From: Entomospira culicis | Lineage (GTDB): Bacteria; Spirochaetota; Spirochaetia; WRBN01 | Assembly: GCF_028748145.1 (NCBI RefSeq) | Contig: NZ_CP118181.1 | Coordinates: 379,433-443,432, forward strand | Direction of reading: 5' to 3' | Length of the DNA: 64,000 nt | Shown: piece after piece, positions 1 to 64,000 of the stretch | How positions within the stretch are numbered: position 1 is the first letter of the stretch | Layout of the letters: every line of letters starts with the position of its first letter | Notes under the pieces: generated by a model | Seen by the model: only the letters and a program-made list of their open reading frames with translations | What the model was told of the DNA's origin: nothing | Databases searched by the model: none | Program-made: the position numbers and the translations under genes

Positions 1-614
1 AGTGAAGACGCAGCAATGGTACTCATGGTGAGGATAACGGGAATTAATGCTTCAAAAGATCTAGCTACACCGGTGGGTACGCCCTCACCCAGATAAATCT
101 TAAATATTTTTACTTTAGATAGAAAGATGAAGAGTTCACTGGCGAGGATGCTAATGACAATCGCACTAATCATTCCACCAGATCCCAACATATTAAAGGA
201 GATTAATCCATTGAGTTGCACGGTTTCATCGCCTATTGGAGTGGGTAGTGATAGTGGTAGAATCATCATAAACGATCCCAGCGCGACGACTGCGGTGGCA
301 ATTGGGTTAATAAATTGTCGATTTTTGGCAAGATTATAGGCAATTAAGATAGCAATACCCAATGCTGCCATATTAAGCGTACCATTATTAATGGCAGTGC
401 CCCACTCTTGTACGGTAGCAAGAATCTCTCCAGATAAGAATATCGGCAAGATAACATTATTTATTAAGACGGCTAGACCAGCTAAGATAAAGAGAGGCAT
501 CATTGTGACAAAGCCATCTTTCATCGAGCGTAGATGGATCTGCTCGCTAATTTTTGTTGAGACAAGAATAAATTTATGCAAAAATTTATTCTCCATTAAC
601 TGTTCACTACTCAT
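1..614 (-). CDS. PTS sugar transporter subunit IIC, cellobiose/chitobiose type (partial)
   Basis: This is the N-terminal ~204 residues of a PTS membrane permease; the rest lies beyond the left edge. EIIC proteins of the lactose/cellobiose/diacetylchitobiose family carry the sugar across the inner membrane while EIIA and EIIB phosphorylate it. The ATG at 614 opens a protein with an amphipathic N-terminus, then long hydrophobic helices (for example MMPLFILAGLAVLINN) and an ISFNMLGSGG stretch. I matched it to CelB-like EIIC by general character and by its neighbour. The ribosome site is AAAGGAG just upstream. The next gene, 75 bp upstream on the same strand, is a family 4 phospho-glycosidase, which would act on the 6-phospho-disaccharide the PTS delivers. 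Sugar specificity cannot be read from this fragment. Confidence 0.8.
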   Translation of the reverse strand, partial: MSSEQLMENKFLHKFILVSTKISEQIHLRSMKDGFVTMMPLFILAGLAVLINNVILPIFLSGEILATVQEWGTAINNGTLNMAALGIAILIAYNLAKNRQFINPIATAVVALGSFMMILPLSLPTPIGDETVQLNGLISFNMLGSGGMISAIVISILASELFIFLSKVKIFKIYLGEGVPTGVARSFEALIPVILTMSTIAASS

Positions 615-689
615 AAAAGACTCCTTTTAATGTAATGAGCGAGGATGTTTACTCTCCCCGCTCGCTGTATTATGATCTATGTTGTGTGG

Positions 690-2000
690 TTACTTTCTGA
701 CTTGCCATTTAGGAAGGTGTGCTTTATGCGCTTGAATCATTTCATTGAGGACTTGACGGGTAATCTCGCCTTTCTTCACGAGGGGATTGAGGGTTAAGGC
801 TTGGATGGCGGTGTCGTAGTTTCCACTGATTGCTGCTTCAATGGTGAGTCGCTCAAATGTCTTCATGATATGAAGTTCGGTTTGGGCGATGATAGGCAGG
901 GCAGTGGCCTTGAGGGGGATAGGTCCTGCATCGGTAATCATGGCGGAGGTCTCGATGGTTGCGTCATCGGGCAAGAAGGGGAGCGTGCCATTATTTTGGG
1001 TGTTGACGATCATAATTTGATGATTATTTGTATAAATCGCCTGAATTAAATCACAAGCGGCATCGCTGTAGTAGGTACCGCCTCGTTCTTCGAGTTCTTT
1101 TGGTTTTACGGCTAAGTCTGGATCTTCGTAGAGTTTAAAGAGTTTCTCCTCCACCTCTTTTACCTCTTGTCCACGGGTTTTTCCTTTACCACCGTCAAAT
1201 TTAGTGAGTTCCTCCTCCAACATTTGCTCCGTCATATAGTAATAACGATGATAGCTTACTGGCATCATCCCTAGATGTTGTACAAAGTTGACATCCCAAG
1301 GGATGTTTTTGACATTACGCACTTGCTCACTTTCGTTTGTGGTACGCACAAAATCGGCGAGCTTTTCTGGCAGAATATCATTTCCTTTGTAGTAAAGATG
1401 TCTTGCCCATAAATAGTGATTCATCCCCACGCAATGCAAGAGAAAATTACTATCGCCTAACATTTGTTCGGCTGTTTTTACTAAGTAGATAGGGACATTG
1501 CATAGACCCACACACTTAATTTTACTGAAACGTTGCACTGCTTCGGTTACCATGCTACTAGGATTAGTAAAGTTGATGAGCCAAGCATTCGGGCACAACT
1601 CTTCCATATCCTTGGCGATATCCAAGATAACTGGGATAGTGCGTAGCGCTTTCATGAAGCCACCAAAACCGTTGGTCTCTTGCCCAATCATCCCGTGCGA
1701 TAGTGGGATACGCTCATCGAGAATGCGGGCTTCCATTAGTCCCACCCGAAATTGTGTGGTAACAAAGCTAGCCCCCTTGAGCGCTTCGCGTCTGTTTAGC
1801 GTAAGATGAACTTTACAGTTGATTCCAGCTTTTTCTACCATGCGTTGCGCGAGTCTTCCTACTGTTTCAAGCTTTTTCTTGCCAGCCTCAATGTCTACAA
1901 GCCAAATTTCACTTACGGGTAAATTTTTATGGCGATTAATAAATCCTTCAATAATCTCTGGAGTGTAGCTTGAGCCTCCACCAATCGTTACAATTTTCAT
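690..2000 (-). CDS. celF: 6-phospho-beta-glucosidase, glycoside hydrolase family 4
   Basis: The 436-residue protein is full length for GH4. These enzymes hydrolyse 6-phospho-glycosides by an NAD+- and divalent-metal-dependent redox mechanism in the cytoplasm. The N-terminal nucleotide fold shows GGGSSYTP at 7-14. The metal-binding CNVP is at 167-170, followed by MNHYLW at 193-198, and FTNPS is at 144-148. The Cys and His ligands expected of the family are therefore present. The start at 2000 follows GGAAGG at good spacing. It lies upstream of the EIIC gene on the same strand and probably shares its promoter, giving a uptake-plus-cleavage unit for cellobiose- or chitobiose-like phospho-disaccharides. 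The exact linkage and sugar are inferred from family resemblance, so the symbol is provisional. Confidence 0.9.
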   Translation of the reverse strand: MKIVTIGGGSSYTPEIIEGFINRHKNLPVSEIWLVDIEAGKKKLETVGRLAQRMVEKAGINCKVHLTLNRREALKGASFVTTQFRVGLMEARILDERIPLSHGMIGQETNGFGGFMKALRTIPVILDIAKDMEELCPNAWLINFTNPSSMVTEAVQRFSKIKCVGLCNVPIYLVKTAEQMLGDSNFLLHCVGMNHYLWARHLYYKGNDILPEKLADFVRTTNESEQVRNVKNIPWDVNFVQHLGMMPVSYHRYYYMTEQMLEEELTKFDGGKGKTRGQEVKEVEEKLFKLYEDPDLAVKPKELEERGGTYYSDAACDLIQAIYTNNHQIMIVNTQNNGTLPFLPDDATIETSAMITDAGPIPLKATALPIIAQTELHIMKTFERLTIEAAISGNYDTAIQALTLNPLVKKGEITRQVLNEMIQAHKAHLPKWQVRK

Positions 2001-2063
2001 GGAAATCCTTCCTTTGTGAATTGATTTTTATTAAGCATGTATCAAACAATTCTTAATATAATT

Positions 2064-2092
2064 AGTATAACATGGTTTTATTCTGTTGTACA
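2064..2092 (-). promoter_or_regulatory. Promoter for the GH4/PTS unit
   Basis: On the minus strand TGTACA (2092-2087), a 17-bp spacer and TATACT (2069-2064) are seen. TG one base before the -10 box makes it an extended -10 promoter. It would give a leader of about 55 nt before the ATG at 2000. Confidence 0.55.
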
Positions 2093-2106
2093 CTAATTTT
2101 CTTATA

Positions 2107-2159
2107 ATTTTATTATAAAAATTTATAAGAAAAATATTTATAAGTTTTTATAATAAAAT
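2107..2159. repeat. Long AT-rich inverted repeat upstream of the GH4 gene
   Basis: Two 21-bp arms (2107-2127 and 2139-2159) are complementary with one mismatch and are separated by 11 bases. The element lies just upstream of the GH4 promoter in a 320-bp gene-free stretch that is otherwise featureless and very AT-rich. It could be an operator or a transcription barrier; which is not visible. Confidence 0.6.
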
Positions 2160-2264
2160 ATTGTATAAATATTTGTCTTTTAAAGTATTGTTTATTAACA
2201 ATGAATACTTTTAAATTGATATATTTTTAAGGGAAAATCAAGAATCACGAAGAGCTTGTTTCGG

Positions 2265-2293
2265 TTGACAAGAAGCGTAAACTATGGTAGCTT
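2265..2293 (+). promoter_or_regulatory. Possible promoter for the DNA methylase gene
   Basis: A perfect TTGACA (2265-2270) stands 17 bp before a weak TAGCTT (2288-2293). The start codon is at 2324 with GAGG at 2314-2317. The poor -10 box keeps confidence low. Confidence 0.35.
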
Positions 2294-2323
2294 GATAGAA
2301 GAATGTGATGCAAGAGGCAAGCG

Positions 2324-2944
2324 ATGTATCGGGTGGATAGGAATAATTTTTACAAAGAGCAAAAGAACGCCACGATATACACGCCCAAGGCGACGAGTGC
2401 TTTTCTCTTTGCGTTGCTCTCGCCCCACATTAAGAAGGATGGGTTGATTTTTGATCCGTGTGTGGGTGCCGGATCGTTGCTAGAGCCTTTTCACTCGGCG
2501 GGATATCGTGTGTTAGGGATCGACATTGAAGATCAGGGTTTTATTGATACGCAGGTGGTCAATTACTTGTCGCTCACGCCCGATTTTTTCTCCGAAAAAC
2601 CAGCACTTATCCTCATGAATCCGCCTTTTAATGTTGATGCAAAGACCAAGGCTTATATCAAAGAGCATTACTCTGGTCGTCCGTTGCTCCCCGAGATATG
2701 GCTACTCAAGGTGATAGAGCTCTTTGGTAAGGATATTCCAATTGTGATGTTTACTCCCTATGGCTTTCGCCTTAACCAGACCCAGACGAGCAAGCGTTGG
2801 CAACGTTTTTCCTCAGGGCATTTTCCAGAAATCACCAGCATTATTAGTCTCCCTAAGGATTTATTCGAGGGGATTCTCTTTCATAGTGAGATTTTAATCT
2901 TTAATCTGCCAAACCTCAAAGGGCACTATTTTTATCAGTTATAG
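2324..2944 (+). CDS. Solitary N6-adenine-type DNA methylase (class I SAM-dependent)
   Basis: The 206-residue protein has the SAM-binding motif DPCVGAGS at 44-51, an acidic residue after the second strand (GIDIED, 65-70) and the catalytic motif NPPF at 99-102. These mark an amino-methyltransferase acting on adenine or cytosine in DNA. The C-terminal LPKDLFEGILF...ILIFN stretch resembles the end of HsdM/Eco57I-type catalytic domains. It is short for such enzymes and no target-recognition domain is evident. No restriction endonuclease or specificity subunit lies nearby, so it is either an orphan regulatory methylase or a methylase of another substrate. The ATG at 2324 follows GAGG by six bases. 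Its stop codon overlaps the 3' end of the convergent decayed gene. Confidence 0.7.
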   Translation: MYRVDRNNFYKEQKNATIYTPKATSAFLFALLSPHIKKDGLIFDPCVGAGSLLEPFHSAGYRVLGIDIEDQGFIDTQVVNYLSLTPDFFSEKPALILMNPPFNVDAKTKAYIKEHYSGRPLLPEIWLLKVIELFGKDIPIVMFTPYGFRLNQTQTSKRWQRFSSGHFPEITSIISLPKDLFEGILFHSEILIFNLPNLKGHYFYQL

Positions 2945-3684
2945 AGAGCGATAATCTTTTTTAGAGACGGCTTCTTTGGCGCGTAAATAATGGTGGATAT
3001 GGATCATCATGTTTGTGGCATAGCTTGGGGTGGTCTGGGGATGGTTAAGAGAGGGTTGCGCTGATGCGAGCTGGTAGGTGATCTCAAAGTGAATCCAAAG
3101 TAGAGAGTTCTCCTCCTCTATGCGATATCCTTCAACCCTAAAGCCTGTGAACGATAGGCTTTAGGGTTGAGTAGGGTCTGTTTCAGCGCTAGTTCGCTCT
3201 CTTTTATGCGTGTATGCAAGATGAAGGGAATTTTAATAGGCCATAACTTATTGCCAAATTTATCGAAGGCAATGGCGTTGGTGTAGTGAAATTCCGGATG
3301 ATTAAGGTAATCAATGAGTTTAGCGGTGCGTTTAATCTCTCGGTAGACGCTATGGAGGTAGATTTTTTCTTCTATTCTACGAAGAGGACGGGCGCGATCG
3401 GTTGTTAGTCTATACTCCATGCGTGCAATGTTTAGCGCGAATTGTTTGCTGATTTTGGTAAAGGTAAAGGCGATTCCAGCAAGGATAACGCCTAGGAGAA
3501 GCAGGGTGGGGATTGTAAGTAACATCCGAAGTGCGACGAAACCGAGGAAGCATCCACCTAAGAAGATGGTATGTGTGTATGGGTAGTATCGTTGACGCAT
3601 TGCGCGAGCAAGCTTCTTTTTTCCTATCTTTTTATAGATATTACGGGCTTTTAAGGTATCGTCGTGCATGGGGTAGACTTTTAT
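2939..3684 (-). pseudogene. Frameshifted paralogue of the adjacent membrane protein (possible ATA start)
   Basis: This is a duplicate of the gene at 3681-4421. Both share KARN.YKKIGKKK at the N-terminus, two membrane helices and YxEIKR.AKLIDYL. In the frame of the internal ATG at 3669, reading ends at 3118. The lost C-terminal part continues in another frame down to a TAA at 2939-2941 (YRIEEENSLLWIHFEITYQ, ending in IHHYLRAKEAV), matching the paralogue's NVHHYLRAKEYL. A shift near 3146-3156 therefore splits the gene, inside a 13-bp hairpin. The codon matching the paralogue's ATG is ATA (3684-3682), placed six bases after AAGGAGG and overlapping the upstream stop as ATAA. Either it is decaying, or it uses rare signals. 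A sequencing error could also explain the shift. Confidence 0.75.
3134..3168. repeat. 13-bp perfect inverted repeat at the frameshift site
   Basis: AACCCTAAAGCCT (3134-3146) and its exact complement (3156-3168) flank a 9-base loop. The hairpin lies inside the decayed gene just where its reading frame is lost. No T-tract follows on either strand, so it is not a classical terminator. Confidence 0.7.
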
Positions 3685-4421
3685 CGGGTGCCTCCTTGCA
3701 GATACTCTTTAGCGCGTAAGTAGTGATGGACGTTGACGGTGAAGCTGGTATGATAGCTATGGGTTGGCTGTAGGGCATCTTTGGGATGGAAGATGGTAAA
3801 GAGCTGGGTCTGGTAGTTAATTTGAAAATCAATGGTTAAGCACGCCTCTTCGTCGTTGATGTGGCAGTGGGTAAAGAGAAATTCTCGGGGATAGTAGGGC
3901 GTTACCTCGGGTAGCGTCTGCTTAAGTGCTTTTTCAGCTTGATCGATGTAGCTGTGAAGTGCGTGGGGAATTTTTCTTCGCCAGACTTTGCCATGCTTGT
4001 CTGATGCGGCGGCGTTGGTGTAGTGTGCCTCGGGCTGGTGTAGATAATCGATGAGTTTAGCGCTGCGTTTAATTTCTTGATAAACGCCATAGAGGTAGAG
4101 CTTCTCTTCTATCGTATTAAGACGAAGGGAGCGCTCGGCTTCTAGTTTGGCATCAAGGCGCGCGACGCGTCGTGATAATGCTTCGCTTAGGATTTTAAAG
4201 ATCAAAAGAATAATAGCGCCAATAAATAGCCAGAGGAACATGCTGATTCGGCTAAAGAAGGAGGAGAGAAGGGCGGCAATTGCAAATATCGTGATAGAGA
4301 AAAAGATTTTATATGCAGGCTGATGTCTTTGGTTTATCGCGTGACAAATCTTCTTTTTACCGATCTTTTTGTAGAGATTACGGGCTTTTAAGGCATCGTC
4401 GTGCATGGGGTAGACTTTCAT
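3681..4421 (-). CDS. Hypothetical membrane protein with two N-terminal helices
   Basis: I do not recognise this 246-residue protein. It begins with a basic segment (KARNLYKKIGKKK), then two hydrophobic helices at about 39-57 and 60-77, then a charged, partly helical domain of about 165 residues ending in VHHYLRAKEYL. The first in-frame ATG (4421) is used here. A second ATG five codons on has no ribosome site of its own. A degenerate copy follows directly, and the two overlap at the stop codon (TAA at 3681-3683), so they arose by tandem duplication and were probably cotranscribed. The last codons of this gene contain the AAGGAGG that would serve the copy. No function can be assigned. Confidence 0.75.
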   Translation of the reverse strand: MKVYPMHDDALKARNLYKKIGKKKICHAINQRHQPAYKIFFSITIFAIAALLSSFFSRISMFLWLFIGAIILLIFKILSEALSRRVARLDAKLEAERSLRLNTIEEKLYLYGVYQEIKRSAKLIDYLHQPEAHYTNAAASDKHGKVWRRKIPHALHSYIDQAEKALKQTLPEVTPYYPREFLFTHCHINDEEACLTIDFQINYQTQLFTIFHPKDALQPTHSYHTSFTVNVHHYLRAKEYLQGGTR

Positions 4422-4488
4422 GGGTAGTTTTCTCTTTTATTGTCGATGAGGAGCGCCCACGCATGCAAGATGGTGGGCTGATGGCAGG

Positions 4489-5115
4489 TTAGTTGAGCGT
4501 GTAGCTCAAGGTTTTGATGGTTTGAATGTAGTGGGTGCGTGCCTGCTCCGAGCTAGAAGAGCGGATGATAAAAAGCACTTTAATGGCATCGCCACTCTTG
4601 GCTTGTTCGAGACCTGCACTCTTGAGGGTGGCATTGAGCGCCTTAATGTCGGAGTCGTTGATGCTCCACTGGTCAAAGTTGTTTGACCCGTTGGCGCGGT
4701 GCATGTTGAGGAGGATCTCGTTAGGCTCCTCCTCGGATGCCTCTGCAATTTGTCGGCTTACTTGTCCTGTCGCGTAATCAACAATAAACGTGTCGGTATC
4801 ATTACGATAGGAGATGACGCGTCTGGCAGCCTTGAAGATAAAGATGCCTTGATCCCGTAAGGATTGCTCGAAGGCAGGGATGGTGTCATCAAAGTTGCCC
4901 TGTGGAATCGAAGCATTAGCAGATGCTGGCGCCTGTATTGCATAGTAAAGCACACCGTAATTCACGTCGTTGTTGGGGCGCTGATGGGTGGATGCTTCGG
5001 TGGACTGGGTGGAGCTGGGGGTGGTGTTGCTATCGCTATCCTCTTTTTCTTTAGGAGAGGAGGCGCATCCTGCTACGAGCAACAGAATCGAAAAAATGAT
5101 GAATTTGTTAGGCAT
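4489..5115 (-). CDS. Putative lipoprotein, unknown function
   Basis: The 208-residue protein starts with a lipoprotein signal, hydrophobic residues 5-15 then a lipobox VAGC with Cys17 as the predicted lipid-modified residue. A low-complexity Ser/Thr/Asp/Glu linker of about 30 residues follows, typical of surface or periplasmic lipoproteins. The folded part (about 50-208) contains YGVLYYAIQAP and a DSDIKALNATLKSAG segment that I cannot place in a family. ATG at 5115 follows AGGAA at suitable spacing, and a strong promoter lies just upstream. It precedes the paralogous membrane-protein pair on the same strand. Confidence 0.75.
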   Translation of the reverse strand: MPNKFIIFSILLLVAGCASSPKEKEDSDSNTTPSSTQSTEASTHQRPNNDVNYGVLYYAIQAPASANASIPQGNFDDTIPAFEQSLRDQGIFIFKAARRVISYRNDTDTFIVDYATGQVSRQIAEASEEEPNEILLNMHRANGSNNFDQWSINDSDIKALNATLKSAGLEQAKSGDAIKVLFIIRSSSSEQARTHYIQTIKTLSYTLN

Positions 5116-5151
5116 AACGGTTTCCTTTTCTCATAAGTTTGTATAAATATC

Positions 5152-5180
5152 ATCATATCGTAAGGATAAAAAATAGTCAA
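5152..5180 (-). promoter_or_regulatory. Sigma-70-type promoter for the lipoprotein gene
   Basis: On the minus strand TTGACT (5180-5175), a 17-bp spacer and TATGAT (5157-5152) are seen, 37 bp before the ATG at 5115. Confidence 0.75.
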
Positions 5181-5225
5181 CGCTTAGTCGAGAACGGGGT
5201 AAAATGTCTATATCCAGTCATTTTA

Positions 5226-5254
5226 TTGACAGTGCGAAGAGTATTGTTTACAAT
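5226..5254 (+). promoter_or_regulatory. Sigma-70-type promoter for the 5.3-6.5 kb membrane-protein pair
   Basis: TTGACA (5226-5231), 17 bp, TACAAT (5249-5254). A GAGGAGGG ribosome site and ATG at 5291 follow. Confidence 0.85.
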
Positions 5255-5290
5255 AAAAAGTATTCTTAAGATAGACAAGAGGAGGGATGC

Positions 5291-5866
5291 ATGCGTATAA
5301 AAAAGGAATTTGCTTGGTTAGGTGCAGTGCCTTTCCATCTGTTGGTAATGCTGGGGAGTGGCATGCTCTTGTTTGTGGGCATCAGTATGCTTCCTTGGGC
5401 ATGGATAGCGTGGCTAAGTTTGCAGATATCCCACATTACGAGACTCTATGAGGAGTATAATCTTGACCGTTGGCGTAGCCTCTTACCGATTGTACTCTGG
5501 ATGGGTGGGTGGCTATTGCTACGCCTCAAGCGCATTATCTCGGCTAACGCCTTAGGGCAAGCGATACCAAAAAAGAAGCACGATGAGGATGATTATAATA
5601 CGGTGCTGGTGGTGATTGCCTTGATTTTTTTCTTGATCATCGTGGGGTTGATCGTCTCTTTGGTGAAGAAGCAGTGGGCGAGATTAGTCCACTACCTGTT
5701 GGCGCAGGCATGGCTGGCGCATTATACGGAGCAGTCGCTTTTGCATATGATGGTCGTCTCGTTAATCGGGGCTCTGATCTTGACGCGCTTCTTTAGCGAT
5801 CAGCGAGATCGACACAACAAAGAGCGCGCCGAAGCTCATCACTTTGGTGAGATCAAAAGTAAATAG
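5291..5866 (+). CDS. Hypothetical integral membrane protein
   Basis: The 191-residue protein is not recognised. It has hydrophobic helices at about 10-30 and 33-48, one near 60-76 (LLPIVLWMGGWLLL), a strong one near 103-123 (VLVVIALIFFLIIVGLIVSL) and another near 150-165. A charged loop with KKKHDEDD sits before the fourth and the tail is rich in Arg, Glu and His. ATG at 5291 is preceded by GAGGAGGG; an earlier out-of-frame ATG at 5287 is ignored. It is the first gene of a two-gene unit with the next membrane protein, 14 bp downstream, under a near-consensus promoter. No motif suggests a transported substrate or enzymatic role. Confidence 0.7.
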   Translation: MRIKKEFAWLGAVPFHLLVMLGSGMLLFVGISMLPWAWIAWLSLQISHITRLYEEYNLDRWRSLLPIVLWMGGWLLLRLKRIISANALGQAIPKKKHDEDDYNTVLVVIALIFFLIIVGLIVSLVKKQWARLVHYLLAQAWLAHYTEQSLLHMMVVSLIGALILTRFFSDQRDRHNKERAEAHHFGEIKSK

Positions 5867-5880
5867 ATAAGGAGTTTAAT

Positions 5881-6483
5881 ATGATAAAAAAGATGATGCT
5901 ATGGTTGCTGCTTGCTCTCTCTGTGGTGGGGTTGATGGTCGTGACTATTGCTCAGCCAAATGTGGGCTGGGGTGGTTTTGGGTTTGTTTTGCGCGAGATG
6001 ATTCTCCCAAATTTTATCATTATCCTGCCTTTAACGCTAACCATGCGCTACTATCGCCATAGCCAGCGAATGAGCAAGCGCTACTTTACCAGCATACTTA
6101 ATAGGGTGGTGTGGATAGTGGCAGTCCTAACGTTTATTCCAGTATTCCTAAAGATGGCGAATGTTATTCCTTCTTTCTTGAATGGGGTGGTTGATTACTT
6201 TTTTCCTGTTAAGCCTTTATCAAGGAATCCACGTTCGTATACTTTCTTGGGTATAAACATTCAGACTTGGATATGGATGATAAGCGCGACGCTAGCGAGC
6301 GTGCTCTTGTCGCTTGGCTTTAGTATAACACAAAGACGGCTCCCGGCCAGCAAGGTAAACAAAGGAGTTATGATCCGCACCAAGGCGATACGCTGGTTTT
6401 ATGTGGTACTAGAGTTGCTACTTTGGCGCTGGTTTATTGTGTTTGTGGTGTTGATATCGTGGGTTTTAAATAATTTACCATAG
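5881..6483 (+). CDS. Hypothetical integral membrane protein
   Basis: The 200-residue protein starts with a hydrophobic segment (residues 6-24) and has further helices near 40-55, 72-90, 125-147 and 168-195. Basic loops (RYYRHSQRMSKRY) separate them. It is not recognised and shows no clear similarity to the upstream gene, although the two form one transcription unit (AAGGAG ribosome site six bases before ATG 5881). No terminator hairpin is evident after it, so transcription may continue toward the rRNA promoter. Confidence 0.65.
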   Translation: MIKKMMLWLLLALSVVGLMVVTIAQPNVGWGGFGFVLREMILPNFIIILPLTLTMRYYRHSQRMSKRYFTSILNRVVWIVAVLTFIPVFLKMANVIPSFLNGVVDYFFPVKPLSRNPRSYTFLGINIQTWIWMISATLASVLLSLGFSITQRRLPASKVNKGVMIRTKAIRWFYVVLELLLWRWFIVFVVLISWVLNNLP

Positions 6484-6607
6484 CTTGACATGGTCTTATG
6501 CGAAATTTATCGTACCGATATGAAATATTTTTTCAATTTTAAGTTGTTTGTTATCATAGAGTTATGGATTTTTTGAAATATTTTTTCACTTTTTTCGAGA
6601 AAATGGG

Positions 6608-6636
6608 TTGACAAAAGTTAGGCGATGGGTTATAGT
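6608..6636 (+). promoter_or_regulatory. rRNA promoter upstream of 16S
   Basis: TTGACA (6608-6613), 17 bp, TATAGT (6631-6636). It lies about 210 bp before mature 16S in a 365-bp gene-free stretch. The rest of that stretch is the rRNA leader, which contains the processing-stem strand at 6750-6791. Confidence 0.85.
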
Positions 6637-6749
6637 AATGGAGGATGAAGCGAGCAAGAGTGGTTGAAAGAAACATGAGTTTGCCAGTCCAAAGTAACGA
6701 AGATGATGAGAAGAGTCTTGAGTGCTTTGTTTATGAATAGGGAAGGGAG

Positions 6750-6791
6750 AGAGATACGCTTGGGTTTGAAGTCAAGAAGTTGAGTTTAAAG
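6750..6791 (+). other. 16S leader half of the pre-rRNA processing stem
   Basis: AGAGATACGCTTG (6750-6762) is the exact complement of 8449-8461 downstream of 16S. GAAGTC (6769-6773) and AGTTTAAAG (6783-6791) likewise pair with the trailer (8423-8431). The long leader/trailer duplex is the kind cut by RNase III in bacterial pre-16S rRNA. Confidence 0.75.
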
Positions 6792-6848
6792 AATAAATTG
6801 TTAATGATAATTGAAAAAGACTTTGGAGCAATCCAGAGTTCATAAATC

Positions 6849-8388
<1,540 letters not shown>

Positions 8389-8422
8389 AGAAAGGTAATA
8401 GTAGATGTAGTACACATCTAAA

Positions 8423-8461
8423 CTTTAAACTAGACCAATGACTTCACTCAAGCGTATCTCT
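8423..8461 (+). other. 16S trailer half of the pre-rRNA processing stem
   Basis: CTTTAAACT (8423-8431), GACTTC and CAAGCGTATCTCT (8449-8461) are complementary in order to the leader strand at 6750-6791. A small local hairpin (TAGATGT/ACATCTA, near 8402-8420) lies between mature 16S and this strand. Confidence 0.75.
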
Positions 8462-8503
8462 TTCCTTTTCTTTTTATATTTCCCTATATTAAAGGGTTAT
8501 ATT

Positions 8504-8530
8504 AAAAAGACTCAAAATGAGTCTTTTTTT
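8504..8530 (+). terminator. Rho-independent terminator of the 16S unit
   Basis: AAAAAGACTC (8504-8513) pairs with GAGTCTTTTT across a 5-base loop, and a run of seven T follows. It ends the rRNA transcript with no further RNA gene in it. Confidence 0.85.
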
Positions 8531-8589
8531 ATTTATAAGCCCTATTTTTTAGAATAAAACTTCTTTTTTAAAATAAATCATGATTAAAA

Positions 8590-9375
8590 TTAAAAAACTA
8601 CACGGTTAATATGGGTGGCTTTCCCCGCTTCACTCTCAATAAGGACGCCATAGAGAATATTATGCGTACTCTCTTGTATTTCCTCGGCACGTCCAGGAAT
8701 TTGGGAAATAGCTCTTCGCAGAGATGCCGAAATTTCCCCACCAATGATACTTGGAGTTGCGCCTACCATGCCTAAATCGCTGATGTAGGCAGTTTTTTGG
8801 GGTAGAATTTTTTCATCCATCGTGGGCGTATGCGTATGAGTTCCAACCAGTGCAGTAATTTTCCCATCGAAAGCGAGTGCGATAGTCTCTTTTTCACTGA
8901 CTAACTCGGCATGAAAATCGACAAAAATTGATTCTACATGTTCTTTATGGAAGATTTTTAGGAGTTTTTGCATCGTTTCTATGGGCGCATCAATGATGTG
9001 TGGCATAAGTTGTCGGCCTTGTAGATTGACTACGGCGATTTTTTTGTGCTTTTTTTCAAGAATAAGATAACCGCTACCAGGCGATGGCGAAGGGTAGTTG
9101 TGTGGGCGTAAAAGGCGAGATTCGTGTTGCCAGTAGTGAGTTAAGAGCGATTCATGTTGCCAAATATGGTTACCACTGGTGATAACATCGACGCCTTGTT
9201 GGAGCATGAGATCAGCTTCTTCGGGAAGAATGCCAAATCCTTTATTGGTGTTTTCACCGTTGACGATGATGAGGTCGGGCTGATAGATTTTTTTGAGTTT
9301 GGGTAAAGAGAAGAAGAGGTGGCGCAAGCCAGATTGCCCAACAATATCGCCAATCATGAGGGTTTTTAGGGACAT
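8590..9375 (-). CDS. ymdB: YmdB-family metallophosphoesterase
   Basis: The 261-residue protein belongs to the TIGR00282/YmdB family, cytoplasmic metal-dependent phosphodiesterases that act on 2',3'-cyclic nucleotides and affect RNase Y-linked and biofilm phenotypes in Bacillus. Metal-binding motifs are visible in order: IGDIVGQSG near the start, VNGENTNKG, TSGNHIWQ, VDFHAE and GTHTHTPT. The start is at 9375 because AAAGGAG lies six bases upstream; an in-frame ATG at 9393 would sit before that ribosome site. It follows the RNase Y gene on the same strand, the usual pairing in Firmicutes and others, but a strong hairpin terminator separates them, so expression may be uncoupled or partly read-through. 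Confidence 0.92.
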   Translation of the reverse strand: MSLKTLMIGDIVGQSGLRHLFFSLPKLKKIYQPDLIIVNGENTNKGFGILPEEADLMLQQGVDVITSGNHIWQHESLLTHYWQHESRLLRPHNYPSPSPGSGYLILEKKHKKIAVVNLQGRQLMPHIIDAPIETMQKLLKIFHKEHVESIFVDFHAELVSEKETIALAFDGKITALVGTHTHTPTMDEKILPQKTAYISDLGMVGATPSIIGGEISASLRRAISQIPGRAEEIQESTHNILYGVLIESEAGKATHINRVVF

Positions 9376-9407
9376 AATGTACTCCTTTAGCATTTGTTAT
9401 AAAGCAT

Positions 9408-9438
9408 AAAAAATCACACGCGATTGGTGTGATTTTTT
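9408..9438 (-). terminator. Bidirectional-looking terminator after RNase Y
   Basis: AAAAAATCACAC (9408-9419) and GTGTGATTTTTT (9427-9438) form a 12-bp stem with a 7-base loop and T-tracts on both strands. It ends rny transcription on the minus strand before ymdB. Confidence 0.8.
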
Positions 9439-9451
9439 ATTTTGTTGAAAA

Positions 9452-10984
9452 TTATTTGGCGTATTCAATGACGCGCGTCTCTCTCATGAGGGTGATGCGG
9501 ATGCGTCCGGGGTATTTGAGTTCGTTCTCGATTTGAGTGGCGATCTTTTGCCCCATGACGCGCATTTTTTCATCAGAAATATCCTCGTGATTGACTAAAA
9601 TGCGTAACTCTCGCCCCGCTTGCACGGCGAAGGCGCGTTCGACGCCTTGATAGCTATTGGCGATCTTCTCGAGTGCTTCAAGTCGTTTGATATAGCCGTC
9701 GAGGGTTTCGCGTCTTGCCCCAGGACGCGATGCGGAGATGGCATCGGCAACTTGAATGATGATCGCTTCTGGGGTGCGCGGTTCCACATCGTTATGGTGC
9801 GCCATAATAGCATGAACAACGGCTTCTTTTTCGCCTAATTTTTTCATGAGCTCAGCACCGACCTCGGCATGATTACCATCACCATCGGTGTCGACACCTT
9901 TACCGACATCGTGGAAGAGACCGGCGCGTTTACAGACTTCACGATTAGCACCTACTTCGGCGGCAATCATGCCAGCAATCTTACTGACTTCTTTGCTGTG
10001 GGCAAGTACATTCTGTCCATAGCTAGAGCGGAAGTGCAGGCGACCAAGTACGCGTAAGGTCTCGTTGCTAAGGTTGGTAAGACCCAGCTCAAAGGCGGCT
10101 TTATCGCCCTCTTCAAAGATGAGCTGATTGAATTCTTTGGTGATTTTTTGTACAACTTCTTCAATACGCGTGGGGTGAATGCGCCCATCGCTGACTAGAC
10201 GCTCAATGGCGGCCTTGGCGATGGCTTTACGCACGGGATCGTAGGCGCTAAGCACGAGAACCTCTGGGGTGTCATCGATGATGATATCGACACCGGTGAG
10301 CGTCTCTAGGGTGCGAATATTGCGACCTTCTCGCCCGATGATGCGACCTTTCATTTCGTCGTTGGGCAGGCTGACAGCGGTAACGGTAATATCGGAGGTA
10401 ACCTCGGCGCTAAGGCGCTGGATGGTGGTAACAAGGATGTCGCGCGCTTTCTTTTCGGCGGTCTCCTTGGTCTCTTGCTCGATCTTACCGATGAGGGTTC
10501 TGGCATCACGACGCGCCTCATCTTCCATGGCAAGGATGAGTTGCTCTTTGGCCTCTTCGATGGTGAGCCCTGCGACGCGTTCGAGCTCTTGGTGTTGTTG
10601 GGTGAGCAGTGCTTCGAGAGCATGCTCTTTCTCTTCTAATTGCTTCTCTTTGTGGGAGAGGCTCTGCAATTTCTTTTCCGTTGCTTGCATTTTTCGATCA
10701 AGGTTGTCCTCTTTGCTAAGGAGACGACTTTCAAGACGCTGGAGCTCTTGACGTTGATCGCGTAACTCTTTTTCTTGGGTTTTTCGTTCAGTAACTAATT
10801 GACTTTGGGCATCCAAGAGGAGCTCTTTACGTTCGTTTTCGGCTTCCTTCTGGATTTGAGCAATATTTTTGAGGGCTTGTTGTTCGGAGCTTTTGGCTTG
10901 CGCCTTAGCGTAGAACCAGCGACTGATCCAACCAATAAAAAATGTGAAAGCAAGGGAAAATACCAATAAAATCATGTTTAACAT
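9452..10984 (-). CDS. rny: Ribonuclease Y
   Basis: The 510 residues match the usual RNase Y length. In order they show one membrane anchor (about 3-21), a long charged coiled coil rich in Gln, Glu and Lys (about 25-190), a KH RNA-binding domain with GRIIGREGRN, and an HD phosphohydrolase domain containing AHSKEVSKIA and FHDVGKGVD, whose His-Asp pair binds metal. RNase Y is the membrane-bound endonuclease that starts bulk mRNA decay in bacteria lacking RNase E. ATG at 10984 has AAGGGG upstream; a second ATG three codons in is possible. It has its own near-consensus promoter and precedes ymdB, its frequent neighbour. Confidence 0.96.
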   Translation of the reverse strand: MLNMILLVFSLAFTFFIGWISRWFYAKAQAKSSEQQALKNIAQIQKEAENERKELLLDAQSQLVTERKTQEKELRDQRQELQRLESRLLSKEDNLDRKMQATEKKLQSLSHKEKQLEEKEHALEALLTQQHQELERVAGLTIEEAKEQLILAMEDEARRDARTLIGKIEQETKETAEKKARDILVTTIQRLSAEVTSDITVTAVSLPNDEMKGRIIGREGRNIRTLETLTGVDIIIDDTPEVLVLSAYDPVRKAIAKAAIERLVSDGRIHPTRIEEVVQKITKEFNQLIFEEGDKAAFELGLTNLSNETLRVLGRLHFRSSYGQNVLAHSKEVSKIAGMIAAEVGANREVCKRAGLFHDVGKGVDTDGDGNHAEVGAELMKKLGEKEAVVHAIMAHHNDVEPRTPEAIIIQVADAISASRPGARRETLDGYIKRLEALEKIANSYQGVERAFAVQAGRELRILVNHEDISDEKMRVMGQKIATQIENELKYPGRIRITLMRETRVIEYAK

Positions 10985-11026
10985 TTATTGAATCCCCTTT
11001 TGACAATCTAACTTAAAATCGCCTTT

Positions 11027-11056
11027 ATTATAGAAGATTCTTTACTCTTTGGTCAA
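11027..11056 (-). promoter_or_regulatory. Promoter for rny
   Basis: On the minus strand TTGACC (11056-11051), an 18-bp spacer and a perfect TATAAT (11032-11027) are seen, about 43 bp before the ATG. Confidence 0.8.
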
Positions 11057-11162
11057 GGGGTGCATCAAAATTTTATAAAAAAGTTGTGAGGAAAAGAGCG
11101 AATTATTCCGAAAATAGCTAATTTTTAACTCATCTTTATTTTTTTATCGATAATATATTTGC

Positions 11163-11191
11163 TTGTATTTATATTTAAAGTGTGCTATAAT
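11163..11191 (+). promoter_or_regulatory. Promoter for the single-chain carboxylase, with long leader
   Basis: TTGTAT (11163-11168), 17 bp, TATAAT (11186-11191) preceded by TG one base upstream, an extended -10. The transcript leader would be about 130 nt. It holds a possible 13-codon ORF from ATG 11203, but no riboswitch I recognise. Confidence 0.7.
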
Positions 11192-11328
11192 GAATTCTGT
11201 ATATGCGATTGTATGATAAAAATTTGAGTTATTGCCTAGCTTAAGACGATACTCAAAAGAAGGATCGTGCAGGCGCTGGGTATGGCTTAGCGGAAGCGTT
11301 CAATCTATGTGAGCAGAGGAGATAAGAG

Positions 11329-14300
11329 ATGCGACCAGTATTGGAAGATGGAGCGTTGATTGGAATTATCAACCGTGGTGAGGCGGCGATGCGTTTCATC
11401 CGCGCACTAAAAGAGTACAATCTCAAACATAAGACGAATTTTAGCAGTGTTGCTTTCTATATTGACGAAGAAGAGCAGGCGCTCTTTGTGCAAGAGGCCG
11501 ACTATGCTTATCCTCTATCGAGCTTTAGCCAAGAGCCGGTGGCAGAGAGTGCCTATATTTCGCACGAGCTACTGCTCTACGCTCTCACCAAAAGTGGCTG
11601 TAATGCCGTTTGGGCGGGCTGGGGTTTTGTCAGTGAGGATACGATCTTTGTCTCTAAGCTTGAGCAGGCTGATTTGATCTTTTTAGGCCCTTCCTCGGCG
11701 AGTATGTCTTCTTTGGGCGATAAAATCAATAGTAAGGCGTTGGCCGTGCATAGTAATGTCGCGGTAACACCTTGGTCAGGGGAGTCGATCACTTCGCTGG
11801 AACACGCCAAGGAGTGGGCAGATAAGATTGGTTATCCGGTGATCCTCAAGGCAAGTAATGCGGGGGGGGGGCGTGGCATTCGGTTTGTATGGCAAGCGAG
11901 CGATCTTGCTGATGCTTATCATTCGGCACGTGAGGAGACGATTCGTTTTACAGGCACGGATATTCTCTTTATGGAGCGATTGGTAGCCACGGCGCGCCAC
12001 TTTGAGGTGCAGGCGATTGGCGACTATCACGGGAATGTGAAGACCTTTGGCGTGCGCGACTGTAGTGTGCAACGGCGTAATCAAAAGATTATCGAAGAGA
12101 CCCCACCTATCAACGTCGACCCTGATGTGCTTTTGGAGATGGAGGCTTCGGCAAAGCGTCTTTTGGAGCAGGCTAAGTATGAGGGCGCAGGCACGGTCGA
12201 ATTTATTTACGATGTGGAGCGTCAAGCCGCCTACTTTATGGAGGTCAATGCGCGTCTACAGGTGGAGCATCCGATTACCGAGGAGCTCTACCAAATTGAT
12301 TTAGTGGCAGCGCAAATCGATATCGCCCAAGGCAAGAGCATCGCCCACTATGATCGCACGCCATATGGTCATGTCATGGAGCTTCGTCTTAACGCCGAGG
12401 ATGCCATGCAAGAATTTAAGCCAGCTCCAGGCTTTGTGCGCTACTTTAAGCCGGCCGCGGGCTTGGGAGTTCGGGTTGATTCAAGCATTGCCACGGGCTC
12501 GACGATCTCTTCTAAATTTGATAGTATGGTAGCCAAGATTATCGTGCGTGCAAGCGATCGTTCCGAGGCGATAGCTCGACTCAAGCGCGCCATCGAGGAG
12601 ACCTTTATCGCGATTAAGGGTGGAACTACGAACCGACTCTTTGCGCTTGAGTTGTTGAATCATCCCAAGGTGATAGCTGGTGGGGTGAGTACACGTTTTG
12701 TGGAGGAGTATCTATCGCAACGTACCATTTCGATGGATTATGCGGTGCATGCGCTTTTGGTGGTGGCTGCCGAAACTTATCTCTTGCGTGAGGAGCGTGA
12801 GGAGCAGATCTTTGTGCAAGAGGTGCGCTCTTTGGGGCAACCGCGTGATGTTAAGCTCTTTAAGGAGCAATCGATCGTCTTAACCTTGGCGCAACAGCGC
12901 TATCAGTTAGAGGTGCGGGCGCTTTGGGCGAATCTCTTTGTGGTTCGTTATAATAATCAGCAGTATCTTTACACCTATCAGCGTGAGGCGCATCAGCGGG
13001 CGCTTCTGGGTTTTGCTGGCGATTCCATGACGGTGCAGGTAAGCGCCAGTGGCATGCTTTGGCGTATCGAGTTGGGGCAGAGTTCTTATCTTGTGGATAG
13101 TGATAGCTATGGCATGATTGCCGCCGCCTCGCCGGGGGTGGTGCTTTCGCTTGCGGTGGAGGTGGGGAGCCTTGTACGTAGTGGCGATCTTCTGCTTTAC
13201 ATGGAGGCGATGAAGATGGAGATGCCTGTCTATGCCTCGGTGGATGGCGTGGTCAGTAGCATTAAGGTTGACGTGGGTCAGCAGGTGATGGCGGGTGCGA
13301 TTTTGATGAAGATTGAAGAGCAGTCGCAAGGGGAGGCGCAAACGCAAACCGTTAAGAGCGATATCTTTGCTGGTCTCTTTGGCGAGATGCCTCTGGATGA
13401 GCTGGAGGTGCAGGCGCTGATGAGTGGTTATGTTGCTTCACCGAGCATTATTCATGCGGTTACTGCCGAGAGCGAAATTTTGGCCAGCGCGCTTCCTTTT
13501 TACGTGATGACGCACCAGCTCTTTTCGCATGAGCCGATAAGTGATAGCAACGCAATTTCGTACCGCGAAGGATTTTTACGCCTCTTGCGTGGGTTGCCGT
13601 TAAGCGAGGCTACAGAGGAGTTGCAAGCATTGATGACTTGCTTAGCTAGCCTGTATGGCAAACGCTACCAAAAGCTCGAACGTGCAGAGATTTTGGGGTT
13701 GGGCTATCGTCTCTATCAGGCATACGCACGCAAGGCAGAACAGGAGAAAGTGTTACAATATCTCTTTGTGCATGTTAAAGATATTAATCTAAACGATCGC
13801 TTTATGGTGGATGATCTGCAGGCGATTGTGAAGATGCACAACTCGCTCTCGGTGGTGGCGCAAGACTTTATCTATCATCACTTTACGACGCAAGAGCTTA
13901 AGGCGCTGGCTAGCGATAAGGTGGTGCGTTTTCAGCGCGTTTTTGAGATGATGAGCCAGTACCCTCGGCATAAAGATGAGCTAATGCCTTTGGCAATGAA
14001 GTATGGACCAGTGAGCGAGATGGAGCTCTTTGCCCGTATTGATGGCGGGATTTTTGAACACTTGGGCATGGAGATTTTGGCTAATCGACTCTTTTTAGGT
14101 CGAGCGATGGTGGTGGGATTTTATCGTCCAAATTATTTCGAATTTACCTACCAAGATTACGACGCGCACGCAGTACGGGCCTCGATGATTGCCTATCAAA
14201 GTATGGAGCGTGATGCGCAATTATTGTTGGAGAGTCAAGCCGAACACCTCCTCCTAATCTGCCATGCGCATACGGCACAGTCATTGGCGCAAGTGCTTGA

Positions 14301-16635
14301 GCACTTAGAGGCAAAGGCATCAACCTCTTTAGTACGTATCACCTTTTTGAGTACAGAAGCTGGAGCCATGGGTTTACGCTATCAGCATTACTATCGAACC
14401 CCTGAGGGTTGGCAGATTGACCCGATCTACTTAGATTTTAATCTCTTTCATTTTCATCAGCTACGTCTCTATCGCTTAGCTCCTTTCGCGTTAAAGCACC
14501 AAAAGTTGAGCAGTACGATGGGTTTGATTTTGGCGCAGGCGCACGAGCAAGCCAAAGATGAGCGCTTTATTCTTTATATGAGTGTGGAGGCACTTCGGCC
14601 GATTATGGGCGAGCGAGTCCATCTTTTGGGCTTGGAAGAGTCGCTTTCGGAGGGAGTTTTTGCATTAAGACAGGCGCAATTGCAACGTAAAAAGCGTCTT
14701 TACTGGAATCGTATTCTTATCTTCGTACAACAGCCTATCGATGCACTGATGGAGGAGATTGGGCAGTACAGCCTCGATCTTACCCAAAAATTACTTGATA
14801 CGGAACTGGGTATTGAGCGTGTTTCGGTGTATATCACGCATCTTAATGGTGAACAAGAAGAGCTGACGCTGACGCCTTCGGGATCGATTCAGCAGATGAG
14901 TTTGGTACGACGTGTGCCCAAGACCGAGCCTCTTAAGTTGCAAAATCACTATGATAGTAAGGTGATGCGCGCGCATGCTCGCGGTCTCTTCTATCCATAT
15001 GAACTGATCAAATTTTTGGAGAATGGGGATTTTGGTCTGCCCAAGGCACGCTTTGTGGAGTATGATCTGGTGGACGATGCTAGTTTTAGGTTGCAAGTGG
15101 TGGAGCGTGATATCGCCTTGAACCGTGCGAATGTGGTGGTTGGGTCTATCGAGCAAGAGAGCCAAGGGGTGCTTTATCAACGGATGATGATTCTCTCGGA
15201 TGCCACGCAAGATATGGGGTCGCTTGCTGAACCAGAGGCGCGTCGGGTGATTGCGGTGTTGGATATGGCCAGTGAGCTGGGCTTGCCGGTGGAGTGGTTA
15301 CCCTTGAGTTCGGGCGCGAAGATTACGCTAGATTCTGGTACGGAGAATCTGGATTGGACGGCGGCGGTCTTACGGCGCATCATCGAATTTACCCAAGCGG
15401 GGGGCGAGATCAATATTATTGTCAGTGGAATCAATGTGGGCGCGCAGTCGTATTGGAATGCCGAAGCCACGATGTTGATGCACACGCGTGGTCTCTTGAT
15501 TATGACTGATATGGGCAGTATGTTGCTTACGGGTAAGCGTGCGCTGGACTTTGCTGGTGCGGTTTCGGCAAGCGACAACTTAGGGATCGGCGGGGCACAG
15601 GCAATCATGTTGCCCAATGGTGAGGCGCAAATCTACGCACCCACGCTCAAAGAGGCCTATCATATTTTGTTACGTCATTATGCGACTTTTTATGCGAAAC
15701 AAGGAGAAAAGGTTGCCAAGCTGGTTAGCGACGATCCTGCGACGCGCGATATCGGGTTGATGCCTTATGAAGATGCCTTTGAAGCGGGATTCCAGAAGAT
15801 TGATGATATCTTTAGTGAGGATCTTAATGGCGAGCGGAAGAAACCTTTCTCGATGCGGCAAGTGATGCGCGCCCTCTGCGATCAAGATAGCGAGCCTTTG
15901 GAGCGTATGGCAATGATGGCCAATGCGCAAGGCGTGGTGGTGTGGCAGAGCCGGATTGGGGGGTATGCTTGTGGGTTGATTGGTATTGAGAGTCATCCGC
16001 AGGCGCGTCATGGACAGATTAGTGGCGATGGCCCTGCAACCTATTCGGGTGGAACGCTCTATCCTTTGGGAAGTAATAAGTTAGCACGCGCGGTTAATAT
16101 CTTCTCCGATCGGTTGCCTTTGGTGATTTTAGCGAACTTGTCGGGCTTCGATGGCTCTCCTGAATCGCTACGCTTGCGTCAACTGGAGTGGGGCGCCGAG
16201 ATTGGTCGGGCGATGGTCAACTTTAAAGGTCCTATCCTCTTTGTGGTTACCTCGCGTTATCATGGTGGGGCGTATGTTGTCTTCTCTAAGATGCTCAATA
16301 GCCAGATTACCACGTATGCATTGAGTGGGGCGTTTGCCTCGGTGATTGGCGGAGCGCCCGCAGCTGCGGTGGTCTTTCCGGCGTTGGTGGCGAAGCGAAC
16401 CCTTGCGGATGAACGCTGGCAACGGGCGCATCGGGAGAAGCAGTTAGATTCGCGTCAGATGAGCGATCTTTATCAAGAGATTTACTTGGAGAAGCAACAA
16501 GAGCTGGCGGTGGAATTCGATCAGACGCACAATATTGAGCGCGCTAAGTCGGTTGGATCGATCGATAAAATTATCGAACTTGCTGGCTTACGCCCAAGCG
16601 TGGTACAATTTTTGCAAGATTTTTATCAAAAGTAA
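11329..16635 (+). CDS. Single-chain acetyl-CoA (acyl-CoA) carboxylase: BC-BCCP-CT fusion
   Basis: One 1768-residue polypeptide appears to carry every activity for making malonyl-CoA. Residues ~5-460 are biotin carboxylase: an ATP-grasp glycine loop (ASNAGGGRGIRFV) and MEVNARLQVEHPITEE. Residues ~590-668 are the biotin carrier, with EAMKMEM placing biotin on Lys629. About 600 residues without clear motifs follow (~690-1290), comparable in place to the central region of eukaryotic ACC. The carboxyltransferase occupies ~1290-1755, with LPLSSGAKITLDSGT, GISGDGPATYSGGT-like glycine turns and FVVTSRYHGGAYVV. Most bacteria use separate AccA-D subunits. ATG 11329 follows AGGAGA. The gene has its own promoter and terminator. 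Acetyl-CoA is the likely substrate, but propionyl- or longer acyl-CoA cannot be excluded. Confidence 0.88.
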   Translation: MRPVLEDGALIGIINRGEAAMRFIRALKEYNLKHKTNFSSVAFYIDEEEQALFVQEADYAYPLSSFSQEPVAESAYISHELLLYALTKSGCNAVWAGWGFVSEDTIFVSKLEQADLIFLGPSSASMSSLGDKINSKALAVHSNVAVTPWSGESITSLEHAKEWADKIGYPVILKASNAGGGRGIRFVWQASDLADAYHSAREETIRFTGTDILFMERLVATARHFEVQAIGDYHGNVKTFGVRDCSVQRRNQKIIEETPPINVDPDVLLEMEASAKRLLEQAKYEGAGTVEFIYDVERQAAYFMEVNARLQVEHPITEELYQIDLVAAQIDIAQGKSIAHYDRTPYGHVMELRLNAEDAMQEFKPAPGFVRYFKPAAGLGVRVDSSIATGSTISSKFDSMVAKIIVRASDRSEAIARLKRAIEETFIAIKGGTTNRLFALELLNHPKVIAGGVSTRFVEEYLSQRTISMDYAVHALLVVAAETYLLREEREEQIFVQEVRSLGQPRDVKLFKEQSIVLTLAQQRYQLEVRALWANLFVVRYNNQQYLYTYQREAHQRALLGFAGDSMTVQVSASGMLWRIELGQSSYLVDSDSYGMIAAASPGVVLSLAVEVGSLVRSGDLLLYMEAMKMEMPVYASVDGVVSSIKVDVGQQVMAGAILMKIEEQSQGEAQTQTVKSDIFAGLFGEMPLDELEVQALMSGYVASPSIIHAVTAESEILASALPFYVMTHQLFSHEPISDSNAISYREGFLRLLRGLPLSEATEELQALMTCLASLYGKRYQKLERAEILGLGYRLYQAYARKAEQEKVLQYLFVHVKDINLNDRFMVDDLQAIVKMHNSLSVVAQDFIYHHFTTQELKALASDKVVRFQRVFEMMSQYPRHKDELMPLAMKYGPVSEMELFARIDGGIFEHLGMEILANRLFLGRAMVVGFYRPNYFEFTYQDYDAHAVRASMIAYQSMERDAQLLLESQAEHLLLICHAHTAQSLAQVLEHLEAKASTSLVRITFLSTEAGAMGLRYQHYYRTPEGWQIDPIYLDFNLFHFHQLRLYRLAPFALKHQKLSSTMGLILAQAHEQAKDERFILYMSVEALRPIMGERVHLLGLEESLSEGVFALRQAQLQRKKRLYWNRILIFVQQPIDALMEEIGQYSLDLTQKLLDTELGIERVSVYITHLNGEQEELTLTPSGSIQQMSLVRRVPKTEPLKLQNHYDSKVMRAHARGLFYPYELIKFLENGDFGLPKARFVEYDLVDDASFRLQVVERDIALNRANVVVGSIEQESQGVLYQRMMILSDATQDMGSLAEPEARRVIAVLDMASELGLPVEWLPLSSGAKITLDSGTENLDWTAAVLRRIIEFTQAGGEINIIVSGINVGAQSYWNAEATMLMHTRGLLIMTDMGSMLLTGKRALDFAGAVSASDNLGIGGAQAIMLPNGEAQIYAPTLKEAYHILLRHYATFYAKQGEKVAKLVSDDPATRDIGLMPYEDAFEAGFQKIDDIFSEDLNGERKKPFSMRQVMRALCDQDSEPLERMAMMANAQGVVVWQSRIGGYACGLIGIESHPQARHGQISGDGPATYSGGTLYPLGSNKLARAVNIFSDRLPLVILANLSGFDGSPESLRLRQLEWGAEIGRAMVNFKGPILFVVTSRYHGGAYVVFSKMLNSQITTYALSGAFASVIGGAPAAAVVFPALVAKRTLADERWQRAHREKQLDSRQMSDLYQEIYLEKQQELAVEFDQTHNIERAKSVGSIDKIIELAGLRPSVVQFLQDFYQK

Positions 16636-16644
16636 AAAGATAAT

Positions 16645-16680
16645 AAAGCACTTGCCTTAAAACGATAAGGCGGGTGCTTT
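16645..16680 (+). terminator. Hairpin after the carboxylase gene
   Basis: AAAGCACTTGCCTT and AAGGCGGGTGCTTT form a 14-bp stem with two G-U pairs and an 8-base loop. The T-tract is weak. It also lies downstream of the convergent pseudouridine synthase gene. Confidence 0.65.
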
Positions 16681-16693
16681 CGTGTCGAAATTT

Positions 16694-17317
16694 TTAGATA
16701 TTGAGTTGGGTAATGGCGCGCTTGAGTTGGTGGAGTTCTTGTTTGATGGGTAGTTGGACGTGGATATTTTTGCTGGGGATAATCAACTCGCTAGCGTAGA
16801 GCGCGAGTGGGCTTTTTAGGGTGCGATTGAGGGCGAAGTTGCCATATTTGGTGTCGCCGATGATAGGCAGATTTTGGTTCTTTAGGTGGATACGAATCTG
16901 GTGCATGCGCCCTGACTGTAGCTCGATTTTGAGCAGTGAAGCGTGGGGTTGCCAGCGCTCTACTTTTTGGATGATCGACTTGGCGCGCTTACTTTTATTG
17001 TGTACCATAATCGCCTCTTCCGCCACCATCTGTCTAGGTGCATCGCCCCAAACCACGGCATGATAGATCTTTTGGATAGCGGTAGGATGGCTAAAAAGTT
17101 GGCTATAGTGATAGGCGCTAGCTGGACGCTTGGCGATGATAATCAGCCCTTGGGTGGCGGCATCAAGGCGGTGTACGGGGTAGATCTTCTGCTCAAAGAG
17201 GCTGGTTAAGTGCTCTACCAGCGAGTAAGCTACCCCCTTACCCGGTTGCACGGCGAGCCCTGCGGGTTTGGCAAAGATCCAAATTTCATGATTTTCAAAG
17301 AGCAATGGCGTATTCAT
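16694..17317 (-). CDS. RluA-family RNA pseudouridine synthase
   Basis: From ATG 17317 the protein is 207 residues, short for the family and without an N-terminal S4 domain. The catalytic block HRLDAATQGLIIIAK is at 49-63, Asp52 being the nucleophile, and KPAGLAVQPG lies at 18-27. Later comes MHQIRIHLKNQNLPIIGD, typical of the RluA fold. Such enzymes convert uridine to pseudouridine in 23S rRNA or tRNA; the exact target is unknown. A TTG upstream (17353) would extend it, but that TTG is part of a perfect promoter whose -10 box ends seven bases before the ATG. The mRNA should therefore begin at or next to this ATG. Confidence 0.88.
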   Translation of the reverse strand: MNTPLLFENHEIWIFAKPAGLAVQPGKGVAYSLVEHLTSLFEQKIYPVHRLDAATQGLIIIAKRPASAYHYSQLFSHPTAIQKIYHAVVWGDAPRQMVAEEAIMVHNKSKRAKSIIQKVERWQPHASLLKIELQSGRMHQIRIHLKNQNLPIIGDTKYGNFALNRTLKSPLALYASELIIPSKNIHVQLPIKQELHQLKRAITQLNI

Positions 17318-17324
17318 TTTTCCT

Positions 17325-17353
17325 ATTATAGGTTGCCCGCGCCAAGATGTCAA
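17325..17353 (-). promoter_or_regulatory. Consensus promoter producing a leaderless mRNA (pseudouridine synthase)
   Basis: On the minus strand a perfect TTGACA (17353-17348), 17-bp spacer and perfect TATAAT (17330-17325) are seen. The bases AGGAAAA then lead directly into ATG 17317. Transcription normally starts 6-8 bases after the -10 box, that is, at the start codon. Confidence 0.85.
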
Positions 17354-17432
17354 GCCGTTGGCGTGGACGAATTTTGGAAAGAATCGGGCGTTTGGGTCAA
17401 TTTTCGTCTAGGTGAGTGTCGATAAATGGAGT

Positions 17433-18785
17433 ATGAAACGGAATATAATGACATTTTTACTCATGTTATCTTTTATGGGTTATAAAGGATATGCATTGGA
17501 TTGGATCGATGAGCATCTTGATGATCGCGAGCCTGCTCCAGAGGGCGTTCCGTCTGCTGATGGATTGCCCCACGAGAGCGATCTCCAAGCGGAACGATCG
17601 TCGCCGGTTGTTCCTGATAATATTGAAGAGCCACGCTTAGAGACACAACGGGTGGAGGTGTTGGAAGAGAAACGTGAGGATCGCGTTTTTGTTACCGATT
17701 TTTCGCAAATTGAGCTTCAACACGCCATGAATTTAGAACGATTAAGTTTATCTACGCAAGCCCATGCTGCCTACAATCGCGCTATCGATGTGGCTGCGCT
17801 TAAGGGTGATGAGGCGTTGTTACAGGCGCTTTTGGCACGTGCGGGTTTTTACTTGCGTCATCGAGACTTAGATGGGGCAGAGAGCGATTATCGTACTGCT
17901 ATTGAGTTGGTGGCTGTGGAGCGTCGCTATGCCTTGGCTGACTATGTAGCTAGGGAGTATGCCCATCAAGGTTTTTGGGAGGAGTCGTTACCTTGGTATA
18001 GCCGAAAGATTGCCGCCGACCCCAAATCGATTGTCGGATATACCGAGCGCGCTTATGCCTATGTTAAGATTAATCGCTATCGTACTGCCTTGTGGGATTA
18101 TGATATGGCGCTCTCTTTGGCAAAGGAGCAAGATACCAAAGAGCGTATCGAATTTGAGCGAGCTAAGCTCTACTTTGCACTAGGGGATAGAGAGCGTGCC
18201 GATGCAAGTTTTGCGCGATCGCCCCAGAGTGCGCCCTATTTGCGTGTGCGATCGGAATTTTATCGAAGCCAAAATCGTAATCAAGAGGCCATTGATGCCT
18301 ATGCGCAGTTAATTACGGAAGAGCCAAAATTTGCCAGCGATCATGCGCTACGGGGCGAGTGGCAAGCCCTACGTGGGGAGCATGCTCTGGCGCGAGAGAG
18401 CTTTAACAAGGCGATTGAGTTAGCTCCTGAAGATGCATCGATTGTGGCGCGTCGGGCGCACTTTTTGATGGAACAGGGGGATTATGAGAACGCGTTACGC
18501 GATTACAGCCGAGCGATTGCCTTACAACCCGATGTGGCGCATCGTTATGCCGAGCGGGCACGCTTGCTGGAGAAAAAGGGCGATTTGCTCTTGGCAATTG
18601 CTGACTTTAGCCGTGCTATCGACCTTGAACCAACGCGTGCCTTTCGCTACAATGAACGCGCCGCCGCCTATCAACGACAGGGGCAGGTGCAGTTAGCGCT
18701 CAATGATTATGCACAGGCGCTTCGTTTAGATTCTGGTAATGTGACGGCACAGCGTGGCTGGGCAGAACTTCAGCGTCATCAGTAA
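17433..18785 (+). CDS. Secreted TPR-repeat protein
   Basis: From ATG 17433 the protein is 450 residues. It has a signal peptide (residues 1 to about 22, ending GYALD), a Pro/Glu-rich spacer to about 75, then eight or nine tetratricopeptide repeats to the C-terminus with the usual Ala/Gly/Tyr/Pro pattern (for example ARESFNKAIELAPEDAS and ALRDYSRAIALQPDVA). TPR arrays bind partner proteins, here in the periplasm. An in-frame GTG at 17412 and an ATG at 17448 are alternative starts; GGAG sits very close to 17433, so the choice is uncertain. It leads an envelope operon with a LysM amidase 45 bp downstream, so a role in organising wall-remodelling enzymes is inferred. Confidence 0.8.
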   Translation: MKRNIMTFLLMLSFMGYKGYALDWIDEHLDDREPAPEGVPSADGLPHESDLQAERSSPVVPDNIEEPRLETQRVEVLEEKREDRVFVTDFSQIELQHAMNLERLSLSTQAHAAYNRAIDVAALKGDEALLQALLARAGFYLRHRDLDGAESDYRTAIELVAVERRYALADYVAREYAHQGFWEESLPWYSRKIAADPKSIVGYTERAYAYVKINRYRTALWDYDMALSLAKEQDTKERIEFERAKLYFALGDRERADASFARSPQSAPYLRVRSEFYRSQNRNQEAIDAYAQLITEEPKFASDHALRGEWQALRGEHALARESFNKAIELAPEDASIVARRAHFLMEQGDYENALRDYSRAIALQPDVAHRYAERARLLEKKGDLLLAIADFSRAIDLEPTRAFRYNERAAAYQRQGQVQLALNDYAQALRLDSGNVTAQRGWAELQRHQ

Positions 18786-18830
18786 ATCTGCGTAGCTAAA
18801 ATGAGGAAAAAAGGGGGCGAGGAGAGAAGA

Positions 18831-20501
18831 ATGGGTCGTCATTTATTGCGACGTCCGGTGCGTAAGATTTATCCAGGGTACTTGAAGCGTGATCGCCAGT
18901 TGTTGATTAAACGTCTGCTCTTCTCCTTTTTTGTCTTCACTTCGACACTATTGGTGATGGCCTCGGCGGGTGCGCTTACCTATACGGTGAAGCGAGGAGA
19001 TACGATCTTCGGCATTAGTCAGGCATCTCGGGTGAGCGAAGAGCAGTTACGGCTGGTAAATAATCTAACCGATAACACGATCCGTGAGGGACAAGAGTTG
19101 ATCATTCCTCATGACTTTTATATGGTGCCCCCTGGCGATGGCTGGTTTGGGGTGAGCCGTAAGAGTGGCGTGCCTTTGGATGTCTTGCTTCGGATTAATC
19201 GGATGACCAAAGAGAGTCCGCTTCGGGCATATACCAAACTCAAAATTCCCGTTGCGGCTGCGCTCCAGAAGGTGCATGTGGTGCAAGCTGGGGAGAGTTG
19301 GGCGATTTTGGAGGATATTTACGGAGTAAGTGCCGAAAAGATGCGTCAATATTCGGGGATCTCTGCGAAACAGAATTTGGTGGAAGGGATGACGATTATG
19401 TTGATTCCCGACCTAGTGGAGACGCATTTGGTGCAAGAGGGAGAGACGCTCTATTCGCTTTCGCGTCGTTATGGGGTGAGCATTGACCAACTGATGCAGT
19501 ATAACGCGCTCAATACCGATATTATTCGATCAGGACAGCGTTTACGCATTCGCGATCCGTTGGTGGATAATAGTTCTAGCCAGAATTTTGAGCTGGATAA
19601 TCTTCCCCAAGAGGAGGTGGCAGAAGAAATTGCTCCCTTAATTGATCCTATCGAAATTAAGTATGCCTATTTTCAGCCTAGTCGGCTCTATTTTAGTCGA
19701 CCACCAACGATTCCGGTGCAACCTAGTGCGCACTACGCCGATCCGCAAGCGACGAGTGTGGAGAGTGATTATGCGGATGCGAGTTTGCTTTATGCCAATT
19801 TTAAGGAAGACGTGGCGCAACTACCTGTATTGAGCGATACGCTAAAGGGCTATAAAATTATGCTCGATCCTGGGCATGGAGGCTATGATCCTGGCGCTTT
19901 GGGCAGTGTCAATATTGGAGGAAAAACCTACTACTTGGTGGAGGATGAGTATGTCTACGACATTGCATTGCGTCTTTATGCGATTTTGGTGCAACACGGT
20001 GCCGAGGTTGATTTGACGATTTTAGCGCCTAATCATACCATTCGTGAAAATAGCGATTTGGAGAGTTTTGTCAACCAAAAGAATGAGGTGTATAACGATG
20101 CCAAAGAGAGTCGTCGGCCTGTAGGTGGGCGCTGGGGCTTGCGTAAGCGTGTAGAGATTACGCAACGCTTTTTACGTAATCATCCTAAAGAGAAGAGTAT
20201 TTTCATGAGTCTGCATGCCGATAGTGGCGATGTGAGTGGATTGGTTCTTGCCTCCGCTAAGTATAGTGATGCTACGAAGCGTCTGGCGGAGAAGATTATT
20301 TCTCGTTTTGCTGTGGGCGGGCGTATCCTTGCCGATGAGTATCTGGTGTTAAAGGATAATCCGGCGCATGCCTCGCTCTTGGTGGAGGTACGCACGATGT
20401 CTAAGAGTGAAGCTAAGTATCTATTAGATCCTGTTGAGCGTCAAGCGGATGCGCAACGTCTGGCGGATGCGATTCTTGATTATGCTGGGGGAGCTAAATA
20501 A
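18831..20501 (+). CDS. N-acetylmuramoyl-L-alanine amidase with LysM repeats
   Basis: From ATG 18831 (GAGGAG just upstream; an ATG at 18801 lacks a site) the protein is 556 residues. A basic N-terminus and a membrane/signal segment (about 25-45) export it. Four LysM-like repeats follow: YTVKRGDTIFGIS, a divergent VPPGDGWFGVS, VVQAGESWAIL and LVQEGETLYSLSRRYGVS. A Pro/Ser/Tyr linker then leads to an Amidase_3 domain with LDPGHGGYDPG (zinc His), VEDEYVYDIALRL (Glu) and SLHADS (His) and a terminal VEVRTMSKSEA. It cleaves the lactyl-alanine bond of peptidoglycan in the periplasm, probably during cell separation. It is cotranscribed with the TPR protein before it and two small genes after it. Confidence 0.9.
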   Translation: MGRHLLRRPVRKIYPGYLKRDRQLLIKRLLFSFFVFTSTLLVMASAGALTYTVKRGDTIFGISQASRVSEEQLRLVNNLTDNTIREGQELIIPHDFYMVPPGDGWFGVSRKSGVPLDVLLRINRMTKESPLRAYTKLKIPVAAALQKVHVVQAGESWAILEDIYGVSAEKMRQYSGISAKQNLVEGMTIMLIPDLVETHLVQEGETLYSLSRRYGVSIDQLMQYNALNTDIIRSGQRLRIRDPLVDNSSSQNFELDNLPQEEVAEEIAPLIDPIEIKYAYFQPSRLYFSRPPTIPVQPSAHYADPQATSVESDYADASLLYANFKEDVAQLPVLSDTLKGYKIMLDPGHGGYDPGALGSVNIGGKTYYLVEDEYVYDIALRLYAILVQHGAEVDLTILAPNHTIRENSDLESFVNQKNEVYNDAKESRRPVGGRWGLRKRVEITQRFLRNHPKEKSIFMSLHADSGDVSGLVLASAKYSDATKRLAEKIISRFAVGGRILADEYLVLKDNPAHASLLVEVRTMSKSEAKYLLDPVERQADAQRLADAILDYAGGAK

Positions 20502-20502
20502 G

Positions 20503-20835
20503 ATGAGTAAAGATGAGCGGGAGAAAGCGATATCGATGCTCCCTAAAGATGGGTTTATTCGCGTGGGCAAGCCTGTAGAGATGGCTAGTCGCGATCGGGT
20601 GTTGTTGATTCGCAAGGCAAATGAGATGTGGCAGGCAGGCGACATTACGGCAGCGGAGCGTATCTTTGTTACGGTCAATTATGTTGACGGCTTGACACGA
20701 TTGGGCGATTATTATTATAGTAAACAGGATTTTATTAAGGCGTTGACATACTTTAAGTTAGCTAAGGATGAACAACGTGTAGAAGCAATCACTTTACAGA
20801 TGGTGCAAGTGATACAACAGTGGTTACAGGAGTAA
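20503..20835 (+). CDS. Small helical (TPR-like) protein
   Basis: The 110-residue protein begins at ATG 20503, one base after the amidase stop, with GGGGGAG upstream. It has no signal peptide or membrane helix. Its second half (GDYYYSKQDFIKALTYFKLAKDEQ) reads like a single tetratricopeptide-type helical hairpin; the first half has MLPKDGFIRVGKPVEMASRD, which I do not recognise. Position within the envelope operon suggests a link to wall enzymes, yet it should be cytoplasmic. Confidence 0.7.
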   Translation: MSKDEREKAISMLPKDGFIRVGKPVEMASRDRVLLIRKANEMWQAGDITAAERIFVTVNYVDGLTRLGDYYYSKQDFIKALTYFKLAKDEQRVEAITLQMVQVIQQWLQE

Positions 20836-20837
20836 AA

Positions 20838-21434
20838 ATGAAACTAGTTCGGACATTAATGGTGATGGCATTTTTAACGCTATGGAGCGTTTCGGTCTCG
20901 GCGCAAGCGGTAGATATGGTGAAGGTTTTAGAGGCGGCCAAGCTGATTGAACAACGCAATGAGAGTCGTGGTGGGGGCAAGTGGTTTACGCGCGATTGCT
21001 CGGGGACAATGAACGCGATCTTTGCGGAGGCGGGTTTTCCTTTGGCAAATCGGCTCAATAAGGCTTATCGAACGGGTATGAGTGGCACGGCAATCTTGCA
21101 TGCGATTTCTGAAGAGGTAGCGGTGCGCGAGATTCAGGCGGGGGATTTGATCTTTTTTCACGATACATATGATCGTAATGGTAATGGCATCAGCGATGAT
21201 CCCTTTACGCATGTGGGCATGGTCATGAAGTATGATGCAAGCAGTGGGGTGGTCGATTTTTTACATTACAACACGTGGATGGATACAATTATCACGCAAC
21301 AACTCAATGTGAAAGAGCCTAGCAATAAGGAGTTAAACGTAATTCTACGCTGGCCTAGCAAGGGCGATACACAGACGAAACGTTATGCTGGTGAGTTAGT
21401 GCATAGTTTTGGCAGAATCACCACCTACGCGTAA
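20838..21434 (+). CDS. Secreted NlpC/P60- or CHAP-like cysteine peptidase
   Basis: From ATG 20838 (CAGGAG ribosome site within the previous gene's end) the protein is 198 residues. A signal peptide ends near SVSAQA (23). The pattern RDCSGTMNAIF with Cys54, IQAGDLIFFHD, then FTHVGMVM with His125 fits the Cys-His arrangement of NlpC/P60-type enzymes, which cut peptide cross-links in peptidoglycan. Between them sits a short acidic loop DRNGNGISDD (112-121) resembling calcium-binding loops, which is unusual here. It is the last gene of the envelope operon; a hairpin spans its stop codon. The family call rests on spacing of few motifs. Confidence 0.7.
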   Translation: MKLVRTLMVMAFLTLWSVSVSAQAVDMVKVLEAAKLIEQRNESRGGGKWFTRDCSGTMNAIFAEAGFPLANRLNKAYRTGMSGTAILHAISEEVAVREIQAGDLIFFHDTYDRNGNGISDDPFTHVGMVMKYDASSGVVDFLHYNTWMDTIITQQLNVKEPSNKELNVILRWPSKGDTQTKRYAGELVHSFGRITTYA

Positions 21435-21450
21435 GTGGCAGTGATTCTGC
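21412..21450. repeat. Hairpin spanning a stop codon between convergent genes
   Basis: GCAGAATCAC (21412-21421) and GTGATTCTGC (21441-21450) pair perfectly, with further CCAC/GTGG pairing inside. The stop codon of the NlpC-like gene lies in the loop. No T-tract follows on either strand. Confidence 0.6.
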
Positions 21451-21456
21451 GATGCA

Positions 21457-21837
21457 TTAGGCTAACGCGATGACTTCAATCTCTACCAACCCATCCTTGG
21501 GTAGACGCGCAACTTGAACGGCGCTTCTGGCTGGGAGGTTGGTGGGAAAGAAGGAGGCGTAGACCTCGTTGACGGCGACAAAATCGTTAAGATCTTTCAA
21601 GAAGACGGTGGTTTTTACCACTTTGTCTAGGGAACTTCCGGCTTCTTGCAGGACAGCCTGCAGATTGTGGAAAATCTGCTTGGTTTGGGCTTGCACATCG
21701 GCACTGACAAAGTCACCAGTTTGTGGATCAATACCTAGCTGGCCGCTGGTAAAGATAAAAACATCTGTCTTAATAGCTTGGGCGTAGGGCCCAATGGCTT
21801 TAGGGGCTTTTTCTGTATTCACTTGTTTTTGTATCAT
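21457..21837 (-). CDS. ridA: RidA family enamine/imine deaminase
   Basis: From ATG 21837 the protein is 126 residues, normal for RidA. It shows AIGPYAQAIKT near the start, FTSGQLGIDPQTG, VVKTTVFLKDLNDF and the PARSAVQVARLPKDGLVEIEVIA tail whose Arg binds the substrate carboxylate. RidA removes reactive 2-aminoacrylate and related enamines made by PLP enzymes. It is a single gene whose -10 box ends six bases before the ATG, so its mRNA should start at the initiation codon. An in-frame ATG at 21861 lies upstream of the expected transcription start and is not used. Confidence 0.92.
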   Translation of the reverse strand: MIQKQVNTEKAPKAIGPYAQAIKTDVFIFTSGQLGIDPQTGDFVSADVQAQTKQIFHNLQAVLQEAGSSLDKVVKTTVFLKDLNDFVAVNEVYASFFPTNLPARSAVQVARLPKDGLVEIEVIALA

Positions 21838-21843
21838 AAGCTC

Positions 21844-21872
21844 ATAATAACATAGAATCAAATATTTGTAAA
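21844..21872 (-). promoter_or_regulatory. Promoter producing a leaderless mRNA (ridA)
   Basis: On the minus strand TTTACA (21872-21867), 17 bp and TATTAT (21849-21844) with an extended TG are seen. GAGCTT then leads straight to ATG 21837. Confidence 0.75.
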
Positions 21873-21937
21873 GAAAAGAGCACTATTAATAAGAAAGAAA
21901 TAGTTAGATTATTTTCGCACTTTTTGGGTTTAGCCTA

Positions 21938-21966
21938 TTGACAAAAAATAGAAAATAGATTATTCT
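21938..21966 (+). promoter_or_regulatory. Promoter for the zinc-ribbon/S20/HU cluster
   Basis: TTGACA (21938-21943), 17 bp, TATTCT (21961-21966), about 30 nt ahead of the TAGGAG ribosome site of the first gene. Confidence 0.8.
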
Positions 21967-22003
21967 AAGCAAGAGTTTTACATACTGTAGTGTAGGAGAA
22001 AAT

Positions 22004-22174
22004 ATGGCACAGGTCAGTAAGAATAGCCGTATCGGTTCAGGAGCACAAAAGTTCTTCTGTAATTGCGGTGGCGAAGTAAAAATGAGAAGCCTTTTTCAAT
22101 CTGGTAAGATGAATCATCTTGCAGAGTGCGAGAAGTGTAAGCGTCAAGAACGCCGTCCTTCGGATTTTAGATAA
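22004..22174 (+). CDS. Zinc-ribbon microprotein upstream of S20
   Basis: This 56-residue ORF begins at ATG 22004 with TAGGAG eight bases before it. Cys19-x-Cys21 and Cys42-x2-Cys45 form a plausible four-cysteine zinc site, in a very basic protein (GEVKMRSL, CKRQERRPSDFR). The make-up is that of small ribosome- or RNA-binding zinc ribbons such as L33 or L31, but I cannot match it to one. It is first in a unit with S20 (38 bp downstream) and HU, behind a strong promoter. A role in translation is inferred from charge, size and position only. Confidence 0.75.
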   Translation: MAQVSKNSRIGSGAQKFFCNCGGEVKMRSLFQSGKMNHLAECEKCKRQERRPSDFR

Positions 22175-22212
22175 TTTAACTTTGTTGTAAGTGCTTTCAA
22201 AGGAGATAGTAC

Positions 22213-22476
22213 ATGCCTAATTCACGAGATTCAAGAAAACGAGATCGTCAGTCCAAGTCAGTAAGACTTCATAATCGTAGCTCAAAGAGCGCCGTGCGAA
22301 CGGTTGTAAAAAAATTCGAGTACGATCTGGATGAGGGTAAGGTTAGTCCTGAAAATCTTCGTTTAGTTATTAAAAATTTGGATACAGCGTCGCGTAAAGG
22401 TTTGATTAAAAAAAATGCTGCAGCCAGAAAAAAATCTCGTCTCATGAAAAGAGTGAATAAATTAGGGAAGGTATAA
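22213..22476 (+). CDS. rpsT: 30S ribosomal protein S20
   Basis: The 87-residue, Lys/Arg-rich protein matches S20 in length and pattern: an N-terminal basic helix (RDSRKRDRQSKSVRLHNRS), SAVRTVVKKFE and a C-terminal TASRKGLIKKNAAARKKSRL. S20 binds 16S rRNA early in 30S assembly. ATG 22213 follows AAAGGAG. It is cotranscribed between the zinc-ribbon microprotein and HU. Confidence 0.93.
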   Translation: MPNSRDSRKRDRQSKSVRLHNRSSKSAVRTVVKKFEYDLDEGKVSPENLRLVIKNLDTASRKGLIKKNAAARKKSRLMKRVNKLGKV

Positions 22477-22500
22477 AAGTATCTTCGTTTGAGGTAACTT

Positions 22501-22842
22501 ATGATGGAAGTTGAAGGGAGTGGTCTGCAGACAAAGTTGACCAAAGCCGAGATTATCGATAACATAGAGAAAAAATTGGCTAGTAAGTCTTATTCCGTAA
22601 GCAAAAGTGAAATTCATGAAGTTATAGAAGAGTTTTTTGCAGAAGTTAAGGATGGGCTTGCTGGTGGTCGTATTGTTGAGTTAAGAGGTTTTGGTACATT
22701 TGAGTTGAGACATAGGGTTGGTAGAGAACGCGCCCGTAATCCTAGAACTGGTGAAACCTTAAAAGTTGATAGTCATTCTGTGGCTGTTTTTAGGCCAGGC
22801 AGGGAGTTGAAGAGTAAAGTTTGGTCATATAGATTGATTTAG
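22501..22842 (+). CDS. hup: HU/IHF-family DNA-binding protein
   Basis: The 113-residue protein has an extended N-terminus of about 12 residues and then the HU fold: LTKAEIIDNIEKKL, IVELRGFGTFELRHR and the DNA-arm segment GRERARNPRTGETLKV with the minor-groove proline, ending in FRPGRELK. Such proteins bend and compact DNA. The start at 22501 follows GAGGT by five bases. It lies after rpsT as part of one transcript that continues into tRNA-Glu. I recall S20 and HU genes being adjacent in Borrelia too. Confidence 0.92.
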   Translation: MMEVEGSGLQTKLTKAEIIDNIEKKLASKSYSVSKSEIHEVIEEFFAEVKDGLAGGRIVELRGFGTFELRHRVGRERARNPRTGETLKVDSHSVAVFRPGRELKSKVWSYRLI

Positions 22843-22852
22843 AATATTTTAT

Positions 22853-22924
22853 GGTCCCTTCGTCTAATGGTTAGGACATGAGATTCTCATTCTCAAAATA
22901 CGGGTTCGATCCCCGTAGGGACTA
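22853..22924 (+). tRNA. tRNA-Glu (anticodon CTC)
   Basis: A 72-nt cloverleaf: acceptor GGTCCCT/AGGGACT (first pair G-U), D arm CGTCTAATGGTTAGGAC, anticodon stem TGAGA/TCTCA around loop TTCTCAT (anticodon CTC, reading GAG), T arm CGGGTTCGATCCCCG. CCA is not encoded. It sits 10 bp after HU and 22 bp before the next gene, so it is probably cut out of an mRNA. Confidence 0.93.
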
Positions 22925-22946
22925 TCTGGTTTGATCGGAGATTTTT

Positions 22947-24683
22947 ATGAATACGCCTATTTTTGACAGATTGGTATCGTCGCTTTCTGCAGAAGAGCGT
23001 AAGAGCATGCTCGAAAGGATGCCCACTGACTCTCCTCAAGAAGAGGACAGTTTTCTTTTGCAGAGAGAAGCTGAAGAAAGGTCTACTATCTCCTTAAGTG
23101 AAATTTACCAAAGCATGGGTTTTTGGGCAAAGCTGTGGCTTCGATTTATTGCTTATTTCGATAAGCGAAGTAAAGAAGAGGTTCTACATCAAAGTCTTCT
23201 TACACGTTTGAAGAGAAAAGTTGTTACCGAATCTGGAAAGTATGTTGATTTTGGTAAAAATCGCTTTAAGTCTGATTTTTGTTTGCTTTTGGCTAATTTA
23301 GCACATGCACTAGATTTTTTAAAGAATCCTATGGAAGATGTAGTTGGTGAACATCGCCGTGAATATAATGCTTATTTGGTAGGCGTGGTTCAACCAGTTT
23401 TGCAAGAAAAACTGTTGCTCACAACAGACCCTGATAAGATATTTTCTGCGGATTTTTTCGAAAATGCAGAAGATAACGATATCAATACGAAAGCACGCAT
23501 TTTGATTGAAGAAAATCTTGAGAAGAGTTTTCGAGATATTAACAATGATCTAAAGGATAAGCTCTATGCTTATGCACGTGGGTTAAATTATTTAGAGAGA
23601 CTTGTCTCTTTTAACTATGAAAAAGTTATTGCGAGTTACTCGACAGATAATACGTGTACCATTAAGCTTATTTTTAAGCAGTTAAAAAAATTAAACAACA
23701 TTATAAGTTCTGTTGAATTTTTACCTAACAGAGAGCTAATGCAGACAATTTTTTTATTTAGTTATGCACGTCAGGGTATAGCTGTTGCAGAGATTCCTGC
23801 TTTATTGAAGCAAGATATGCTGAAGGTTGAGGAACTTATTCTTCATTTTCGTAAATTTAAAGAGATCCCTCTAACCGACATTCTTTCGATTGTTGATGAC
23901 GATTATTTTTATGAACCACAAAGCATTGGTGGCGGAGAAGATTGGTTTATTTTGTATCGTAAATTTTGGCAACAACGATCGTTACGTCTTTTTCAGGCAT
24001 ATTTGGTTAAGCGAAAATTTATCGCGCTACAGGTAGAAATAAAGGGTTTTTACGGGCTTAGCGAGACATTGCCGTTGCCTGGATATGATGGAAAGATTTG
24101 GTCAAGAGAGATTTTTCGTCCTGTTTATGTGGGCAGTTTGGCTCTTTTAACGCGTTTTTTTCGTGAAATTTATACCTCTCGTGCGGAGTACGCTATCCAA
24201 AAGCTCTATGATGAGGGACTTTTTATTAAGCGCGCTAATGCTCAAGAGTTAGCAGATGCATTGGTCTCTATTCCTTTACTAAAAAAAGAAATACAAGAAT
24301 TTTCTCAAGCAATTTCCCCAGCAGACGGATATTTTTATTTACAGTTACAGGATTATACCCGTGGCGATCGCGTGCATGGGTTAGCCGGCGTGGTGGATTT
24401 GATTGAACGTCAGGTTTCTCTGATTTTGGAGCGTAGTTTGGAGATTTTAATGGCGCTTTCGAGTGTTTTGGGCGGTGTTTTAGAGCGTACTTTGGGTGGA
24501 CGTTATGACACTATCTCTAACTTAGAGAGTCTTGGGCTTAGTCGAGATAATATTATGCAAGTTCGTGGCTTAGTGTTGCAGACTTATCAATTTATGATGG
24601 ATCAAAAAAGCTTAGAGGAGCGCGTGCATCGTTTGGGCTTGGAGAATGATCGAGAGGCAGAAATGCTTGCTGGTGGACGATAG
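22947..24683 (+). CDS. Conserved-looking hypothetical protein (578 aa)
   Basis: The 578-residue protein has no signal peptide and no clear membrane helix. It is rich in charged helices with WAKLWLRFIAYFDKR near residue 65 and YRKFWQQRSLRLFQAYLVKR near the middle. ATG 22947 follows CGGAG. I do not recognise a catalytic motif. Its place between HU/tRNA-Glu and argS and its length make me think of a spirochaete-specific family of unknown function (I recall DUF5312), but I cannot confirm this. Codon use is more AT-rich than in the genes after argS. Confidence 0.75.
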   Translation: MNTPIFDRLVSSLSAEERKSMLERMPTDSPQEEDSFLLQREAEERSTISLSEIYQSMGFWAKLWLRFIAYFDKRSKEEVLHQSLLTRLKRKVVTESGKYVDFGKNRFKSDFCLLLANLAHALDFLKNPMEDVVGEHRREYNAYLVGVVQPVLQEKLLLTTDPDKIFSADFFENAEDNDINTKARILIEENLEKSFRDINNDLKDKLYAYARGLNYLERLVSFNYEKVIASYSTDNTCTIKLIFKQLKKLNNIISSVEFLPNRELMQTIFLFSYARQGIAVAEIPALLKQDMLKVEELILHFRKFKEIPLTDILSIVDDDYFYEPQSIGGGEDWFILYRKFWQQRSLRLFQAYLVKRKFIALQVEIKGFYGLSETLPLPGYDGKIWSREIFRPVYVGSLALLTRFFREIYTSRAEYAIQKLYDEGLFIKRANAQELADALVSIPLLKKEIQEFSQAISPADGYFYLQLQDYTRGDRVHGLAGVVDLIERQVSLILERSLEILMALSSVLGGVLERTLGGRYDTISNLESLGLSRDNIMQVRGLVLQTYQFMMDQKSLEERVHRLGLENDREAEMLAGGR

Positions 24684-24704
24684 AGAGAAGAGGAGAAAAG
24701 GAAT

Positions 24705-26474
24705 ATGGAACTCATTCATCATGAACAATTAAAATTATTGGTCGCCAAGGCGTTGGAGACTTCTTATCGTTCTGAGCAATTGGGTGATAATCTTCTTGAG
24801 CGTCTTATTGTAGAGCGTCCTAAAGATGAGAGCTTTGGCGATGTTGCGATTCCTTTGTTTGATTTTGCCAAACAACTTAGACTTTCTCCTGCTGTAATTG
24901 CCAAACAAGTAGTTGAGCAGATTAAAAAGGTTGACTCAAGTGTTCATGTCGTTGCGCTTTCTGGGTATGTCAACTTTTTTTGGCACAAGGATGCTTTTAC
25001 GCGTGAAATTTTGTCATCGATGCATGAGGGTTTTGGTCAAAATGAGAGTTTGTCTGGGGAAAAGATTATTGTGGAATTTTCTGGACCCAATACGAATAAG
25101 CCTTTGCATCTTGGGCATATGCGTAATAATGTTTTGGGCGAGAGTTTGAGCCGTATCTTGAAGAATGCGGGCGCGGAGCTCTTTAAGGTGAATATTGTGA
25201 ATGATCGCGGGGTGCATATCTGTAAAAGCATGCTGGCTTATCAGATGTTTGGTGAGGGTGCAACGCCTGAGTCTACCCAAACCAAGAGTGATCACTTTGT
25301 TGGCGATTATTATGTAAAGTATGCGCAGTGGGAGAAGGAACATCCTGAGGTGGAGAACGAAATTCAGGCGATGCTCCATGCGTGGGAGGCGGGCGATGCT
25401 CAGGTATTAGAGCTCTGGAAGAAGATGAATCACTGGGCGGTTTCGGGTATTGCGCAAACGTATGAACGCACGGGTGTTTCCTTTGATAAGATTTATTATG
25501 AGAGTGAGACATACAAGCTTGGTAAGGATATTGTCCTTGCTGGTGCGCAGAAGGGGGTCTTTTTTAAGGCGGAGGATGGTTCTTTGCGTCTTGATGTGAG
25601 TGAAATTACTCCAGAGGATAAAAACAGCGACGAATTACCGACAAAAGTCTTTTTAAGGGCTGATGGCACAAGCATTTATATTACCCAAGATTTAGGTACA
25701 GCGGTGGCGCGTTATGAGGATTTTCCTTTTGATCGGATGATTTACGTCGTGGCGCACGAACAACGTCGCCACTTTGAGATTCTTTTTTACGCCCTAGATA
25801 AGATGGGGTATCCTTGGGCGAAGCAGTTGCACCACCTCTCTTATGGCATGGTTAATCTGCCTGATGGAAAGATGAAGAGCCGTGAGGGTACAGTAGTAGA
25901 TGCCGATGATCTTCTTGATACGCTTACTGAGCAGGCGTTGTTGGTGAGTGAAAATGCACAGCGTAAGGCGGATGATGGTGGAAAGGCGCGTGCTTTCGAT
26001 GTGGCGTTGGGGGCGCTTCATTACTTTTTGTTGCAAATTAATCCAGTAAAAGATATGGTGTTTAATGCGCAGGAGTCGCTCTCCTTTACGGGAAATACGG
26101 GGCCCTACTTACAATATACTTATGCGCGTATTGCTGGTATGCTACGTCGATCCGAAGCGAGGTCTCTGGTTGAGCGCTTTTCTCAGCCGAACTATACGCT
26201 TTTAAACCACGATGTAGAGTGGCGTCTGGTAAAAATATTGGCGGATTTTCCTGCGATTACACAAAAGGCGGCTTTGGAGTATAGTCCGTCGGTTATTGCG
26301 GTCTATCTTTATGAGTTGAGTAAGCAGTACAATAAATTTTATACCGATTTACCTATCTTTAAAGAAGATAACCTTGATGTTGCGGCGATGCGTTTGCTTT
26401 TGAGCGACAAGGTGCGCTTGGTACTTAAGCGCGGATTAGAGCTTTTAGTGATTCCCGTTGTGGAGCAGATGTAG
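24705..26474 (+). CDS. argS: Arginyl-tRNA synthetase
   Basis: The 589-residue class I synthetase has the HIGH signature as HLGH at 135-138 inside SGPNTNKPLHLGHMRNN, and the KMSKS equivalent in DGKMKSREGTVVDAD. The C-terminal DALR domain (NTGPYLQYTYARI) carries the anticodon-binding helices and the protein ends in LLVIPVVEQM. It charges tRNA-Arg in the cytoplasm. ATG 24705 has AGGAG upstream. The stop codon is one base before prfB, so the two are translationally close and cotranscribed. Confidence 0.96.
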   Translation: MELIHHEQLKLLVAKALETSYRSEQLGDNLLERLIVERPKDESFGDVAIPLFDFAKQLRLSPAVIAKQVVEQIKKVDSSVHVVALSGYVNFFWHKDAFTREILSSMHEGFGQNESLSGEKIIVEFSGPNTNKPLHLGHMRNNVLGESLSRILKNAGAELFKVNIVNDRGVHICKSMLAYQMFGEGATPESTQTKSDHFVGDYYVKYAQWEKEHPEVENEIQAMLHAWEAGDAQVLELWKKMNHWAVSGIAQTYERTGVSFDKIYYESETYKLGKDIVLAGAQKGVFFKAEDGSLRLDVSEITPEDKNSDELPTKVFLRADGTSIYITQDLGTAVARYEDFPFDRMIYVVAHEQRRHFEILFYALDKMGYPWAKQLHHLSYGMVNLPDGKMKSREGTVVDADDLLDTLTEQALLVSENAQRKADDGGKARAFDVALGALHYFLLQINPVKDMVFNAQESLSFTGNTGPYLQYTYARIAGMLRRSEARSLVERFSQPNYTLLNHDVEWRLVKILADFPAITQKAALEYSPSVIAVYLYELSKQYNKFYTDLPIFKEDNLDVAAMRLLLSDKVRLVLKRGLELLVIPVVEQM

Positions 26475-26475
26475 C

Positions 26476-27580
26476 ATGACGTTGGTGGAATTGAGTCAAC
26501 AATTTACTTCTCTATATGATGCAATCGATGAAAAACGGAGGCGTCTTTGACTTTACTGGCTTGAAACGCGAGGTGATGGAGTTGGAGTTGATGAGTCATC
26601 ATCCTGATTTTTGGAACGATAGGCAAAAAGCAGAAGCAACTTTAGTGAAGATTAAGAAGTTGGCATCGCGCTATCAACCTTGGGAGAAGCTTTATCAGGA
26701 TGCTGATGAGTTGAGGTCGACGCTAGAGATTGTCAAAGAGCTTGACGATGCGGAGTTGGAAGCCGAGGCGGTGGCGCAATATCTGGCGATGCAGGCAAGT
26801 TATAAGACGTTATTGCAACGTGAGCGTCTCCATGAAGAGAGTGATCCCCTCGATGCAATTATTACGATTCACGCGGGGGCAGGTGGCACGGAGTCTTGTG
26901 ATTGGGTGCGCATGCTTTATCGTATGTATAGCCGATATGTCCAGAGTCAGGGCTTTGAGCAGGAGATTCTCGATGTGCAAGATGACGAGGGTGGCTATCG
27001 TGATATCTCTTTTCAGGTTAAGGGTGAGTATGCTTATGGTCTGCTGAAATACGAGACGGGTATTCACCGTATGGTGCGGATCTCTCCTTTTGATGCCGCC
27101 GCGCGCCGTCATACCAGTTTTGCCTCGGTTTACGTAACGCCGGTTTTGGACGATTCCATCGTCGTAGAGATCAAGCCCGACGATGTGCGTATTGATACCT
27201 ATCGTGCATCGGGCGCGGGTGGACAGAAGGTCAATAAAACCTCTTCGGCGGTACGTATTACGCACTTGGCAACGGGTATTGTGGTGGCCTGTCAAAATGA
27301 GCGCAGTCAATTTCGTAATAAGGATATCGCCTATTCGATTTTAAAGGGTCGCCTCTATCAACATTATAAAGCTCAGCGCGATCAAGAACGAGAGGCTAAT
27401 GCTGTGGAGAAACGCGATATCGGCTTTGGTAGTCAGACGCGAAATTACGTCTTTCAGCCTTATACATTGGTCAAAGATGTGCGTACTAAGGCGGAAACCT
27501 CGCAAATTCACGCGGTGATGGATGGAAAAATTGATCTCTTTATCGAAGCTGCACTAGAAGAGCAGTGGACTTCGCACTAG
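26476..27580 (+). CDS. prfB: Peptide chain release factor 2 with programmed +1 frameshift
   Basis: Reading starts at ATG 26476. After 24 codons it meets an in-frame TGA (26548-26550) in the context CTT-TGA-C, with GGAGG five bases before CTT. Ribosomes that slip +1 continue as DFTGLKREV to the stop at 27580, giving a 367-residue RF2. The SPF recognition tripeptide (about 203-205) and GGQ (about 248-250, in ASGAGGQKVNKT) are intact. RF2 ends translation at TGA and TAA; slow termination at its own TGA raises frameshifting and autoregulates it. The gene follows argS and precedes a PEGA-like protein by one base. Confidence 0.95.
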
Positions 27581-27581
27581 T

Positions 27582-29033
27582 ATGATGAGGCGCTATCTTA
27601 TTCTTATCTATTTCTTATGTCTAGCTTCGTCGCTCTTTTCGGCACAACGATCGTTGCAGACTTTGTCGGCATACCGTATTGCGATGGTGCAACATAGTGA
27701 TGATCCGCCACAACTCAAACAGCTTTGGAGTGAATTGGAGAGTGAGTTATTGCTTCTTTCTCGTCATCAGGTGAGTGAATTTGCGCACTTTTGGTTGCTT
27801 TATCAAGCGAGACTGGAGGAATTTCTTTTTGAAGAGGAGCGACTTAACCGTTTAGAGGAGCAACTGAAAGAGCTTCAAGGGCAGAAGTATCCTAATCTAA
27901 AAGCAATTCAGGAACAAAAGCGTAGTATCAAGGCACAGCGCAAGGTGCTTCAGATGATTCCGCAAAAAATCCCCGATTACAAAGTGCCTGAGCAATTACC
28001 TATTGAGCTTATTCGCGAGAATGGTGTACTTATCAATGAGTTGGAAGATACGCAAATTGGCATCAATTTTTGGTTATTTGCGGAGTATTCGGCGCTGGAT
28101 AATCGCTCTTTTTTCTTCTATTTGTATGGGTATGATCGTATGCAAAATCAGCGGGTGGAGCTTTTTCGTGGGGTAATTCTTTGGGAAGATCGTGCTAAAA
28201 TGTTGCGGAAGGCACTAGATACAGCGCGTCATCTGTGGTTGGGGCGTAGTTGGTCGGCTATTGAATTGGTGGATACGCCTAGTACGTCAAGCTTTCGTCT
28301 CCAGTGGCAAGATGATACAGGCGTGCCGAGGATGCCAGCCGTGGAGCAGAGACATTTAGAGAATTTAGCGGTAGATGACGGGCGATTACGCGCGCATGCG
28401 GTGGGATTTCAGCGTCAGGAGTGGTATCTTTCGCTCCAAGAAAATACCCGCCACGAGCTCTCTTTTGAGGCGATTGTCAGTAGCGATGACGATCGTTTTA
28501 TCCGCACGAATATTAATGGGGCGGAGGTCTATTTGGATGGTATTTATCAAGGGCAAGCACCTCTTACTATCCAAGCACGTGCGGGGCAAATGGTGAGCAT
28601 TGTCGATCGTGCGAAGATTCGTCCGCCATTGATTTACGAAGTACGGGAGGTGGATGAGGAGATATTTTTGCGTTTTTCTCTGCCTATCGATCAACAAAAA
28701 GAGTTGATTTTGGCGCAAAAAAAGCAATTTTATTGGTGGGCGGGGAGCTTTATTGTCTCGTTGATTTTGCCTATTGTTTTTTATAATCTCTATCTTGATT
28801 ATGCACAAAAAGCCAACCGCTATTACTCCTTAGGCTGGGAGTATGAACAGCAACGAGCCTTGCGTATGTCTCGCGGATTTGGTTATGCGGGCATTGGCAC
28901 GGGGATGCTTTCGGGCGGATTATTGGGAGTAAGTATTTATCAGCTTTACAATTATGTGGAGATCTCTCAAGATCCAACGCATCGCCAAAGAAACGAGGCT
29001 GACGATGAGTTGGAAGAGAGTGCGCTTAGTTAA
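27582..29033 (+). CDS. Exported PEGA-domain-like membrane protein
   Basis: The 483-residue protein starts with a signal peptide (residues 1 to about 21). A Gln/Glu-rich coiled segment lies near 85-130. A PEGA-like motif NINGAEVYLDGIYQGQAPLTI appears around 305-325; PEGA folds are small beta domains of envelope proteins. A membrane helix near 385-405 (WWAGSFIVSLILPIVFYNLYL) and a second glycine-rich one near 430-455 follow. It starts one base after the prfB stop with no clear ribosome site, suggesting coupling. It abuts the convergent aminotransferase with no gap. Function beyond envelope location is unknown. Confidence 0.75.
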   Translation: MMRRYLILIYFLCLASSLFSAQRSLQTLSAYRIAMVQHSDDPPQLKQLWSELESELLLLSRHQVSEFAHFWLLYQARLEEFLFEEERLNRLEEQLKELQGQKYPNLKAIQEQKRSIKAQRKVLQMIPQKIPDYKVPEQLPIELIRENGVLINELEDTQIGINFWLFAEYSALDNRSFFFYLYGYDRMQNQRVELFRGVILWEDRAKMLRKALDTARHLWLGRSWSAIELVDTPSTSSFRLQWQDDTGVPRMPAVEQRHLENLAVDDGRLRAHAVGFQRQEWYLSLQENTRHELSFEAIVSSDDDRFIRTNINGAEVYLDGIYQGQAPLTIQARAGQMVSIVDRAKIRPPLIYEVREVDEEIFLRFSLPIDQQKELILAQKKQFYWWAGSFIVSLILPIVFYNLYLDYAQKANRYYSLGWEYEQQRALRMSRGFGYAGIGTGMLSGGLLGVSIYQLYNYVEISQDPTHRQRNEADDELEESALS

Positions 29034-30227
29034 TTAGCGTTGATTGTAAGCTTTGAGCCCTGCTTCAATGATGGCGACAGCTTTCTTGATGCTTTCAATA
29101 TTAAGGACATAGGCGATGCGCACCTCATTTTTCCCTTTATCGGGCGTGGTGTAGAAGCCGGCTCCGGGGGTGAGCATGACGGTGGTTTGATCGACGGCAA
29201 ATTCGGTGAGCAACCACTTGGAGAAGTCTAGGCTATCCTCTACGGGAAGCCCAACCATAAGATAAAAAGCGCCCTCGGGTTTGCGCAGGGTAACTCCAGG
29301 CACTTTAGCAAGGAGATCGCACATGACATCACGGCGTTCTTTAAATTCGGGAATGCTTCGGCGAATAAAATCCATATCTTCACGATAGAGTGCGGCTGCC
29401 CCGATCTGCTCGAGGGTCGTGCCACTAAGGCGAGATTGACAGAGTTTGAGAAAGATAGCTGCGAGCTCTTGATTCTTGGTGAGCAGAAAGCCTACACGTG
29501 CTCCACAGGCGCTAAAACGCTTGGAGATCGAGTCGATGATAACCGTCTGTTGGGCGACTTCGGGTAGGAGCGAGAAGCTCTTGGTGGCAAAGCCGTCGTA
29601 GATATACTCACGGTAAACCTCGTCGGCAATGATCCATAAGTGATGCTCTTTGGCGATTTCGGCGATACGTTTTACCTCTTCCACGCTATAGGTAACGCCA
29701 GTGGGGTTAGCGGGATTGGAGAGAAGAATGGCCTTGGTTTTGGGGTGGATGTGGCGCACGATCTCTTCTTTGCTGGGCAGGTGAAAGCCCTCTTCGATGG
29801 TAGTGGGAATCCCGTCGATCTCTACCTCGACAACTTTGGCGATCGAGATATAGTTGCTGTAGAGAGGCTCGGGGACAAGGAGGCGATCGCCTGCCTCACA
29901 GAGGGCGATAAAGGCGTAAAGGAGCGCTTCGCTACCGCCCGTGGTTACGTAGATTTCATTTTTTTCAAAGGAGGCACCCATATTTTTATAGTAGGTCTGC
30001 ACCTCTTGAATAAGCTCGGGTACGCCTGCGGAGGGCACGTATTGGAGTTGATGCGACTCGATAGCACAGATGCGTTGAAAGAAGACACTTGATACGTCTA
30101 AATCGGGTGCGCCGATGTTGAGATGTAGCACCTTTACGCCTTTCTTGGTGGCCTCTTGTTCGTACGCGGCTAACTGGCGCACTGCACTTGTGGGGATGGC
30201 GTTGGATCGTTTTGATGTTGCTAACAT
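29034..30227 (-). CDS. PLP-dependent class I aminotransferase
   Basis: From ATG 30227 (AAGGAG six bases upstream; an ATG-like start at 30263 lies before it) the protein is 397 residues. Fold-type I features are present: LNIGAPDLDV, TTGGSEALLYA, SNPANPTGV, IIADEVYREY and DSISKRFSACGARVG, whose Lys binds PLP. Members use aspartate, alanine or aromatic amino acids, and the sequence alone does not decide. It lies downstream of kynureninase on the same strand, which makes alanine or kynurenine a plausible substrate; that is context-based inference. Confidence 0.88.
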   Translation of the reverse strand: MLATSKRSNAIPTSAVRQLAAYEQEATKKGVKVLHLNIGAPDLDVSSVFFQRICAIESHQLQYVPSAGVPELIQEVQTYYKNMGASFEKNEIYVTTGGSEALLYAFIALCEAGDRLLVPEPLYSNYISIAKVVEVEIDGIPTTIEEGFHLPSKEEIVRHIHPKTKAILLSNPANPTGVTYSVEEVKRIAEIAKEHHLWIIADEVYREYIYDGFATKSFSLLPEVAQQTVIIDSISKRFSACGARVGFLLTKNQELAAIFLKLCQSRLSGTTLEQIGAAALYREDMDFIRRSIPEFKERRDVMCDLLAKVPGVTLRKPEGAFYLMVGLPVEDSLDFSKWLLTEFAVDQTTVMLTPGAGFYTTPDKGKNEVRIAYVLNIESIKKAVAIIEAGLKAYNQR

Positions 30228-30343
30228 GGAAATCTCCTTGGGTATGAATATACAGATATTCAATATATTTTTATAATTTTGAGATAAAAATTATCATCTA
30301 TGACTCGGTAAAAAGCCATAGACTTAAGTAATATAAAGGCGGA

Positions 30344-31624
30344 CTAAACGACCGTACCCCGATTGATGGAGTATTGCTCGTAGAGTTTGTCCACAATGAT
30401 GGTTTGTAATATCTCCACGACACGATAGACCTCTTCATAGGTGTTATAAAGAGCGATAGGCGCTAGGCGAATAACATTGGGCTCTCGGAAGTCTGGAATC
30501 ACGTGAAGATCGCGTAAGGCGATACTAATGCGATAGGCTTCTTCATGCTCTAAAGAGACATGTCCGCCTCTAAATTGATCCTCACGCGGGTTACCTACGG
30601 TATAGCCAAAGGGCTTGAGTTTATGATCGATAAGATACATGAGGTAGGCGGTAATATGGAGTGATTTTTGCCGAATCTGATGAATTCCTGCCTCTTCAAA
30701 GATCTGCAGTGCGCCTAAGAGCGGGGTCAGCGAGAAGATGTTGGGGGTACCAATTAGCCAGCCGTTGGCATCGATATCTTGATCGAAGGTGTGATTGAGT
30801 TGGAACTGGGTGGCATCTTTGTTGCCAAACCAGCCCCGTAGCCCGGCTTTTTTGCCAAAGTGTTTTTTATTGATATAGAGACCACCTGAGGCACCTGGTC
30901 CACCATTAATGTACTTATAGTTGCACCAGACGGCAAAATCAGCATCGATAGCTTTGAAGTCGTGGGGGATAGCTCCCATTGAGTGCGCTAAATCCCAGCC
31001 GACGAGAATACCTCGTTGATGTGCAGTCTCGGTAATCGTTTGCATATCCAAAAGTTGGGCGCTACGGTAGAGAACTGATGGAAGCCAGACAATAGCCACG
31101 TCCTCGCGCATGGCATCAATGATATCTTGGGTTGCGATGGTTCGGCTATCGCGACTTTTCACGGTAATGAGCGCATCTTTTGGATCTAAATTTTTCAACT
31201 CAATGAGACTTTGCACGGCATAAATATCGCTGGCAAAGTTAAGTTCATCGACGACAATTTTATAGCGCTCTTTCGTTGGGTGATAAAACGTGGCCAATAC
31301 TTGGTGAATGTTTGCGGTAATGGTGCCCGTGGCAATGATTTCCTGCGCATCAGCATTTAACAGAGGGGCGGTCTTTTTGGCGATAAGACGGGATATATTG
31401 AAGTATAAGCCATCTTTAGTGTTCCAAATTTTAATGCCTTCCTTTTTCCAATCCTCCAAACTGGTCAGTAAGCTCTCTTGGGCATCTTTGGAGGCCATGC
31501 CTAGGGAATTCCCGTCCATGTAGATCTCATTCTCTACTTTAAAAAAGCGCTTTTGGAATGGGGCTAAGGGATCTTGTTGATCTAAGTTTTTGGCAAATGA
31601 CACATCGTCTTTAAATTGATACAT
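30344..31624 (-). CDS. kynU: Kynureninase
   Basis: The 426-residue PLP enzyme has the full set of kynureninase motifs: EIYMDGNSLG near 35, GWDLAHSMGAIPHD, DFAVWCNYKYINGGPGASG with the PLP lysine, LRGWFGNKD, LIGTPNIFSLTPLLGAL and FREPNVIRLAPIALYN. It cleaves L-kynurenine (or 3-hydroxykynurenine) to anthranilate (or 3-hydroxyanthranilate) plus L-alanine in the cytoplasm. ATG 31624 follows AAAGGAG. It is cotranscribed behind an MFS carrier, and alanine dehydrogenase is encoded divergently nearby. No other tryptophan-degradation or NAD-synthesis gene is in view, so a catabolic rather than biosynthetic role is inferred. Confidence 0.93.
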   Translation of the reverse strand: MYQFKDDVSFAKNLDQQDPLAPFQKRFFKVENEIYMDGNSLGMASKDAQESLLTSLEDWKKEGIKIWNTKDGLYFNISRLIAKKTAPLLNADAQEIIATGTITANIHQVLATFYHPTKERYKIVVDELNFASDIYAVQSLIELKNLDPKDALITVKSRDSRTIATQDIIDAMREDVAIVWLPSVLYRSAQLLDMQTITETAHQRGILVGWDLAHSMGAIPHDFKAIDADFAVWCNYKYINGGPGASGGLYINKKHFGKKAGLRGWFGNKDATQFQLNHTFDQDIDANGWLIGTPNIFSLTPLLGALQIFEEAGIHQIRQKSLHITAYLMYLIDHKLKPFGYTVGNPREDQFRGGHVSLEHEEAYRISIALRDLHVIPDFREPNVIRLAPIALYNTYEEVYRVVEILQTIIVDKLYEQYSINRGTVV

Positions 31625-31672
31625 TGTGCTTTTCTCCTTTTTATTTTATGGGATAAATATCCCAGAGCATAC

Positions 31673-32881
31673 CTACTGTCCCTTTTTGGATTGCATAACG
31701 TTGTAGATGATCATCCCCATGAGTCCGATGATAGCCACGCCTGCTAGCAAGGTAAATCCCCTAGACCAGCTAGTGGAGAGGATCACTTTGATGGTTAGGG
31801 GGGATCCAACGACAATCATAAAATAATACATTGTATTGACCAGTGAGATATGATAGCCTGTAACTTCTGGTTTTTTCGAGAGGGCGGAGGCTAAGATCAT
31901 CACCGCAGTGTAAGAGAAAGAGATCCCAAAAGAGATAGTAAACCACCAACCAATATAAATGCTGGTGGAGAGATGCGCGTCTGTTATCCAGCTGTAAAGA
32001 GGCACGGCAATCAAGACGCTTATGAGCATTAAGATGAATCCTAACGCTCCAATGATGACAGGTTTTTTGCTCTTTTCAATGATGATACCGGCAAGTACCC
32101 CAGAAATAATGCCCGAAAGACCAAAGGTGCTGGCGTAAGCATTGGCGAGATGGTCGGGCAGTAGGTAGAGATCTTTCATCATAAAAGGCCCGATTTGGAT
32201 CATGGTGAAGAGAATAAAGGTCATCGCCCCATGGCTTAGTGTTAAGATCCAAATTTTTTTATCACTTAGCGCCTGCGTAAGAAAATTTTCAGGCTTATGC
32301 TTGGTATTTTTTTCTGTCCCAATCGGTTCTAACACAAAGATAAAGAGTACCATAGTTAGTAGCGAGAGCACGGTTAGATAGATCCAGATACTACGAAAAC
32401 CCGTTAGCGGAATGAGTGTCGTACTAATATTAAAGATGATCAACTGGGCTAGGGCGGAGAATGTGCCAAAAAAGCCTAATGCCGTGCCACTGCCTTTGTC
32501 GGCAAACCAATGACGAATATATACCATCGCCACCATGAGATACATGGCAAACGAGATGCCTTCAACTGCGCGTGAGAGGAGAAGAAGTGGATAGTTACTA
32601 ATGAAAACATATCCTAAGAGATTGCCTAACGCGAGCACGGCCATTAATAAGACAATTAAACGTTTGGCGCCAATTTTTGCCATCAACATTCCACCTGGGA
32701 TGGCCAGAAAAATTCCTGATATCGAAAAAATAGAGGATAGCAGTTGGATATCGCCTTTATCGACACCTAAAGAGTTACTGAGTGCATCCAGAACTAGGGT
32801 GGGCGCAATTTTGAGTTGACTCATAGAGATGACAAAGGCTCCAAAGTAAATGAACGAAAATTTTAGCCATCGTTGATACAT
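31673..32881 (-). CDS. MFS transporter in the kynureninase operon
   Basis: From ATG 32881 (GCGAGG five bases upstream) the protein is 402 residues with twelve predicted membrane helices in two halves and a charged central loop (EPIGTEKNTKHKPEN). The motif-A position reads GGMLMAKIGAKRLI, as in CynX/NIMT-like carriers. It is first in the operon, 48 bp before kynU, so kynurenine or another aromatic amino acid is a reasonable guess for its substrate; sequence alone does not say whether it imports or exports. A 16-base palindrome (TGGGATA..TATCCCA) lies between it and kynU. Confidence 0.85.
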   Translation of the reverse strand: MYQRWLKFSFIYFGAFVISMSQLKIAPTLVLDALSNSLGVDKGDIQLLSSIFSISGIFLAIPGGMLMAKIGAKRLIVLLMAVLALGNLLGYVFISNYPLLLLSRAVEGISFAMYLMVAMVYIRHWFADKGSGTALGFFGTFSALAQLIIFNISTTLIPLTGFRSIWIYLTVLSLLTMVLFIFVLEPIGTEKNTKHKPENFLTQALSDKKIWILTLSHGAMTFILFTMIQIGPFMMKDLYLLPDHLANAYASTFGLSGIISGVLAGIIIEKSKKPVIIGALGFILMLISVLIAVPLYSWITDAHLSTSIYIGWWFTISFGISFSYTAVMILASALSKKPEVTGYHISLVNTMYYFMIVVGSPLTIKVILSTSWSRGFTLLAGVAIIGLMGMIIYNVMQSKKGQ

Positions 32882-32958
32882 AAACGCCTCGCTTGAAAAA
32901 TAGTTTATAGTGTAAAAGGAGCGACCGAATAAATACGAAGTAATCATTCAATATCTTC

Positions 32959-32988
32959 AGTATAGCATCACTGAATTTATATTGTCAA
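32959..32988 (-). promoter_or_regulatory. Promoter for the MFS-kynU unit
   Basis: On the minus strand TTGACA (32988-32983), 18 bp and TATACT (32964-32959) with TG one base before the -10 are seen. The leader is about 70 nt. Confidence 0.8.
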
Positions 32989-33061
32989 GCTGTTTTTATG
33001 CAACGACAGTTCAATATCTAATGTGGCTACCTGATAGGGTAAAAATCCGCAAAGAAAAAAG

Positions 33062-33091
33062 TAGACAGTAAGTGAGGAGTCGTGATATGAT
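33062..33091 (+). promoter_or_regulatory. Promoter for alanine dehydrogenase
   Basis: TAGACA (33062-33067), 18 bp, TATGAT (33086-33091) with extended TG. It lies back-to-back with the kynureninase-operon promoter, about 75 bp apart, which would suit joint control. Confidence 0.6.
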
Positions 33092-33139
33092 GAAATGTGT
33101 TAGATAGAAATGTTACCTGTTAAGTAAGGAGAGATGAGA

Positions 33140-34246
33140 ATGGTTATTGGATTACCCAAAGAGATTAAAAATCATGAGAATCGCGTGGGGTTGACGCCAG
33201 CGAATGTGTTGATGTTAACGCAGGCAGGGCATAGCGTACGCGTGCAAAGCTCGGCAGGTGAGGGTAGTGGCTTTAGCGATGAGGAGTATGTGGCTAGTGG
33301 CGCAACGATAGTTGCTGATGGCGCTTCTGCTTGGGATGCACAGATGGTGGTAAAGGTCAAAGAGCCACAGCCTTCGGAGTATGGCTACTTTAAAGAGGGC
33401 ATGTTGCTCTACACCTATCTACATTTAGCCGCCGAACCTGCGCTTACGAAAGCTCTAATGGAGAAGGGGGTAAGCGCGGTTGCCTATGAGACTGTCCAGC
33501 TAAGCGATCGATCGCTTCCTTTACTCGCGCCGATGTCTGAAGTAGCGGGTCGTCGCGCGGTGAATGTTGCTTCGACCTTTTTAGAGAAGCATCATGGTGG
33601 GAAAGGGATTCTTCTCTCTGGCGTACCAGGTACGGCGCGGGCGCATGTGGTGATTGTGGGTGCCGGCGTAGCGGGCTTGAGCGCAGCACGTATGGCGTAT
33701 GGTCTTGGGGCGCGGGTAACGATTTTGGATGTCAATCTTACACGTTTACGCTACATTGACGACACCTATCACGATATCCAAACGCTCTACTCCAATGAGT
33801 ATAATCTTGCCGAGGTGGTAAAGAGTGCCGATGTCTTGATCTCGACGATTTTGATTCCTGGTACCAAAGCGCCTAAGATTGTCAAAGAGTACATGGTTGC
33901 CTCGATGAGTAAGGGATCGATTGTCATTGACGTGGCAATCGATCAAGGTGGATCGGTGGAGAGCATTGATCGTATCACCAGCCATGATAATCCTGTTTAC
34001 GAAAAGCACGGCGTCTTACACTATTCGGTGGCCAACATGCCAGGAGCCACGCCTCGTACCTCCACCTTTGCGCTGACCAATGCAACCTCGGCCTATCTCT
34101 TGGCACTGGCAAATCATGGAGTTCTCGCCTGCAAGGAGAATCCTGCGTTACTCTTAGGGCTTAATACGCACAAGGGGAAACTCACCTATAAGGCGGTTGC
34201 CGATGCCTTAGGCATGACCTACACCGAGATTTCTTCATTATTTTAG
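33140..34246 (+). CDS. ald: Alanine dehydrogenase
   Basis: The protein is 368 residues from ATG 33140, which is eight bases after AAGGAG; ATG 33134 is too close to it. Ald interconverts L-alanine and pyruvate plus ammonia with NAD. Family motifs are GLPKEIKNHENRVGLTP at the start, MVVKVKEPQPSEY (catalytic Lys region), YLHLAAEP (catalytic His) and the NAD-binding VIVGAGVAGLSAARMA. Two amino-acid/dicarboxylate symporters follow on the same strand and kynureninase, which releases alanine, is encoded divergently. The natural reading is alanine catabolism to pyruvate. Confidence 0.95.
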   Translation: MVIGLPKEIKNHENRVGLTPANVLMLTQAGHSVRVQSSAGEGSGFSDEEYVASGATIVADGASAWDAQMVVKVKEPQPSEYGYFKEGMLLYTYLHLAAEPALTKALMEKGVSAVAYETVQLSDRSLPLLAPMSEVAGRRAVNVASTFLEKHHGGKGILLSGVPGTARAHVVIVGAGVAGLSAARMAYGLGARVTILDVNLTRLRYIDDTYHDIQTLYSNEYNLAEVVKSADVLISTILIPGTKAPKIVKEYMVASMSKGSIVIDVAIDQGGSVESIDRITSHDNPVYEKHGVLHYSVANMPGATPRTSTFALTNATSAYLLALANHGVLACKENPALLLGLNTHKGKLTYKAVADALGMTYTEISSLF

Positions 34247-34285
34247 GATTAATTATGGATTTTTATAGATCTTTTGATATATTTA

Positions 34286-34294
34286 TGCTATAAT
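34286..34294 (+). promoter_or_regulatory. Extended -10 promoter for the first symporter
   Basis: TGC directly followed by TATAAT (34289-34294). The -35 position holds only a weak TAGATC 17 bp upstream. A leader of about 25 nt contains AAAGGAGG. Confidence 0.55.
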
Positions 34295-34325
34295 AACCAA
34301 AAGATTCGAGAGAAAGGAGGAGATA

Positions 34326-35522
34326 GTGGGTAAGAAAAAGATGCCGTTGTTGGTAAAGTTGATATTAGGGATTGTGCTGGGTATTGCGATAGGATTAAGC
34401 ACGAAGGCGATGGGATTCCTCTTGCCAATTCAGCTACTTGCAACATTTAATGGCTTATTTGGTAGCTTCTTAAGCTTTGTTGTCCCGTTATTGATCCTCT
34501 CCTTTGTCTCGGTGGGGATTGCCGATTTAGGAGGTGGCGCGGGAAAGTTGTTGGGTTTATCGGTGGGTATGGCGTATGTAAGTACGATTGTCTTTACCTT
34601 ATTGGCGATGTTTGCTTCCCAGCTCATCGTCTTTCCTGCGCTCTTAACGCCGAATGCGGTCTTTAGCGATCTTATTGATAATCCAAAAAATTTCTTGGTG
34701 AGCGGTCTCTTTAGTATTCCGATGCCTCCCGCATTAGATGTGATGACGGCACTGCTTTTAGCATTTGTTTTGGGGGTCGGTCTCACCAAAATTGGCGATA
34801 TGGGCAAGCCTCTCTTTCAAGGCTTGCTTGCCTTTCAGAAGATCATTGAGAAGTTGATCGCAGCGATCCTTATTCCCTTGTTACCGATTCATATTGCCGG
34901 AGTCTTTGCTAATATGAGCTATGGGGGCAAGGCTTTTGAGGTGATGCGGATGATGATGGTGGTCTTTGGGATTATCTTGAGTTACCATGCGATTACGCTC
35001 GTGATCCACTTTGTAGTTGCCTCTATTGTACAAAAGAAGAGTCCGTTAAAACTCTTTTTGACGATGTTTCCGGCATATGTAACGGCGCTAGGTACGCAGT
35101 CTAGTGCGGCGAGTATTCCAGTGAGCAAGCAACAGATGAAGCAAGCGGGGGTGCGCGAGGATATTGCTAACTTTACCGCCCCTCTCTTTGCAACCATCCA
35201 CATGCCAGGTAGCGCGATTACGATTAGTACGATTGCTTTCTCTTTAATGTATATGAGTGGTGCTCCTTTTGATTATAGCGTGGCGATTAACTTTGTGTTG
35301 ATGCTAGGGATTGCGATGGTAGCAGCCCCTGGGGTTCCTGGGGGGGCGGTGATGGCAGCTTCGGCGATTTTGATCTCGATTATGGGGTTTGGCGAGACAC
35401 TATTAGCGCTTACCATTGCGATGCATTTAGCGCAAGACTCCTTTGGTACGGCCTGTAATGTTACGGCAGATGGTGCATTATCCTTGGAGATCGACGCGAT
35501 AGCTGGTAAAATGAAAGAATAA
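34326..35522 (+). CDS. Dicarboxylate/amino acid:cation symporter (DAACS family)
   Basis: The 398-residue membrane protein starts with GTG at 34326, five bases after AAAGGAGG. The DAACS core is visible: a first helix with LLVKLILGIVLGIAIGL, the serine-rich reentrant loop ALGTQSSAASIPVS, PGVPGGAVMAAS and a C-terminal QDSFGTACNVTADGAL that occupies the place of the usual substrate-binding D..RT..NV.GD. The Arg-Thr pair is absent there, hinting at altered specificity (neutral amino acids rather than dicarboxylates). Such carriers import with Na+ or H+. It lies between ald and a close paralogue, so alanine or serine is a possible substrate. Confidence 0.88.
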   Translation: MGKKKMPLLVKLILGIVLGIAIGLSTKAMGFLLPIQLLATFNGLFGSFLSFVVPLLILSFVSVGIADLGGGAGKLLGLSVGMAYVSTIVFTLLAMFASQLIVFPALLTPNAVFSDLIDNPKNFLVSGLFSIPMPPALDVMTALLLAFVLGVGLTKIGDMGKPLFQGLLAFQKIIEKLIAAILIPLLPIHIAGVFANMSYGGKAFEVMRMMMVVFGIILSYHAITLVIHFVVASIVQKKSPLKLFLTMFPAYVTALGTQSSAASIPVSKQQMKQAGVREDIANFTAPLFATIHMPGSAITISTIAFSLMYMSGAPFDYSVAINFVLMLGIAMVAAPGVPGGAVMAASAILISIMGFGETLLALTIAMHLAQDSFGTACNVTADGALSLEIDAIAGKMKE

Positions 35523-35643
35523 ATCGCTTAATATTGTAGGTATTTCCATCTTTTCAATGTGATAGATCTATGTGTTATCTCTAAGTGAAAATTAAACGAT
35601 GACTCACACGCTGATGCGTTTGGCGTATGAAAGGAGGAGGAAG

Positions 35644-36846
35644 GTGGCTACAAGGAAAAAAATTCCCTTATTATTGAAGTTGGTGCTGGGAATTGTTTTG
35701 GGTTTGATGGTGGGGTCTCTGTTGGGGCGATTTCAGGTGGTATGGCCAGTGCGCGTCTTTGCGACGTTTAATGGATTATTTAGCACCTTTTTAAGCTTTG
35801 TTGTCCCGCTATTGATTCTCTCTTTTGTTACGATGGGTATTGCCGATTTGGGCAAGGGCGCAGGGCGAATGCTAGGATTATCGGTGGGGCTTGCCTATGT
35901 GAGTACGGCATTTTTTGTGGGCTTGGCGATCTTTTCTTTTCGCTTGTTGCTTCCTTATATGGGTTTGGAAGGGGGTGGCTTTCAACAGATGATGGACAAC
36001 CCTAATGACTTCTTACTTACCGGCTACTTTAGTATCCCTTTACCGCCGGTGATGGATGTGCTTACGGCGCTGGTGCTTGCGTTTGTCTTGGGCTTGGGCT
36101 TAACCGGCTTGTCGAGCAAGGAGAACGCGCTTTATGAAGGAGCGCATATTTTTCAAGGGATTATTGAGAAGCTAATTGATCGCGCGATTTTACCGCTTTT
36201 GCCTTTACATATCACAGGTGTCTTTATGAACATGAGTTATAGTGGTGAGGCTAAGCACGTGATGAGTATGATGCTGGTGGTTTTTTTGTTTGTGGTTAGC
36301 TTCCAAATTTTGACACTTTTTGTGCACTTTGGTTTGGCTGGAGTGATGACTAAGCGCAATCCATTTAAATTGCTTTGGGAAATGTTTCCTGCGTATGTTA
36401 CTGCGCTGGGCACACGATCTAGCGCCGCCTCGATTCCTGTAACGCGCCGTCAAATGACGGTGATTGGGGTGGATGAAGATATCGCTGACTTTACTACGCC
36501 GCTCTTTTCGGCAATTCACATGCCTGGTAATGCGATTAGTGTTGGCATTATTGCGTTCTCTTTGGCAGCGATTGCAGGCATTGAGGTCTCCTTGGCAGAT
36601 ACTTTTGGGTTAATCTTTATGTTAGGCATTATTATGGTGGCCGCACCAGGAATTCCGGGTGGAGCGATTTTGGCAGCGATGGGCTTTTTACAAACCAATT
36701 TTGGTTTTAGTGAAGCATTGATCACTCTAGCCATTGCGATGGATTTTGCTACCGATCCCACAGGAACAGCAACCAATGTAACCGCCGATGGGGCGTTGGC
36801 GCTCGAAGTGCAAGCGATTATGGAAAAGAAAGAAAAAGCGAAGTAG
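35644..36846 (+). CDS. Second dicarboxylate/amino acid:cation symporter, tandem paralogue
   Basis: From GTG 35644 (AAAGGAGG six bases upstream) the protein is 400 residues and aligns end to end with the preceding symporter (KKIPLLLKLVLGIVLG, FVVPLLILSFV.MGIADLG, YVTALGTRSSAASIPVT, TGTATNVTADGALALE). The two GTG starts correspond. It also lacks the Arg-Thr pair in the C-terminal substrate loop (DFATDPTGTATNV). The pair arose by tandem duplication. An upstream in-frame ATG at 35599 would precede the ribosome site. It ends at a strong hairpin. Confidence 0.88.
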   Translation: MATRKKIPLLLKLVLGIVLGLMVGSLLGRFQVVWPVRVFATFNGLFSTFLSFVVPLLILSFVTMGIADLGKGAGRMLGLSVGLAYVSTAFFVGLAIFSFRLLLPYMGLEGGGFQQMMDNPNDFLLTGYFSIPLPPVMDVLTALVLAFVLGLGLTGLSSKENALYEGAHIFQGIIEKLIDRAILPLLPLHITGVFMNMSYSGEAKHVMSMMLVVFLFVVSFQILTLFVHFGLAGVMTKRNPFKLLWEMFPAYVTALGTRSSAASIPVTRRQMTVIGVDEDIADFTTPLFSAIHMPGNAISVGIIAFSLAAIAGIEVSLADTFGLIFMLGIIMVAAPGIPGGAILAAMGFLQTNFGFSEALITLAIAMDFATDPTGTATNVTADGALALEVQAIMEKKEKAK

Positions 36847-36851
36847 AGCAA

Positions 36852-36880
36852 AAGAGGCGGGGAAGACTCGCCTCTTATTT
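36852..36880 (+). terminator. Terminator between the symporter and the convergent outer-membrane-type gene
   Basis: AAGAGGCG (36852-36859) pairs with CGCCTCTT (36869-36876), followed by ATTTCTT. On the minus strand the same stem is followed by TTTTG, so it can serve both genes. Confidence 0.7.
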
Positions 36881-36908
36881 CTTATCGCTATTTTTTGCCT
36901 AAAAACGC

Positions 36909-37691
36909 TTAGGTAAAACGATACATATAGCCGAGGTAGAAGGTACCACGCACGCTGTTGACGCCACGAATATGGGGATCGATTTGGTCGAAGTTCCCCT
37001 CATCCCAAGCTTTGCTATCCTGAAAGAGACCAATCATTCCACTGATGTTAAAGTTGGCACGAGCATTGAAGGTTACAAAGTGTTGCTTATTTTTGTCGAG
37101 AGGAACATTGAGTCCGATATCAAAGGCGCTAATGAAGTCGACTTTCATTTTTCGGCTGTAGACGTCGTTAAGGGATTTATCGTCGACAAATTTAGGCGCG
37201 GTGGCAATCGAAAAGCCAGGCCCAATCGCGATATACATCCAACCATAGCGAAATTTTGCTAAGAGATCAAACTGAAAGTCGGTAAAGCGCAGGTGTTGAT
37301 CCCAAAGTCCTAAGAGGGATAGCTCCGGAATTTCTATTCCGGGGGCTAGGGTAATCATACTTGCGGTGTGATCAACCACGCGGGTACGGTTACCAAAGGA
37401 GACGAAAAATTCGGGGGTGAGGGCAAACCAATGATTAAAGCCGATGTCGCCGTAAATGCCTAAGGATGTTGCTACGTGATTGTAAGATGCCCCTTGTACT
37501 CGCACCGTATTGGTGAGCAAACCTTGAAGGATCGGATAGAGATCAGTAGGGACAACAGGAAAGAATTTTGTGGTGCTAGAGGTGCCTAAGCCCACGCCTA
37601 CGCGCGCACCCACGGTGTAATTCATTTGTAATGCCTGCGTTTGAAGGGGGAGAAGGAAGGGCAGGATCAACATAGGGATAATTTTTCGCAC
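36909..37691 (-). CDS. Putative outer-membrane beta-barrel protein
   Basis: The 260-residue protein starts with GTG at 37691 and a signal peptide ending near TQALQ (20). The mature part has alternating hydrophobic and polar residues with many aromatic strand ends (GDIGFNHWFALTPEFFVSFG, RYGWMYIAIGPGFSIA, GTFYLGYMYRFT). This suggests an eight- to ten-stranded barrel inserted in the outer membrane. The family was not identified. AAAAGGAG lies about ten bases upstream and overlaps a perfect 14-bp palindrome (37706-37719). No terminator separates it from the tRNA-Arg gene upstream, so it may be read from the tRNA promoter. Confidence 0.7.
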   Translation of the reverse strand: MRKIIPMLILPFLLPLQTQALQMNYTVGARVGVGLGTSSTTKFFPVVPTDLYPILQGLLTNTVRVQGASYNHVATSLGIYGDIGFNHWFALTPEFFVSFGNRTRVVDHTASMITLAPGIEIPELSLLGLWDQHLRFTDFQFDLLAKFRYGWMYIAIGPGFSIATAPKFVDDKSLNDVYSRKMKVDFISAFDIGLNVPLDKNKQHFVTFNARANFNISGMIGLFQDSKAWDEGNFDQIDPHIRGVNSVRGTFYLGYMYRFT

Positions 37692-37755
37692 AACGATATA
37701 ACTCCTTTTGATATCAAAAATAACGAATTTTTACGTATAAAGCAACATGCAAACA

Positions 37756-37829
37756 TGCCCCGAAGAGGATTCGAACCTCCACTCTACCGCTTAGGAGGCG
37801 GTGGCTTTATCCAGTTAAGCTATCGGAGC
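37756..37829 (-). tRNA. tRNA-Arg (anticodon CCT)
   Basis: A 74-nt cloverleaf on the minus strand: acceptor GCTCCGA/TCGGGGC with discriminator A, D arm AGCTTAACTGGATAAAGC, anticodon stem ACCGC/GCGGT around CTCCTAA (anticodon CCT, reading AGG), T arm GAGGTTCGAATCCTC. CCA is not encoded. Confidence 0.93.
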
Positions 37830-37844
37830 AGATAACCATAAGTG

Positions 37845-37873
37845 AGTGTATCACGTTCTTGCAAAAAGATCAA
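37845..37873 (-). promoter_or_regulatory. Promoter for tRNA-Arg
   Basis: On the minus strand TTGATC (37873-37868), 17 bp and TACACT (37850-37845) with extended TG are seen, 15 bp before the tRNA. Confidence 0.6.
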
Positions 37874-37945
37874 GTTTCGTTCGTTTACAAAGAGAGAGCA
37901 TCTATAAGAGATCTAACAGATGCTATCCCTTTGTAATAAGGTTTG

Positions 37946-39205
37946 CTACTTTTTCAGTGCGACGATACCAGGTAGAGCTTTGCCTTCGAGATACTCAAGG
38001 CTAGCGCCACCGCCGGTAGAGACGTGGGACATCTTCTCTGCGAGACCAAACTTATTGACCGCCGCCACCGAGTCGCCGCCACCAACAACGGTGATACCAC
38101 CTTTAGCCTTGAGGCTAGCGACAACTTTAGCGATTTCGTGGGTACCAAATTCAAAGTGCTTAAACTCAAAGACACCAAGTGGACCATTCCAGACCACCGT
38201 CTTGGCATTTTCTAGCGCCTTGGCATAGAGCTCGACACTCTTTTTACCCGCATCAAGACCCATCAGGTTCTCTGGCAGGTCGATAGCGTCAACATAAGTA
38301 GGCTCCACATCAGCAAATTCGGCAGAGGCAAGGTGATCGACGGGCAGAAGAATTTGCACATTCATCTCTTTGGCTTTGGCTAAGAGGCTCTTGGCGGTGT
38401 CGATAAAGTCATCTTCTACGAGGCTCTTACCCACGGTATGTCCCTGCGCTTTGAGGAAGGTGAAGGCCATACCACCACCAATAATAAGGGTGTGTGCGTT
38501 CTTGAGGAGGCTCTCCAATACGGCGATTTTGCTAGATACCTTTGCCCCACCTACGATAGCAACCATCGGTTTTTGGGGATTGCTTACGATCGGATCGAGG
38601 TAGGCAACCTCTTTTTCCATGAGGAATCCCGCGTAAGCTGGTAAGAAGTGCGCAAGCGTCTCGGTGCTGGCGTGGGCGCGGTGTGCGGTACCAAAGGCAT
38701 CGTTTACATAGACTTCGCCAAGGCTTGCGAGCTCTTTGGCCATGGCTTCGCGTTCGCTGGCCTCTTTGCTGGTTTCGCGACTATCAAAGCGGGTGTTCTC
38801 TAGCATAATGATGCCCGATTCAGGGGCGCTATCGCAGACGGCTTGGGCTTGAGTACCGGTGGTCTGTGCGCTAAAGGCTACGGGCTTACCGATGAGATTA
38901 GCAAGGTACTCTGCAACGTTTTTCATACGATTTTTGGCCGCAAAGAAGGTCTCTTGGTCGAGAGATTTGCCCTCTTTTTCCGCCTTTTCTTGGGCTTTTT
39001 TGAAATCTTTTTTGGGATCACCCAAGTGGCTCATTAAGACCAAATAGCGGGGTTTTTGGGCTAGAATGTAGTTAATAGATTCCAATGCTGCCTTAATGCG
39101 GGTGTCGTCTTGGACTTTACCCTCTTTCATTGGCACGTTGAAATCAACACGCATTACCACTTTTTTACCAGCCAAATCGGCTTCACGGATGGTTCGTAGC
39201 TCCAT
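37946..39205 (-). CDS. pgk: Phosphoglycerate kinase
   Basis: From ATG 39205 (AAGGAG six bases upstream) the protein is 419 residues. It transfers phosphate from 1,3-bisphosphoglycerate to ADP in glycolysis. Substrate residues are present in VDFNVPM (Asp21, Asn23), DDTRI (Arg36), LENTRF (Arg139) and FGTAHRAH, and the nucleotide loop near the C-terminus reads TVVGGGDSVAAV. One thing stands out: the normal SHLGRP loop reads SHLGDPKKD, so the Arg that helps bind 3-phosphoglycerate is Asp63, and a charged insertion of roughly 20 residues follows. I have a faint memory of similar sequences in other spirochaetes. It has its own promoter. Confidence 0.95.
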   Translation of the reverse strand: MELRTIREADLAGKKVVMRVDFNVPMKEGKVQDDTRIKAALESINYILAQKPRYLVLMSHLGDPKKDFKKAQEKAEKEGKSLDQETFFAAKNRMKNVAEYLANLIGKPVAFSAQTTGTQAQAVCDSAPESGIIMLENTRFDSRETSKEASEREAMAKELASLGEVYVNDAFGTAHRAHASTETLAHFLPAYAGFLMEKEVAYLDPIVSNPQKPMVAIVGGAKVSSKIAVLESLLKNAHTLIIGGGMAFTFLKAQGHTVGKSLVEDDFIDTAKSLLAKAKEMNVQILLPVDHLASAEFADVEPTYVDAIDLPENLMGLDAGKKSVELYAKALENAKTVVWNGPLGVFEFKHFEFGTHEIAKVVASLKAKGGITVVGGGDSVAAVNKFGLAEKMSHVSTGGGASLEYLEGKALPGIVALKK

Positions 39206-39252
39206 GCTCTTCTCCTTGTTCTTCGACAAAATCTTGAATTTCTTCTTCTTTT

Positions 39253-39280
39253 ATTATACTCAAAAAAGAAGCACTGTAAA
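39253..39280 (-). promoter_or_regulatory. Promoter for pgk
   Basis: On the minus strand TTTACA (39280-39275), 16 bp and a perfect TATAAT (39258-39253). Confidence 0.75.
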
Positions 39281-39339
39281 GATAGTAGCGCACTTTTTTT
39301 TTGTAAGAGCGATTATTTTGAGAATTTCGCCTAATTGGC

Positions 39340-39369
39340 TTGATCTTACAGGGTGAGAGTGGCTATAAT
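39340..39369 (+). promoter_or_regulatory. Promoter producing a leaderless mRNA (membrane protein 39376)
   Basis: TTGATC (39340-39345), 18 bp, perfect TATAAT (39364-39369). CAAGGA then leads into ATG 39376, leaving no room for a leader. Confidence 0.7.
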
Positions 39370-39375
39370 CAAGGA

Positions 39376-40278
39376 ATGAATGCGAATGCGCCTTATTTAT
39401 ACTTGATGGTGGCTAATCCGTACTTTTGGCTCTTTTGCTCGGCGCTCTTCTTGGCGATGGTGCTAGCAAGGGCAACCACGCGCATCAAGCGGAATATCTA
39501 TGCCTACACGGTGCGTCGACGACACTGGCGTACGTTGTTGTTGATGGGCTCCTTATCGGGATTGTCGGCATGGTTTGGCTTAGGGGTGGTTGGCACGCAT
39601 TTTGTTTATGGCTCAACTCCGCTCTGGCTCTATTATGTGACCATCTTACTGGTGGTTTTTCTCTTGATACGCTTTGTGCCCTATAGTGGCTATCTTATCT
39701 TATTGTTGATACTCTTTAGTGGATACACTAGTCATGTGGTGAATCGTCAGTGGACACTTGTTTCGTATCGATCGTTTGAGCGCGAGCCAGTCTTGGGCAT
39801 CTATCACTACGATTTGATGGAGCAACGCGCTGATTTAGTTGTCATGCATCGCCCTACGGAGGTGCTCGATCGTGCAGAACTGGCGCGCAATTGGCATGAG
39901 ATGGGTTTGGTGGCTAATGTGGCTTTTAGCTATGCTAGCTACCCTAAGTGTCCGGTTAATTATCGGGTGCGAGGCTATTTGTTGGAGAGTCGCCCCGAGA
40001 TCTTTTTTGTCTACCCAGCGCGCTACTTCTACCCATTAGACTTTACGATCTTTAATAGTTCGAGCAATGTCGCAGAGGATCCTCATCTCTTTTGGTATCT
40101 TACATTACTCAAACCGATTCTTGGTCTGCGCACCGTGGAGTGGGAGCTTGAAGGGACGTTTGTCAGCGAGGAGACTCCGATGCTCTTTTATCCCTCTACA
40201 CTGCGCCATACGGTGGCACCACTGGAGAGCGATCTGCCTGAACCGTGTCGTTTTTATGCGGATGGGGATAATGACTAG
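39376..40278 (+). CDS. Hypothetical membrane protein
   Basis: From ATG 39376 the protein is 300 residues. Helices lie at about 14-33, 50-73, 78-97 and 100-118. A soluble C-terminal domain of about 180 residues follows, with RSFEREPVLGIYHYDLM, LARNWHEMGLVANVAF and FYPLDFTIFNSSSNV. It is not recognised. The start is fixed by the promoter: TATAAT ends six bases before this ATG, and the preceding in-frame ATG (39340) is part of the -35 box. The neighbouring gene nth follows after 21 bp on the same strand. Confidence 0.75.
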   Translation: MNANAPYLYLMVANPYFWLFCSALFLAMVLARATTRIKRNIYAYTVRRRHWRTLLLMGSLSGLSAWFGLGVVGTHFVYGSTPLWLYYVTILLVVFLLIRFVPYSGYLILLLILFSGYTSHVVNRQWTLVSYRSFEREPVLGIYHYDLMEQRADLVVMHRPTEVLDRAELARNWHEMGLVANVAFSYASYPKCPVNYRVRGYLLESRPEIFFVYPARYFYPLDFTIFNSSSNVAEDPHLFWYLTLLKPILGLRTVEWELEGTFVSEETPMLFYPSTLRHTVAPLESDLPEPCRFYADGDND

Positions 40279-40299
40279 GCAAATGTTTACATTGGGGGA

Positions 40300-40923
40300 A
40301 TGATGAGGCGCGAAAAATCGATTTCTTTGCCCGAGCTTTTAGATAAAATGGAGGCACTGATGCCCCCAATTACACCGATCTATCCAACGGCCTTTGAGGT
40401 GTTAATCTTCTGTATCATCTCGTTGCGCACCAAAGATGAGGTGGCTTATCCCTCCGCTGACCGTCTCTTTACCTTGGGGCGTACTCCGATGGCGATCGCG
40501 AAACTATCGGTAGAAGCGATCGCGCAGGCGATCTATCCTGCGGGGTTTTATCAGCGTAAAGCCAGCCAAATTTGGGCGATTGCACAAGATCTTGCTAGCA
40601 AAGGAATGGAGCAACCGCCTGCTGATCGGGAGGCGCTCTTAACCTATACAGGCGTTGGGCTCAAGACGGCGAATCTGACCTTGTCGCGTGGGTTTAACAT
40701 CCCAGCCATCTGCGTCGATATTCACGTGCATCGTATTGCTAATCGCCTAGGCTTTATTCAGAGTAACGACCCCGATGAGAGCGAGCGTCTGTTGCGGGAG
40801 CATATCCCACAACGCTATTGGAGTAAGATTAACCCCATTTTGGTCTACTGGGGTCAACACTACTGCGGAGCCAAAGCTAAGTGCAATCTCTGCCCCGTAC
40901 GGAGTGATTGTCCTGTTGGCTAG
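40300..40923 (+). CDS. nth: Endonuclease III
   Basis: The 207-residue protein is a base-excision DNA glycosylase/AP lyase for oxidised pyrimidines. The helix-hairpin-helix reads LLTYTGVGLKTANLTL with the catalytic Lys, followed by the catalytic Asp in ICVDIHVHRIANRLG. The C-terminal iron-sulphur ligands are Cys-x5-Cys-x2-Cys-x5-Cys (CGAKAKCNLCPVRSDC), one residue shorter in the first gap than the classical x6. Starts at 40300 and 40303 are both ATG, closely behind GGGGGA. Its TAG stop shares the bases CTAG with the stop of the convergent MFS gene. Confidence 0.92.
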   Translation: MMRREKSISLPELLDKMEALMPPITPIYPTAFEVLIFCIISLRTKDEVAYPSADRLFTLGRTPMAIAKLSVEAIAQAIYPAGFYQRKASQIWAIAQDLASKGMEQPPADREALLTYTGVGLKTANLTLSRGFNIPAICVDIHVHRIANRLGFIQSNDPDESERLLREHIPQRYWSKINPILVYWGQHYCGAKAKCNLCPVRSDCPVG

Positions 40924-42188
40924 GTAGCTTGGCAGGCGCAGAGCAGTTCGGGGGAGTTCTTGCGTTCCTTGTATACGGCGAGGCTAAAGAGCGCGGCAAG
41001 GCTTAGCAGTAAGAGCGATCCGGTAAAGAAGACGGGTTGGAAGTTATTCTGGCTAAAGACGAGCAACTGCGTGCCAAGGAGCGGTCCTAGGGTGAGCCCT
41101 AAGCCGTCAAAGGAGCGGTTGATACCAAAGATTGTCCCTTGTCGATTTGGATGGGCGTAACGCGTAATAAAGTATTGGAGTGCGGGGGTAACGCCACCCA
41201 CAAAGAAGCTCTCGATGGTGCGAATAACCAGCAACGATTGCCAATTAGGCGCGTAGATTTGCGGAATATAAAAGAGCGCTGCCCCCACCACGGCGATAAG
41301 GAGCGTCTTCTCCATCTTGATATGCTTGCTTAGGCGACTAAAGGCGAGTGCTCCTACGGCAACGGCTAAGTTAGCGCTAGCCATAATCGTGCCGTTGATG
41401 CTCCCGATACGATCAGCGAGGGTGGGAATGGCGTGGATCATCTCTTTTACGTAGATAACAAAGAGCGAATTGACCAAGGAGAAGGCAATGGCAATAGAAA
41501 ATGTCATACCAATAAGAAGGATTAAGAAGGGGTGAAGTGCAGGTTTTGCTCGATTTTGTGTAGATTGCGTTGCTTTTTTGTGGAGAGCGGCTTGACTTTT
41601 GGAAGCGTCTTTGGGGACGAATGCCAAGAGCACGCCTAGGGCGATGGCGAGGATTACGACGGTGATTGGGAAGTTGAGGCGTCCACCAAATTGATCGTAG
41701 ACCGCCCCACCGATCATCGGGCCAATGCTCTTGCCTACATAAATGGCCACCTGCAGAAGCGCAAGCGAGGAGACGATCTTACCTTTGGGTGTATAAAAGA
41801 GAATCAATACCGTAGCGGCGGCGATAGAGCCAGTAAAGCCACCTTGCAACGTCTGCAAAATGAGCAGTTGGAGCGGACTCTGCACAAAGCTCATTAAGCC
41901 GACAATCAGAATGCCCGTGGCTAACGCGCGAGCCAGCATCAAGCGTTTACCAAATTTGTCGGCCAAAATGCCCCAAACTGGCATTAAAATCATCATAGCA
42001 AATGAAGGCCCTGCGCTTAAATAGCCTGTCCAGCGTGTGAGTTGTTCTCCTTCGAGGGCAAAGAAGTCGGCTAAAATTAACGGGAGAATCGGTACGGTAA
42101 CGGTAAAGGCAGCGATGGTCAGCATCTCGGCAAAAAGGATCGCCCCGACAATCATTTGCCAACGTGGGTGAGGGTTTGCATTATTCAT
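40920..42188 (-). CDS. MFS drug-efflux-type transporter (copy 1)
   Basis: The 422-residue protein has twelve predicted helices. Motif A reads WGILADKFGKRLML, and the antiporter-type motif C region has LLQVAIYVGKSIGPMIGG, both typical of DHA1 multidrug exporters. A basic loop (KDASKSQAALHKKATQSTQNR) divides the halves. It is closely related to the second copy at 43332-44630. The ATG at 42188 is six bases after the -10 box TACAAT, so the mRNA should be leaderless. The substrate is unknown. Confidence 0.88.
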   Translation of the reverse strand: MNNANPHPRWQMIVGAILFAEMLTIAAFTVTVPILPLILADFFALEGEQLTRWTGYLSAGPSFAMMILMPVWGILADKFGKRLMLARALATGILIVGLMSFVQSPLQLLILQTLQGGFTGSIAAATVLILFYTPKGKIVSSLALLQVAIYVGKSIGPMIGGAVYDQFGGRLNFPITVVILAIALGVLLAFVPKDASKSQAALHKKATQSTQNRAKPALHPFLILLIGMTFSIAIAFSLVNSLFVIYVKEMIHAIPTLADRIGSINGTIMASANLAVAVGALAFSRLSKHIKMEKTLLIAVVGAALFYIPQIYAPNWQSLLVIRTIESFFVGGVTPALQYFITRYAHPNRQGTIFGINRSFDGLGLTLGPLLGTQLLVFSQNNFQPVFFTGSLLLLSLAALFSLAVYKERKNSPELLCACQAT

Positions 42189-42194
42189 GCGATG

Positions 42195-42223
42195 ATTGTA
42201 GCATAGCTAAGGAGAAAAATCAA
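42195..42223 (-). promoter_or_regulatory. Promoter producing a leaderless mRNA (MFS copy 1)
   Basis: On the minus strand TTGATT (42223-42218), 17 bp and TACAAT (42200-42195) with extended TG. Six bases later comes ATG 42188. Confidence 0.75.
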
Positions 42224-42303
42224 GCTTGGCATGCGATTTTCTTAATGGTGAGATTTACCCTGCCGATAGGGTACATATGAGAGATATGTTCGTGGGAGGT
42301 GAT

Positions 42304-43335
42304 ATGAAAAAGTATGCGATATTGATGGTGTGGTGGGCGCTTTTGCCCTTTGGGCTCTTTGCGCAAACGCAGTTGCTTTATCGGGAGGCTAGCGAGCGTC
42401 TTGATGTGGATCACACCTTAGATTTTCTCTTGAAGGGACACTTTAGTGTAACGGTGGAGCAAGGGGATAGTTTTGGGGTTTTTGTCTCGCCGTATATTGC
42501 AAAAAACGCTAAAATTAAACGTCAAAAAGGGCGTTTAGAGATTTCCCTTTCCAAGGGTGGCGAGGTTTATCTGGAAGGAGAAAAGATTCGCATTGTCTTG
42601 GCACGGGGAGAAGAAATTCCGCAGTTGTCGATGAATTTAGCGCGTCCTTGGCGCTTATTTGGAATTGGATCTTCACGGGGAACAACCTCATTTTTTATGA
42701 AAAATATTAAGATAAATAAATTTTTATTAACTTATAGTGCGCAACAAACCATCGATATCCGTAACATTTCCGCCGAGGAGTTTCGTCTGGTGGGCAGTGG
42801 GTCGGGTAAGGGTGAGCTTCATGGCATTCAAGCTAAGCGCATGGATGTGAAGAATAGCGGATCGATGGCGCTTCTCTTAGAGGCAATAACCGCAACCGAA
42901 ATGACGATGCAGAGCAGTGGATCGGCGGAATTTATCCTAAATAATCTCGAGTTGGTGCGTCTTGCTTTAGAAAATAGTGGGTCGATACGTTGGCAGTTGG
43001 ATAATGCGCGCGTGCAAGAGATGCATGCCAAAAGCTCCGGTAGTGCTAAGATAGCGGTGGAGCGTTCGCCGATGCAGTTGGTCGATCTCTCGAATTCGGG
43101 GTCGATGCAGATGAAACACCTTAGCCTTGTCGATCTGTTACGCGTAAAAAGCAGTGGAAGTTTTCACGGAGAATTTATCCTTAAAAATACGTTACATTGG
43201 ATCAAAAATAGTGGATCGGCTAAGCTTACCCTCGCTGGGCAGAGCAAGATCGATCTCCATAATTCAGGAAGCTTACATATTAATGATCAACGTTATCGTG
43301 GTGATTTTAAGGGAATTTTGGCCATTGTCCCTTAG
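42304..43335 (+). CDS. Exported repeat protein with SGS motifs (DUF2807-like beta-helix)
   Basis: From ATG 42304 (GGGAGGTG ribosome site) the protein is 343 residues with a signal peptide ending near GLFAQT (21). The second half contains eight copies of a short motif with Ser-Gly-Ser at intervals of about 18-24 residues: KNSGSM, QSSGSA, ENSGSI, KSSGSA, SNSGSM, KSSGSF, KNSGSA and HNSGSL. Asn-Ser and Ser-Ser alternate strictly through the first seven copies except for order. This is the pattern of the putative auto-transporter adhesin head (DUF2807) parallel beta-helix. It probably sits in the periplasm or at the surface. Its stop shares bases with that of the convergent MFS gene. Confidence 0.8.
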   Translation: MKKYAILMVWWALLPFGLFAQTQLLYREASERLDVDHTLDFLLKGHFSVTVEQGDSFGVFVSPYIAKNAKIKRQKGRLEISLSKGGEVYLEGEKIRIVLARGEEIPQLSMNLARPWRLFGIGSSRGTTSFFMKNIKINKFLLTYSAQQTIDIRNISAEEFRLVGSGSGKGELHGIQAKRMDVKNSGSMALLLEAITATEMTMQSSGSAEFILNNLELVRLALENSGSIRWQLDNARVQEMHAKSSGSAKIAVERSPMQLVDLSNSGSMQMKHLSLVDLLRVKSSGSFHGEFILKNTLHWIKNSGSAKLTLAGQSKIDLHNSGSLHINDQRYRGDFKGILAIVP

Positions 43336-44630
43336 CTCTTGTCGTTGGGGATGTCGGTAGGCGTGGCTGGTTTGGGCGCAATGATGTTAGGCGAGAGCAT
43401 CAAAATGATCACCAGTGCCATCAATAATCCGGCGCTCATGATAAAGGCGCTGTAAAATTGGTTGTCGGATACCACCCATACGCCTAGTGCAGGGCCTAGT
43501 GCCGAACCCACCGCATTGAGCGAGGCGACCAGCCCAAAGACGATGCCGTGTTTATGATTTGGTGCATTGCTAGAGATGAGGTAGTTGAGACCGGGGGTGA
43601 TGCCTCCAACGAAGAAGCTGGCGATGAGCCTGAAGATAAGGAGCATCTGCCAAGAGGTGGCGTAGACTTGTGGAATATAAAAGAGCGCCGCGCCAGTAAG
43701 CGCAATGAGTAAGAGGTGGCTCATGGAGAAGCGCTTACCCATTTTGGCAAAAAAGATCGCACCCAATGCTAGCGTAATGGATGCGCTACCAATAATGATT
43801 CCCGAGATGGTTCCTAAGTCTAAGGTATCGGGGACGATGCTCTTGACGAAGAGTGGGAAGATGGGCGTAACCAAGGAGAAAGAGATGCTGACGATCATAC
43901 CGGCGAGAAGCAAAATCAAGAGGAGCGGGTTCTCTTTAAAGAGCGTGAATTGGAATTTTGATCTTTGGCTTGCTTGTGGATCTTTGGGGCGTCCTTCTAC
44001 TCTATCTTTAGGGACAAAGCGTAAGATAAGGAAGGAAGAGATCGCAAGCAGGATCGCGGTAAAGAGAAAATTGGCGCGTCCACTTAGCTGGGTTTGGTTA
44101 AGTTGATCGAAGCGAAGCAGGTAGTCGTAGAGCGCACCACCGACCAGCGGCCCTAGGCTTCCTCCCATATAAATGGAGACTTGTAATAGCGCGAGCGTCG
44201 TGGCGCTCTTCTCTTTTGGGGTGAAGAAGAGAATGAGTACGGTGGCTGCCGCGATCGACCCCGTGAATGCGCCTTGAAGTAGACGTAAAATGAGCAGTTG
44301 CATCGGACTTTGGACAAAGGTCATGAGGAAGAGTACCACCATGCCCCCCATCATCGCGCGAACCAGCATGAGGCGCTTGCCCATCTTATCGGCGAGTACG
44401 CCCCACACCGGCGAGAGCAACGCCATGGTTGCCCCTTGCGCCACAAACATCCAACCATTCCAGCGCACGAGCTCTTCGCCTTCTAGTCCAAAGAGATCTT
44501 TGAGGATAAAGGCAAGGACAGGCGTGGTGAAGGCATAGGCACCTACGGTAATGCCTTGGGCAATCAATATCGTTAAGACGATGCTTTGCCATCGTGCTAG
44601 GGGAAAGAGGGGTACTTTGATCGGCTTCAT
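43332..44630 (-). CDS. MFS drug-efflux-type transporter (copy 2)
   Basis: The 432-residue, twelve-helix protein is a paralogue of the MFS gene at 40920-42188: both share AFT.TVP.L.FIL-type first helices, VWGVLADKMGKRLMLVRA (motif A), LLQGAFTGSIAAATVLILF and SFFVGGITP. It is likely a drug or metabolite exporter. The ATG at 44630 stands six bases after a weak extended -10 (TG-C-TACTCT), with TAGACG 17 bp upstream; the layout matches the leaderless promoter of its paralogue. The repeat protein gene lies between the two copies on the other strand. Confidence 0.88.
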   Translation of the reverse strand: MKPIKVPLFPLARWQSIVLTILIAQGITVGAYAFTTPVLAFILKDLFGLEGEELVRWNGWMFVAQGATMALLSPVWGVLADKMGKRLMLVRAMMGGMVVLFLMTFVQSPMQLLILRLLQGAFTGSIAAATVLILFFTPKEKSATTLALLQVSIYMGGSLGPLVGGALYDYLLRFDQLNQTQLSGRANFLFTAILLAISSFLILRFVPKDRVEGRPKDPQASQRSKFQFTLFKENPLLLILLLAGMIVSISFSLVTPIFPLFVKSIVPDTLDLGTISGIIIGSASITLALGAIFFAKMGKRFSMSHLLLIALTGAALFYIPQVYATSWQMLLIFRLIASFFVGGITPGLNYLISSNAPNHKHGIVFGLVASLNAVGSALGPALGVWVVSDNQFYSAFIMSAGLLMALVIILMLSPNIIAPKPATPTDIPNDKS

Positions 44631-44636
44631 TTAGTA

Positions 44637-44665
44637 AGAGTAGCATATTTACGCATTAACGTCTA
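44637..44665 (-). promoter_or_regulatory. Weak promoter, leaderless layout (MFS copy 2)
   Basis: On the minus strand TAGACG (44665-44660), 17 bp and TACTCT (44642-44637) with extended TG, then TACTAA and ATG 44630. The boxes are weak but the spacing equals that of copy 1. Confidence 0.45.
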
Positions 44666-44723
44666 TGCATTTAGCGCGAAGAGTAATGATATTATGCGTC
44701 TTATGTTTATCGTGTTCTCATCA

Positions 44724-44752
44724 TTGACATAAACGCGTGAATGGCCTATGAT
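44724..44752 (+). promoter_or_regulatory. Promoter for MATE pump, nearly leaderless
   Basis: TTGACA (44724-44729), 17 bp, TATGAT (44747-44752). ATG 44761 is eight bases further on, so at most about two nucleotides of leader. Confidence 0.75.
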
Positions 44753-44760
44753 AATGGCAT

Positions 44761-46188
44761 ATGATGAATATACAGATGATTATTTGGGGAAGCCTCGCTT
44801 TTGTGGGAGTGGCTGGGTTGATTTTTGCGTTTAGAGATAAGTTGGTCTCTAAGCATAACTTATTGGACGGATCGATTAGCCGAGGGGTGATTGGCTTTAC
44901 GATTCCGCTCTTAATTAGTGGATTTTTTCAACAATTTTATACCACTGTCGATACGATCATGTTGAGTCAATTTGTGGGCGACAACGCCGTAGGCGCGGTA
45001 GGGCCAAGTGGTATGATCTTCTTTTTGGTGCTCTCGGCGATGATAGGCTTTACTGCCGGTGGTGGTGTGGTGATTGCCCACTACTTTGGCGCGAAGGATT
45101 GGACGGGCTTGAAGCGAGGCATCGAGACGTTTTATATCGCAATGCTCATTGGCTCGGTGATCATCACGATTGTGGGCTACCTGATTGCTCCCTTTGCGCT
45201 ACGTGCGGTTAATCTGCCGGATGATTTGATGGATGATGCGCAAGAGTATTTGCAAATTCTCTTTTTGAGTACAGTTTTTGTCTTTGGCTATAACGGTATT
45301 TCGAGCATTTTACGTAGCACCGGCGACTCAATTACGCCATTGCTCTTTTTAATTGTTAGTACGGCGATAAATATCATTTTAGATTATCTCTTTATTTATC
45401 TTTTTGGTTGGGGCGTGCAAGGTGCAGCGTGGGCGACGTTTATTGCGCAGGGAATGAGCTTTGTGATGGCGCTGGTCTATATGGGAAGGCATAAGTATGA
45501 GCACTTACGTTTTCACTTGCACCGTTTGACTTTTGATCGTATCATTTTCCGTAAGATGCTACGCATGGGCTTACCCGGCAGTGTGCAACAGACGGTTATC
45601 TCTTTTAGCTTAGTGATTTTAAGTACTCTAGTAAATGGGCATGGCACCGCATACACCAACGCCTATAGTGCAATTCAGCGCTTGGATAGTTTTATTATTT
45701 TACCTGGAATGAATTTTATGCTTACGATATCAACTTTTGTGGGACAGAATATTGGGGCAAAGCAGTTTGATCGTTTAAAAAAAGGTCTCATGGTTACGTT
45801 GCTGATAGGGTTGGGCTTTAGCGGATTGGTCTCGGCGATTATCGCGATAAATCCTGCATTTTATCTCAACTTTTTTGTGCAAGGCGAGCAGGCAGTTGCC
45901 ATTGGTGTAGGATATTTTCATATTACGATTTGGTTCTATCCGATTGCAACAGCGATGTTTATCTTTAGTGGAGCGATTCGTGGTAGTGGGCATGCAATGG
46001 CCTCGATGGCGATCTCTATTTTTGTCTCGCTGATTTTACGCATTCCTGTTGCGATGTTACTCAATACTTACATGGGTGTAGCGGGAGTTTGGTGGTCTTT
46101 TGTGATGACTTGGGTTGTCGGATTGACCCTTAATGGAGTATACTGGAAGAGTGGGGCTTGGCGTAAGGGACATGCGCTTGTCTCCTAG
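44761..46188 (+). CDS. MATE family efflux transporter
   Basis: The 475-residue protein has an extra N-terminal helix and then the twelve helices of a MATE antiporter, with internal duplication visible in IPLLISGFFQQFYTTVDTIM and LPGSVQQTVISFSLVILS. Members expel cationic drugs or metabolites in exchange for Na+ or H+. ATG 44761 is directly downstream of the promoter; a second ATG follows at 44764. Its last codons contain the ribosome site for the next gene, so the lipoprotein that follows is cotranscribed. Confidence 0.92.
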   Translation: MMNIQMIIWGSLAFVGVAGLIFAFRDKLVSKHNLLDGSISRGVIGFTIPLLISGFFQQFYTTVDTIMLSQFVGDNAVGAVGPSGMIFFLVLSAMIGFTAGGGVVIAHYFGAKDWTGLKRGIETFYIAMLIGSVIITIVGYLIAPFALRAVNLPDDLMDDAQEYLQILFLSTVFVFGYNGISSILRSTGDSITPLLFLIVSTAINIILDYLFIYLFGWGVQGAAWATFIAQGMSFVMALVYMGRHKYEHLRFHLHRLTFDRIIFRKMLRMGLPGSVQQTVISFSLVILSTLVNGHGTAYTNAYSAIQRLDSFIILPGMNFMLTISTFVGQNIGAKQFDRLKKGLMVTLLIGLGFSGLVSAIIAINPAFYLNFFVQGEQAVAIGVGYFHITIWFYPIATAMFIFSGAIRGSGHAMASMAISIFVSLILRIPVAMLLNTYMGVAGVWWSFVMTWVVGLTLNGVYWKSGAWRKGHALVS

Positions 46189-46198
46189 GAGGTTTTGC

Positions 46199-47164
46199 AT
46201 GCGTAAAAATAGCGGACGGATGCTGGTCTTATCGTTCTTTTTGGTGGGATTGCTGGGTTGTCCACAGGTGGCAGAAGAGAGCGTGGTAGGTGAGCCTGAT
46301 GTGGCTTATCAGCGGATTATTTCTACCTCTTTGGCCGGGGATGCTTTGGTGATCGATCTCTTAGCCGAGCACGATTTGGGGCGGATTGTGGGATTATCAA
46401 GCCGTTTCAATCGCTATGGTACTGATGGGCATAAGGAGAAGATCTTAGGAGCGTCTATCCCTAAAGACTTTAGCATGGAATTGCTTGCGCATGTGATGTT
46501 ATATCAACCAGATCTTATTTTGGCTAGCCAGTGGAGTGTGAACAACGAACATCGTGAGACGTTGCGTAGGCTTGGCGTGAGACTGTATGAATTAGAGCAA
46601 CCCATGCGTGTAGAGGATATCTATGCACATGTGCTTGAGCTTGGCACATTGCTGGGCGATAGCACGTTGCAGGACGCACGTAGTTTGGTGCATCGTCTAC
46701 GCGAGATTGAGGAGCGTATTGTGCAACGGGCACAGGCCATGCATAGCGATAAACCTCGATCTGTTACGGCGATGGATATCAACCACTTAGGGCGTGCAGC
46801 CGTAGATGGCTCGAATTTTGCTATTGTTATGGAACTTTTGGGATTTGTCAATATTGGTGCGCAACTAGAGGGGGAGGCGGTCGCAGGTTATATACCGATT
46901 AGCGATGAGCAATTAATCCAACTTAATCCTGACATCCTGATGGTTGATCCGCTTATGTACGAACGATTAACAACAGAAGAGCTCTTTGCCGACTTATCGG
47001 CAGTGCGTGGGGGAATGCTGATTCGTATCAGTGATAATCTGGAGAATATTGTGGCTGCGCCTAGTCATTATCTGCTCTTTGCTGCGCTCTACCTACAGGA
47101 GGAAATTTTGCATCGCTGGCAAGATTTTACTTTAGAGATGCAAGAAAATGTCGAAGAGCTTTAA
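46199..47164 (+). CDS. Solute-binding lipoprotein (iron-siderophore/cobalamin type)
   Basis: From ATG 46199 (TAGGAGG six bases upstream) the protein is 321 residues. The lipoprotein signal ends in LLGC (Cys about 21). The mature part resembles class III binding proteins: RIISTSLAGDALVIDLLAEHDLGRIVGLSS, YQPDLILASQWS and a long linking helix (DARSLVHRLREIEERIVQR), with a second lobe containing ELLGFVNIGAQL and LNPDILMVDP. Such proteins deliver iron chelates or vitamin B12 to an ABC importer. No permease or ATPase gene is in the window; the gene instead follows a MATE pump by ten bases. Confidence 0.82.
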   Translation: MRKNSGRMLVLSFFLVGLLGCPQVAEESVVGEPDVAYQRIISTSLAGDALVIDLLAEHDLGRIVGLSSRFNRYGTDGHKEKILGASIPKDFSMELLAHVMLYQPDLILASQWSVNNEHRETLRRLGVRLYELEQPMRVEDIYAHVLELGTLLGDSTLQDARSLVHRLREIEERIVQRAQAMHSDKPRSVTAMDINHLGRAAVDGSNFAIVMELLGFVNIGAQLEGEAVAGYIPISDEQLIQLNPDILMVDPLMYERLTTEELFADLSAVRGGMLIRISDNLENIVAAPSHYLLFAALYLQEEILHRWQDFTLEMQENVEEL

Positions 47165-47221
47165 ATATTACCGAGATACTATCCGATAATTTTATGGAAG
47201 AGATAGGGAGATGTGGGAAGA

Positions 47222-47929
47222 ATGAAGTATAAGCAACCCGTGATTGTATTAATATTTTTGCTATTTTTAGTGTCCGTATTATTAGGCGGATCGTTATTGG
47301 TACAGCGTAACTCAGACAAAGTGCCTCTCATTGCAGGTGGTGGTGGCTCTAGTCGCCCCGTGATTAGTCCAACCCCGCCGGAGGTCATCACTCCTGTTGA
47401 TCCGCCTGTAGAGGTTGAGCAACCTTCTGTTGATCCTGATGAGAATTTAAATGGATCTGGTGGAGAATTTGTCGATCCACTAGCTCCTGTGGAAGATCCT
47501 TCTGCCAAGGCGCGTGAATTGACCAATCAAAGAGAGTATAAAGTGGTCTCTGGCGATACGGTAAGCACGATTACGGTACGCGAGTGGGGCAATGTCATGC
47601 TCTGGCCCGATCTCTACGTAAACAATCAGTGGATCTATAACGACCCTGATCTTATTTTACCCGGTGAGCTGGTCATGATTTTTGATAAGCTTGGTCATGG
47701 GCGTAGCGAACTGACTGCCGAAGAGAAAGAGTATCTTTTGGATGCGTATTTGCAGGTCTATAAGCTATATCAACAGTTGGGAGAAAAGCGTAATGCCTCT
47801 AAGTGGTATACACTAGGACTAGCGCTCCGTGTAGAGCCTCGCTTTTTTGAGATTTACGCCGATCGCATCGATCCCCGTGATATCGAGATGGTGAGAACTC
47901 TCCAGAAACAATCGGGTGCGTTTCGTTAA
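47222..47929 (+). CDS. Membrane-anchored LysM protein
   Basis: From ATG 47222 the protein is 235 residues. One N-terminal anchor (residues 7-27) is followed by a Gly/Pro-rich segment with PTPPEVITPVDPPVEVEQP (about 45-70), then a LysM-like domain beginning YKVVSGDTVSTITVREWG (about 103) and continuing LWPDLYVNNQWIYNDPDLILPGE, then a helical C-terminus. It should bind peptidoglycan from the inner membrane. A GTG at 47213 is an alternative start. The region before it lacks a clear promoter. Confidence 0.78.
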   Translation: MKYKQPVIVLIFLLFLVSVLLGGSLLVQRNSDKVPLIAGGGGSSRPVISPTPPEVITPVDPPVEVEQPSVDPDENLNGSGGEFVDPLAPVEDPSAKARELTNQREYKVVSGDTVSTITVREWGNVMLWPDLYVNNQWIYNDPDLILPGELVMIFDKLGHGRSELTAEEKEYLLDAYLQVYKLYQQLGEKRNASKWYTLGLALRVEPRFFEIYADRIDPRDIEMVRTLQKQSGAFR

Positions 47930-47955
47930 TCGAGGTGATTAGATTTGGATAGAAA

Positions 47956-47984
47956 AAAAGCAGAGGGAATAATCCTCTGCTTTT
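47956..47984 (+). terminator. Bidirectional terminator between LysM gene and maf
   Basis: AAAAGCAGAGG (47956-47966) and CCTCTGCTTTT (47974-47984) form an 11-bp stem with a 7-base loop and T-rich ends on both strands. Confidence 0.8.
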
Positions 47985-48570
47985 AGTTGTTAATGGGATA
48001 GTTAAGTTGTGCAAGCATCTTGTAGAGTTTGTGCAACGGTAGACCAATCACCGTAGAGGGTACCCCCACGAGCTCCTCAATAAAGAATTGTGCCTTGCCT
48101 TGGAGTCGGTATCCACCGGCAACATCTTGCCACTCTCCGGTCTCTAAGTACCATTGCAGGTCGGTTTCGCTAAGGGTAGCAAAACGAATGGAAGCAACTT
48201 CGACGCTCTCTACTTTTTGTTTGAGGCTCTTGCTATAAAGCACCATGGCGGTGTAGACGGTGTGTTGCTTTCCTGATAATTGGCGTAAAATAGCGTCTGC
48301 CTCTTCGCGGGTTTTGGGCTTACCGATATTTTTGCCATTAAATCGCACGAGAGTGTCGGCAGCCAGCACCCAATTGCACCCTCCGCGCTGGGTATTCTCC
48401 AGAAAAAAGTCTAACTTTTTGTTGGCTAGGGTTAAGACCGCCACATGCGGTTCCATCTCTTTAGGAATACTCTCGTCGACGTTACTTGGTGCTGCGACAA
48501 AAGGAATGCCTCCAATGTTCAATAGCTCTTGCCTGCGTGGCGAAGATGATGCTAAAATTATAGTCTCCAT
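47983..48570 (-). CDS. maf: Maf family nucleoside triphosphate pyrophosphatase
   Basis: The 195-residue protein begins METIILASSSPRRQELL, the family signature with the nucleotide-binding Ser-Arg-Arg. It continues with NVDES, VLAADTLVRFNG (catalytic Asp), GKPKTREEADAILRQLSGKQHTVYT and YLETGEWQDVAGGYRLQGKAQ. Maf proteins hydrolyse modified or canonical dTTP/UTP and prevent misincorporation. ATG 48570 is chosen because the -10 box TATACT ends nine bases before it; a GTG at 48576 would be only three bases from that box. Confidence 0.93.
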   Translation of the reverse strand: METIILASSSPRRQELLNIGGIPFVAAPSNVDESIPKEMEPHVAVLTLANKKLDFFLENTQRGGCNWVLAADTLVRFNGKNIGKPKTREEADAILRQLSGKQHTVYTAMVLYSKSLKQKVESVEVASIRFATLSETDLQWYLETGEWQDVAGGYRLQGKAQFFIEELVGVPSTVIGLPLHKLYKMLAQLNYPINN

Positions 48571-48579
48571 ATGCACTTT

Positions 48580-48608
48580 AGTATACGAGAAATGAGAATA
48601 TTTAGCAA
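48580..48608 (-). promoter_or_regulatory. Promoter for maf, nearly leaderless
   Basis: On the minus strand TTGCTA (48608-48603), 17 bp and TATACT (48585-48580). The ATG at 48570 is nine bases beyond, so the leader would be zero to three nucleotides. Confidence 0.6.
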
Positions 48609-48652
48609 GAGCTATTTTTGCGCCTTTTTCGTTTCTTTTTGTAGAAACAAGG

Positions 48653-48681
48653 TTGACAGAAAATCCTCTTTGTTGTATCCT
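48653..48681 (+). promoter_or_regulatory. Promoter for the DUF2147-like gene
   Basis: TTGACA (48653-48658), 17 bp, TATCCT (48676-48681), with GGAGG and ATG 48711 downstream. Confidence 0.75.
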
Positions 48682-48710
48682 TAAATCAATACAAATTTAT
48701 GGAGGTGGTT

Positions 48711-49259
48711 ATGATTAGACGGATTTTTTCGGTATTATTTATCGGACTATTAAGTACAGCTCTCTGGGCGCAGAGTGCCAAGGACGTAACGGGACTCTGG
48801 TTTATGTACGACTTAGGCGACAAAGAGCCTAGCGGAGTGATGCAGGTCTATGAATTTCAGGGGGCTATTTATGGGCGAACACTTATCTCTTACGAAAAAG
48901 ATGGACGTGTGCGCACCTACGTAGAGACTGACCTTGATCGCGCACCGCACTTGGCAGGTAATCCTCCCATGTTGGGCTTGGATGTGATTTGGGGCGTGCG
49001 CTGGAATGAAAAACGTAACCGCTACGACGGCGGACACATCATGGATCCACGTAAAAAGAGTCCTTATAGTGTTGAACTGCATCGTCAAGGCGATATTCTC
49101 AAGATGAAGGGCAAGCTTGGGCCTTTTGGTGCCACCATCGACTGGAAAAAGGCAACCGAGGCGGATCTCCATGGCGTAAAGCCTTTCGTCAATCCGATTC
49201 CTGTGCTTTATTACGATGAAAAAGGAAAACTTTTATTATCACCTAAAACTTTAAGCTAG
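48711..49259 (+). CDS. DUF2147-like secreted protein
   Basis: From ATG 48711 (GGAGG five bases upstream; an ATG at 48699 lies before it) the protein is 182 residues. The signal peptide ends at ALWAQS (about 20). The mature part starts VTGLWFMYDLGDKEPSGVMQVYEF and has GLDVIWGVRWNEKRNRYDGGHIMDP, which fits the DUF2147 beta-barrel-like family of unknown role. It likely resides in the periplasm. Confidence 0.8.
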   Translation: MIRRIFSVLFIGLLSTALWAQSAKDVTGLWFMYDLGDKEPSGVMQVYEFQGAIYGRTLISYEKDGRVRTYVETDLDRAPHLAGNPPMLGLDVIWGVRWNEKRNRYDGGHIMDPRKKSPYSVELHRQGDILKMKGKLGPFGATIDWKKATEADLHGVKPFVNPIPVLYYDEKGKLLLSPKTLS

Positions 49260-49301
49260 AACGATCCGATACATTGATAAACTAGATCATTGAGGTGAGC
49301 C

Positions 49302-50729
49302 ATGGATTGGGCAAATATTGAGCGCAAGCGTATCCATATTGTTGGAATCAAAGGAGCTGGATGTGCGGCATTAGCAGAGATTTTGCACCACCGTGGCGCT
49401 CACCTGAGTGGCTCGGATAATCCCGAAAATTTTTATACAAGTCTCATGCTCGATGCGTTGAAGATCACAATTTATCACCAATTTGATCAAGAGCATATCA
49501 CCAAAGAGATCGATTTGGTGATTCACAGCGCAGCCTATAATCAGCGTAATGTGGAGTTGGCGCGTGCTGTTGCGCTTGGACTTTCTATCCTCTCTTATCC
49601 TGAGGCGTTGGGCAAATTGAGTCAGCAGAGTTATAGCATTGCCGTAGCAGGGGTGCATGGCAAAACCACCACGACGGCGATGCTAGGGTTAATCGCCAAA
49701 GAGCAGGGCTGGCCGGCAACGACGCTGGTTGGTTCACTGGTGGGAGGTTTTGGTAATCGCGCGACCTATTGCGCTGGGAGCGAAATCTTCATCGCCGAGA
49801 CCTGCGAGTATCGCGAGCACTTTATGCATTTTCACCCTAATGCCATCCTCTTAACGGCGATTGAGTGGGATCATCAAGACTATTACAAGAGTCCCCAGCA
49901 GTTACGTGATGCTTTTTTCCGCTTTATCCAACGCCTACCCAATGGCGGAATTTTACTTTATAACGCCGACGATCCCGAGGTGATGATGGTTGTGGCGCAG
50001 GTACAAGAAGCACGTCAAGATCTCTCTTATCGGTCATTTGGACATCTTCATTCGGTAGATTATGCGCTCTCTCACGAAGCAGTGGCAGGCGAAATGAATA
50101 CGTTTTCGCTCTCAGGCTGGGTTGATAGCGTGGCTATTCCCTTGGCGGGCAAGCATAATCGCGCCAATGCGGGCATGGCTTTGGCGATGGCGCGAGAGAT
50201 TGCGCTACAACGGGGCATCGATTTTTCAGGAGATCGTGCAAGGCAAAGCATGCGATCCTTCCATGGCTTAACCCGGAGATTGGAGCTGGTGGGCTATGAT
50301 AAGGCGAGGAATATTATCGTGCTTGATGACTATGCGCATCACCCTACTGCTATCGAGAAGACGATTCTTGGTCTGCGCGAATTCTATCCAGAGCGGCGTA
50401 TTATCTTGAGCTTCATGAGCCATACCTATAGCCGTACGCATGCGCTTTTGGCCGATTTTGCGCGTACTATCGCGCTTGCTGATGTGGTGATTTTACATAA
50501 AATTTACGCCTCGGCACGTGAGCACAAACCAGAAAATTTCTCCTCCCAAGATCTTCTCACGGCAACAGAAGCGGAAAAAGTGTCCGACCTTTACTATATA
50601 GAGGAGCCACTTGATGCGCTGGCGTTACTACGCACCTTGCTTCAACCGAATGATCTCTTCATTACCATGGGCGCGGGGGATAATTTTCACTTATCGCATC
50701 AGCTAATAAAGGAGTGGGCATCGTGGTGA
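49302..50729 (+). CDS. murC: UDP-N-acetylmuramate--L-alanine ligase
   Basis: The 475-residue Mur ligase starts IHIVGIKGAGCAALAEIL (UDP-binding), has the ATP loop VAGVHGKTTTTAM near 114-126, AIEWDHQDYY near 180 and LDDYAHHPTAIEKTI in the last domain. It adds L-alanine to UDP-MurNAc in the cytoplasm, the first peptide step of peptidoglycan synthesis. The opening and the ALTRRLEL-like segment point to MurC rather than Mpl, though Mpl is close in sequence. ATG 49302 follows GAGGTGA. It heads a unit with yicC and a kinase. Confidence 0.87.
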   Translation: MDWANIERKRIHIVGIKGAGCAALAEILHHRGAHLSGSDNPENFYTSLMLDALKITIYHQFDQEHITKEIDLVIHSAAYNQRNVELARAVALGLSILSYPEALGKLSQQSYSIAVAGVHGKTTTTAMLGLIAKEQGWPATTLVGSLVGGFGNRATYCAGSEIFIAETCEYREHFMHFHPNAILLTAIEWDHQDYYKSPQQLRDAFFRFIQRLPNGGILLYNADDPEVMMVVAQVQEARQDLSYRSFGHLHSVDYALSHEAVAGEMNTFSLSGWVDSVAIPLAGKHNRANAGMALAMAREIALQRGIDFSGDRARQSMRSFHGLTRRLELVGYDKARNIIVLDDYAHHPTAIEKTILGLREFYPERRIILSFMSHTYSRTHALLADFARTIALADVVILHKIYASAREHKPENFSSQDLLTATEAEKVSDLYYIEEPLDALALLRTLLQPNDLFITMGAGDNFHLSHQLIKEWASW

Positions 50730-50750
50730 ACAAAAATTTTTTCTATAAAG

Positions 50751-50822
50751 ATGAAACCAAGTAAGGAGATGGCACGATTGAATGTACGATATGAACAGAT
50801 AATGGATGAAAGACGATGGTAA
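50751..50822 (+). CDS. Possible 23-codon ORF overlapping the yicC start
   Basis: ATG 50751 opens 23 codons (MKPSKEMARLNVRYEQ...) ending in TAA at 50820-50822, which overlaps the yicC ATG at 50816 by seven bases. An AAGGAG lies inside it, before a TTG in the same frame. yicC has no convincing ribosome site of its own, so translation coupled to this ORF is possible. Evidence is slight. Confidence 0.3.
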   Translation: MKPSKEMARLNVRYEQIMDERRW

Positions 50823-51664
50823 GCATGACGGGGTTTGGGCGCGCGACCCATGAGGATTCTGATGTGCAACTTTGGGTGGAGGTTAAGTCTTACAATGCAA
50901 AGAATTTAGATCTCTATGTGCAGTTGCCTAACGAGTTGAGTAGTTATGAAATTGTGGCACGACAGATGCTTAGTGAGCGTTTTTCTCGTGGTAAAATAGA
51001 GCTTCGCGCTGGGGTAACCACACGGTTACAATCGCTTACGCTTCAGCCCCAAGTGGCATCAACGCTTAAGACATTGGCGAGTGAATTGGCGGGGGTGGGA
51101 GTGCATTTACAGGTGGGCTTGCGCGAGTTGCAACAGATGGGACTCTTGATGAGTGTTGATTCTGCATGTTTTGAGCAGACCTTTTTACGTAGTGTGGAAG
51201 AGGCGATCGCTGCGATGCAACGCTTTCGTCAAGAGGAGGGCAAGAAGCATCGCGAGGCACTAGCGCAAGATTGTGCAAGTATCGAAGAGGCGCTTCGTAT
51301 CTTAACCGATCGCCAAGAGTTTGCCATGCAACAGGTGCGCGATCGTTTTATGCAAGTGATGGAGCAGTATCAACTGACGGCGGTGCTTAATGAGCAACGT
51401 TTTATGGAAGAGGTTGCGTATTACTTGGTGAAAAATAGTATTAAGGAAGAGATTATTCGTTTGTCTAGCCACGTGCAAGCGTTGCGTGAGCTGTTGGATT
51501 TGGACGAACCGATTGGCCGTAGGATCGATTTTTTAGCGCAAGAGATTCAACGAGAAGCCAACACCATCGCCAGCAAGAGCGAGGAGATTGCGATTAAGCA
51601 AGCAAGTTTGACGATAAAAGAGGTGGTAGATTCTATACGTGAACAGGGGAGAAATATTGAGTAA
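50816..51664 (+). CDS. yicC: YicC family endoribonuclease
   Basis: The 282-residue protein shows the N-terminal MTGFGRA and EVKSYNAKNLDLYVQLP, SRGKIELRAGV, and the C-terminal EEIIRLSSHVQALRELLD...IGRRIDFLAQEIQREANTIASKS with the final VVDSIREQGRNIE. YicC proteins are metal-dependent RNases reported to act on small RNAs and mRNA. The upstream site is weak and a short ORF overlaps the start. The stop overlaps the next gene's TTG start, so the two are coupled. Confidence 0.9.
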   Translation: MVSMTGFGRATHEDSDVQLWVEVKSYNAKNLDLYVQLPNELSSYEIVARQMLSERFSRGKIELRAGVTTRLQSLTLQPQVASTLKTLASELAGVGVHLQVGLRELQQMGLLMSVDSACFEQTFLRSVEEAIAAMQRFRQEEGKKHREALAQDCASIEEALRILTDRQEFAMQQVRDRFMQVMEQYQLTAVLNEQRFMEEVAYYLVKNSIKEEIIRLSSHVQALRELLDLDEPIGRRIDFLAQEIQREANTIASKSEEIAIKQASLTIKEVVDSIREQGRNIE

Positions 51665-52214
51665 AGGCAGTGAATTAAAATTAATTAAACCCATTAGAAT
51701 TGCGATGTCCGGACGCAGTGGCTGTGGCAATACCACGGCGGGGCGCATTGTTGCCGAGCGATTGGGGATTGTGCATGTCAACTATACCTTTCGTAATTTG
51801 GCGAAGGATAAAGGTGTCTCTTTTAATGAGTTGCGCAATATGGCACAAGAGAATGATGAGATTGATAAAGAGTTAGATAGGCGTCAATTAGAGTTGGCAA
51901 TTGCACAGTCGTGTGTGTTGAGTAGTCGATTGGCGATTTGGATGCTTCCTGTGGCGGATTTGAAGATCTTCCTCAATATCCCCTTAGACGAACGTACGCG
52001 TCGTATTGCACAGCGTGAGGGGGGCGACTTACAAACCAAAATTGCCGAGACCCAACAGCGTGATGCCCTCGATCAACAGCGCTATTATCGTATTTACGGC
52101 ATCGATATGAATCGCTTTGATGGTGCCGATATTATCATTAATAGCGGTCGGTTGAATGCCGAACAAGTGGCAGACATCATTATTTCGGCGATTCCACGCG
52201 ACTATTTTGCCTAA
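51657..52214 (+). CDS. cmk: Cytidylate kinase-like protein with altered P-loop
   Basis: The start is TTG 51657, five bases after GGGGAG and overlapping the yicC stop by eight bases; the protein is 185 residues. The N-terminus reads IRIAMSGRSGCGNTTAGRIVAERLG. It resembles a Walker A loop GxSGxGK(S/T), but the Lys is Asn. HVNYTFRNLAKDKGVSF, a DKELDRRQLELA helix and RTRRIAQREGG (lid Arg residues) resemble short, archaeal-style CMP kinases. The usual role is CMP/dCMP phosphorylation. Whether the Asn form is a clade feature or affects catalysis is unknown. A GTG at 51639 is an alternative start. Confidence 0.8.
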   Translation: MSKGSELKLIKPIRIAMSGRSGCGNTTAGRIVAERLGIVHVNYTFRNLAKDKGVSFNELRNMAQENDEIDKELDRRQLELAIAQSCVLSSRLAIWMLPVADLKIFLNIPLDERTRRIAQREGGDLQTKIAETQQRDALDQQRYYRIYGIDMNRFDGADIIINSGRLNAEQVADIIISAIPRDYFA

Positions 52215-52240
52215 GATTAGTCATTATTATGGATTGTTTT

Positions 52241-52263
52241 AGCCCTCGATATGAGGGTTTTTT
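52241..52263 (+). terminator. Terminator of the murC-yicC-cmk unit
   Basis: CCCTC (52243-52247) and GAGGG (52253-52257) with a G-U and A-T extension, then a T-tract to 52263. The T-tract overlaps the stop codon of the convergent gene at 52262. Confidence 0.75.
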
Positions 52264-52873
52264 AACTCTTTTTGAGCTGTGCCAGCGAACTCATGGCTAG
52301 GATGCGGTGGATTTCCGGATTGTACTCTTTGAAGTAGGGGTGAAAAGGATTTTCCAAAAATTCGGGGGTGAGAAATTGCCGAGAGGTGCCCTTTTCTAGT
52401 CCGGTGTAGACCTTGGCAAATTGCTCTTTGTTTGGGTCGCTGGGTTGACTACCCGTTTGATTGTTGGTTGCGAAGTACTCAAGGTAATCAAGCGTAAGTT
52501 TATCGATCTCTTCGCGTTTATCTTCTGCTAGTTGGTGCAAAAAGAGCACGGCATAGCGCATCGCCGTGGTGCTTTTTCGTTTAGCAAGCAGGTAGCGCAC
52601 CATAAAGTAGACCCCGTCGGCTTGGTGCTTGACAGGCAGTGCGAGCGTATGGGAGGCAAGCTCTGATAGCTGTTGGATAAAGTTGGGCGACATCTGCTCT
52701 TCCTCGGTGATATAACCAGAAATAAGATGCTCGAGGTTGATTTTGATAAAGGGATAGGCAACCTCGTCGGTGTTTTGGATAAAGCGAGTAAAGGCTTCCA
52801 AAAAGATATACTCTTGCTCTTCTGCCGAAAGGGAGAGATTTTTTTTGACTTTTAGGAGAATAATATCCAACAT
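52262..52873 (-). CDS. Hypothetical helical protein
   Basis: The 203-residue protein has no signal peptide or membrane helix. It is predicted mostly helical with many Leu, Glu and Gln (EEQEYIFLEAFTRFIQNTDE, AVLFLHQLAEDKREEIDKLTLDYLEYF) and ends in a Pro/aromatic stretch (NPFHPYFKEYNPEIHRIL). It is not recognised. ATG 52873 follows AGAGG and starts 18 bp after the mutM stop on the same strand, so it is part of the activase-mutM transcript or a neighbour of it. Confidence 0.7.
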   Translation of the reverse strand: MLDIILLKVKKNLSLSAEEQEYIFLEAFTRFIQNTDEVAYPFIKINLEHLISGYITEEEQMSPNFIQQLSELASHTLALPVKHQADGVYFMVRYLLAKRKSTTAMRYAVLFLHQLAEDKREEIDKLTLDYLEYFATNNQTGSQPSDPNKEQFAKVYTGLEKGTSRQFLTPEFLENPFHPYFKEYNPEIHRILAMSSLAQLKKS

Positions 52874-52891
52874 GATTGCCTCTTTGGTGGG

Positions 52892-53677
52892 TTACTTTTG
52901 GTGATTAGGGCAGTAATAGGTGGAGCGTCCTGCCTGTTTGATTCGTTCGACAATGCCGTGCTCCGTGAGCTCGCCCTCGCGATCGTAGACCATAAATTCG
53001 TCTTGAAATTGACCGCTCTGGCCATCGGGTTTGCGATAATCTCGCCAAGTAGAGCCCGATAGTGCGATAGCCCGCGCGATAATCTTGTTGATAGAGTGGT
53101 GCAGTTGTTGGTACTCTGGCTGGGAGAGTTGGTTAGCTGGTCGGGTGGGGGATATCCCTGCATCATAGAGTGCCTCGCAGGCATAGATGTTGCCCAATCC
53201 GGCAATCAACTTTTGATCCAGAAGTGCCACTTTGATCGGTGCACGATGTTTGTGCATGGTGGTTTCGAGATAGACAGGAGTAAACGCGTCGGTGAGTGGC
53301 TCTGGGCCAAGCTTAGGCATGCGGTATGCCGCCGCCCAGAGCACCAGTCCAAAGCGACGCGCATCGTTAAAATATAGCGTGCGCCCATCTGCAAAGTGCC
53401 AAGAAATTTTATCATGTTTAAGCAGATGATCGCGACTCTCCAGTCGGCCGCTCATCCCCAAGTGCACCAGAAGTTTAGGCGCACCCTCAAAGGTTAATAA
53501 GAGATATTTACTCATACGCTCGATGGTGAGGAGTTTTTTGCCTTGCAGTTTTTGTGGAATATCCCCTGAAATAGGCTGACGTAGCCATGCATCATGCACG
53601 ACCACGTCCGTAACAGTCTCGTTAAGATAAGGTAGGAGCGCTTGGCGCACGCTCTCTACCTCGGGTAACTCAGGCAT
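52892..53677 (-). CDS. mutM: Formamidopyrimidine-DNA glycosylase with a degenerate zinc finger
   Basis: The 261-residue protein begins PELPEVESVRQAL; Pro1 (after Met removal) and Glu2 are the catalytic residues of Fpg. LVHLGMSGRLE, YFNDARRFG and LLDQKLIAGLGNIYACEALYDAGISP (helix-two-turn-helix) are all present. The C-terminal finger normally has four Cys, but reads YDREGELTEHGIVE..GRSTYYCPNHQK: three of the four are replaced by Thr, His and His. A zincless or altered finger is implied, as known in some Nei/Fpg relatives. It excises 8-oxoguanine. Its ATG abuts the TAG of the upstream activase gene with no gap. Confidence 0.93.
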   Translation of the reverse strand: MPELPEVESVRQALLPYLNETVTDVVVHDAWLRQPISGDIPQKLQGKKLLTIERMSKYLLLTFEGAPKLLVHLGMSGRLESRDHLLKHDKISWHFADGRTLYFNDARRFGLVLWAAAYRMPKLGPEPLTDAFTPVYLETTMHKHRAPIKVALLDQKLIAGLGNIYACEALYDAGISPTRPANQLSQPEYQQLHHSINKIIARAIALSGSTWRDYRKPDGQSGQFQDEFMVYDREGELTEHGIVERIKQAGRSTYYCPNHQK

Positions 53678-56600
53678 CTAGCTTTGCCCCATGGCCGAGG
53701 AGCCACTCTCTGGATTTTCTGCAAGGGCACTCGGGGATGCGTCATTGGCGTGTAGACTCTTTTGGTTGTCATGCGCGCCCTTCACCAAGAAGCTCAAGCG
53801 GTTAATAATATTGACCTCGCTGGAACCTGCATCCATATCCAAGAAGAGGAGGTTGAGGTTGGGGTAGAGCATCTTGAGGCGCTTCTCCATCCCCTTAGCG
53901 ATGATGTGGTTGGCAATACAGCCGAAGGGTTGAAGGCAAAGCACGTCCGTCGTGCCCTCGTTGACGAAGGTGATGATGTCGCCGGGCAAGAGCCAGCTCT
54001 CGCCAAACTGTAAGACGAGATCCATGCCTTTGGCGGCGTTCTTGGCGATGTGGCGGATGTCGTGAATGGGGCTGATGGCAAGCTTACTCTTAGCAAGTAG
54101 CTTGTTGGCCTTTTTGACATAATGTAAAATGACAGGTGCTGCTGCTTTGATTGCAAGAAGTTCTGCCCACGAATGATTTTCAACGTTAGCAGATTTGTTG
54201 TATTTCTGCTGGACAATGGTGGATAAAAAGAAGTTGACCAGCGGTGGAAAGTCGGGCTCAATACCATTTTTAATGAGCCATTGAGCGGTGTAATTATTGC
54301 TAAATTCATTAAACTTGACAAAAATCTCGCCAACAATACCCACTTTCGGAAAGCGCCCCTCTTTTACCTGGATGGTGTTAAATTCGGCAACTGCTTGCTC
54401 AATTAAGCCGTAGATGCGGTTCGGGTGCTTGTAGTCGATGATCTCCTCTCCTGCAGCTAACCACTTATCACTCATTGCTTTAGCAGTGCCATGCTCTTTT
54501 TCGTAGGTGGCATAGGTCCAGTAGAGCTTAGCGATGACATCGCCATAAAGGAGACCCAAAAGCGAGGTGAGCATGAAGGAGGTTGGGTTAAGCTTAAAGC
54601 CGGGTTGACGGTTGAGTTGTCCAGAGTCGGCGTGGGTGTTGATGGCAACCACAGGAACATCGGCAAACCCTGCGCTAATGAGCGCTTTTTTGAGCATGCT
54701 GATGTAACTACTGGCTCGGCACTGTCCACCGGTTTGGGTGAGGGCAACGGCTACATTGTCGATAGCATACTCGCCACTCTGTAAGGCCTTCACCAAGTCG
54801 CCAATCACGATGGTAGCAGGATAGCAGATGTCATTATTGGTGTACTGTAGCCCGACATGGATACTTTGACGATCGGGTTCGGGTAAGATCTTTAGGTTGT
54901 AGCCCTCATCACGCATCGACTTGACAATAAAGCGCGTGTAGAAGGGCGAGAAGTCTGGGGCGAGGATGATACGATCTTTATCGATCTCTTCAAAATTTTT
55001 GGTAAAGGCGCGCTCTTTCTTTTGTGGTTGAAAATTCTCTCCGCGCATGGCGACGCTCTCAATCATACTGCGGATACGTAGACGCACTGAACCAGGGGAG
55101 GTGATTTCGTCGACCTTGATGACGGTGGGCGACTTGCCAAAGCTTGCCAAGAGTGCCTTCACTTCGTCGATGGTTACGGCATCGGGGCCACAACCAAAGC
55201 TGTTGATGTGGATAACCTCGACGTTGGGTTGGCTACCTGCCCAGATGGCCGCGTCGTAGATGCGATTGGGGAAGGTCCACTGGGTCAAGACGTCAACGCC
55301 ATGTAGCCCAACGCGTTCAGCCGGAGGCAGAGAGTCCTCGGTGAGGACATCGATACCTAGCGCGCTGATCATCTCGGGGAGCTTGTGGTTAATGAGGGCG
55401 TCAACATGATAGGGGCGACCCAAGAGCATAATAAGGAGACGCTTCTCTTCGCGGGCAACATTGATGACGGCTTGAGACTTCTCTTGAATAGCCTTTCGGT
55501 ACTGCACGTCGGCGGCTACGGCTTTGTCAAAGGCTTCGTCAAAGATCTTCTTATTGACCCCTAAGTGCTCATGAAAGTAGCTCCAGAGACCTTTTTTGAA
55601 GAGCTTCTTGTCGTTCATGGCGAGTGATGGCTTATCAAACGGGATACCGTGCTTGGTTTCGGGCATCATCGCCGCGCTAATAACCTCGGGATAGCCAGCC
55701 ACAACCGGACAATTGTACTCATTGGCACTGGCAGTGTCGTCAAATTCGGCCTTTTCATAGATGATCATCGGGTAGAAGATGCGGTCGACCTTCTTCTCCA
55801 CCAAATTGATGATGTGTCCGTTGGTAATTTTGGCGGGATAGCAGATATTTTCGCTCATTACGGTGGCATAACCCTTTTCGGCTAGGCTGACGGTGGAGGG
55901 ATCGGAGAGGACAACGTTGAACCCACTCTCCTCAAACATGGCGTGCCAAAAGGGAAAGTTATCCCACATATTAAGCACGCGAGGAATACCGATGGTGGGT
56001 CGCTTGGGCTGTTCGTCGAGAGGCTTTACCCCTGCCCAGAGGAGGTCGCGCTTGAATTGGTGCATATTAAAGCCCTGATGCGAGGAGATGAGCTTATTAC
56101 TAAAGATCTTTTCACACTTGTTCCCGCTGTAGAATTTGCGTGTTTTGGCCTCTTCGTCGGTAAAGTTCATCTGGGTGATACGGCAGAGATTTTCACAACC
56201 TTTACAGGTGAGGGTCTGACGTGAATACTTTTGGGCTTCGGCAAGGTTATCTAGCCCGATAAAGGTGGATGGCTTTGCCTCTTGGTGATGGCGCTCGATG
56301 GCAACGAGGGCAGCACCGTAAGCGCCCATCAATTCGCAAATATCGGGGCGCACTACTTTTTTGTTGATAACTTTTTCAAGGGCGCGTAAGACTGCAGGAT
56401 TTTTGAACGTTCCACCTTGCACCACCACGGTGTCGCCAAGGAGGGACATATCGGTAATTTTAAGCACCTTGTTGAAGCAGTTCTTAATGACCGAGTAGGC
56501 CAAGCCGGCAGAGATATCGCCTTGAGTTGCGCCTTCGCGGAGGGCTTGCTTTACCTTACTATTCATAAAGACGGTACAGCGCGTGCCTAGGTCGCAAGGC

Positions 56601-58063
56601 GCGTTACTGTAACAGGCCTCTTGGGCGAAGTCTTGTACCTTCATGGAGAGACCCTTGGCAAAGGTTTCGATAAAGGAGCCCGACCCTGAAGAGCACGATT
56701 CATTGAGCTCGAGGTTGTTGATGATGCCATGCTCGATAAAGATGGCCTTCATGTCTTGCCCACCAATATCGAGGATAAATGAGACATCGGGCGCAAAGTA
56801 GGAGGCCGCGGTGTAGTGAGCGATGGTTTCGACCAGCCCATCATCAAGCTTAAAGGCAAAGCGCGTGAGATCTTCCCCGTAACCAGTCGTCGCGGTGCGA
56901 ATGAGGTTGGGCTTGTCTACCCCGAGGGCTTTGAGTTGCTCGTACACCGAGGTGAGACCACGGGTTACCGCGTCTACGGGGTTACCATTGTTCGGATGGT
57001 AGTCGCGCACGACGATAGCACCATGCTCATCACAGATGACGATTTTGGTGGTGGTCGATCCCGAATCGATGCCTAAAAAGAGCTTCGTTTCGTTGGTGAG
57101 CGTGCTAAGATCAAATTTCTCTACTTGATATTGACGTTCGTACTCTTGATTCCACTGGGCAAATTCATCGGCAGAGGTAAAGAGTGGCTCAAGGCGTGTA
57201 TCGAGGGTGATGTTCTCCTCTTTAATGTTGGTGATACGCGCGATGAGGGTAGAAATTTTCGCAACTTCTTTCTCGGGAGAGGTATCTAAGGCGGCACCAA
57301 GGGCGGGGAAGACCTCGCTGGATTTGGTGGAGATGACGTCAAATTCATTGATGTTGAGGATGTCGTAGAAGGCGCGCTTGAGGGCGGGCATAAAGGTGAG
57401 CGGCCCACCAGTGAAGATAATCTTGGGCATGATGTCGACACCACGGGCAAGGGCATTAACCGTTTGATAGGCTACTGCGCGAAAGATGCTCGCTGCGATG
57501 TCGCTGGGTTGAATGCCACGGGCGATGAGGTTTTGTACGTCGGTTTTAGCAAAAACACCACAGCGCGAGGCAATGGGATAAGTGTTCTGGTGTTGATCGG
57601 CCAAGGCACTTAGCTCTTCTACAGGATAGCCTAGTAGGGTTGCCATTTGGTCGATAAAGGCACCTGTACCACCGGCGCATGCGCCGTTCATGCGGATATC
57701 GGGCTTCATCTCTTGGTTGAAGAAGATGATTTTTGCATCTTCTCCGCCTAGGTCGATAAGGGTGCGACACTCTGGGTAGAGTTCCTTGGCTACGCCTGCA
57801 GCAGCGACAACCTCTTGGACGAAAGGAATACCGGTCTTCTCGCTAATCCCCATTCCCGCTGTTCCGGTGATGGCGACGGAGAGGTCGATATCGCCAAGTT
57901 CGGTGAGCACCTCGTGGAGAATGCCCAGAATGGTTGCCACGACCTCGGTGTTGTGGCGACGGTAGCGCGTGAAGATCTGCTTATTTTCTGGATCGAGAAG
58001 AACAATTTTTGCTGTCGTCGAACCGATGTCAATCCCAAGTCTAAAATGTTGACTAATCATCAT
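53678..58063 (-). CDS. Giant acyl-CoA dehydratase activase-related protein
   Basis: The 1461-residue protein is a fusion. Two BadF/HgdC-type ATPase domains come first: residues ~8-265 (LGIDIGSTTAKIVLLD, NGACAGGTGAFIDQ with the iron-sulphur Cys) and ~325-590 (LGIDSGSTTTKIVICD, NESCSSGSGSFIETFA). A Cys-rich segment follows (CKGCENLCRI), then a DUF2229/2-hydroxyacyl-CoA dehydratase-like half with IGIPRVLNMWDNFPFW, SENICYPAK, NDICYPATIVIGDLV and TQTGGQCRASSYI. Related short activases use ATP to inject an electron into radical dehydratases. In this long form substrate and partner are unknown, and no separate dehydratase lies near. Its iron-sulphur chemistry implies anaerobic or micro-oxic life. 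It leads a transcript with mutM. Confidence 0.88.
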   Translation of the reverse strand: MMISQHFRLGIDIGSTTAKIVLLDPENKQIFTRYRRHNTEVVATILGILHEVLTELGDIDLSVAITGTAGMGISEKTGIPFVQEVVAAAGVAKELYPECRTLIDLGGEDAKIIFFNQEMKPDIRMNGACAGGTGAFIDQMATLLGYPVEELSALADQHQNTYPIASRCGVFAKTDVQNLIARGIQPSDIAASIFRAVAYQTVNALARGVDIMPKIIFTGGPLTFMPALKRAFYDILNINEFDVISTKSSEVFPALGAALDTSPEKEVAKISTLIARITNIKEENITLDTRLEPLFTSADEFAQWNQEYERQYQVEKFDLSTLTNETKLFLGIDSGSTTTKIVICDEHGAIVVRDYHPNNGNPVDAVTRGLTSVYEQLKALGVDKPNLIRTATTGYGEDLTRFAFKLDDGLVETIAHYTAASYFAPDVSFILDIGGQDMKAIFIEHGIINNLELNESCSSGSGSFIETFAKGLSMKVQDFAQEACYSNAPCDLGTRCTVFMNSKVKQALREGATQGDISAGLAYSVIKNCFNKVLKITDMSLLGDTVVVQGGTFKNPAVLRALEKVINKKVVRPDICELMGAYGAALVAIERHHQEAKPSTFIGLDNLAEAQKYSRQTLTCKGCENLCRITQMNFTDEEAKTRKFYSGNKCEKIFSNKLISSHQGFNMHQFKRDLLWAGVKPLDEQPKRPTIGIPRVLNMWDNFPFWHAMFEESGFNVVLSDPSTVSLAEKGYATVMSENICYPAKITNGHIINLVEKKVDRIFYPMIIYEKAEFDDTASANEYNCPVVAGYPEVISAAMMPETKHGIPFDKPSLAMNDKKLFKKGLWSYFHEHLGVNKKIFDEAFDKAVAADVQYRKAIQEKSQAVINVAREEKRLLIMLLGRPYHVDALINHKLPEMISALGIDVLTEDSLPPAERVGLHGVDVLTQWTFPNRIYDAAIWAGSQPNVEVIHINSFGCGPDAVTIDEVKALLASFGKSPTVIKVDEITSPGSVRLRIRSMIESVAMRGENFQPQKKERAFTKNFEEIDKDRIILAPDFSPFYTRFIVKSMRDEGYNLKILPEPDRQSIHVGLQYTNNDICYPATIVIGDLVKALQSGEYAIDNVAVALTQTGGQCRASSYISMLKKALISAGFADVPVVAINTHADSGQLNRQPGFKLNPTSFMLTSLLGLLYGDVIAKLYWTYATYEKEHGTAKAMSDKWLAAGEEIIDYKHPNRIYGLIEQAVAEFNTIQVKEGRFPKVGIVGEIFVKFNEFSNNYTAQWLIKNGIEPDFPPLVNFFLSTIVQQKYNKSANVENHSWAELLAIKAAAPVILHYVKKANKLLAKSKLAISPIHDIRHIAKNAAKGMDLVLQFGESWLLPGDIITFVNEGTTDVLCLQPFGCIANHIIAKGMEKRLKMLYPNLNLLFLDMDAGSSEVNIINRLSFLVKGAHDNQKSLHANDASPSALAENPESGSSAMGQS

Positions 58064-58336
58064 AAGTTACGCTCTTTATATTTATAATATGTTGTAGCAA
58101 AACTTTGGGGTTTCGTACAAAATATGATTGAAGCTTAGCATATACAGATACAAATTATAGAAAAAAGTAAAAAATATTACAAAATGCAGAATGTTGTACT
58201 ATTTTGTTGATATCCTCTTTAATGTTTACACTATTTTGCAGATAAATTCAAGAGGAATAAGGCGAATTTTCTCCGCTTCGCGATGTTTTTAGAGAGAAAA
58301 GTAAGTTTTTGGAGAAAAAAAGCACTTTTTAATGAC
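58064..58336. other. Gene-free AT-rich stretch
   Basis: Between the activase start and the next promoter I see AT-rich sequence with several TATAAT-like boxes on the minus strand (near 58080-58095) that may drive the activase gene, but no clear -35 pairing, RNA gene or repeat. Confidence 0.5.
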
Positions 58337-58365
58337 TTGCTTATTTTTTTAAGTTATCCTATAAT
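58337..58365 (+). promoter_or_regulatory. Promoter for the TPR protein/protease unit
   Basis: TTGCTT (58337-58342), 17 bp, perfect TATAAT (58360-58365). Confidence 0.75.
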
Positions 58366-58409
58366 AAGAGAGAGCGAATGTGTTCATTCAAAGGAGTTCC
58401 ATAAATCAG

Positions 58410-60161
58410 ATGAAACCGAGTAAGATTATAATGATTATCGCACTATCGATCTTCTTCCTGCCTTCGCATCTTTTGTTTGCCCAAGGGGCATCACATCGAG
58501 AAGAACATATTAAGGAGCAGTTGCTCGATCTCTACCTAGAGCAAGCTGAACGTGCCTTTACACTGGGATTTTATGATGAGGCTTGGCGTATTTTATTGTT
58601 AAGCGATGAGTTTCGTAGCGATTACCACCCTGAATACTTGCATCTTAAGGGACGTATGCTGATGCAAAAAGGCGCTTATCAGCAAGCCAAAGTGCTTTTT
58701 GAAGAGCTTCTTGCCAAGGGCGACTTGCTTGCCATTGGGGAACTTCATCTCTATGAAATATATCTACGACATCAAAATTATTCGGCAATTAAAGCGCTCT
58801 TTGCAAAGGGGTTGTTGCAAAATAGCGACGCCTTCTTTTACCAACAACTTGCGCTCTTTTATACCAATGACAAAAATTTTCGTAGCTTTTCTATTCAAGC
58901 TATGCGCCGCTTTAATCACGATGCGCGCTTTATTCTTCCCCTCTTGGTGAGTGGGGTGGATAATAATTCGCACTTTGCCCAGCTCAATCTTTTATATAAT
59001 ATTATGCGCCAAGATTATCTCTTTTTTGAAGATATGGATCTCCTCTCGCAAGATATTACCTTGGCGATGGTACGTCGTCTAGCCCCTGCGCAACAAGGAC
59101 GGGTGTTGCACCACTTAGAGCCATGGCTAGCCAACAACATTAACTATCACTTAATGGTACGCCAGCAAATTGCTTTGGGTGATGACTCCTTTTTAGACCC
59201 ACGTGGCAATTATCAGGCTCCGCACTGGGAACAACTGGAGGGCAACTATCTCTTAACAGCGTATCTCACCTCGCTTGAGGATGAGGCATTGTTGGCGAGT
59301 AAGTTAGCGTGGGCAGAGGATAGGAATTTAGATGGCTTTGCCGAGTTGGTTGGCACGGTTAATGCGCAGGGGAATGGAATGATGCGCTTGAGTCCGACAC
59401 AGGATGATTTTTCTTCGATTGAAGTGATGTATCAACGCTTTCAGCCCCAGCGCGTTGTCGAGGCGCAAGCAGACCGTGAGGTAGAGATCGTTTTTTCTTA
59501 CTTTCCACAGGTCGACAAGGTCTATGCGCGCGATACCTCGGTGCGTGAGGGCGCGAGTGCGCAGGCGGTGGTCTATCACTTGCGCTTTGATGCCATTACC
59601 CTCTCGCCTTGGCTAGATCAGATGAGCATTGGAGAGAGCCGTATTCCGCATGCGATGTTGCAATATCATAAACCGATGTTATTGGATAGAAATTTAGTCG
59701 AGGCTAGCGCCTATGTCGATGAGCTACGTGGCGACTGGCACTTTCGTCGTATGCGCGTGGTCGATGGAGAGATTCTCCACATTTGGGAAGATAGCGATAA
59801 TGTAGGGTACTTTAACCGTTTTTTGAAGCTAAACAAGGGGGTAATTGAGTATGGTCGCAGAGCATTTTCGGCGTATGACGACTTCTTACTACTAGAAATT
59901 TATGAAAAAAATGAGGTTGTAGGCGTTGCCTTTAGTGAGGACGGTAGCAATTTTGACTTTTATGAAGAAGAGCAAGCTGGCTATCGTCTGCAAGTGTGGG
60001 ATATTGATGTAAATGATTATATCAATGTTTATCGCAAAATAAATCAACCACCAACACTGCCTAGAGAACAGCGAGTATGGTTACGTCGACCGGTACGTGT
60101 CGATGCCATGACGGCGCGCGACTTTGCCAGTGCTAAACGGTGGCTAAAAGAGGTATATTAA
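58410..60161 (+). CDS. Secreted TPR-like protein, start codon uncertain
   Basis: From ATG 58410 the protein is 583 residues with a signal peptide ending at LLFAQG (about 25). Its N-terminal third contains TPR-like helical pairs (AERAFTLGFYDEAWRIL, GAYQQAKVLFEELLAKGD); the last half is beta-rich and holds RMRVVDGEILHIWEDSDN, and is not recognised. AAAGGAG (58390-58396) lies 13 bases before this ATG, which is too far, but only four bases before an in-frame ATA (58401). The ATG is annotated as conservative choice. A lipoprotein protease follows three bases after the stop, so the two probably work together in the periplasm. Confidence 0.75.
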   Translation: MKPSKIIMIIALSIFFLPSHLLFAQGASHREEHIKEQLLDLYLEQAERAFTLGFYDEAWRILLLSDEFRSDYHPEYLHLKGRMLMQKGAYQQAKVLFEELLAKGDLLAIGELHLYEIYLRHQNYSAIKALFAKGLLQNSDAFFYQQLALFYTNDKNFRSFSIQAMRRFNHDARFILPLLVSGVDNNSHFAQLNLLYNIMRQDYLFFEDMDLLSQDITLAMVRRLAPAQQGRVLHHLEPWLANNINYHLMVRQQIALGDDSFLDPRGNYQAPHWEQLEGNYLLTAYLTSLEDEALLASKLAWAEDRNLDGFAELVGTVNAQGNGMMRLSPTQDDFSSIEVMYQRFQPQRVVEAQADREVEIVFSYFPQVDKVYARDTSVREGASAQAVVYHLRFDAITLSPWLDQMSIGESRIPHAMLQYHKPMLLDRNLVEASAYVDELRGDWHFRRMRVVDGEILHIWEDSDNVGYFNRFLKLNKGVIEYGRRAFSAYDDFLLLEIYEKNEVVGVAFSEDGSNFDFYEEEQAGYRLQVWDIDVNDYINVYRKINQPPTLPREQRVWLRRPVRVDAMTARDFASAKRWLKEVY

Positions 60162-60164
60162 TAT

Positions 60165-61922
60165 ATGAAAAGATGGTTATCAGTAACAACATTAGGATTT
60201 ACGCTTCTGCTGTCGGGATGTTTTACCGGTGGTGGTAGCGGTGGGCAACAGTCGGGGCGTGGGGGCTTGCCGGTAGATACGCGTATTTTAGGACCGCAAC
60301 TTTTAGAGCGGGATCCGGTAGGGTATTATGAGCTTAGTTGGGTGCAGCGTGATACCGATACGCGGTCGGAGGTGATTCCTGCGTTGACGAATTTAATGAA
60401 TCAGAGCGCAAGTGCCTTGGAGAAGTTGCAATATGCCATGAGTCTTCACTCGTTGGCGGCGATTGACGATCGAGCTCTTACCCAAGCATATTATGTATAT
60501 GCGCGAGAGCTTATTACCGAGGGCAAGGTGGGCGTTGCCTTGGCGATGATTGGCGATGGTGGGTTGGATGTAAATTATCTTACGAATGATCAGCTTAAAT
60601 TCTTTTTGGATACGGCAAATCAACATCGCTTGATGCATACCACGCGTCGCCTGATTCAAGAGGGTGGGCGTCGTCAGGTGGTGGCTTCGCAAGATGCTCG
60701 ATGGGTGAACCAAAATCGTCGCCCGCATGAGTGGTTAGATGCGGTGGGAACAGTTTCGGTAGATGGTGGGTTTGTCATCGATCGTGGAAGTGTGCGTCGG
60801 GCTGGTGGCTCTGGATCGGGCTTCTTTATCGATCGTAATGGCTACTTTATTACCAACTTCCACGTCATTGAGATGGCGGTGGAGGGCGATCGCAAGCATC
60901 TGGTCAATTTGAGCGTGGTGATCGATACGAAAGGAGTGCGTGCGCCTGCTAAGGTGATTGGTTACACCAAGGATGCCGATCTTGCGTTGCTTAAGGTAGA
61001 GTACGAGCCTGATTTTGCGTTTGATATTGCAACTTATGCCAACAATGTGGAGGCAGGTCAGCGTATTTATGCATTGGGATCGCCTTTGGGTCTTTTTAAT
61101 TCTAATATTTCTACGGGCGTTATCACCAATACCGAGCGTGTTTTAGAGTTTATCGCTAGCACGCCATTGGGTAATATTATTCAAATTGATGCTGCGGTCA
61201 ATCCTGGTAATTCAGGGGGCCCGCTGGTGAATGATGATGGGATTGTGGTGGGGGTTGTTTACTCAGGATTGTTGCAATTTAGTGGTATTAACTTCGCCTT
61301 GCCTGCCGATCTTGTACGGGTGATGCTTCCTAAGATGATTTTACAAGATGCTCCTGATACCCCCAAGTTAGCGGTGGTGCCTTATGCGGATTTAGCAGCG
61401 TTTGATGGTAATCGGGTGTTGGAGCTACAGTATGTTGGTTTGCGATCGCAGGCGATAAAGAGCGGAGTAGAGAATTTTGGTGTGGTGGAGCGCGTGAACA
61501 ATCAGAGTGTTAAGAGTGTTGCTGATATGCAAATTCAGTTTGCCAGACGCTATCCCAATACGATTGCCACGTTACGTCAAGGCGGAAAAAATATTCCTAT
61601 CGTTCTAAAGAGTCGCCCTAAGTATCCAGGTTGGCATGCGCTTTTACGCGATCAAGATATTGCACTATTTCCTGCCTTTTACGGCGCACAGGTTAAGGCG
61701 TCGGGGCAGTATTTGCTCATTACGCGCGTTTACATGCGCTCTTCTATGGAGGATATCGGCTTTGAGGAGAACGATTCTATTGTGATTAATGGGCCGTTCA
61801 AGCGCAATGTTCCCGATCATCTTTATGCACTAAACGTGCGCGCGCGCATGGCGAAGGTGGGTGGTTTGGAGTTCGCAGGTATGCTTTTGGTGGCAGACTT
61901 GCGCGGATTTAACTGGGTGTAG
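60165..61922 (+). CDS. DegP-like serine protease lipoprotein
   Basis: The 585-residue protein has a lipoprotein signal (LLLSGC, Cys about 19) and a Gly/Ser linker. A helical region (about 60-190) precedes a trypsin-like fold with the triad His in ITNFHVIEMA, Asp in KDADLALLKV and Ser in VNPGNSGGPLVND. The C-terminal part (about 420-580) includes one PDZ-like segment (VENFGVVERVNNQSVKSVADM) and another less clear. It resembles DegP/HtrA proteases that degrade misfolded envelope proteins, but its lipid anchor and helical insert set it apart. It starts three bases after the TPR gene; a hairpin follows it. Confidence 0.88.
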   Translation: MKRWLSVTTLGFTLLLSGCFTGGGSGGQQSGRGGLPVDTRILGPQLLERDPVGYYELSWVQRDTDTRSEVIPALTNLMNQSASALEKLQYAMSLHSLAAIDDRALTQAYYVYARELITEGKVGVALAMIGDGGLDVNYLTNDQLKFFLDTANQHRLMHTTRRLIQEGGRRQVVASQDARWVNQNRRPHEWLDAVGTVSVDGGFVIDRGSVRRAGGSGSGFFIDRNGYFITNFHVIEMAVEGDRKHLVNLSVVIDTKGVRAPAKVIGYTKDADLALLKVEYEPDFAFDIATYANNVEAGQRIYALGSPLGLFNSNISTGVITNTERVLEFIASTPLGNIIQIDAAVNPGNSGGPLVNDDGIVVGVVYSGLLQFSGINFALPADLVRVMLPKMILQDAPDTPKLAVVPYADLAAFDGNRVLELQYVGLRSQAIKSGVENFGVVERVNNQSVKSVADMQIQFARRYPNTIATLRQGGKNIPIVLKSRPKYPGWHALLRDQDIALFPAFYGAQVKASGQYLLITRVYMRSSMEDIGFEENDSIVINGPFKRNVPDHLYALNVRARMAKVGGLEFAGMLLVADLRGFNWV

Positions 61923-61928
61923 CTAATG

Positions 61929-61970
61929 ATCCCTGTAGGCTGGTGATAAGTCATTCTACAGGGATATTTA
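61929..61970 (+). terminator. Terminator after the protease gene
   Basis: ATCCCTGTAG (61929-61938) pairs with CTACAGGGAT (61956-61965), then ATTTAATTTT. The loop is 17 bases. Confidence 0.65.
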
Positions 61971-61998
61971 ATTTTAAAAGAGAAGAAAGGTGGATAGA

Positions 61999-63390
61999 AT
62001 GAGTGATTGGATGATGATGGCTGGCATTGGAGTGGTCTTTTTTGCGATGCTTTTGGTGCTTAGAGGCATGGCGAAAAATCCTAAGCAATTTAATTTTTCC
62101 AAGCGCGTCTTTGCGGGCTTGGCCTTTGGTATTCTTTTTGGGGCAGTGTTGCAGGTGCTCTTTTTAGAGCAGCACGCGCAGATGCTCTTTAAGACGCTGG
62201 AGTGGACAAACTTGGTGGGGCAAGCCTACCTTGGTCTTTTGCAGATGATTATCATGCCATTGATTATCGTCTCGATCTCTAGTGCGATCTTGAATATGAA
62301 GCAAGACGAGAATCTCGCGGGAGCAACCGGACAAATTATCGGGGTGCTGGTGGCAACAACTGCGATATCGGCGATGATTGGTATTGGTATCAGCCTTGTA
62401 TTTAACCTGCAGGCACCAGATGTGATTACTAGTGACATGACCAACCGAGGCGCTGTGCTGGAGGGAATGGTTGATGCTAATAATCTTGGGATGGCGCATC
62501 AAATTAGACAAATGCTACCAGATAATCCGTTTAAAGATATGGCGGGTATCCGTAAGACCTCTACGCTAGGTGTGGTGATTTTTGTGGCGCTCTTTTCTTT
62601 GGCAGCGCGTCAAATTGCAAACAAAAAAGAGAAGAGCTTCTCTCTTATTAAAGACGGTGTAACGGCGCTTCATGATGTGGTGATGCGTCTTTTAACGATT
62701 GTTCTACGCTTAACTCCTTATGGTGTTTTTGCTATGATGACCAACTTAATGGCTACAAGTTCTTTTGAGGAGATGCTCAAATTTGTCTACTTCCTTGGTG
62801 CTAGCTACTTGGGACTCTTGCTTATCTTTTTGGTGCATCTTCTTTTAATTTCTATCAGTGGACTTAATCCTGCTACGTATGTCAAAAAAGGCTGGCCGGT
62901 CTTTCTCTTTGCTTTTACCAGCCGTAGCTCGATGGGAACAATTCCGCTTAATGTTAAGGCGCAGACCCAGAGCATGGGGGTGAGCGAGAGCTCTGCGAAT
63001 CTCTCGGCAAGTTTGGGTGGGTCAATTGGACAAAATGGTTGCGCGGGTCTCTATCCTGCTATGCTCGCGATTATGATTATGATCTCTTCTGGCATGGATA
63101 TTACGATTGGTACGATTATTCAGTTGATTTTAGTGGTAGCTATTAGTAGCTTTGGTGTAGCGGGAGTAGGTGGTGGTGCGACCTTTGCCGCGCTCATTGT
63201 CTTGAGTATCATGAATTTACCCGTAGCTTTGGTTGGTGTCTTAATTTCGGTAGAACCACTTATCGATATGGGACGTACGGCTATCAATGTCAGTGGTGCG
63301 ATGACTTCCGGACTTGTGAGTAGTCGCTGGCAAAAGACGCTTAATCTTGAGCGCTACAACGATCCAACGGCATCAATTCAAGAAGAGTAA
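61999..63390 (+). CDS. tcyP: L-cystine/cation:dicarboxylate symporter (TcyP-like)
   Basis: From ATG 61999 (AAAGGTGG five bases upstream; an in-frame GTG at 61990 is too close) the protein is 463 residues. It belongs to the DAACS superfamily but differs from the two symporters at 34-37 kb. Features include GLLQMIIMPLIIVSISSAIL, AFTSRSSMGTIPLNV (reentrant serine loop), GGSIGQNGCAGLYPAMLA and SVEPLIDMGRTAINVSGAM, with the Arg-Thr substrate site kept. The long N-terminal segment and these motifs fit TcyP, an importer of cystine. A CoA-disulfide-reductase-like gene follows 23 bp downstream, so disulfide uptake and reduction may be linked. Confidence 0.82.
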   Translation: MSDWMMMAGIGVVFFAMLLVLRGMAKNPKQFNFSKRVFAGLAFGILFGAVLQVLFLEQHAQMLFKTLEWTNLVGQAYLGLLQMIIMPLIIVSISSAILNMKQDENLAGATGQIIGVLVATTAISAMIGIGISLVFNLQAPDVITSDMTNRGAVLEGMVDANNLGMAHQIRQMLPDNPFKDMAGIRKTSTLGVVIFVALFSLAARQIANKKEKSFSLIKDGVTALHDVVMRLLTIVLRLTPYGVFAMMTNLMATSSFEEMLKFVYFLGASYLGLLLIFLVHLLLISISGLNPATYVKKGWPVFLFAFTSRSSMGTIPLNVKAQTQSMGVSESSANLSASLGGSIGQNGCAGLYPAMLAIMIMISSGMDITIGTIIQLILVVAISSFGVAGVGGGATFAALIVLSIMNLPVALVGVLISVEPLIDMGRTAINVSGAMTSGLVSSRWQKTLNLERYNDPTASIQEE

Positions 63391-63413
63391 GATAAGACGA
63401 ACAGGGGGATATT

Positions 63414-64000
63414 ATGAAGATTATTGTGGTGGGGGCAACGGCAGCGGGTACGACATTTGCAGCCAAAATGCGTCGAAATAAAAAGGATGCACAGATTATC
63501 TTATTAGAGAAGAGTAACACGACGAGCTTAGGCGCGTGTGGTTTACCTTTTTATGTTGGCGGATTTTTTGACAATCCCCATCACATGATCGCCCGTACGC
63601 CCGAGCAATTTGTGGAGAGTGGCATTGATACGCGTATTTTACATGAAGCATTGTCGGTTAATGCAAAAGATAAATCGATTTTAATTAAAGATTTAGCGAA
63701 AAATCAAGAGTACTCCGAGAGCTATGATGCTTTAGTGATTGCGACGGGTGCAAGCGTAGCGCCCATGCCATTTTCTCTCGCCGAAGGGGTGGATATTTAT
63801 CCCTTGCGTCGCTTAGAGGATGGTATTAGGTTACACGAGGCGCTTCATAGTAGTACGCCCAAACACGTGGCAATCATCGGTGCGGGTTTTATCGGCATCG
63901 AGGTGGTCGAAGGGGCGCTCAAGCTTGGGCATCAAGTCTCTCTTATTGACGGCGCGCCAAAACCAATGGCAAATAGCGTGGATGAGGAATTTCAGAATCT
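63414..64000 (+). CDS. FAD-dependent CoA-disulfide reductase/NADH oxidase-like (partial)
   Basis: Residues 1 to about 195 are visible; the rest lies beyond the right edge. ATG 63414 follows GGGGG at good spacing. The N-terminal FAD loop is VVGATAAGTTFAAKMRR. A single redox cysteine lies in GACGLPFYVGG (about 41-51), as in CoA-disulfide reductases and NADH oxidases of this family. ALVIATGAS closes the FAD fold and IIGAGFIGIEVVEGA starts the NADH fold. It could reduce CoA disulfide with NAD(P)H or reduce oxygen to water; the fragment does not decide. Cotranscription with the cystine symporter supports a thiol role. Confidence 0.85.
   Translation, partial: MKIIVVGATAAGTTFAAKMRRNKKDAQIILLEKSNTTSLGACGLPFYVGGFFDNPHHMIARTPEQFVESGIDTRILHEALSVNAKDKSILIKDLAKNQEYSESYDALVIATGASVAPMPFSLAEGVDIYPLRRLEDGIRLHEALHSSTPKHVAIIGAGFIGIEVVEGALKLGHQVSLIDGAPKPMANSVDEEFQN

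Follow-up and report, generated by a model that had tools for sequence, protein, structure and literature searches.

Single-chain acetyl-CoA carboxylase (ACC) is already known in Actinobacteria (PMC6491548), and the open reading frame (ORF) described here is thus not unique. Livieri et al. (2019) showed that SACE_4237 of Saccharopolyspora erythraea is an acetyl-/propionyl-CoA carboxylase that forms homodimers and is essential; its central region is eukaryote-like, and acetyl- and propionyl-CoA are used with similar efficiency (PMC6491548). The orthologues listed in that paper came from Actinobacteria only, and an actinobacterial origin was proposed (PMC6491548). The central domain has been called unique to eukaryotic ACC (Hunkeler et al. 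2016, PMC4833862). In the 2011 survey of Lombard and Moreira, ACC subunits were not found in three Spirochaetes, and the Spirochaetes, the Thermotogales and most Actinobacteria were without them (PMC3199775). The paper on the genus Entomospira mentions no carboxylase (PMC7554043).

The carboxylase chain and its setting

The window, i.e., the whole stretch of 64,000 nucleotides from the spirochaete Entomospira culicis that was analyzed, contains a long ORF with the following features:

11315..11322, + strand: Shine-Dalgarno-like AGAGGAGA, 6 nt before the ATG of the ACC ORF, read from the sequence
11329..16635, + strand: ORF of the predicted single-chain, eukaryote-type acetyl-CoA carboxylase, 1768 aa; ATG start, open for 1768 codons
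11359..12708, + strand: biotin carboxylase (BC) domain, aa ~11-460 (Pfam, alignment)
11611..11625, + strand: WAGWG motif, aa 95-99; the same in yeast ACC, HPGYG in AccC, AccA3 and PCC-alpha
12709..13110, + strand: BT-like region, aa ~461-594, between BC and the carrier domain; continuous match to yeast ACC and PCC-alpha
13111..13320, + strand: biotin carboxyl carrier (BCCP) domain, aa ~595-664 (PF00364)
13213..13215, + strand: Lys629 in EAMKMEM, predicted biotinylation site, invariant in the 21-sequence alignment
13330..14973, + strand: central (ACC_central) region, aa ~668-1215 (profile to PDB, Pfam in relatives, fold search)
15046..16632, + strand: carboxyltransferase (CT) domain, N and C halves fused, aa ~1240-1768 (PF01039; best PDB matches are eukaryotic ACC CT)
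16261..16263, + strand: His1645 in RYHGGAYVV, aligned to yeast CT Arg1954 (ELRGGSWVV)

Pfam places the BC N, ATP-grasp and C domains at residues 12-460, BCCP at 602-662 and CT at 1288-1763, all far above cut-off. The window protein was aligned end to end with 20 spirochaete relatives (L033-L052). A sequence-only reading of this DNA had claimed that BC, BCCP (with Lys629) and CT are carried on one 1768-residue chain, which is borne out by the Pfam matches and the alignment. Residues K132, K174, K253, E291, E305, N307, R309 and R353 of the BC domain are present and match K116, K159, K238, E276, E288, N290, R292 and R338 of E. coli BC, respectively.

The ORF stands alone, with a divergent rny-ymdB pair upstream and a convergent pseudouridine synthase gene downstream. 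Its GC3 of 0.56 resembles that of the neighboring genes (0.46-0.62), so nothing marks the gene as recently acquired; the GC content of the window is 46.7%, compared with 45.8% in strains of E. culicis. Elsewhere in the window, a complete 16S rRNA gene (6846-8383, + strand, Rfam 1548 bits) is unlinked: no 23S, 5S or spacer tRNA gene adjoins it in the window. Its closest match in the plasmid collection is Treponema saccharophilum, at 79%. A giant protein of 1461 aa (53678-58063, - strand), with two BadF/BcrD-type ATPase stretches and DUF2229, is like 2-hydroxyacyl-CoA dehydratase activase. A kynureninase-like gene (30344-32947, - strand; KYNU_C, Aminotran_5), unexpected in a 1.77-Mb spirochaete genome, adjoins a gene for an MFS-type transporter.

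Central region and ancestry of the chain

The central region had been described from the sequence as ~600 residues without a visible motif. It measures ~550 residues here, and its featureless appearance was confirmed: searches of Pfam, NCBIfam and PDB with the single sequence named nothing in residues ~668-1215, and hmmscan of the window protein alone gave no ACC_central (PF08326) match even at E 10. Matches to DUF1161 and Lin-15B in this region were below their own cut-offs and were judged to be chance. The region is conserved across the 20 spirochaete relatives. When the central regions of the 21 sequences are combined in a profile (A2), the best PDB match is yeast ACC (5i6e, E 3.4e-13), and only eukaryotic ACC central domains are matched below E 0.1. 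PF08326 is found in 8/21 family members (best E 1.9e-8), the window member being one of those without a match.

Comparison of a predicted structure with the eukaryotic ACC central domains had been proposed as a check, and the predicted fold indeed matches eukaryotic ACCs. AlphaFold2 models were made without templates for the central region plus CT and for the central region only. The larger model (mean pLDDT 72) retrieves full-length yeast ACC from the PDB at E 3.8e-43. For the smaller one (pLDDT 75, pTM 0.67), the best 30 PDB matches are all eukaryotic ACCs, with E values from 1.7e-17 to 2e-5, and the first unrelated structure appears at E 1.7e-3 with a probability of 0.35. TM-scores to the full-length chains are moderate (0.45-0.52 by query) and the overall rmsd is large, which in the models would mean that the string of folds is the same and the inter-domain angles are uncertain. 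Judging by the profile and the models, the central region of the ORF and the central domain of eukaryotic ACC are homologous.

The full-length family profile also finds a yeast ACC (5csk, E 9e-154) as its best PDB match, ahead of every PCC, MCC, PC and AccC chain. All complete bacterial members (78/78) share W-x-GWG in BC with yeast, at the position where AccC, AccA3 and PCC-alpha have HPGYG. In the BC tree, yeast ACC and the bacterial family are separated from AccC, AccA3 and two PCC-alpha sequences with a support of 100/97; yeast, the sole eukaryotic row, lies outside the bacterial members (94/90) on a long branch of 2.5. The separate CT tree, the other phylogeny suggested by the earlier reading, agrees, with two fungal CT rows outside the bacterial members; it is saturated and rooted by choice and, with branches as long as 5-8 changes per column, it was left out of the eukaryote placement. 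In this tree, the window gene pairs with its counterpart from a genome of the same family, and sequences from spirochaetes and other bacteria surround the pair. Viral contigs scanned with yeast CT for additional eukaryote-like sequences yielded nothing. Over the family, the pairwise distances for BC, BT, BCCP, central region and CT correlate at 0.81-0.96, which fits a chain inherited as a unit. Domains, profile, fold and BC tree thus uphold the claim that the order BC-BCCP-central-CT is that of eukaryotic ACC.

Two other histories would yield the same architecture. Bacterial and eukaryotic chains might have been fused, and have gained a central region, independently of each other, and the saturation of the CT tree together with the very long eukaryotic branches leaves some room for this. 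Such convergence is nevertheless very improbable, given the homology of the central domain by profile and fold, the identical domain order and a W-x-GWG motif that AccC, PCC and AccA3 do not have. Even less credit can be given to the idea that the spirochaete recently took up its gene from a eukaryote, such as an arthropod host. The architecture is of eukaryotic type and the genome is possibly arthropod-associated, but the gene has a same-family sister amid bacterial sequences, its GC3 is that of its surroundings, and the eukaryotic sequences included, all on long branches, fall outside all bacterial members; host transfer was rejected on this sampling. “Eukaryote-like”, as the sequence-only reading had it, holds for architecture, central domain and sequence ancestry and fails as the description of an isolated case, since there are hundreds of bacterial relatives. 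The term should not be taken to imply acquisition from a eukaryote, which is disfavored by the one eukaryotic BC row and the two CT rows outside the bacterial family. An evenly balanced proposition is that bacteria invented the fused central-domain ACC long ago, that it is spread over many of their phyla, and that eukaryotic cytosolic ACC was inherited whole from it. If this is true, the donor need not be an actinobacterium, unlike in the 2019 proposal (PMC6491548), and the central domain did not originate as a eukaryotic regulatory add-on.

Metabolic role and spread among bacteria

The genome (1.77 Mb in 4 contigs, 95.8% complete) contains one BC C-domain and one PF01039 carboxyl-transferase locus, both in the ACC ORF. 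Searches of the genome found neither AccA (PF03255) nor methylmalonyl-CoA mutase. Separate accA-accD genes, which would have spoken against the proposed role, thus did not turn up: AccA is absent, and BC and CT each occur once. An accA gene may conceivably lie in the uncovered part of the genome, although the close relative G001 is also without AccA. There is one gene of the biotin ligase (BPL) family, and a fabH-fabD-fabG-fabF-fabZ-fabV cluster is complete at C1:~1300244-1305972. As a FabD/FabH type II fatty acid synthase needs malonyl-CoA and the ORF is its only possible biotin-dependent supplier, the ORF is almost certainly an acetyl-CoA carboxylase. It is very probably the only one of this organism. 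Single-chain enzymes with a central domain, the type to which it belongs, are also those of the eukaryotic cytosol and of some Actinobacteria.

Substrate, dimer, biotinylation and essentiality of the window protein are inferred. BC would use ATP and bicarbonate to form carboxylated biotin on Lys629, BCCP would swing over to the fused CT, and CT would transfer the carboxyl group to acetyl-CoA. The resulting malonyl-CoA, from which fatty acids are built, would feed the type II pathway of FabD, FabH and FabF. As in yeast ACC, the central domain might be a scaffold without catalytic function that holds BC, BCCP and CT in position within a homodimer.

As the S. erythraea enzyme takes propionyl-CoA too, homology does not settle which substrate is used. 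The similar efficiency of that relative with both substrates (PMC6491548) would allow for a carboxylase of propionyl-CoA, or of several short-chain acyl-CoAs, that mainly produces methylmalonyl-CoA. Such an enzyme is nonetheless improbable in a genome without methylmalonyl-CoA mutase, where an intact FASII cluster could draw malonyl-CoA from no other biotin-dependent enzyme; mixed acyl-CoA specificity as such is compatible with the acetyl-CoA carboxylase reading. Malonyl-CoA may also be supplied by a malonate-based route. That the ORF is an LCC has next to no probability: it is indeed a single-chain bacterial carboxylase, but LCC has CT at the N-terminus, BC-BCCP at the C-terminus and no central domain (PMC6491548, PMC4833862). 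This candidate was rejected on domain order, as the ORF has an N-terminal BC and a central domain.

The acetyl-CoA carboxylase reading is also consistent with the distribution of the gene. Among 395 sampled Spirochaetia genomes, a clear relative of the single-chain ACC is present in 61 and a true AccA, counted only at E < 1e-22, in 128; matches at E 1e-4 to 1e-15 were discounted as cross-matches to PCC-beta-type CT (open frames of ~500 aa). AccA occurs in 4/61 genomes with single-chain ACC versus 124/334 others (odds ratio 0.12, p 4e-7, uncorrected for relatedness). Such near mutual exclusion is what would be expected of two enzymes that stand in for each other in one function. Both enzymes are found only in G078, G111, G150 and G198, all of one genus; locus L046 belongs to the same spirochaete genus.

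Scanned with profile A3, a collection that represents each GTDB species by one genome gave at least 579 loci encoding relatives. Among the best 80 are loci from Spirochaetota, Bdellovibrionota, Myxococcota, Acidobacteriota, Actinomycetota, Pseudomonadota and a Neomarinimicrobiota bin; several of these come from metagenome bins, and odd single placements may be binning errors. The ACC of the Neomarinimicrobiota bin (L067) nests among spirochaetes in the CT tree, by transfer or through a mis-binned contig. Relatives are also present on replicons filed as plasmids in Nonomuraea, Embleya, Tsukamurella and Gordonia (plasmid-collection matches H1-H5), including one of 174 kb in Gordonia and one of 386 kb in Tsukamurella, and might be transferred by this route. 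The trait is easily overlooked when metabolism is reconstructed, because public records describe such genes only as “carboxyl transferase domain-containing protein”.

A literature search, with subscription journals mostly outside it, found no paper on single-chain ACC in spirochaetes, Acidobacteria or Myxococcota. As far as the literature found shows, the spirochaete and multi-phylum spread is new, as are the histidine in place of the eukaryotic catalytic arginine and the explanation for the ACC subunits missing from spirochaetes in the 2011 survey. For many spirochaetes, single-chain ACC is the answer to those missing subunits (PMC3199775), and the central domain is present in many bacterial phyla, contrary to its description as unique to eukaryotes (PMC4833862). 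That the enzyme is so widely spread among bacteria, and that it and AccA nearly exclude each other, are the most interesting results; both bear on the origin of eukaryotic ACC. The bacterial family opens this origin, and the role of the central domain before phospho-regulation, to direct test, and small bacterial homologues may suit structural study more easily.

Comparison with described carboxylases

The eukaryotic cytosolic enzymes (yeast ACC1, human ACC1/2) have the same domain order, BT, central domain, fused CT and W-x-GWG. The chain had been estimated to be ~500 residues shorter than eukaryotic ACC; against the yeast PDB construct (2218 residues), the difference is ~450, spread over all regions. 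By the match coordinates, the full-length spirochaete profile (1835 positions) falls short of the yeast chain by ~28 residues at the N-terminus and ~112 at the C-terminus; in between, it lacks ~50 residues in BC, ~107 between the end of BC and the end of the central region, ~24 ahead of CT and ~59 inside CT. The window protein is ~67 residues shorter still than this profile, mostly in the central region (525 versus a median of 581), which spans ~525-580 residues in the bacterial family. Complete bacterial members measure 1746-2087 aa, and the window protein is the second shortest.

The CT active site differs as well. Yeast Arg1954, presumably one of two arginines that bind the substrate carboxylate, is replaced by histidine in 101/101 bacterial relatives checked, within the motif R[YF]HGGA[YF]VV. 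The position of yeast Arg1731 is Lys or Arg within the family (Lys1331 in the window protein). Actinobacterial members also have the histidine, so ACC activity probably tolerates it; inhibitor binding and the range of substrates may be affected.

The SACE_4237 type is likewise a single chain of ~1800-1900 aa in the order BC-BCCP-central-CT, with BC and CT grouping with eukaryotic ACC, and members from Pseudonocardiaceae, Micromonosporaceae and other Actinobacteria are among the relatives found here (L101, L111, L118, L130). Mean identity of the window protein to the actinobacterial members is ~53% in CT, 44% in BC and 19% in the central region. In contrast to that type, the host here is a spirochaete without another carboxylase, and the whole spirochaete group branches apart. 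The four-subunit ACC (AccA, AccB, AccC, AccD), the usual form in bacteria, catalyzes the same reaction with the same BC/BCCP/CT chemistry, but its subunits are separate and lack a central domain, whereas the window ORF is one chain with a fused-type CT in a genome without AccA. PCC and MCC consist of a BC-BT-BCCP alpha chain and a separate CT beta chain; the ORF has a fused CT and a central domain, and its genome has no second CT. LCC, finally, also unites BC, BCCP and CT on a single chain, in a different arrangement from that shared by the window ORF and eukaryotic ACC.

What the first reader, a model, noticed from the sequence alone, without database searches (positions are those of the whole stretch)
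29034..36846. Kynurenine-to-pyruvate catabolic island in a spirochaete
Seen: an MFS carrier and kynureninase share one promoter, followed by an aminotransferase. Back to back with them is alanine dehydrogenase, then two amino-acid symporters. Known: kynureninase releases L-alanine and (3-hydroxy)anthranilate; Ald turns alanine into pyruvate, ammonia and NADH. Inference: the bacterium imports host kynurenines, burns the alanine and exports the aromatic. From memory, mosquitoes lack kynureninase and must dispose of toxic 3-hydroxykynurenine by transamination; an insect symbiont with this island could feed on, and detoxify, it. I know of no described spirochaete system like this.
Basis: partly seen in the sequence, partly recalled or inferred. 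Interest (0 to 1): 0.78.

Follow-up and report, generated by a model that had tools for sequence, protein, structure and literature searches.

The report
Mosquito spirochaete's kynurenine-splitting gene cluster
A spirochaete from the gut of Culex mosquito larvae carries a kynureninase, and probably a transporter, acquired from Bacillota, beside an alanine dehydrogenase, and so probably imports the tryptophan waste product kynurenine, burns its alanine part and discards anthranilate.

Summary
The genes are as described. KynU (30344-31624) and Ald pass curated cut-offs; the MFS gene lies 48 bp upstream of kynU behind a near-consensus promoter. Replicon sizes match Entomospira culicis BR151, from Culex pipiens larval midgut. 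KynU nests inside Bacillota kynureninases, and the MFS resembles Bacillota ones (about 40%), not spirochaete MFS: horizontal transfer. Of 395 sampled genomes of the Enterococcus order, 23 have true kynU; the same MFS is adjacent in 20, an AsnC/Lrp regulator in 22, full-length Ald in 11. MFS-KynU-Ald is thus a recurring module. The window Ald does not descend from the sampled cassette Alds (AU p 0.0027), so the pairing probably formed separately. The genome lacks detectable TDO, TrpD and NadC: kynurenine probably comes from outside and anthranilate is probably a dead end. Pocket residues are of the kynurenine-preferring type, so 3-hydroxykynurenine detoxification is the weaker part of the claim. 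The aminotransferase and two SDF symporters are not supported as members. Precedents exist: Snodgrassella in bees, Pseudomonas in Anopheles. New within the searches made: a spirochaete case and the recurring module. No activity was tested.

The parts
31673..32881 (-). MFS transporter, candidate kynurenine importer (ORF extends to 32947; start at 32881 preferred)
   Evidence: PF07690. 35-43% identity to the MFS beside kynU in Bacillota; best match by E-value among 247 other genomes of its class is a 25% partial one. The 32881 start aligns with homologue starts.
30344..31624 (-). kynureninase (kynU)
   Evidence: TIGR01814 359.3 bits over cut-off 246.4; PF22580 KYNU_C; catalytic Lys and substrate-pocket residues align with 1qz9
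33140..34246 (+). alanine dehydrogenase (ald); ORF opens at 33134, a GGAG sequence upstream favours the ATG at 33140
   Evidence: TIGR00518 514.3 bits over cut-off 391.85; divergent from MFS-kynU; sequence read
32959..32988 (-). promoter-like site for MFS-kynU, TTGACA-18-TATACT
   Evidence: 11 of 12 consensus, best of 22 in the region, where shuffles give 15.3 on average; not evidence of function by itself
32956..32975 (.). dyad TTCAGT-N8-ACTGAA overlapping the -10 element, possible operator
   Evidence: exact match, and the only one in the 64-kb window with up to 2 mismatches; shuffles give 2.46 on average at that tolerance, so weak
33062..33091 (+). promoter-like site for ald, TAGACA-18-TATGAT with TG
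   Evidence: 10 of 12 consensus; weak
29034..30227 (-). class I aminotransferase (PRK07568 type; ORF extends to 30263), neighbour; membership not supported
   Evidence: closest solved relative by sequence is an aspartate aminotransferase, 2gb3; no relative found in the Bacillota kynU loci searched with it
34326..35522 (+). SDF-family symporter A, neighbour; substrate unknown
   Evidence: PF00375; below SstT cut-off
35599..36846 (+). SDF-family symporter B, paralogue of A (54.6%); substrate unknown
   Evidence: PF00375; below SstT cut-off
30296..30323 (-). terminator-like hairpin between kynU and the aminotransferase
   Evidence: 11 pairs, 3 G-C; weak, number of such hits not above shuffles

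Best explanation
A kynurenine-salvage unit. The MFS protein brings in L-kynurenine made by the mosquito or present in its food. Kynureninase splits it into anthranilate and L-alanine. Alanine dehydrogenase turns alanine into pyruvate, ammonium and NADH; anthranilate leaves the cell. Shown by sequence: enzyme families, conserved catalytic and pocket residues, origin of kynU from Bacillota, recurrence of the MFS-KynU-Ald grouping in Bacillota, and no detectable gene to make kynurenine by TDO, to re-use anthranilate by TrpD or to make NAD from quinolinate by NadC. Inferred: MFS substrate and direction, direction of the Ald reaction, preference for kynurenine over 3-hydroxykynurenine, and any effect on the mosquito.
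For: KynU and Ald pass curated cut-offs. Of 395 sampled genomes of the order of Enterococcus, 23 have true kynU (E below 1e-100); cassette MFS is adjacent in 20, an AsnC/Lrp relative in 22, full-length Ald in 11, Ald remnants in 2 more, in three gene orders. The window Ald does not group with the sampled cassette Alds (cassette plus window as one clade rejected, AU p 0.0027), so the pairing probably formed separately. KynU nests inside Bacillota (100/100; sister to Tissierellaceae and Clostridiaceae rows 98/92). MFS: 37-41% to cassette MFS over its length, no such relative in 247 other genomes of its class. No TDO, no TrpD over cut-off, no NadC in the genome (control genomes with a match 2, 14 and 12 of 14). 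W67, G292, T293 match P. fluorescens W64, G281, T282, not human H102, S332, N333. Mosquitoes lack kynureninase (passages).
Against: No assay. The three closest KynU genes (Soehngenia, two Clostridiaceae) have neither MFS nor Ald in their loci, so MFS and KynU may not have travelled together, though the next (G565, 61%) has both; the MFS tree does not resolve the window protein. Full-length Ald is absent beside kynU in 12 of 23 genomes. Full-length or long Ald relatives occur in 70 of 296 other genomes of the class (E below 1e-80), where kynU is rare (2 of 392 sampled genomes of the phylum), and Ald can run towards alanine. The group for the AU test was chosen after the tree was seen, the window Ald has a long branch, and a cassette Ald of an unsampled donor, or replacement of the original Ald, is not excluded. 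The cassette regulator family (AsnC) was not found in the genome. Indoleamine dioxygenase (another source of kynurenine) was not searched. The genome is estimated 95.84% complete. Whether the other Entomospira species carry kynU could not be tested.
Confidence: 0.7

Rival explanations
1. Kynureninase serves to supply anthranilate for tryptophan synthesis, as in Chlamydia caviae, C. felis and C. pecorum.
For: Known system in animal-associated bacteria: trp operon with kynU and without anthranilate synthase (passages of PMC3937554). S. alvi cultures given kynurenine also made tryptophan (passage).
Against: No TrpD over cut-off in the genome: best match 38.1 bits against 199.05. None of the proteins annotated next to kynU is a Trp enzyme. 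Other trp genes were not searched.
Confidence: 0.05
2. The neighbouring genes are two units placed together by chance: an MFS-kynU pair, and an amino-acid unit of Ald with two SDF symporters that feeds on alanine, serine or aspartate.
For: Divergent promoter-like sites. Ald relatives with E below 1e-80 in 70 of 296 other genomes of the class. SDF genes follow Ald directly. Window Ald does not group with the sampled cassette Alds.
Against: Full-length Ald beside kynU in 11 of 23 genomes. No SDF relative of these in the other spirochaete and Bacillota Ald loci examined, which reach only about 1.5 kb to either side. Chance adjacency in a genome of 1,675 genes (PMC11636382 Table 1) is about 2 in 1,675 (simple estimate).
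Confidence: 0.2
3. A 3-hydroxykynurenine detoxification or feeding system.
For: Mosquito larvae store 3-hydroxykynurenine (passage of PMC10778832). A Pseudomonas alcaligenes kynureninase is reported to remove it in Anopheles (cited in PMC9369995 and PMC10599646).
Against: Pocket residues are those of the kynurenine-preferring type; bacterial KYNU is said to prefer kynurenine (passage of PMC7461572). No benefit to a host was tested.
Confidence: 0.15
4. The MFS protein exports anthranilate, or exchanges it for kynurenine, while kynurenine enters by a general amino-acid carrier.
For: Fold search gives generic MFS matches, exporters such as NorA and an L-lactate carrier with aromatic carboxylates bound among them (6zgr). 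Three of 23 kynU loci lack a full-length MFS.
Against: Sub-threshold sequence matches of the window MFS and of three relatives are led by a D-galactonate transporter model, an importer type; 14 of 16 genomes examined, own included, lack TDO and probably need kynurenine from outside.
Confidence: 0.3

Closest known systems
Snodgrassella alvi kynureninase of the honey bee gut (PMC11343714, passages)
   Same: Insect gut symbiont, horizontally acquired kynureninase, the only annotated gene of tryptophan degradation; converts host kynurenine to anthranilate
   Different: Closest kynureninases are beta- and gammaproteobacterial by its authors' account; the passages seen mention no MFS or Ald partner; a betaproteobacterium, not a spirochaete
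Pseudomonas alcaligenes kynureninase in Anopheles stephensi (Feng 2022, not seen; cited in PMC9369995 and PMC10599646)
   Same: Mosquito gut bacterium whose kynureninase removes a host kynurenine metabolite
   Different: Target reported is 3-hydroxykynurenine in Anopheles; described as microbial tryptophan catabolism; no Ald cassette mentioned in the passages seen
AsnC-MFS-KynU(-Ald) loci of Enterococcus, Listeria, Vagococcus and relatives
   Same: Same MFS, same KynU type, full-length Ald adjacent in 11 of 23; no TDO in the six four-gene genomes that were tested
   Different: AsnC regulator present; Ald downstream on the same strand as a rule; TrpD present in those six, so anthranilate could be re-used
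Chlamydia caviae, C. felis and C. pecorum tryptophan recycling (PMC3937554, passages)
   Same: Host kynurenine cleaved by a KynU that may have been transferred
   Different: Anthranilate is the wanted product, kynU sits in a trp operon; here TrpD is missing
Exiguobacterium sibiricum tryptophan degradation (PMC2615787, passages)
   Same: Kynureninase with anthranilate as dead end
   Different: Has TDO and formamidase, starts from tryptophan

Membership tests
Kynureninase (EC 3.7.1.3, TIGR01814) | Score above curated cut-off | tested here: met
   359.3 against 246.4 bits
Kynureninase (EC 3.7.1.3, TIGR01814) | Schiff-base Lys and neighbouring active-site residues (roles recalled) | tested here: met
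   Y236-K237, D133, D211, W265 align with 1qz9 Y226-K227, D132, D201, W256
Kynureninase (EC 3.7.1.3, TIGR01814) | Cleaves kynurenine to anthranilate and alanine | not testable with these tools
   needs enzyme assay
3-hydroxykynurenine-preferring (eukaryote-like) kynureninase | His102, Ser332, Asn333 (human numbering; role recalled, not from a call) | tested here: not met
   W67, G292, T293 instead; the 30 Bacillota rows have W 30, G 30, and S 18 or T 12
Alanine dehydrogenase (TIGR00518) | Score above curated cut-off | tested here: met
   514.3 against 391.85 bits
Bacillota MFS-KynU-Ald cassette | MFS and KynU adjacent on one strand | tested here: met
Bacillota MFS-KynU-Ald cassette | Adjacent AsnC/Lrp regulator | tested here: not met
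   no PF01037 match in the genome (11 of 14 control genomes have one); 22 of 23 loci have a relative of the AsnC proteins
Bacillota MFS-KynU-Ald cassette | Ald inherited with the cassette | tested here: not met
   window plus sampled cassette Alds as one clade rejected, AU p 0.0027; group chosen after the tree was seen, unsampled donors not excluded
Chlamydia-type tryptophan recycling | TrpD to use anthranilate | tested here: not met
   38.1 against 199.05 bits; 14 of 14 control genomes over cut-off
Kynurenine route to NAD | Quinolinate phosphoribosyltransferase | tested here: not met
   no PF01729 match in the genome; 12 of 14 control genomes have one
Tryptophan-to-anthranilate pathway | Tryptophan 2,3-dioxygenase | tested here: not met
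   no PF03301 match in the genome; 2 of 14 control genomes have one
Tryptophan-to-anthranilate pathway | Indoleamine 2,3-dioxygenase or kynurenine formamidase | not tested
SstT serine/threonine symporter | Score above curated cut-off | tested here: not met
   71.8 and 85.6 against 308 bits
Kynurenine aminotransferase | Closest solved relative is a KAT | tested here: not met
   best 2gb3 aspartate aminotransferase E 1.4e-91; KAT I only E 1.2e-22. A side activity on kynurenine is not excluded.

The most novel reading that the evidence does not exclude
The MFS-KynU-Ald module is an undescribed, repeatedly assembled kind of pathway that mines only the alanine side chain of imported kynurenine: the MFS exchanges kynurenine for anthranilate, and Ald harvests pyruvate, NADH and nitrogen. 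In Entomospira it sits in a larval mosquito gut whose host cannot hydrolyse kynurenine, and draws the pool down upstream of 3-hydroxykynurenine and xanthurenic acid, altering host pigment, toxicity or parasite signals.
Probability: 0.25. Interest if true: 0.82.

Novelty: new variant of a known kind. Interest (0 to 1): 0.6.

Why it matters
Mosquitoes lack kynureninase (passages), and their kynurenine pool feeds eye pigment, a toxic intermediate and xanthurenic acid, which Plasmodium needs in its vector (abstract of PMC9369995). A culturable spirochaete of Culex larvae that can remove kynurenine would be a host-metabolite-specialised symbiont in a phylum where this is not described in the searches made. 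The Bacillota module gives a named, testable candidate for a dedicated bacterial kynurenine transporter and a gene-neighbourhood marker for kynurenine use by gut bacteria.

Tried and rejected
Considered and set aside: tryptophan recycling (TrpD missing); NAD synthesis (NadC missing); aminotransferase as a kynurenine aminotransferase (nearest solved relatives are aspartate aminotransferases; similar enzymes at 36-45% in 24 of the 117 other class genomes, E below 1e-80; in the one other genome of the family, G397, the best match is only E 3e-23); SDF pair as part of the unit (not seen near the other Ald genes, in loci of about 1.5 kb to either side); whole cassette moved in one piece from a sampled relative (Ald phylogeny rejects it). 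A single origin of the Bacillota cassette Alds was not rejected (p 0.159), so I do not claim several recruitments inside Bacillota.

Led nowhere: the dyad TTCAGT-N8-ACTGAA has no exact match in the cassette loci, and with 2 mismatches allowed its number in the window is not above shuffles; ATATTGAATATC is likewise near chance (11 matches, shuffles 8.06); the MFS tree does not place the window protein (end branch 2.1, no starred set); the MFS fold search returns generic MFS matches and does not tell substrate or direction; of two literature searches on the pocket residues, one search gave one review that I used (PMC7461572) and nothing of use.

Rows dropped: KynU tree 3 of 49 (L062 and L162 fragments, L160 split by a frame change). 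Ald tree: matches under 330 columns or over E 1e-60 left out, identical rows merged, 59 kept. MFS tree: split or partial rows left out, 28 kept. The spirochaete G353 has the only other KynU over cut-off among the 392 sampled genomes, at 32% identity on a 4.6-kb contig; its neighbourhood could not be read further and contamination is possible.

Limits of the searches: the genome search draws a sample of a larger group (392 of the phylum, 297, 248 and 118 of the class, 395 of the order) and scores only the best candidates of a first look; the search for related loci works by short peptide patterns, so it is not a full list of kynureninases. Not tested: indoleamine dioxygenase, kynurenine formamidase, KMO, 3-hydroxyanthranilate dioxygenase, other trp and nad genes, NAD salvage, other Entomospira species.


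Full report
What is there. NCBIfam and Pfam identify kynureninase (30344-31624, minus; TIGR01814 359.3 bits against a cut-off of 246.4, KYNU_C domain), alanine dehydrogenase (33134-34246, plus; TIGR00518 514.3 against 391.85), an MFS protein (31673-32947, minus; over the cut-off only of the general Pfam model MFS_1), a class I aminotransferase of the PRK07568 subfamily (29034-30263, minus), and two SDF-family symporters (34326-35522 and 35599-36846, plus) that fall far below the SstT cut-off. The MFS start is more likely at 32881, where the homologues begin, and the aminotransferase start at 30227. The MFS and kynU genes are 48 bp apart and share the strongest promoter-like site of the region (TTGACA-18-TATACT, 32988 to 32959). 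A weaker site faces ald. The aminotransferase is separated from kynU by 116 bp with a weak terminator-like hairpin.

Which organism. The window lies in a genome of 1,769,585 bases in 4 contigs. The three smaller contigs measure 98,591, 28,402 and 3,005 bases, exactly the three plasmid sizes of Entomospira culicis BR151 in Table 1 of PMC11636382 (main text read in part 1 of 2). That strain came from the larval midgut of Culex pipiens. The genus description (PMC7554043) does not contain the string 'kynurenin' (term search only).

Where kynU came from. In a pattern-based scan of one genome for each of 84,980 species, the nearest kynureninases are from Bacillota: Soehngenia and two Clostridiaceae at 62-63%, then Mammaliicoccus, Enterococcus, Listeria and Vagococcus at 56-59%. 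On a maximum-likelihood tree of 46 rows the window protein lies inside the Bacillota group (100/100) next to the Soehngenia and Clostridiaceae rows (98/92). Of 392 sampled genomes of the phylum, 2 have a kynureninase over cut-off, this one and G353, which is 32% identical. The only other genome of the family held, G397, has no kynU (one match at E 3.6e-5, 24% identity) and no MFS match. The MFS is 35-43% identical to MFS proteins next to kynU in Bacillota, while the best match by E-value among 247 other genomes of its own class is a partial one at 25%. Transfer from Bacillota is the plain reading for kynU and the likely one for the MFS. Against a joint transfer: the three closest kynU loci have no such MFS, although the next closest, G565 at 61%, has MFS, kynU and Ald together; and the MFS tree does not resolve the window protein.

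A recurring module. I searched 395 sampled genomes of the order of Enterococcus (G547): 23 hold a true kynU, E below 1e-100. I read the flanks of all 23 (8, 15; analysed). The cassette-type MFS is adjacent in 20 (in one of these, G555, split between two frames), a relative of the AsnC/Lrp regulator (Pfam-identified in two loci, L035 and L045) in 22, and a full-length Ald in 11; two more carry Ald remnants. Ald lies downstream of kynU as a rule, but upstream of the MFS in G733, and the regulator is downstream in G565 and G718. Outside that sample, Enterococcus crotali (L037) has all four genes, and Metaclostridioides (L045) has regulator, MFS and kynU. A tree of 59 Ald sequences, with non-cassette Alds from the same Bacillota genomes and 29 spirochaete ones, puts the window Ald outside the cassette Alds. 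A tree that unites it with them is rejected (AU p 0.0027), whereas the cassette Alds alone as one group are not rejected (p 0.159). The first group was chosen after the tree was seen, the window Ald has a long branch, and the cassette of an unsampled donor or a later replacement of Ald is not excluded. The simplest reading is that the KynU-Ald pairing in Entomospira formed apart from the sampled Bacillota ones; if so, two pairings are better evidence for a shared task than the neighbourhood in one genome.

What the pathway can and cannot do. No match was found in this genome for quinolinate phosphoribosyltransferase (PF01729; 12 of 14 control genomes have it), tryptophan 2,3-dioxygenase (PF03301; 2 of 14) or the AsnC ligand domain (PF01037; 11 of 14). 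TrpD gives only a 38.1-bit match against a cut-off of 199.05 (14 of 14 controls over cut-off). The genome is estimated 95.84% complete, and indoleamine dioxygenase was not searched. Kynurenine then probably comes from outside, and anthranilate has no visible route to tryptophan or NAD. Of the 16 genomes tested, 14 lack TDO, including this one and the six with all four genes (G547, G549, G550, G551, G552, G555, the last with its MFS in two frames); those six do have TrpD. What all of them can use is the alanine. The Exiguobacterium genome paper says of that TDO-bearing bacterium that it has no pathway to degrade anthranilate further (PMC2615787, passage).

Kynurenine or 3-hydroxykynurenine. The window KynU has W67, G292 and T293 where the Pseudomonas fluorescens enzyme (1qz9) has W64, G281 and T282, and the human enzyme (3e9k) has H102, S332 and N333. 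The 30 Bacillota rows have W in 30, G in 30 and S (18) or T (12); the 18 rows outside Bacillota have H in 14, S in 17 and N in 15. That these residues decide the substrate is recalled, not read here; PMC7461572 (passage) says that bacterial kynureninase prefers kynurenine, the eukaryotic one 3-hydroxykynurenine, and that residues governing this have been identified. I therefore expect kynurenine as the main substrate. This weakens the detoxification idea but does not exclude it: reviews cite a Pseudomonas alcaligenes kynureninase that lowers 3-hydroxykynurenine in Anopheles (the original paper was not seen).

The transporter. An AlphaFold2 model from nine aligned proteins is good (mean pLDDT 84.0) and is a standard MFS fold. 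The Foldseek list mixes FLVCR, an L-lactate carrier with aromatic carboxylates bound (named), MCT1, OxlT and drug exporters at similar scores. K24, R104 and E107 are invariant in the nine. Import is inferred from genetics (no TDO) and not from structure; export of, or exchange for, anthranilate stays open.

Comparison with the known. Kynureninase use by insect gut bacteria is described: Snodgrassella alvi turns host kynurenine into anthranilate, probably with a transferred kynureninase, its only annotated tryptophan-degradation gene (PMC11343714, passages). Chlamydia caviae, C. felis and C. pecorum cleave host kynurenine to rebuild tryptophan (PMC3937554, passages), which the missing TrpD speaks against here. 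In the held library 'kynureninase' with 'alanine dehydrogenase' occurs in 2 papers, neither about a joint locus in the passages seen, together with 'Enterococcus' in none, and 'spirochete' with 'kynureninase' in one, seen as a listing only, whose title concerns human fibroblasts. The library lacks most subscription papers. So the kind is known; the spirochaete, the dedicated MFS and the recurring KynU-Ald pairing are new within these searches.

Verdict. The aminotransferase and the SDF symporters should be left out until expression data say otherwise, and 3-hydroxykynurenine should be demoted to a possible second substrate.

Noticed in passing
window 26477-27580: prfB (release factor 2; gene name recalled from its sequence) shows the classic programmed +1 frameshift: an ORF from ATG 26477 ends in CTT TGA C at about 26546-26552, with GGAGG just upstream, and continues in the 26516-27580 frame (sequence read).
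   Followed up: partly
window 36909-37691: Outer-membrane beta-barrel-like protein with a sub-threshold match to the TDE1717 family (27.6 against 135 bits), next to the cluster.
   Followed up: no
window 27582-29033: 483-aa protein with a PEGA domain (PF08308) directly beside the aminotransferase; no NCBIfam match.
   Followed up: no
window 6846-8383: 16S rRNA gene (Rfam RF00177), useful for naming the organism.
   Followed up: no
L036:11612-11743 and L148:4928-5077: Remnants of Ald beside kynU in Enterococcus caccae and G766 (44 aa at 79.5%, 65 aa at 47.7%): the Ald arm seems to be being lost in some lineages while MFS and kynU stay.
   Followed up: partly
L206:4340-6260 (Enterococcus gilvus megaplasmid pCR1A): AsnC/Lrp regulator and kynU on a 919-kb plasmid, with no Ald listed nearby (the gene table is incomplete): a possible vehicle for transfer, although typed as non-mobilizable. 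An MFS gene on the other side of the regulator was not compared.
   Followed up: partly
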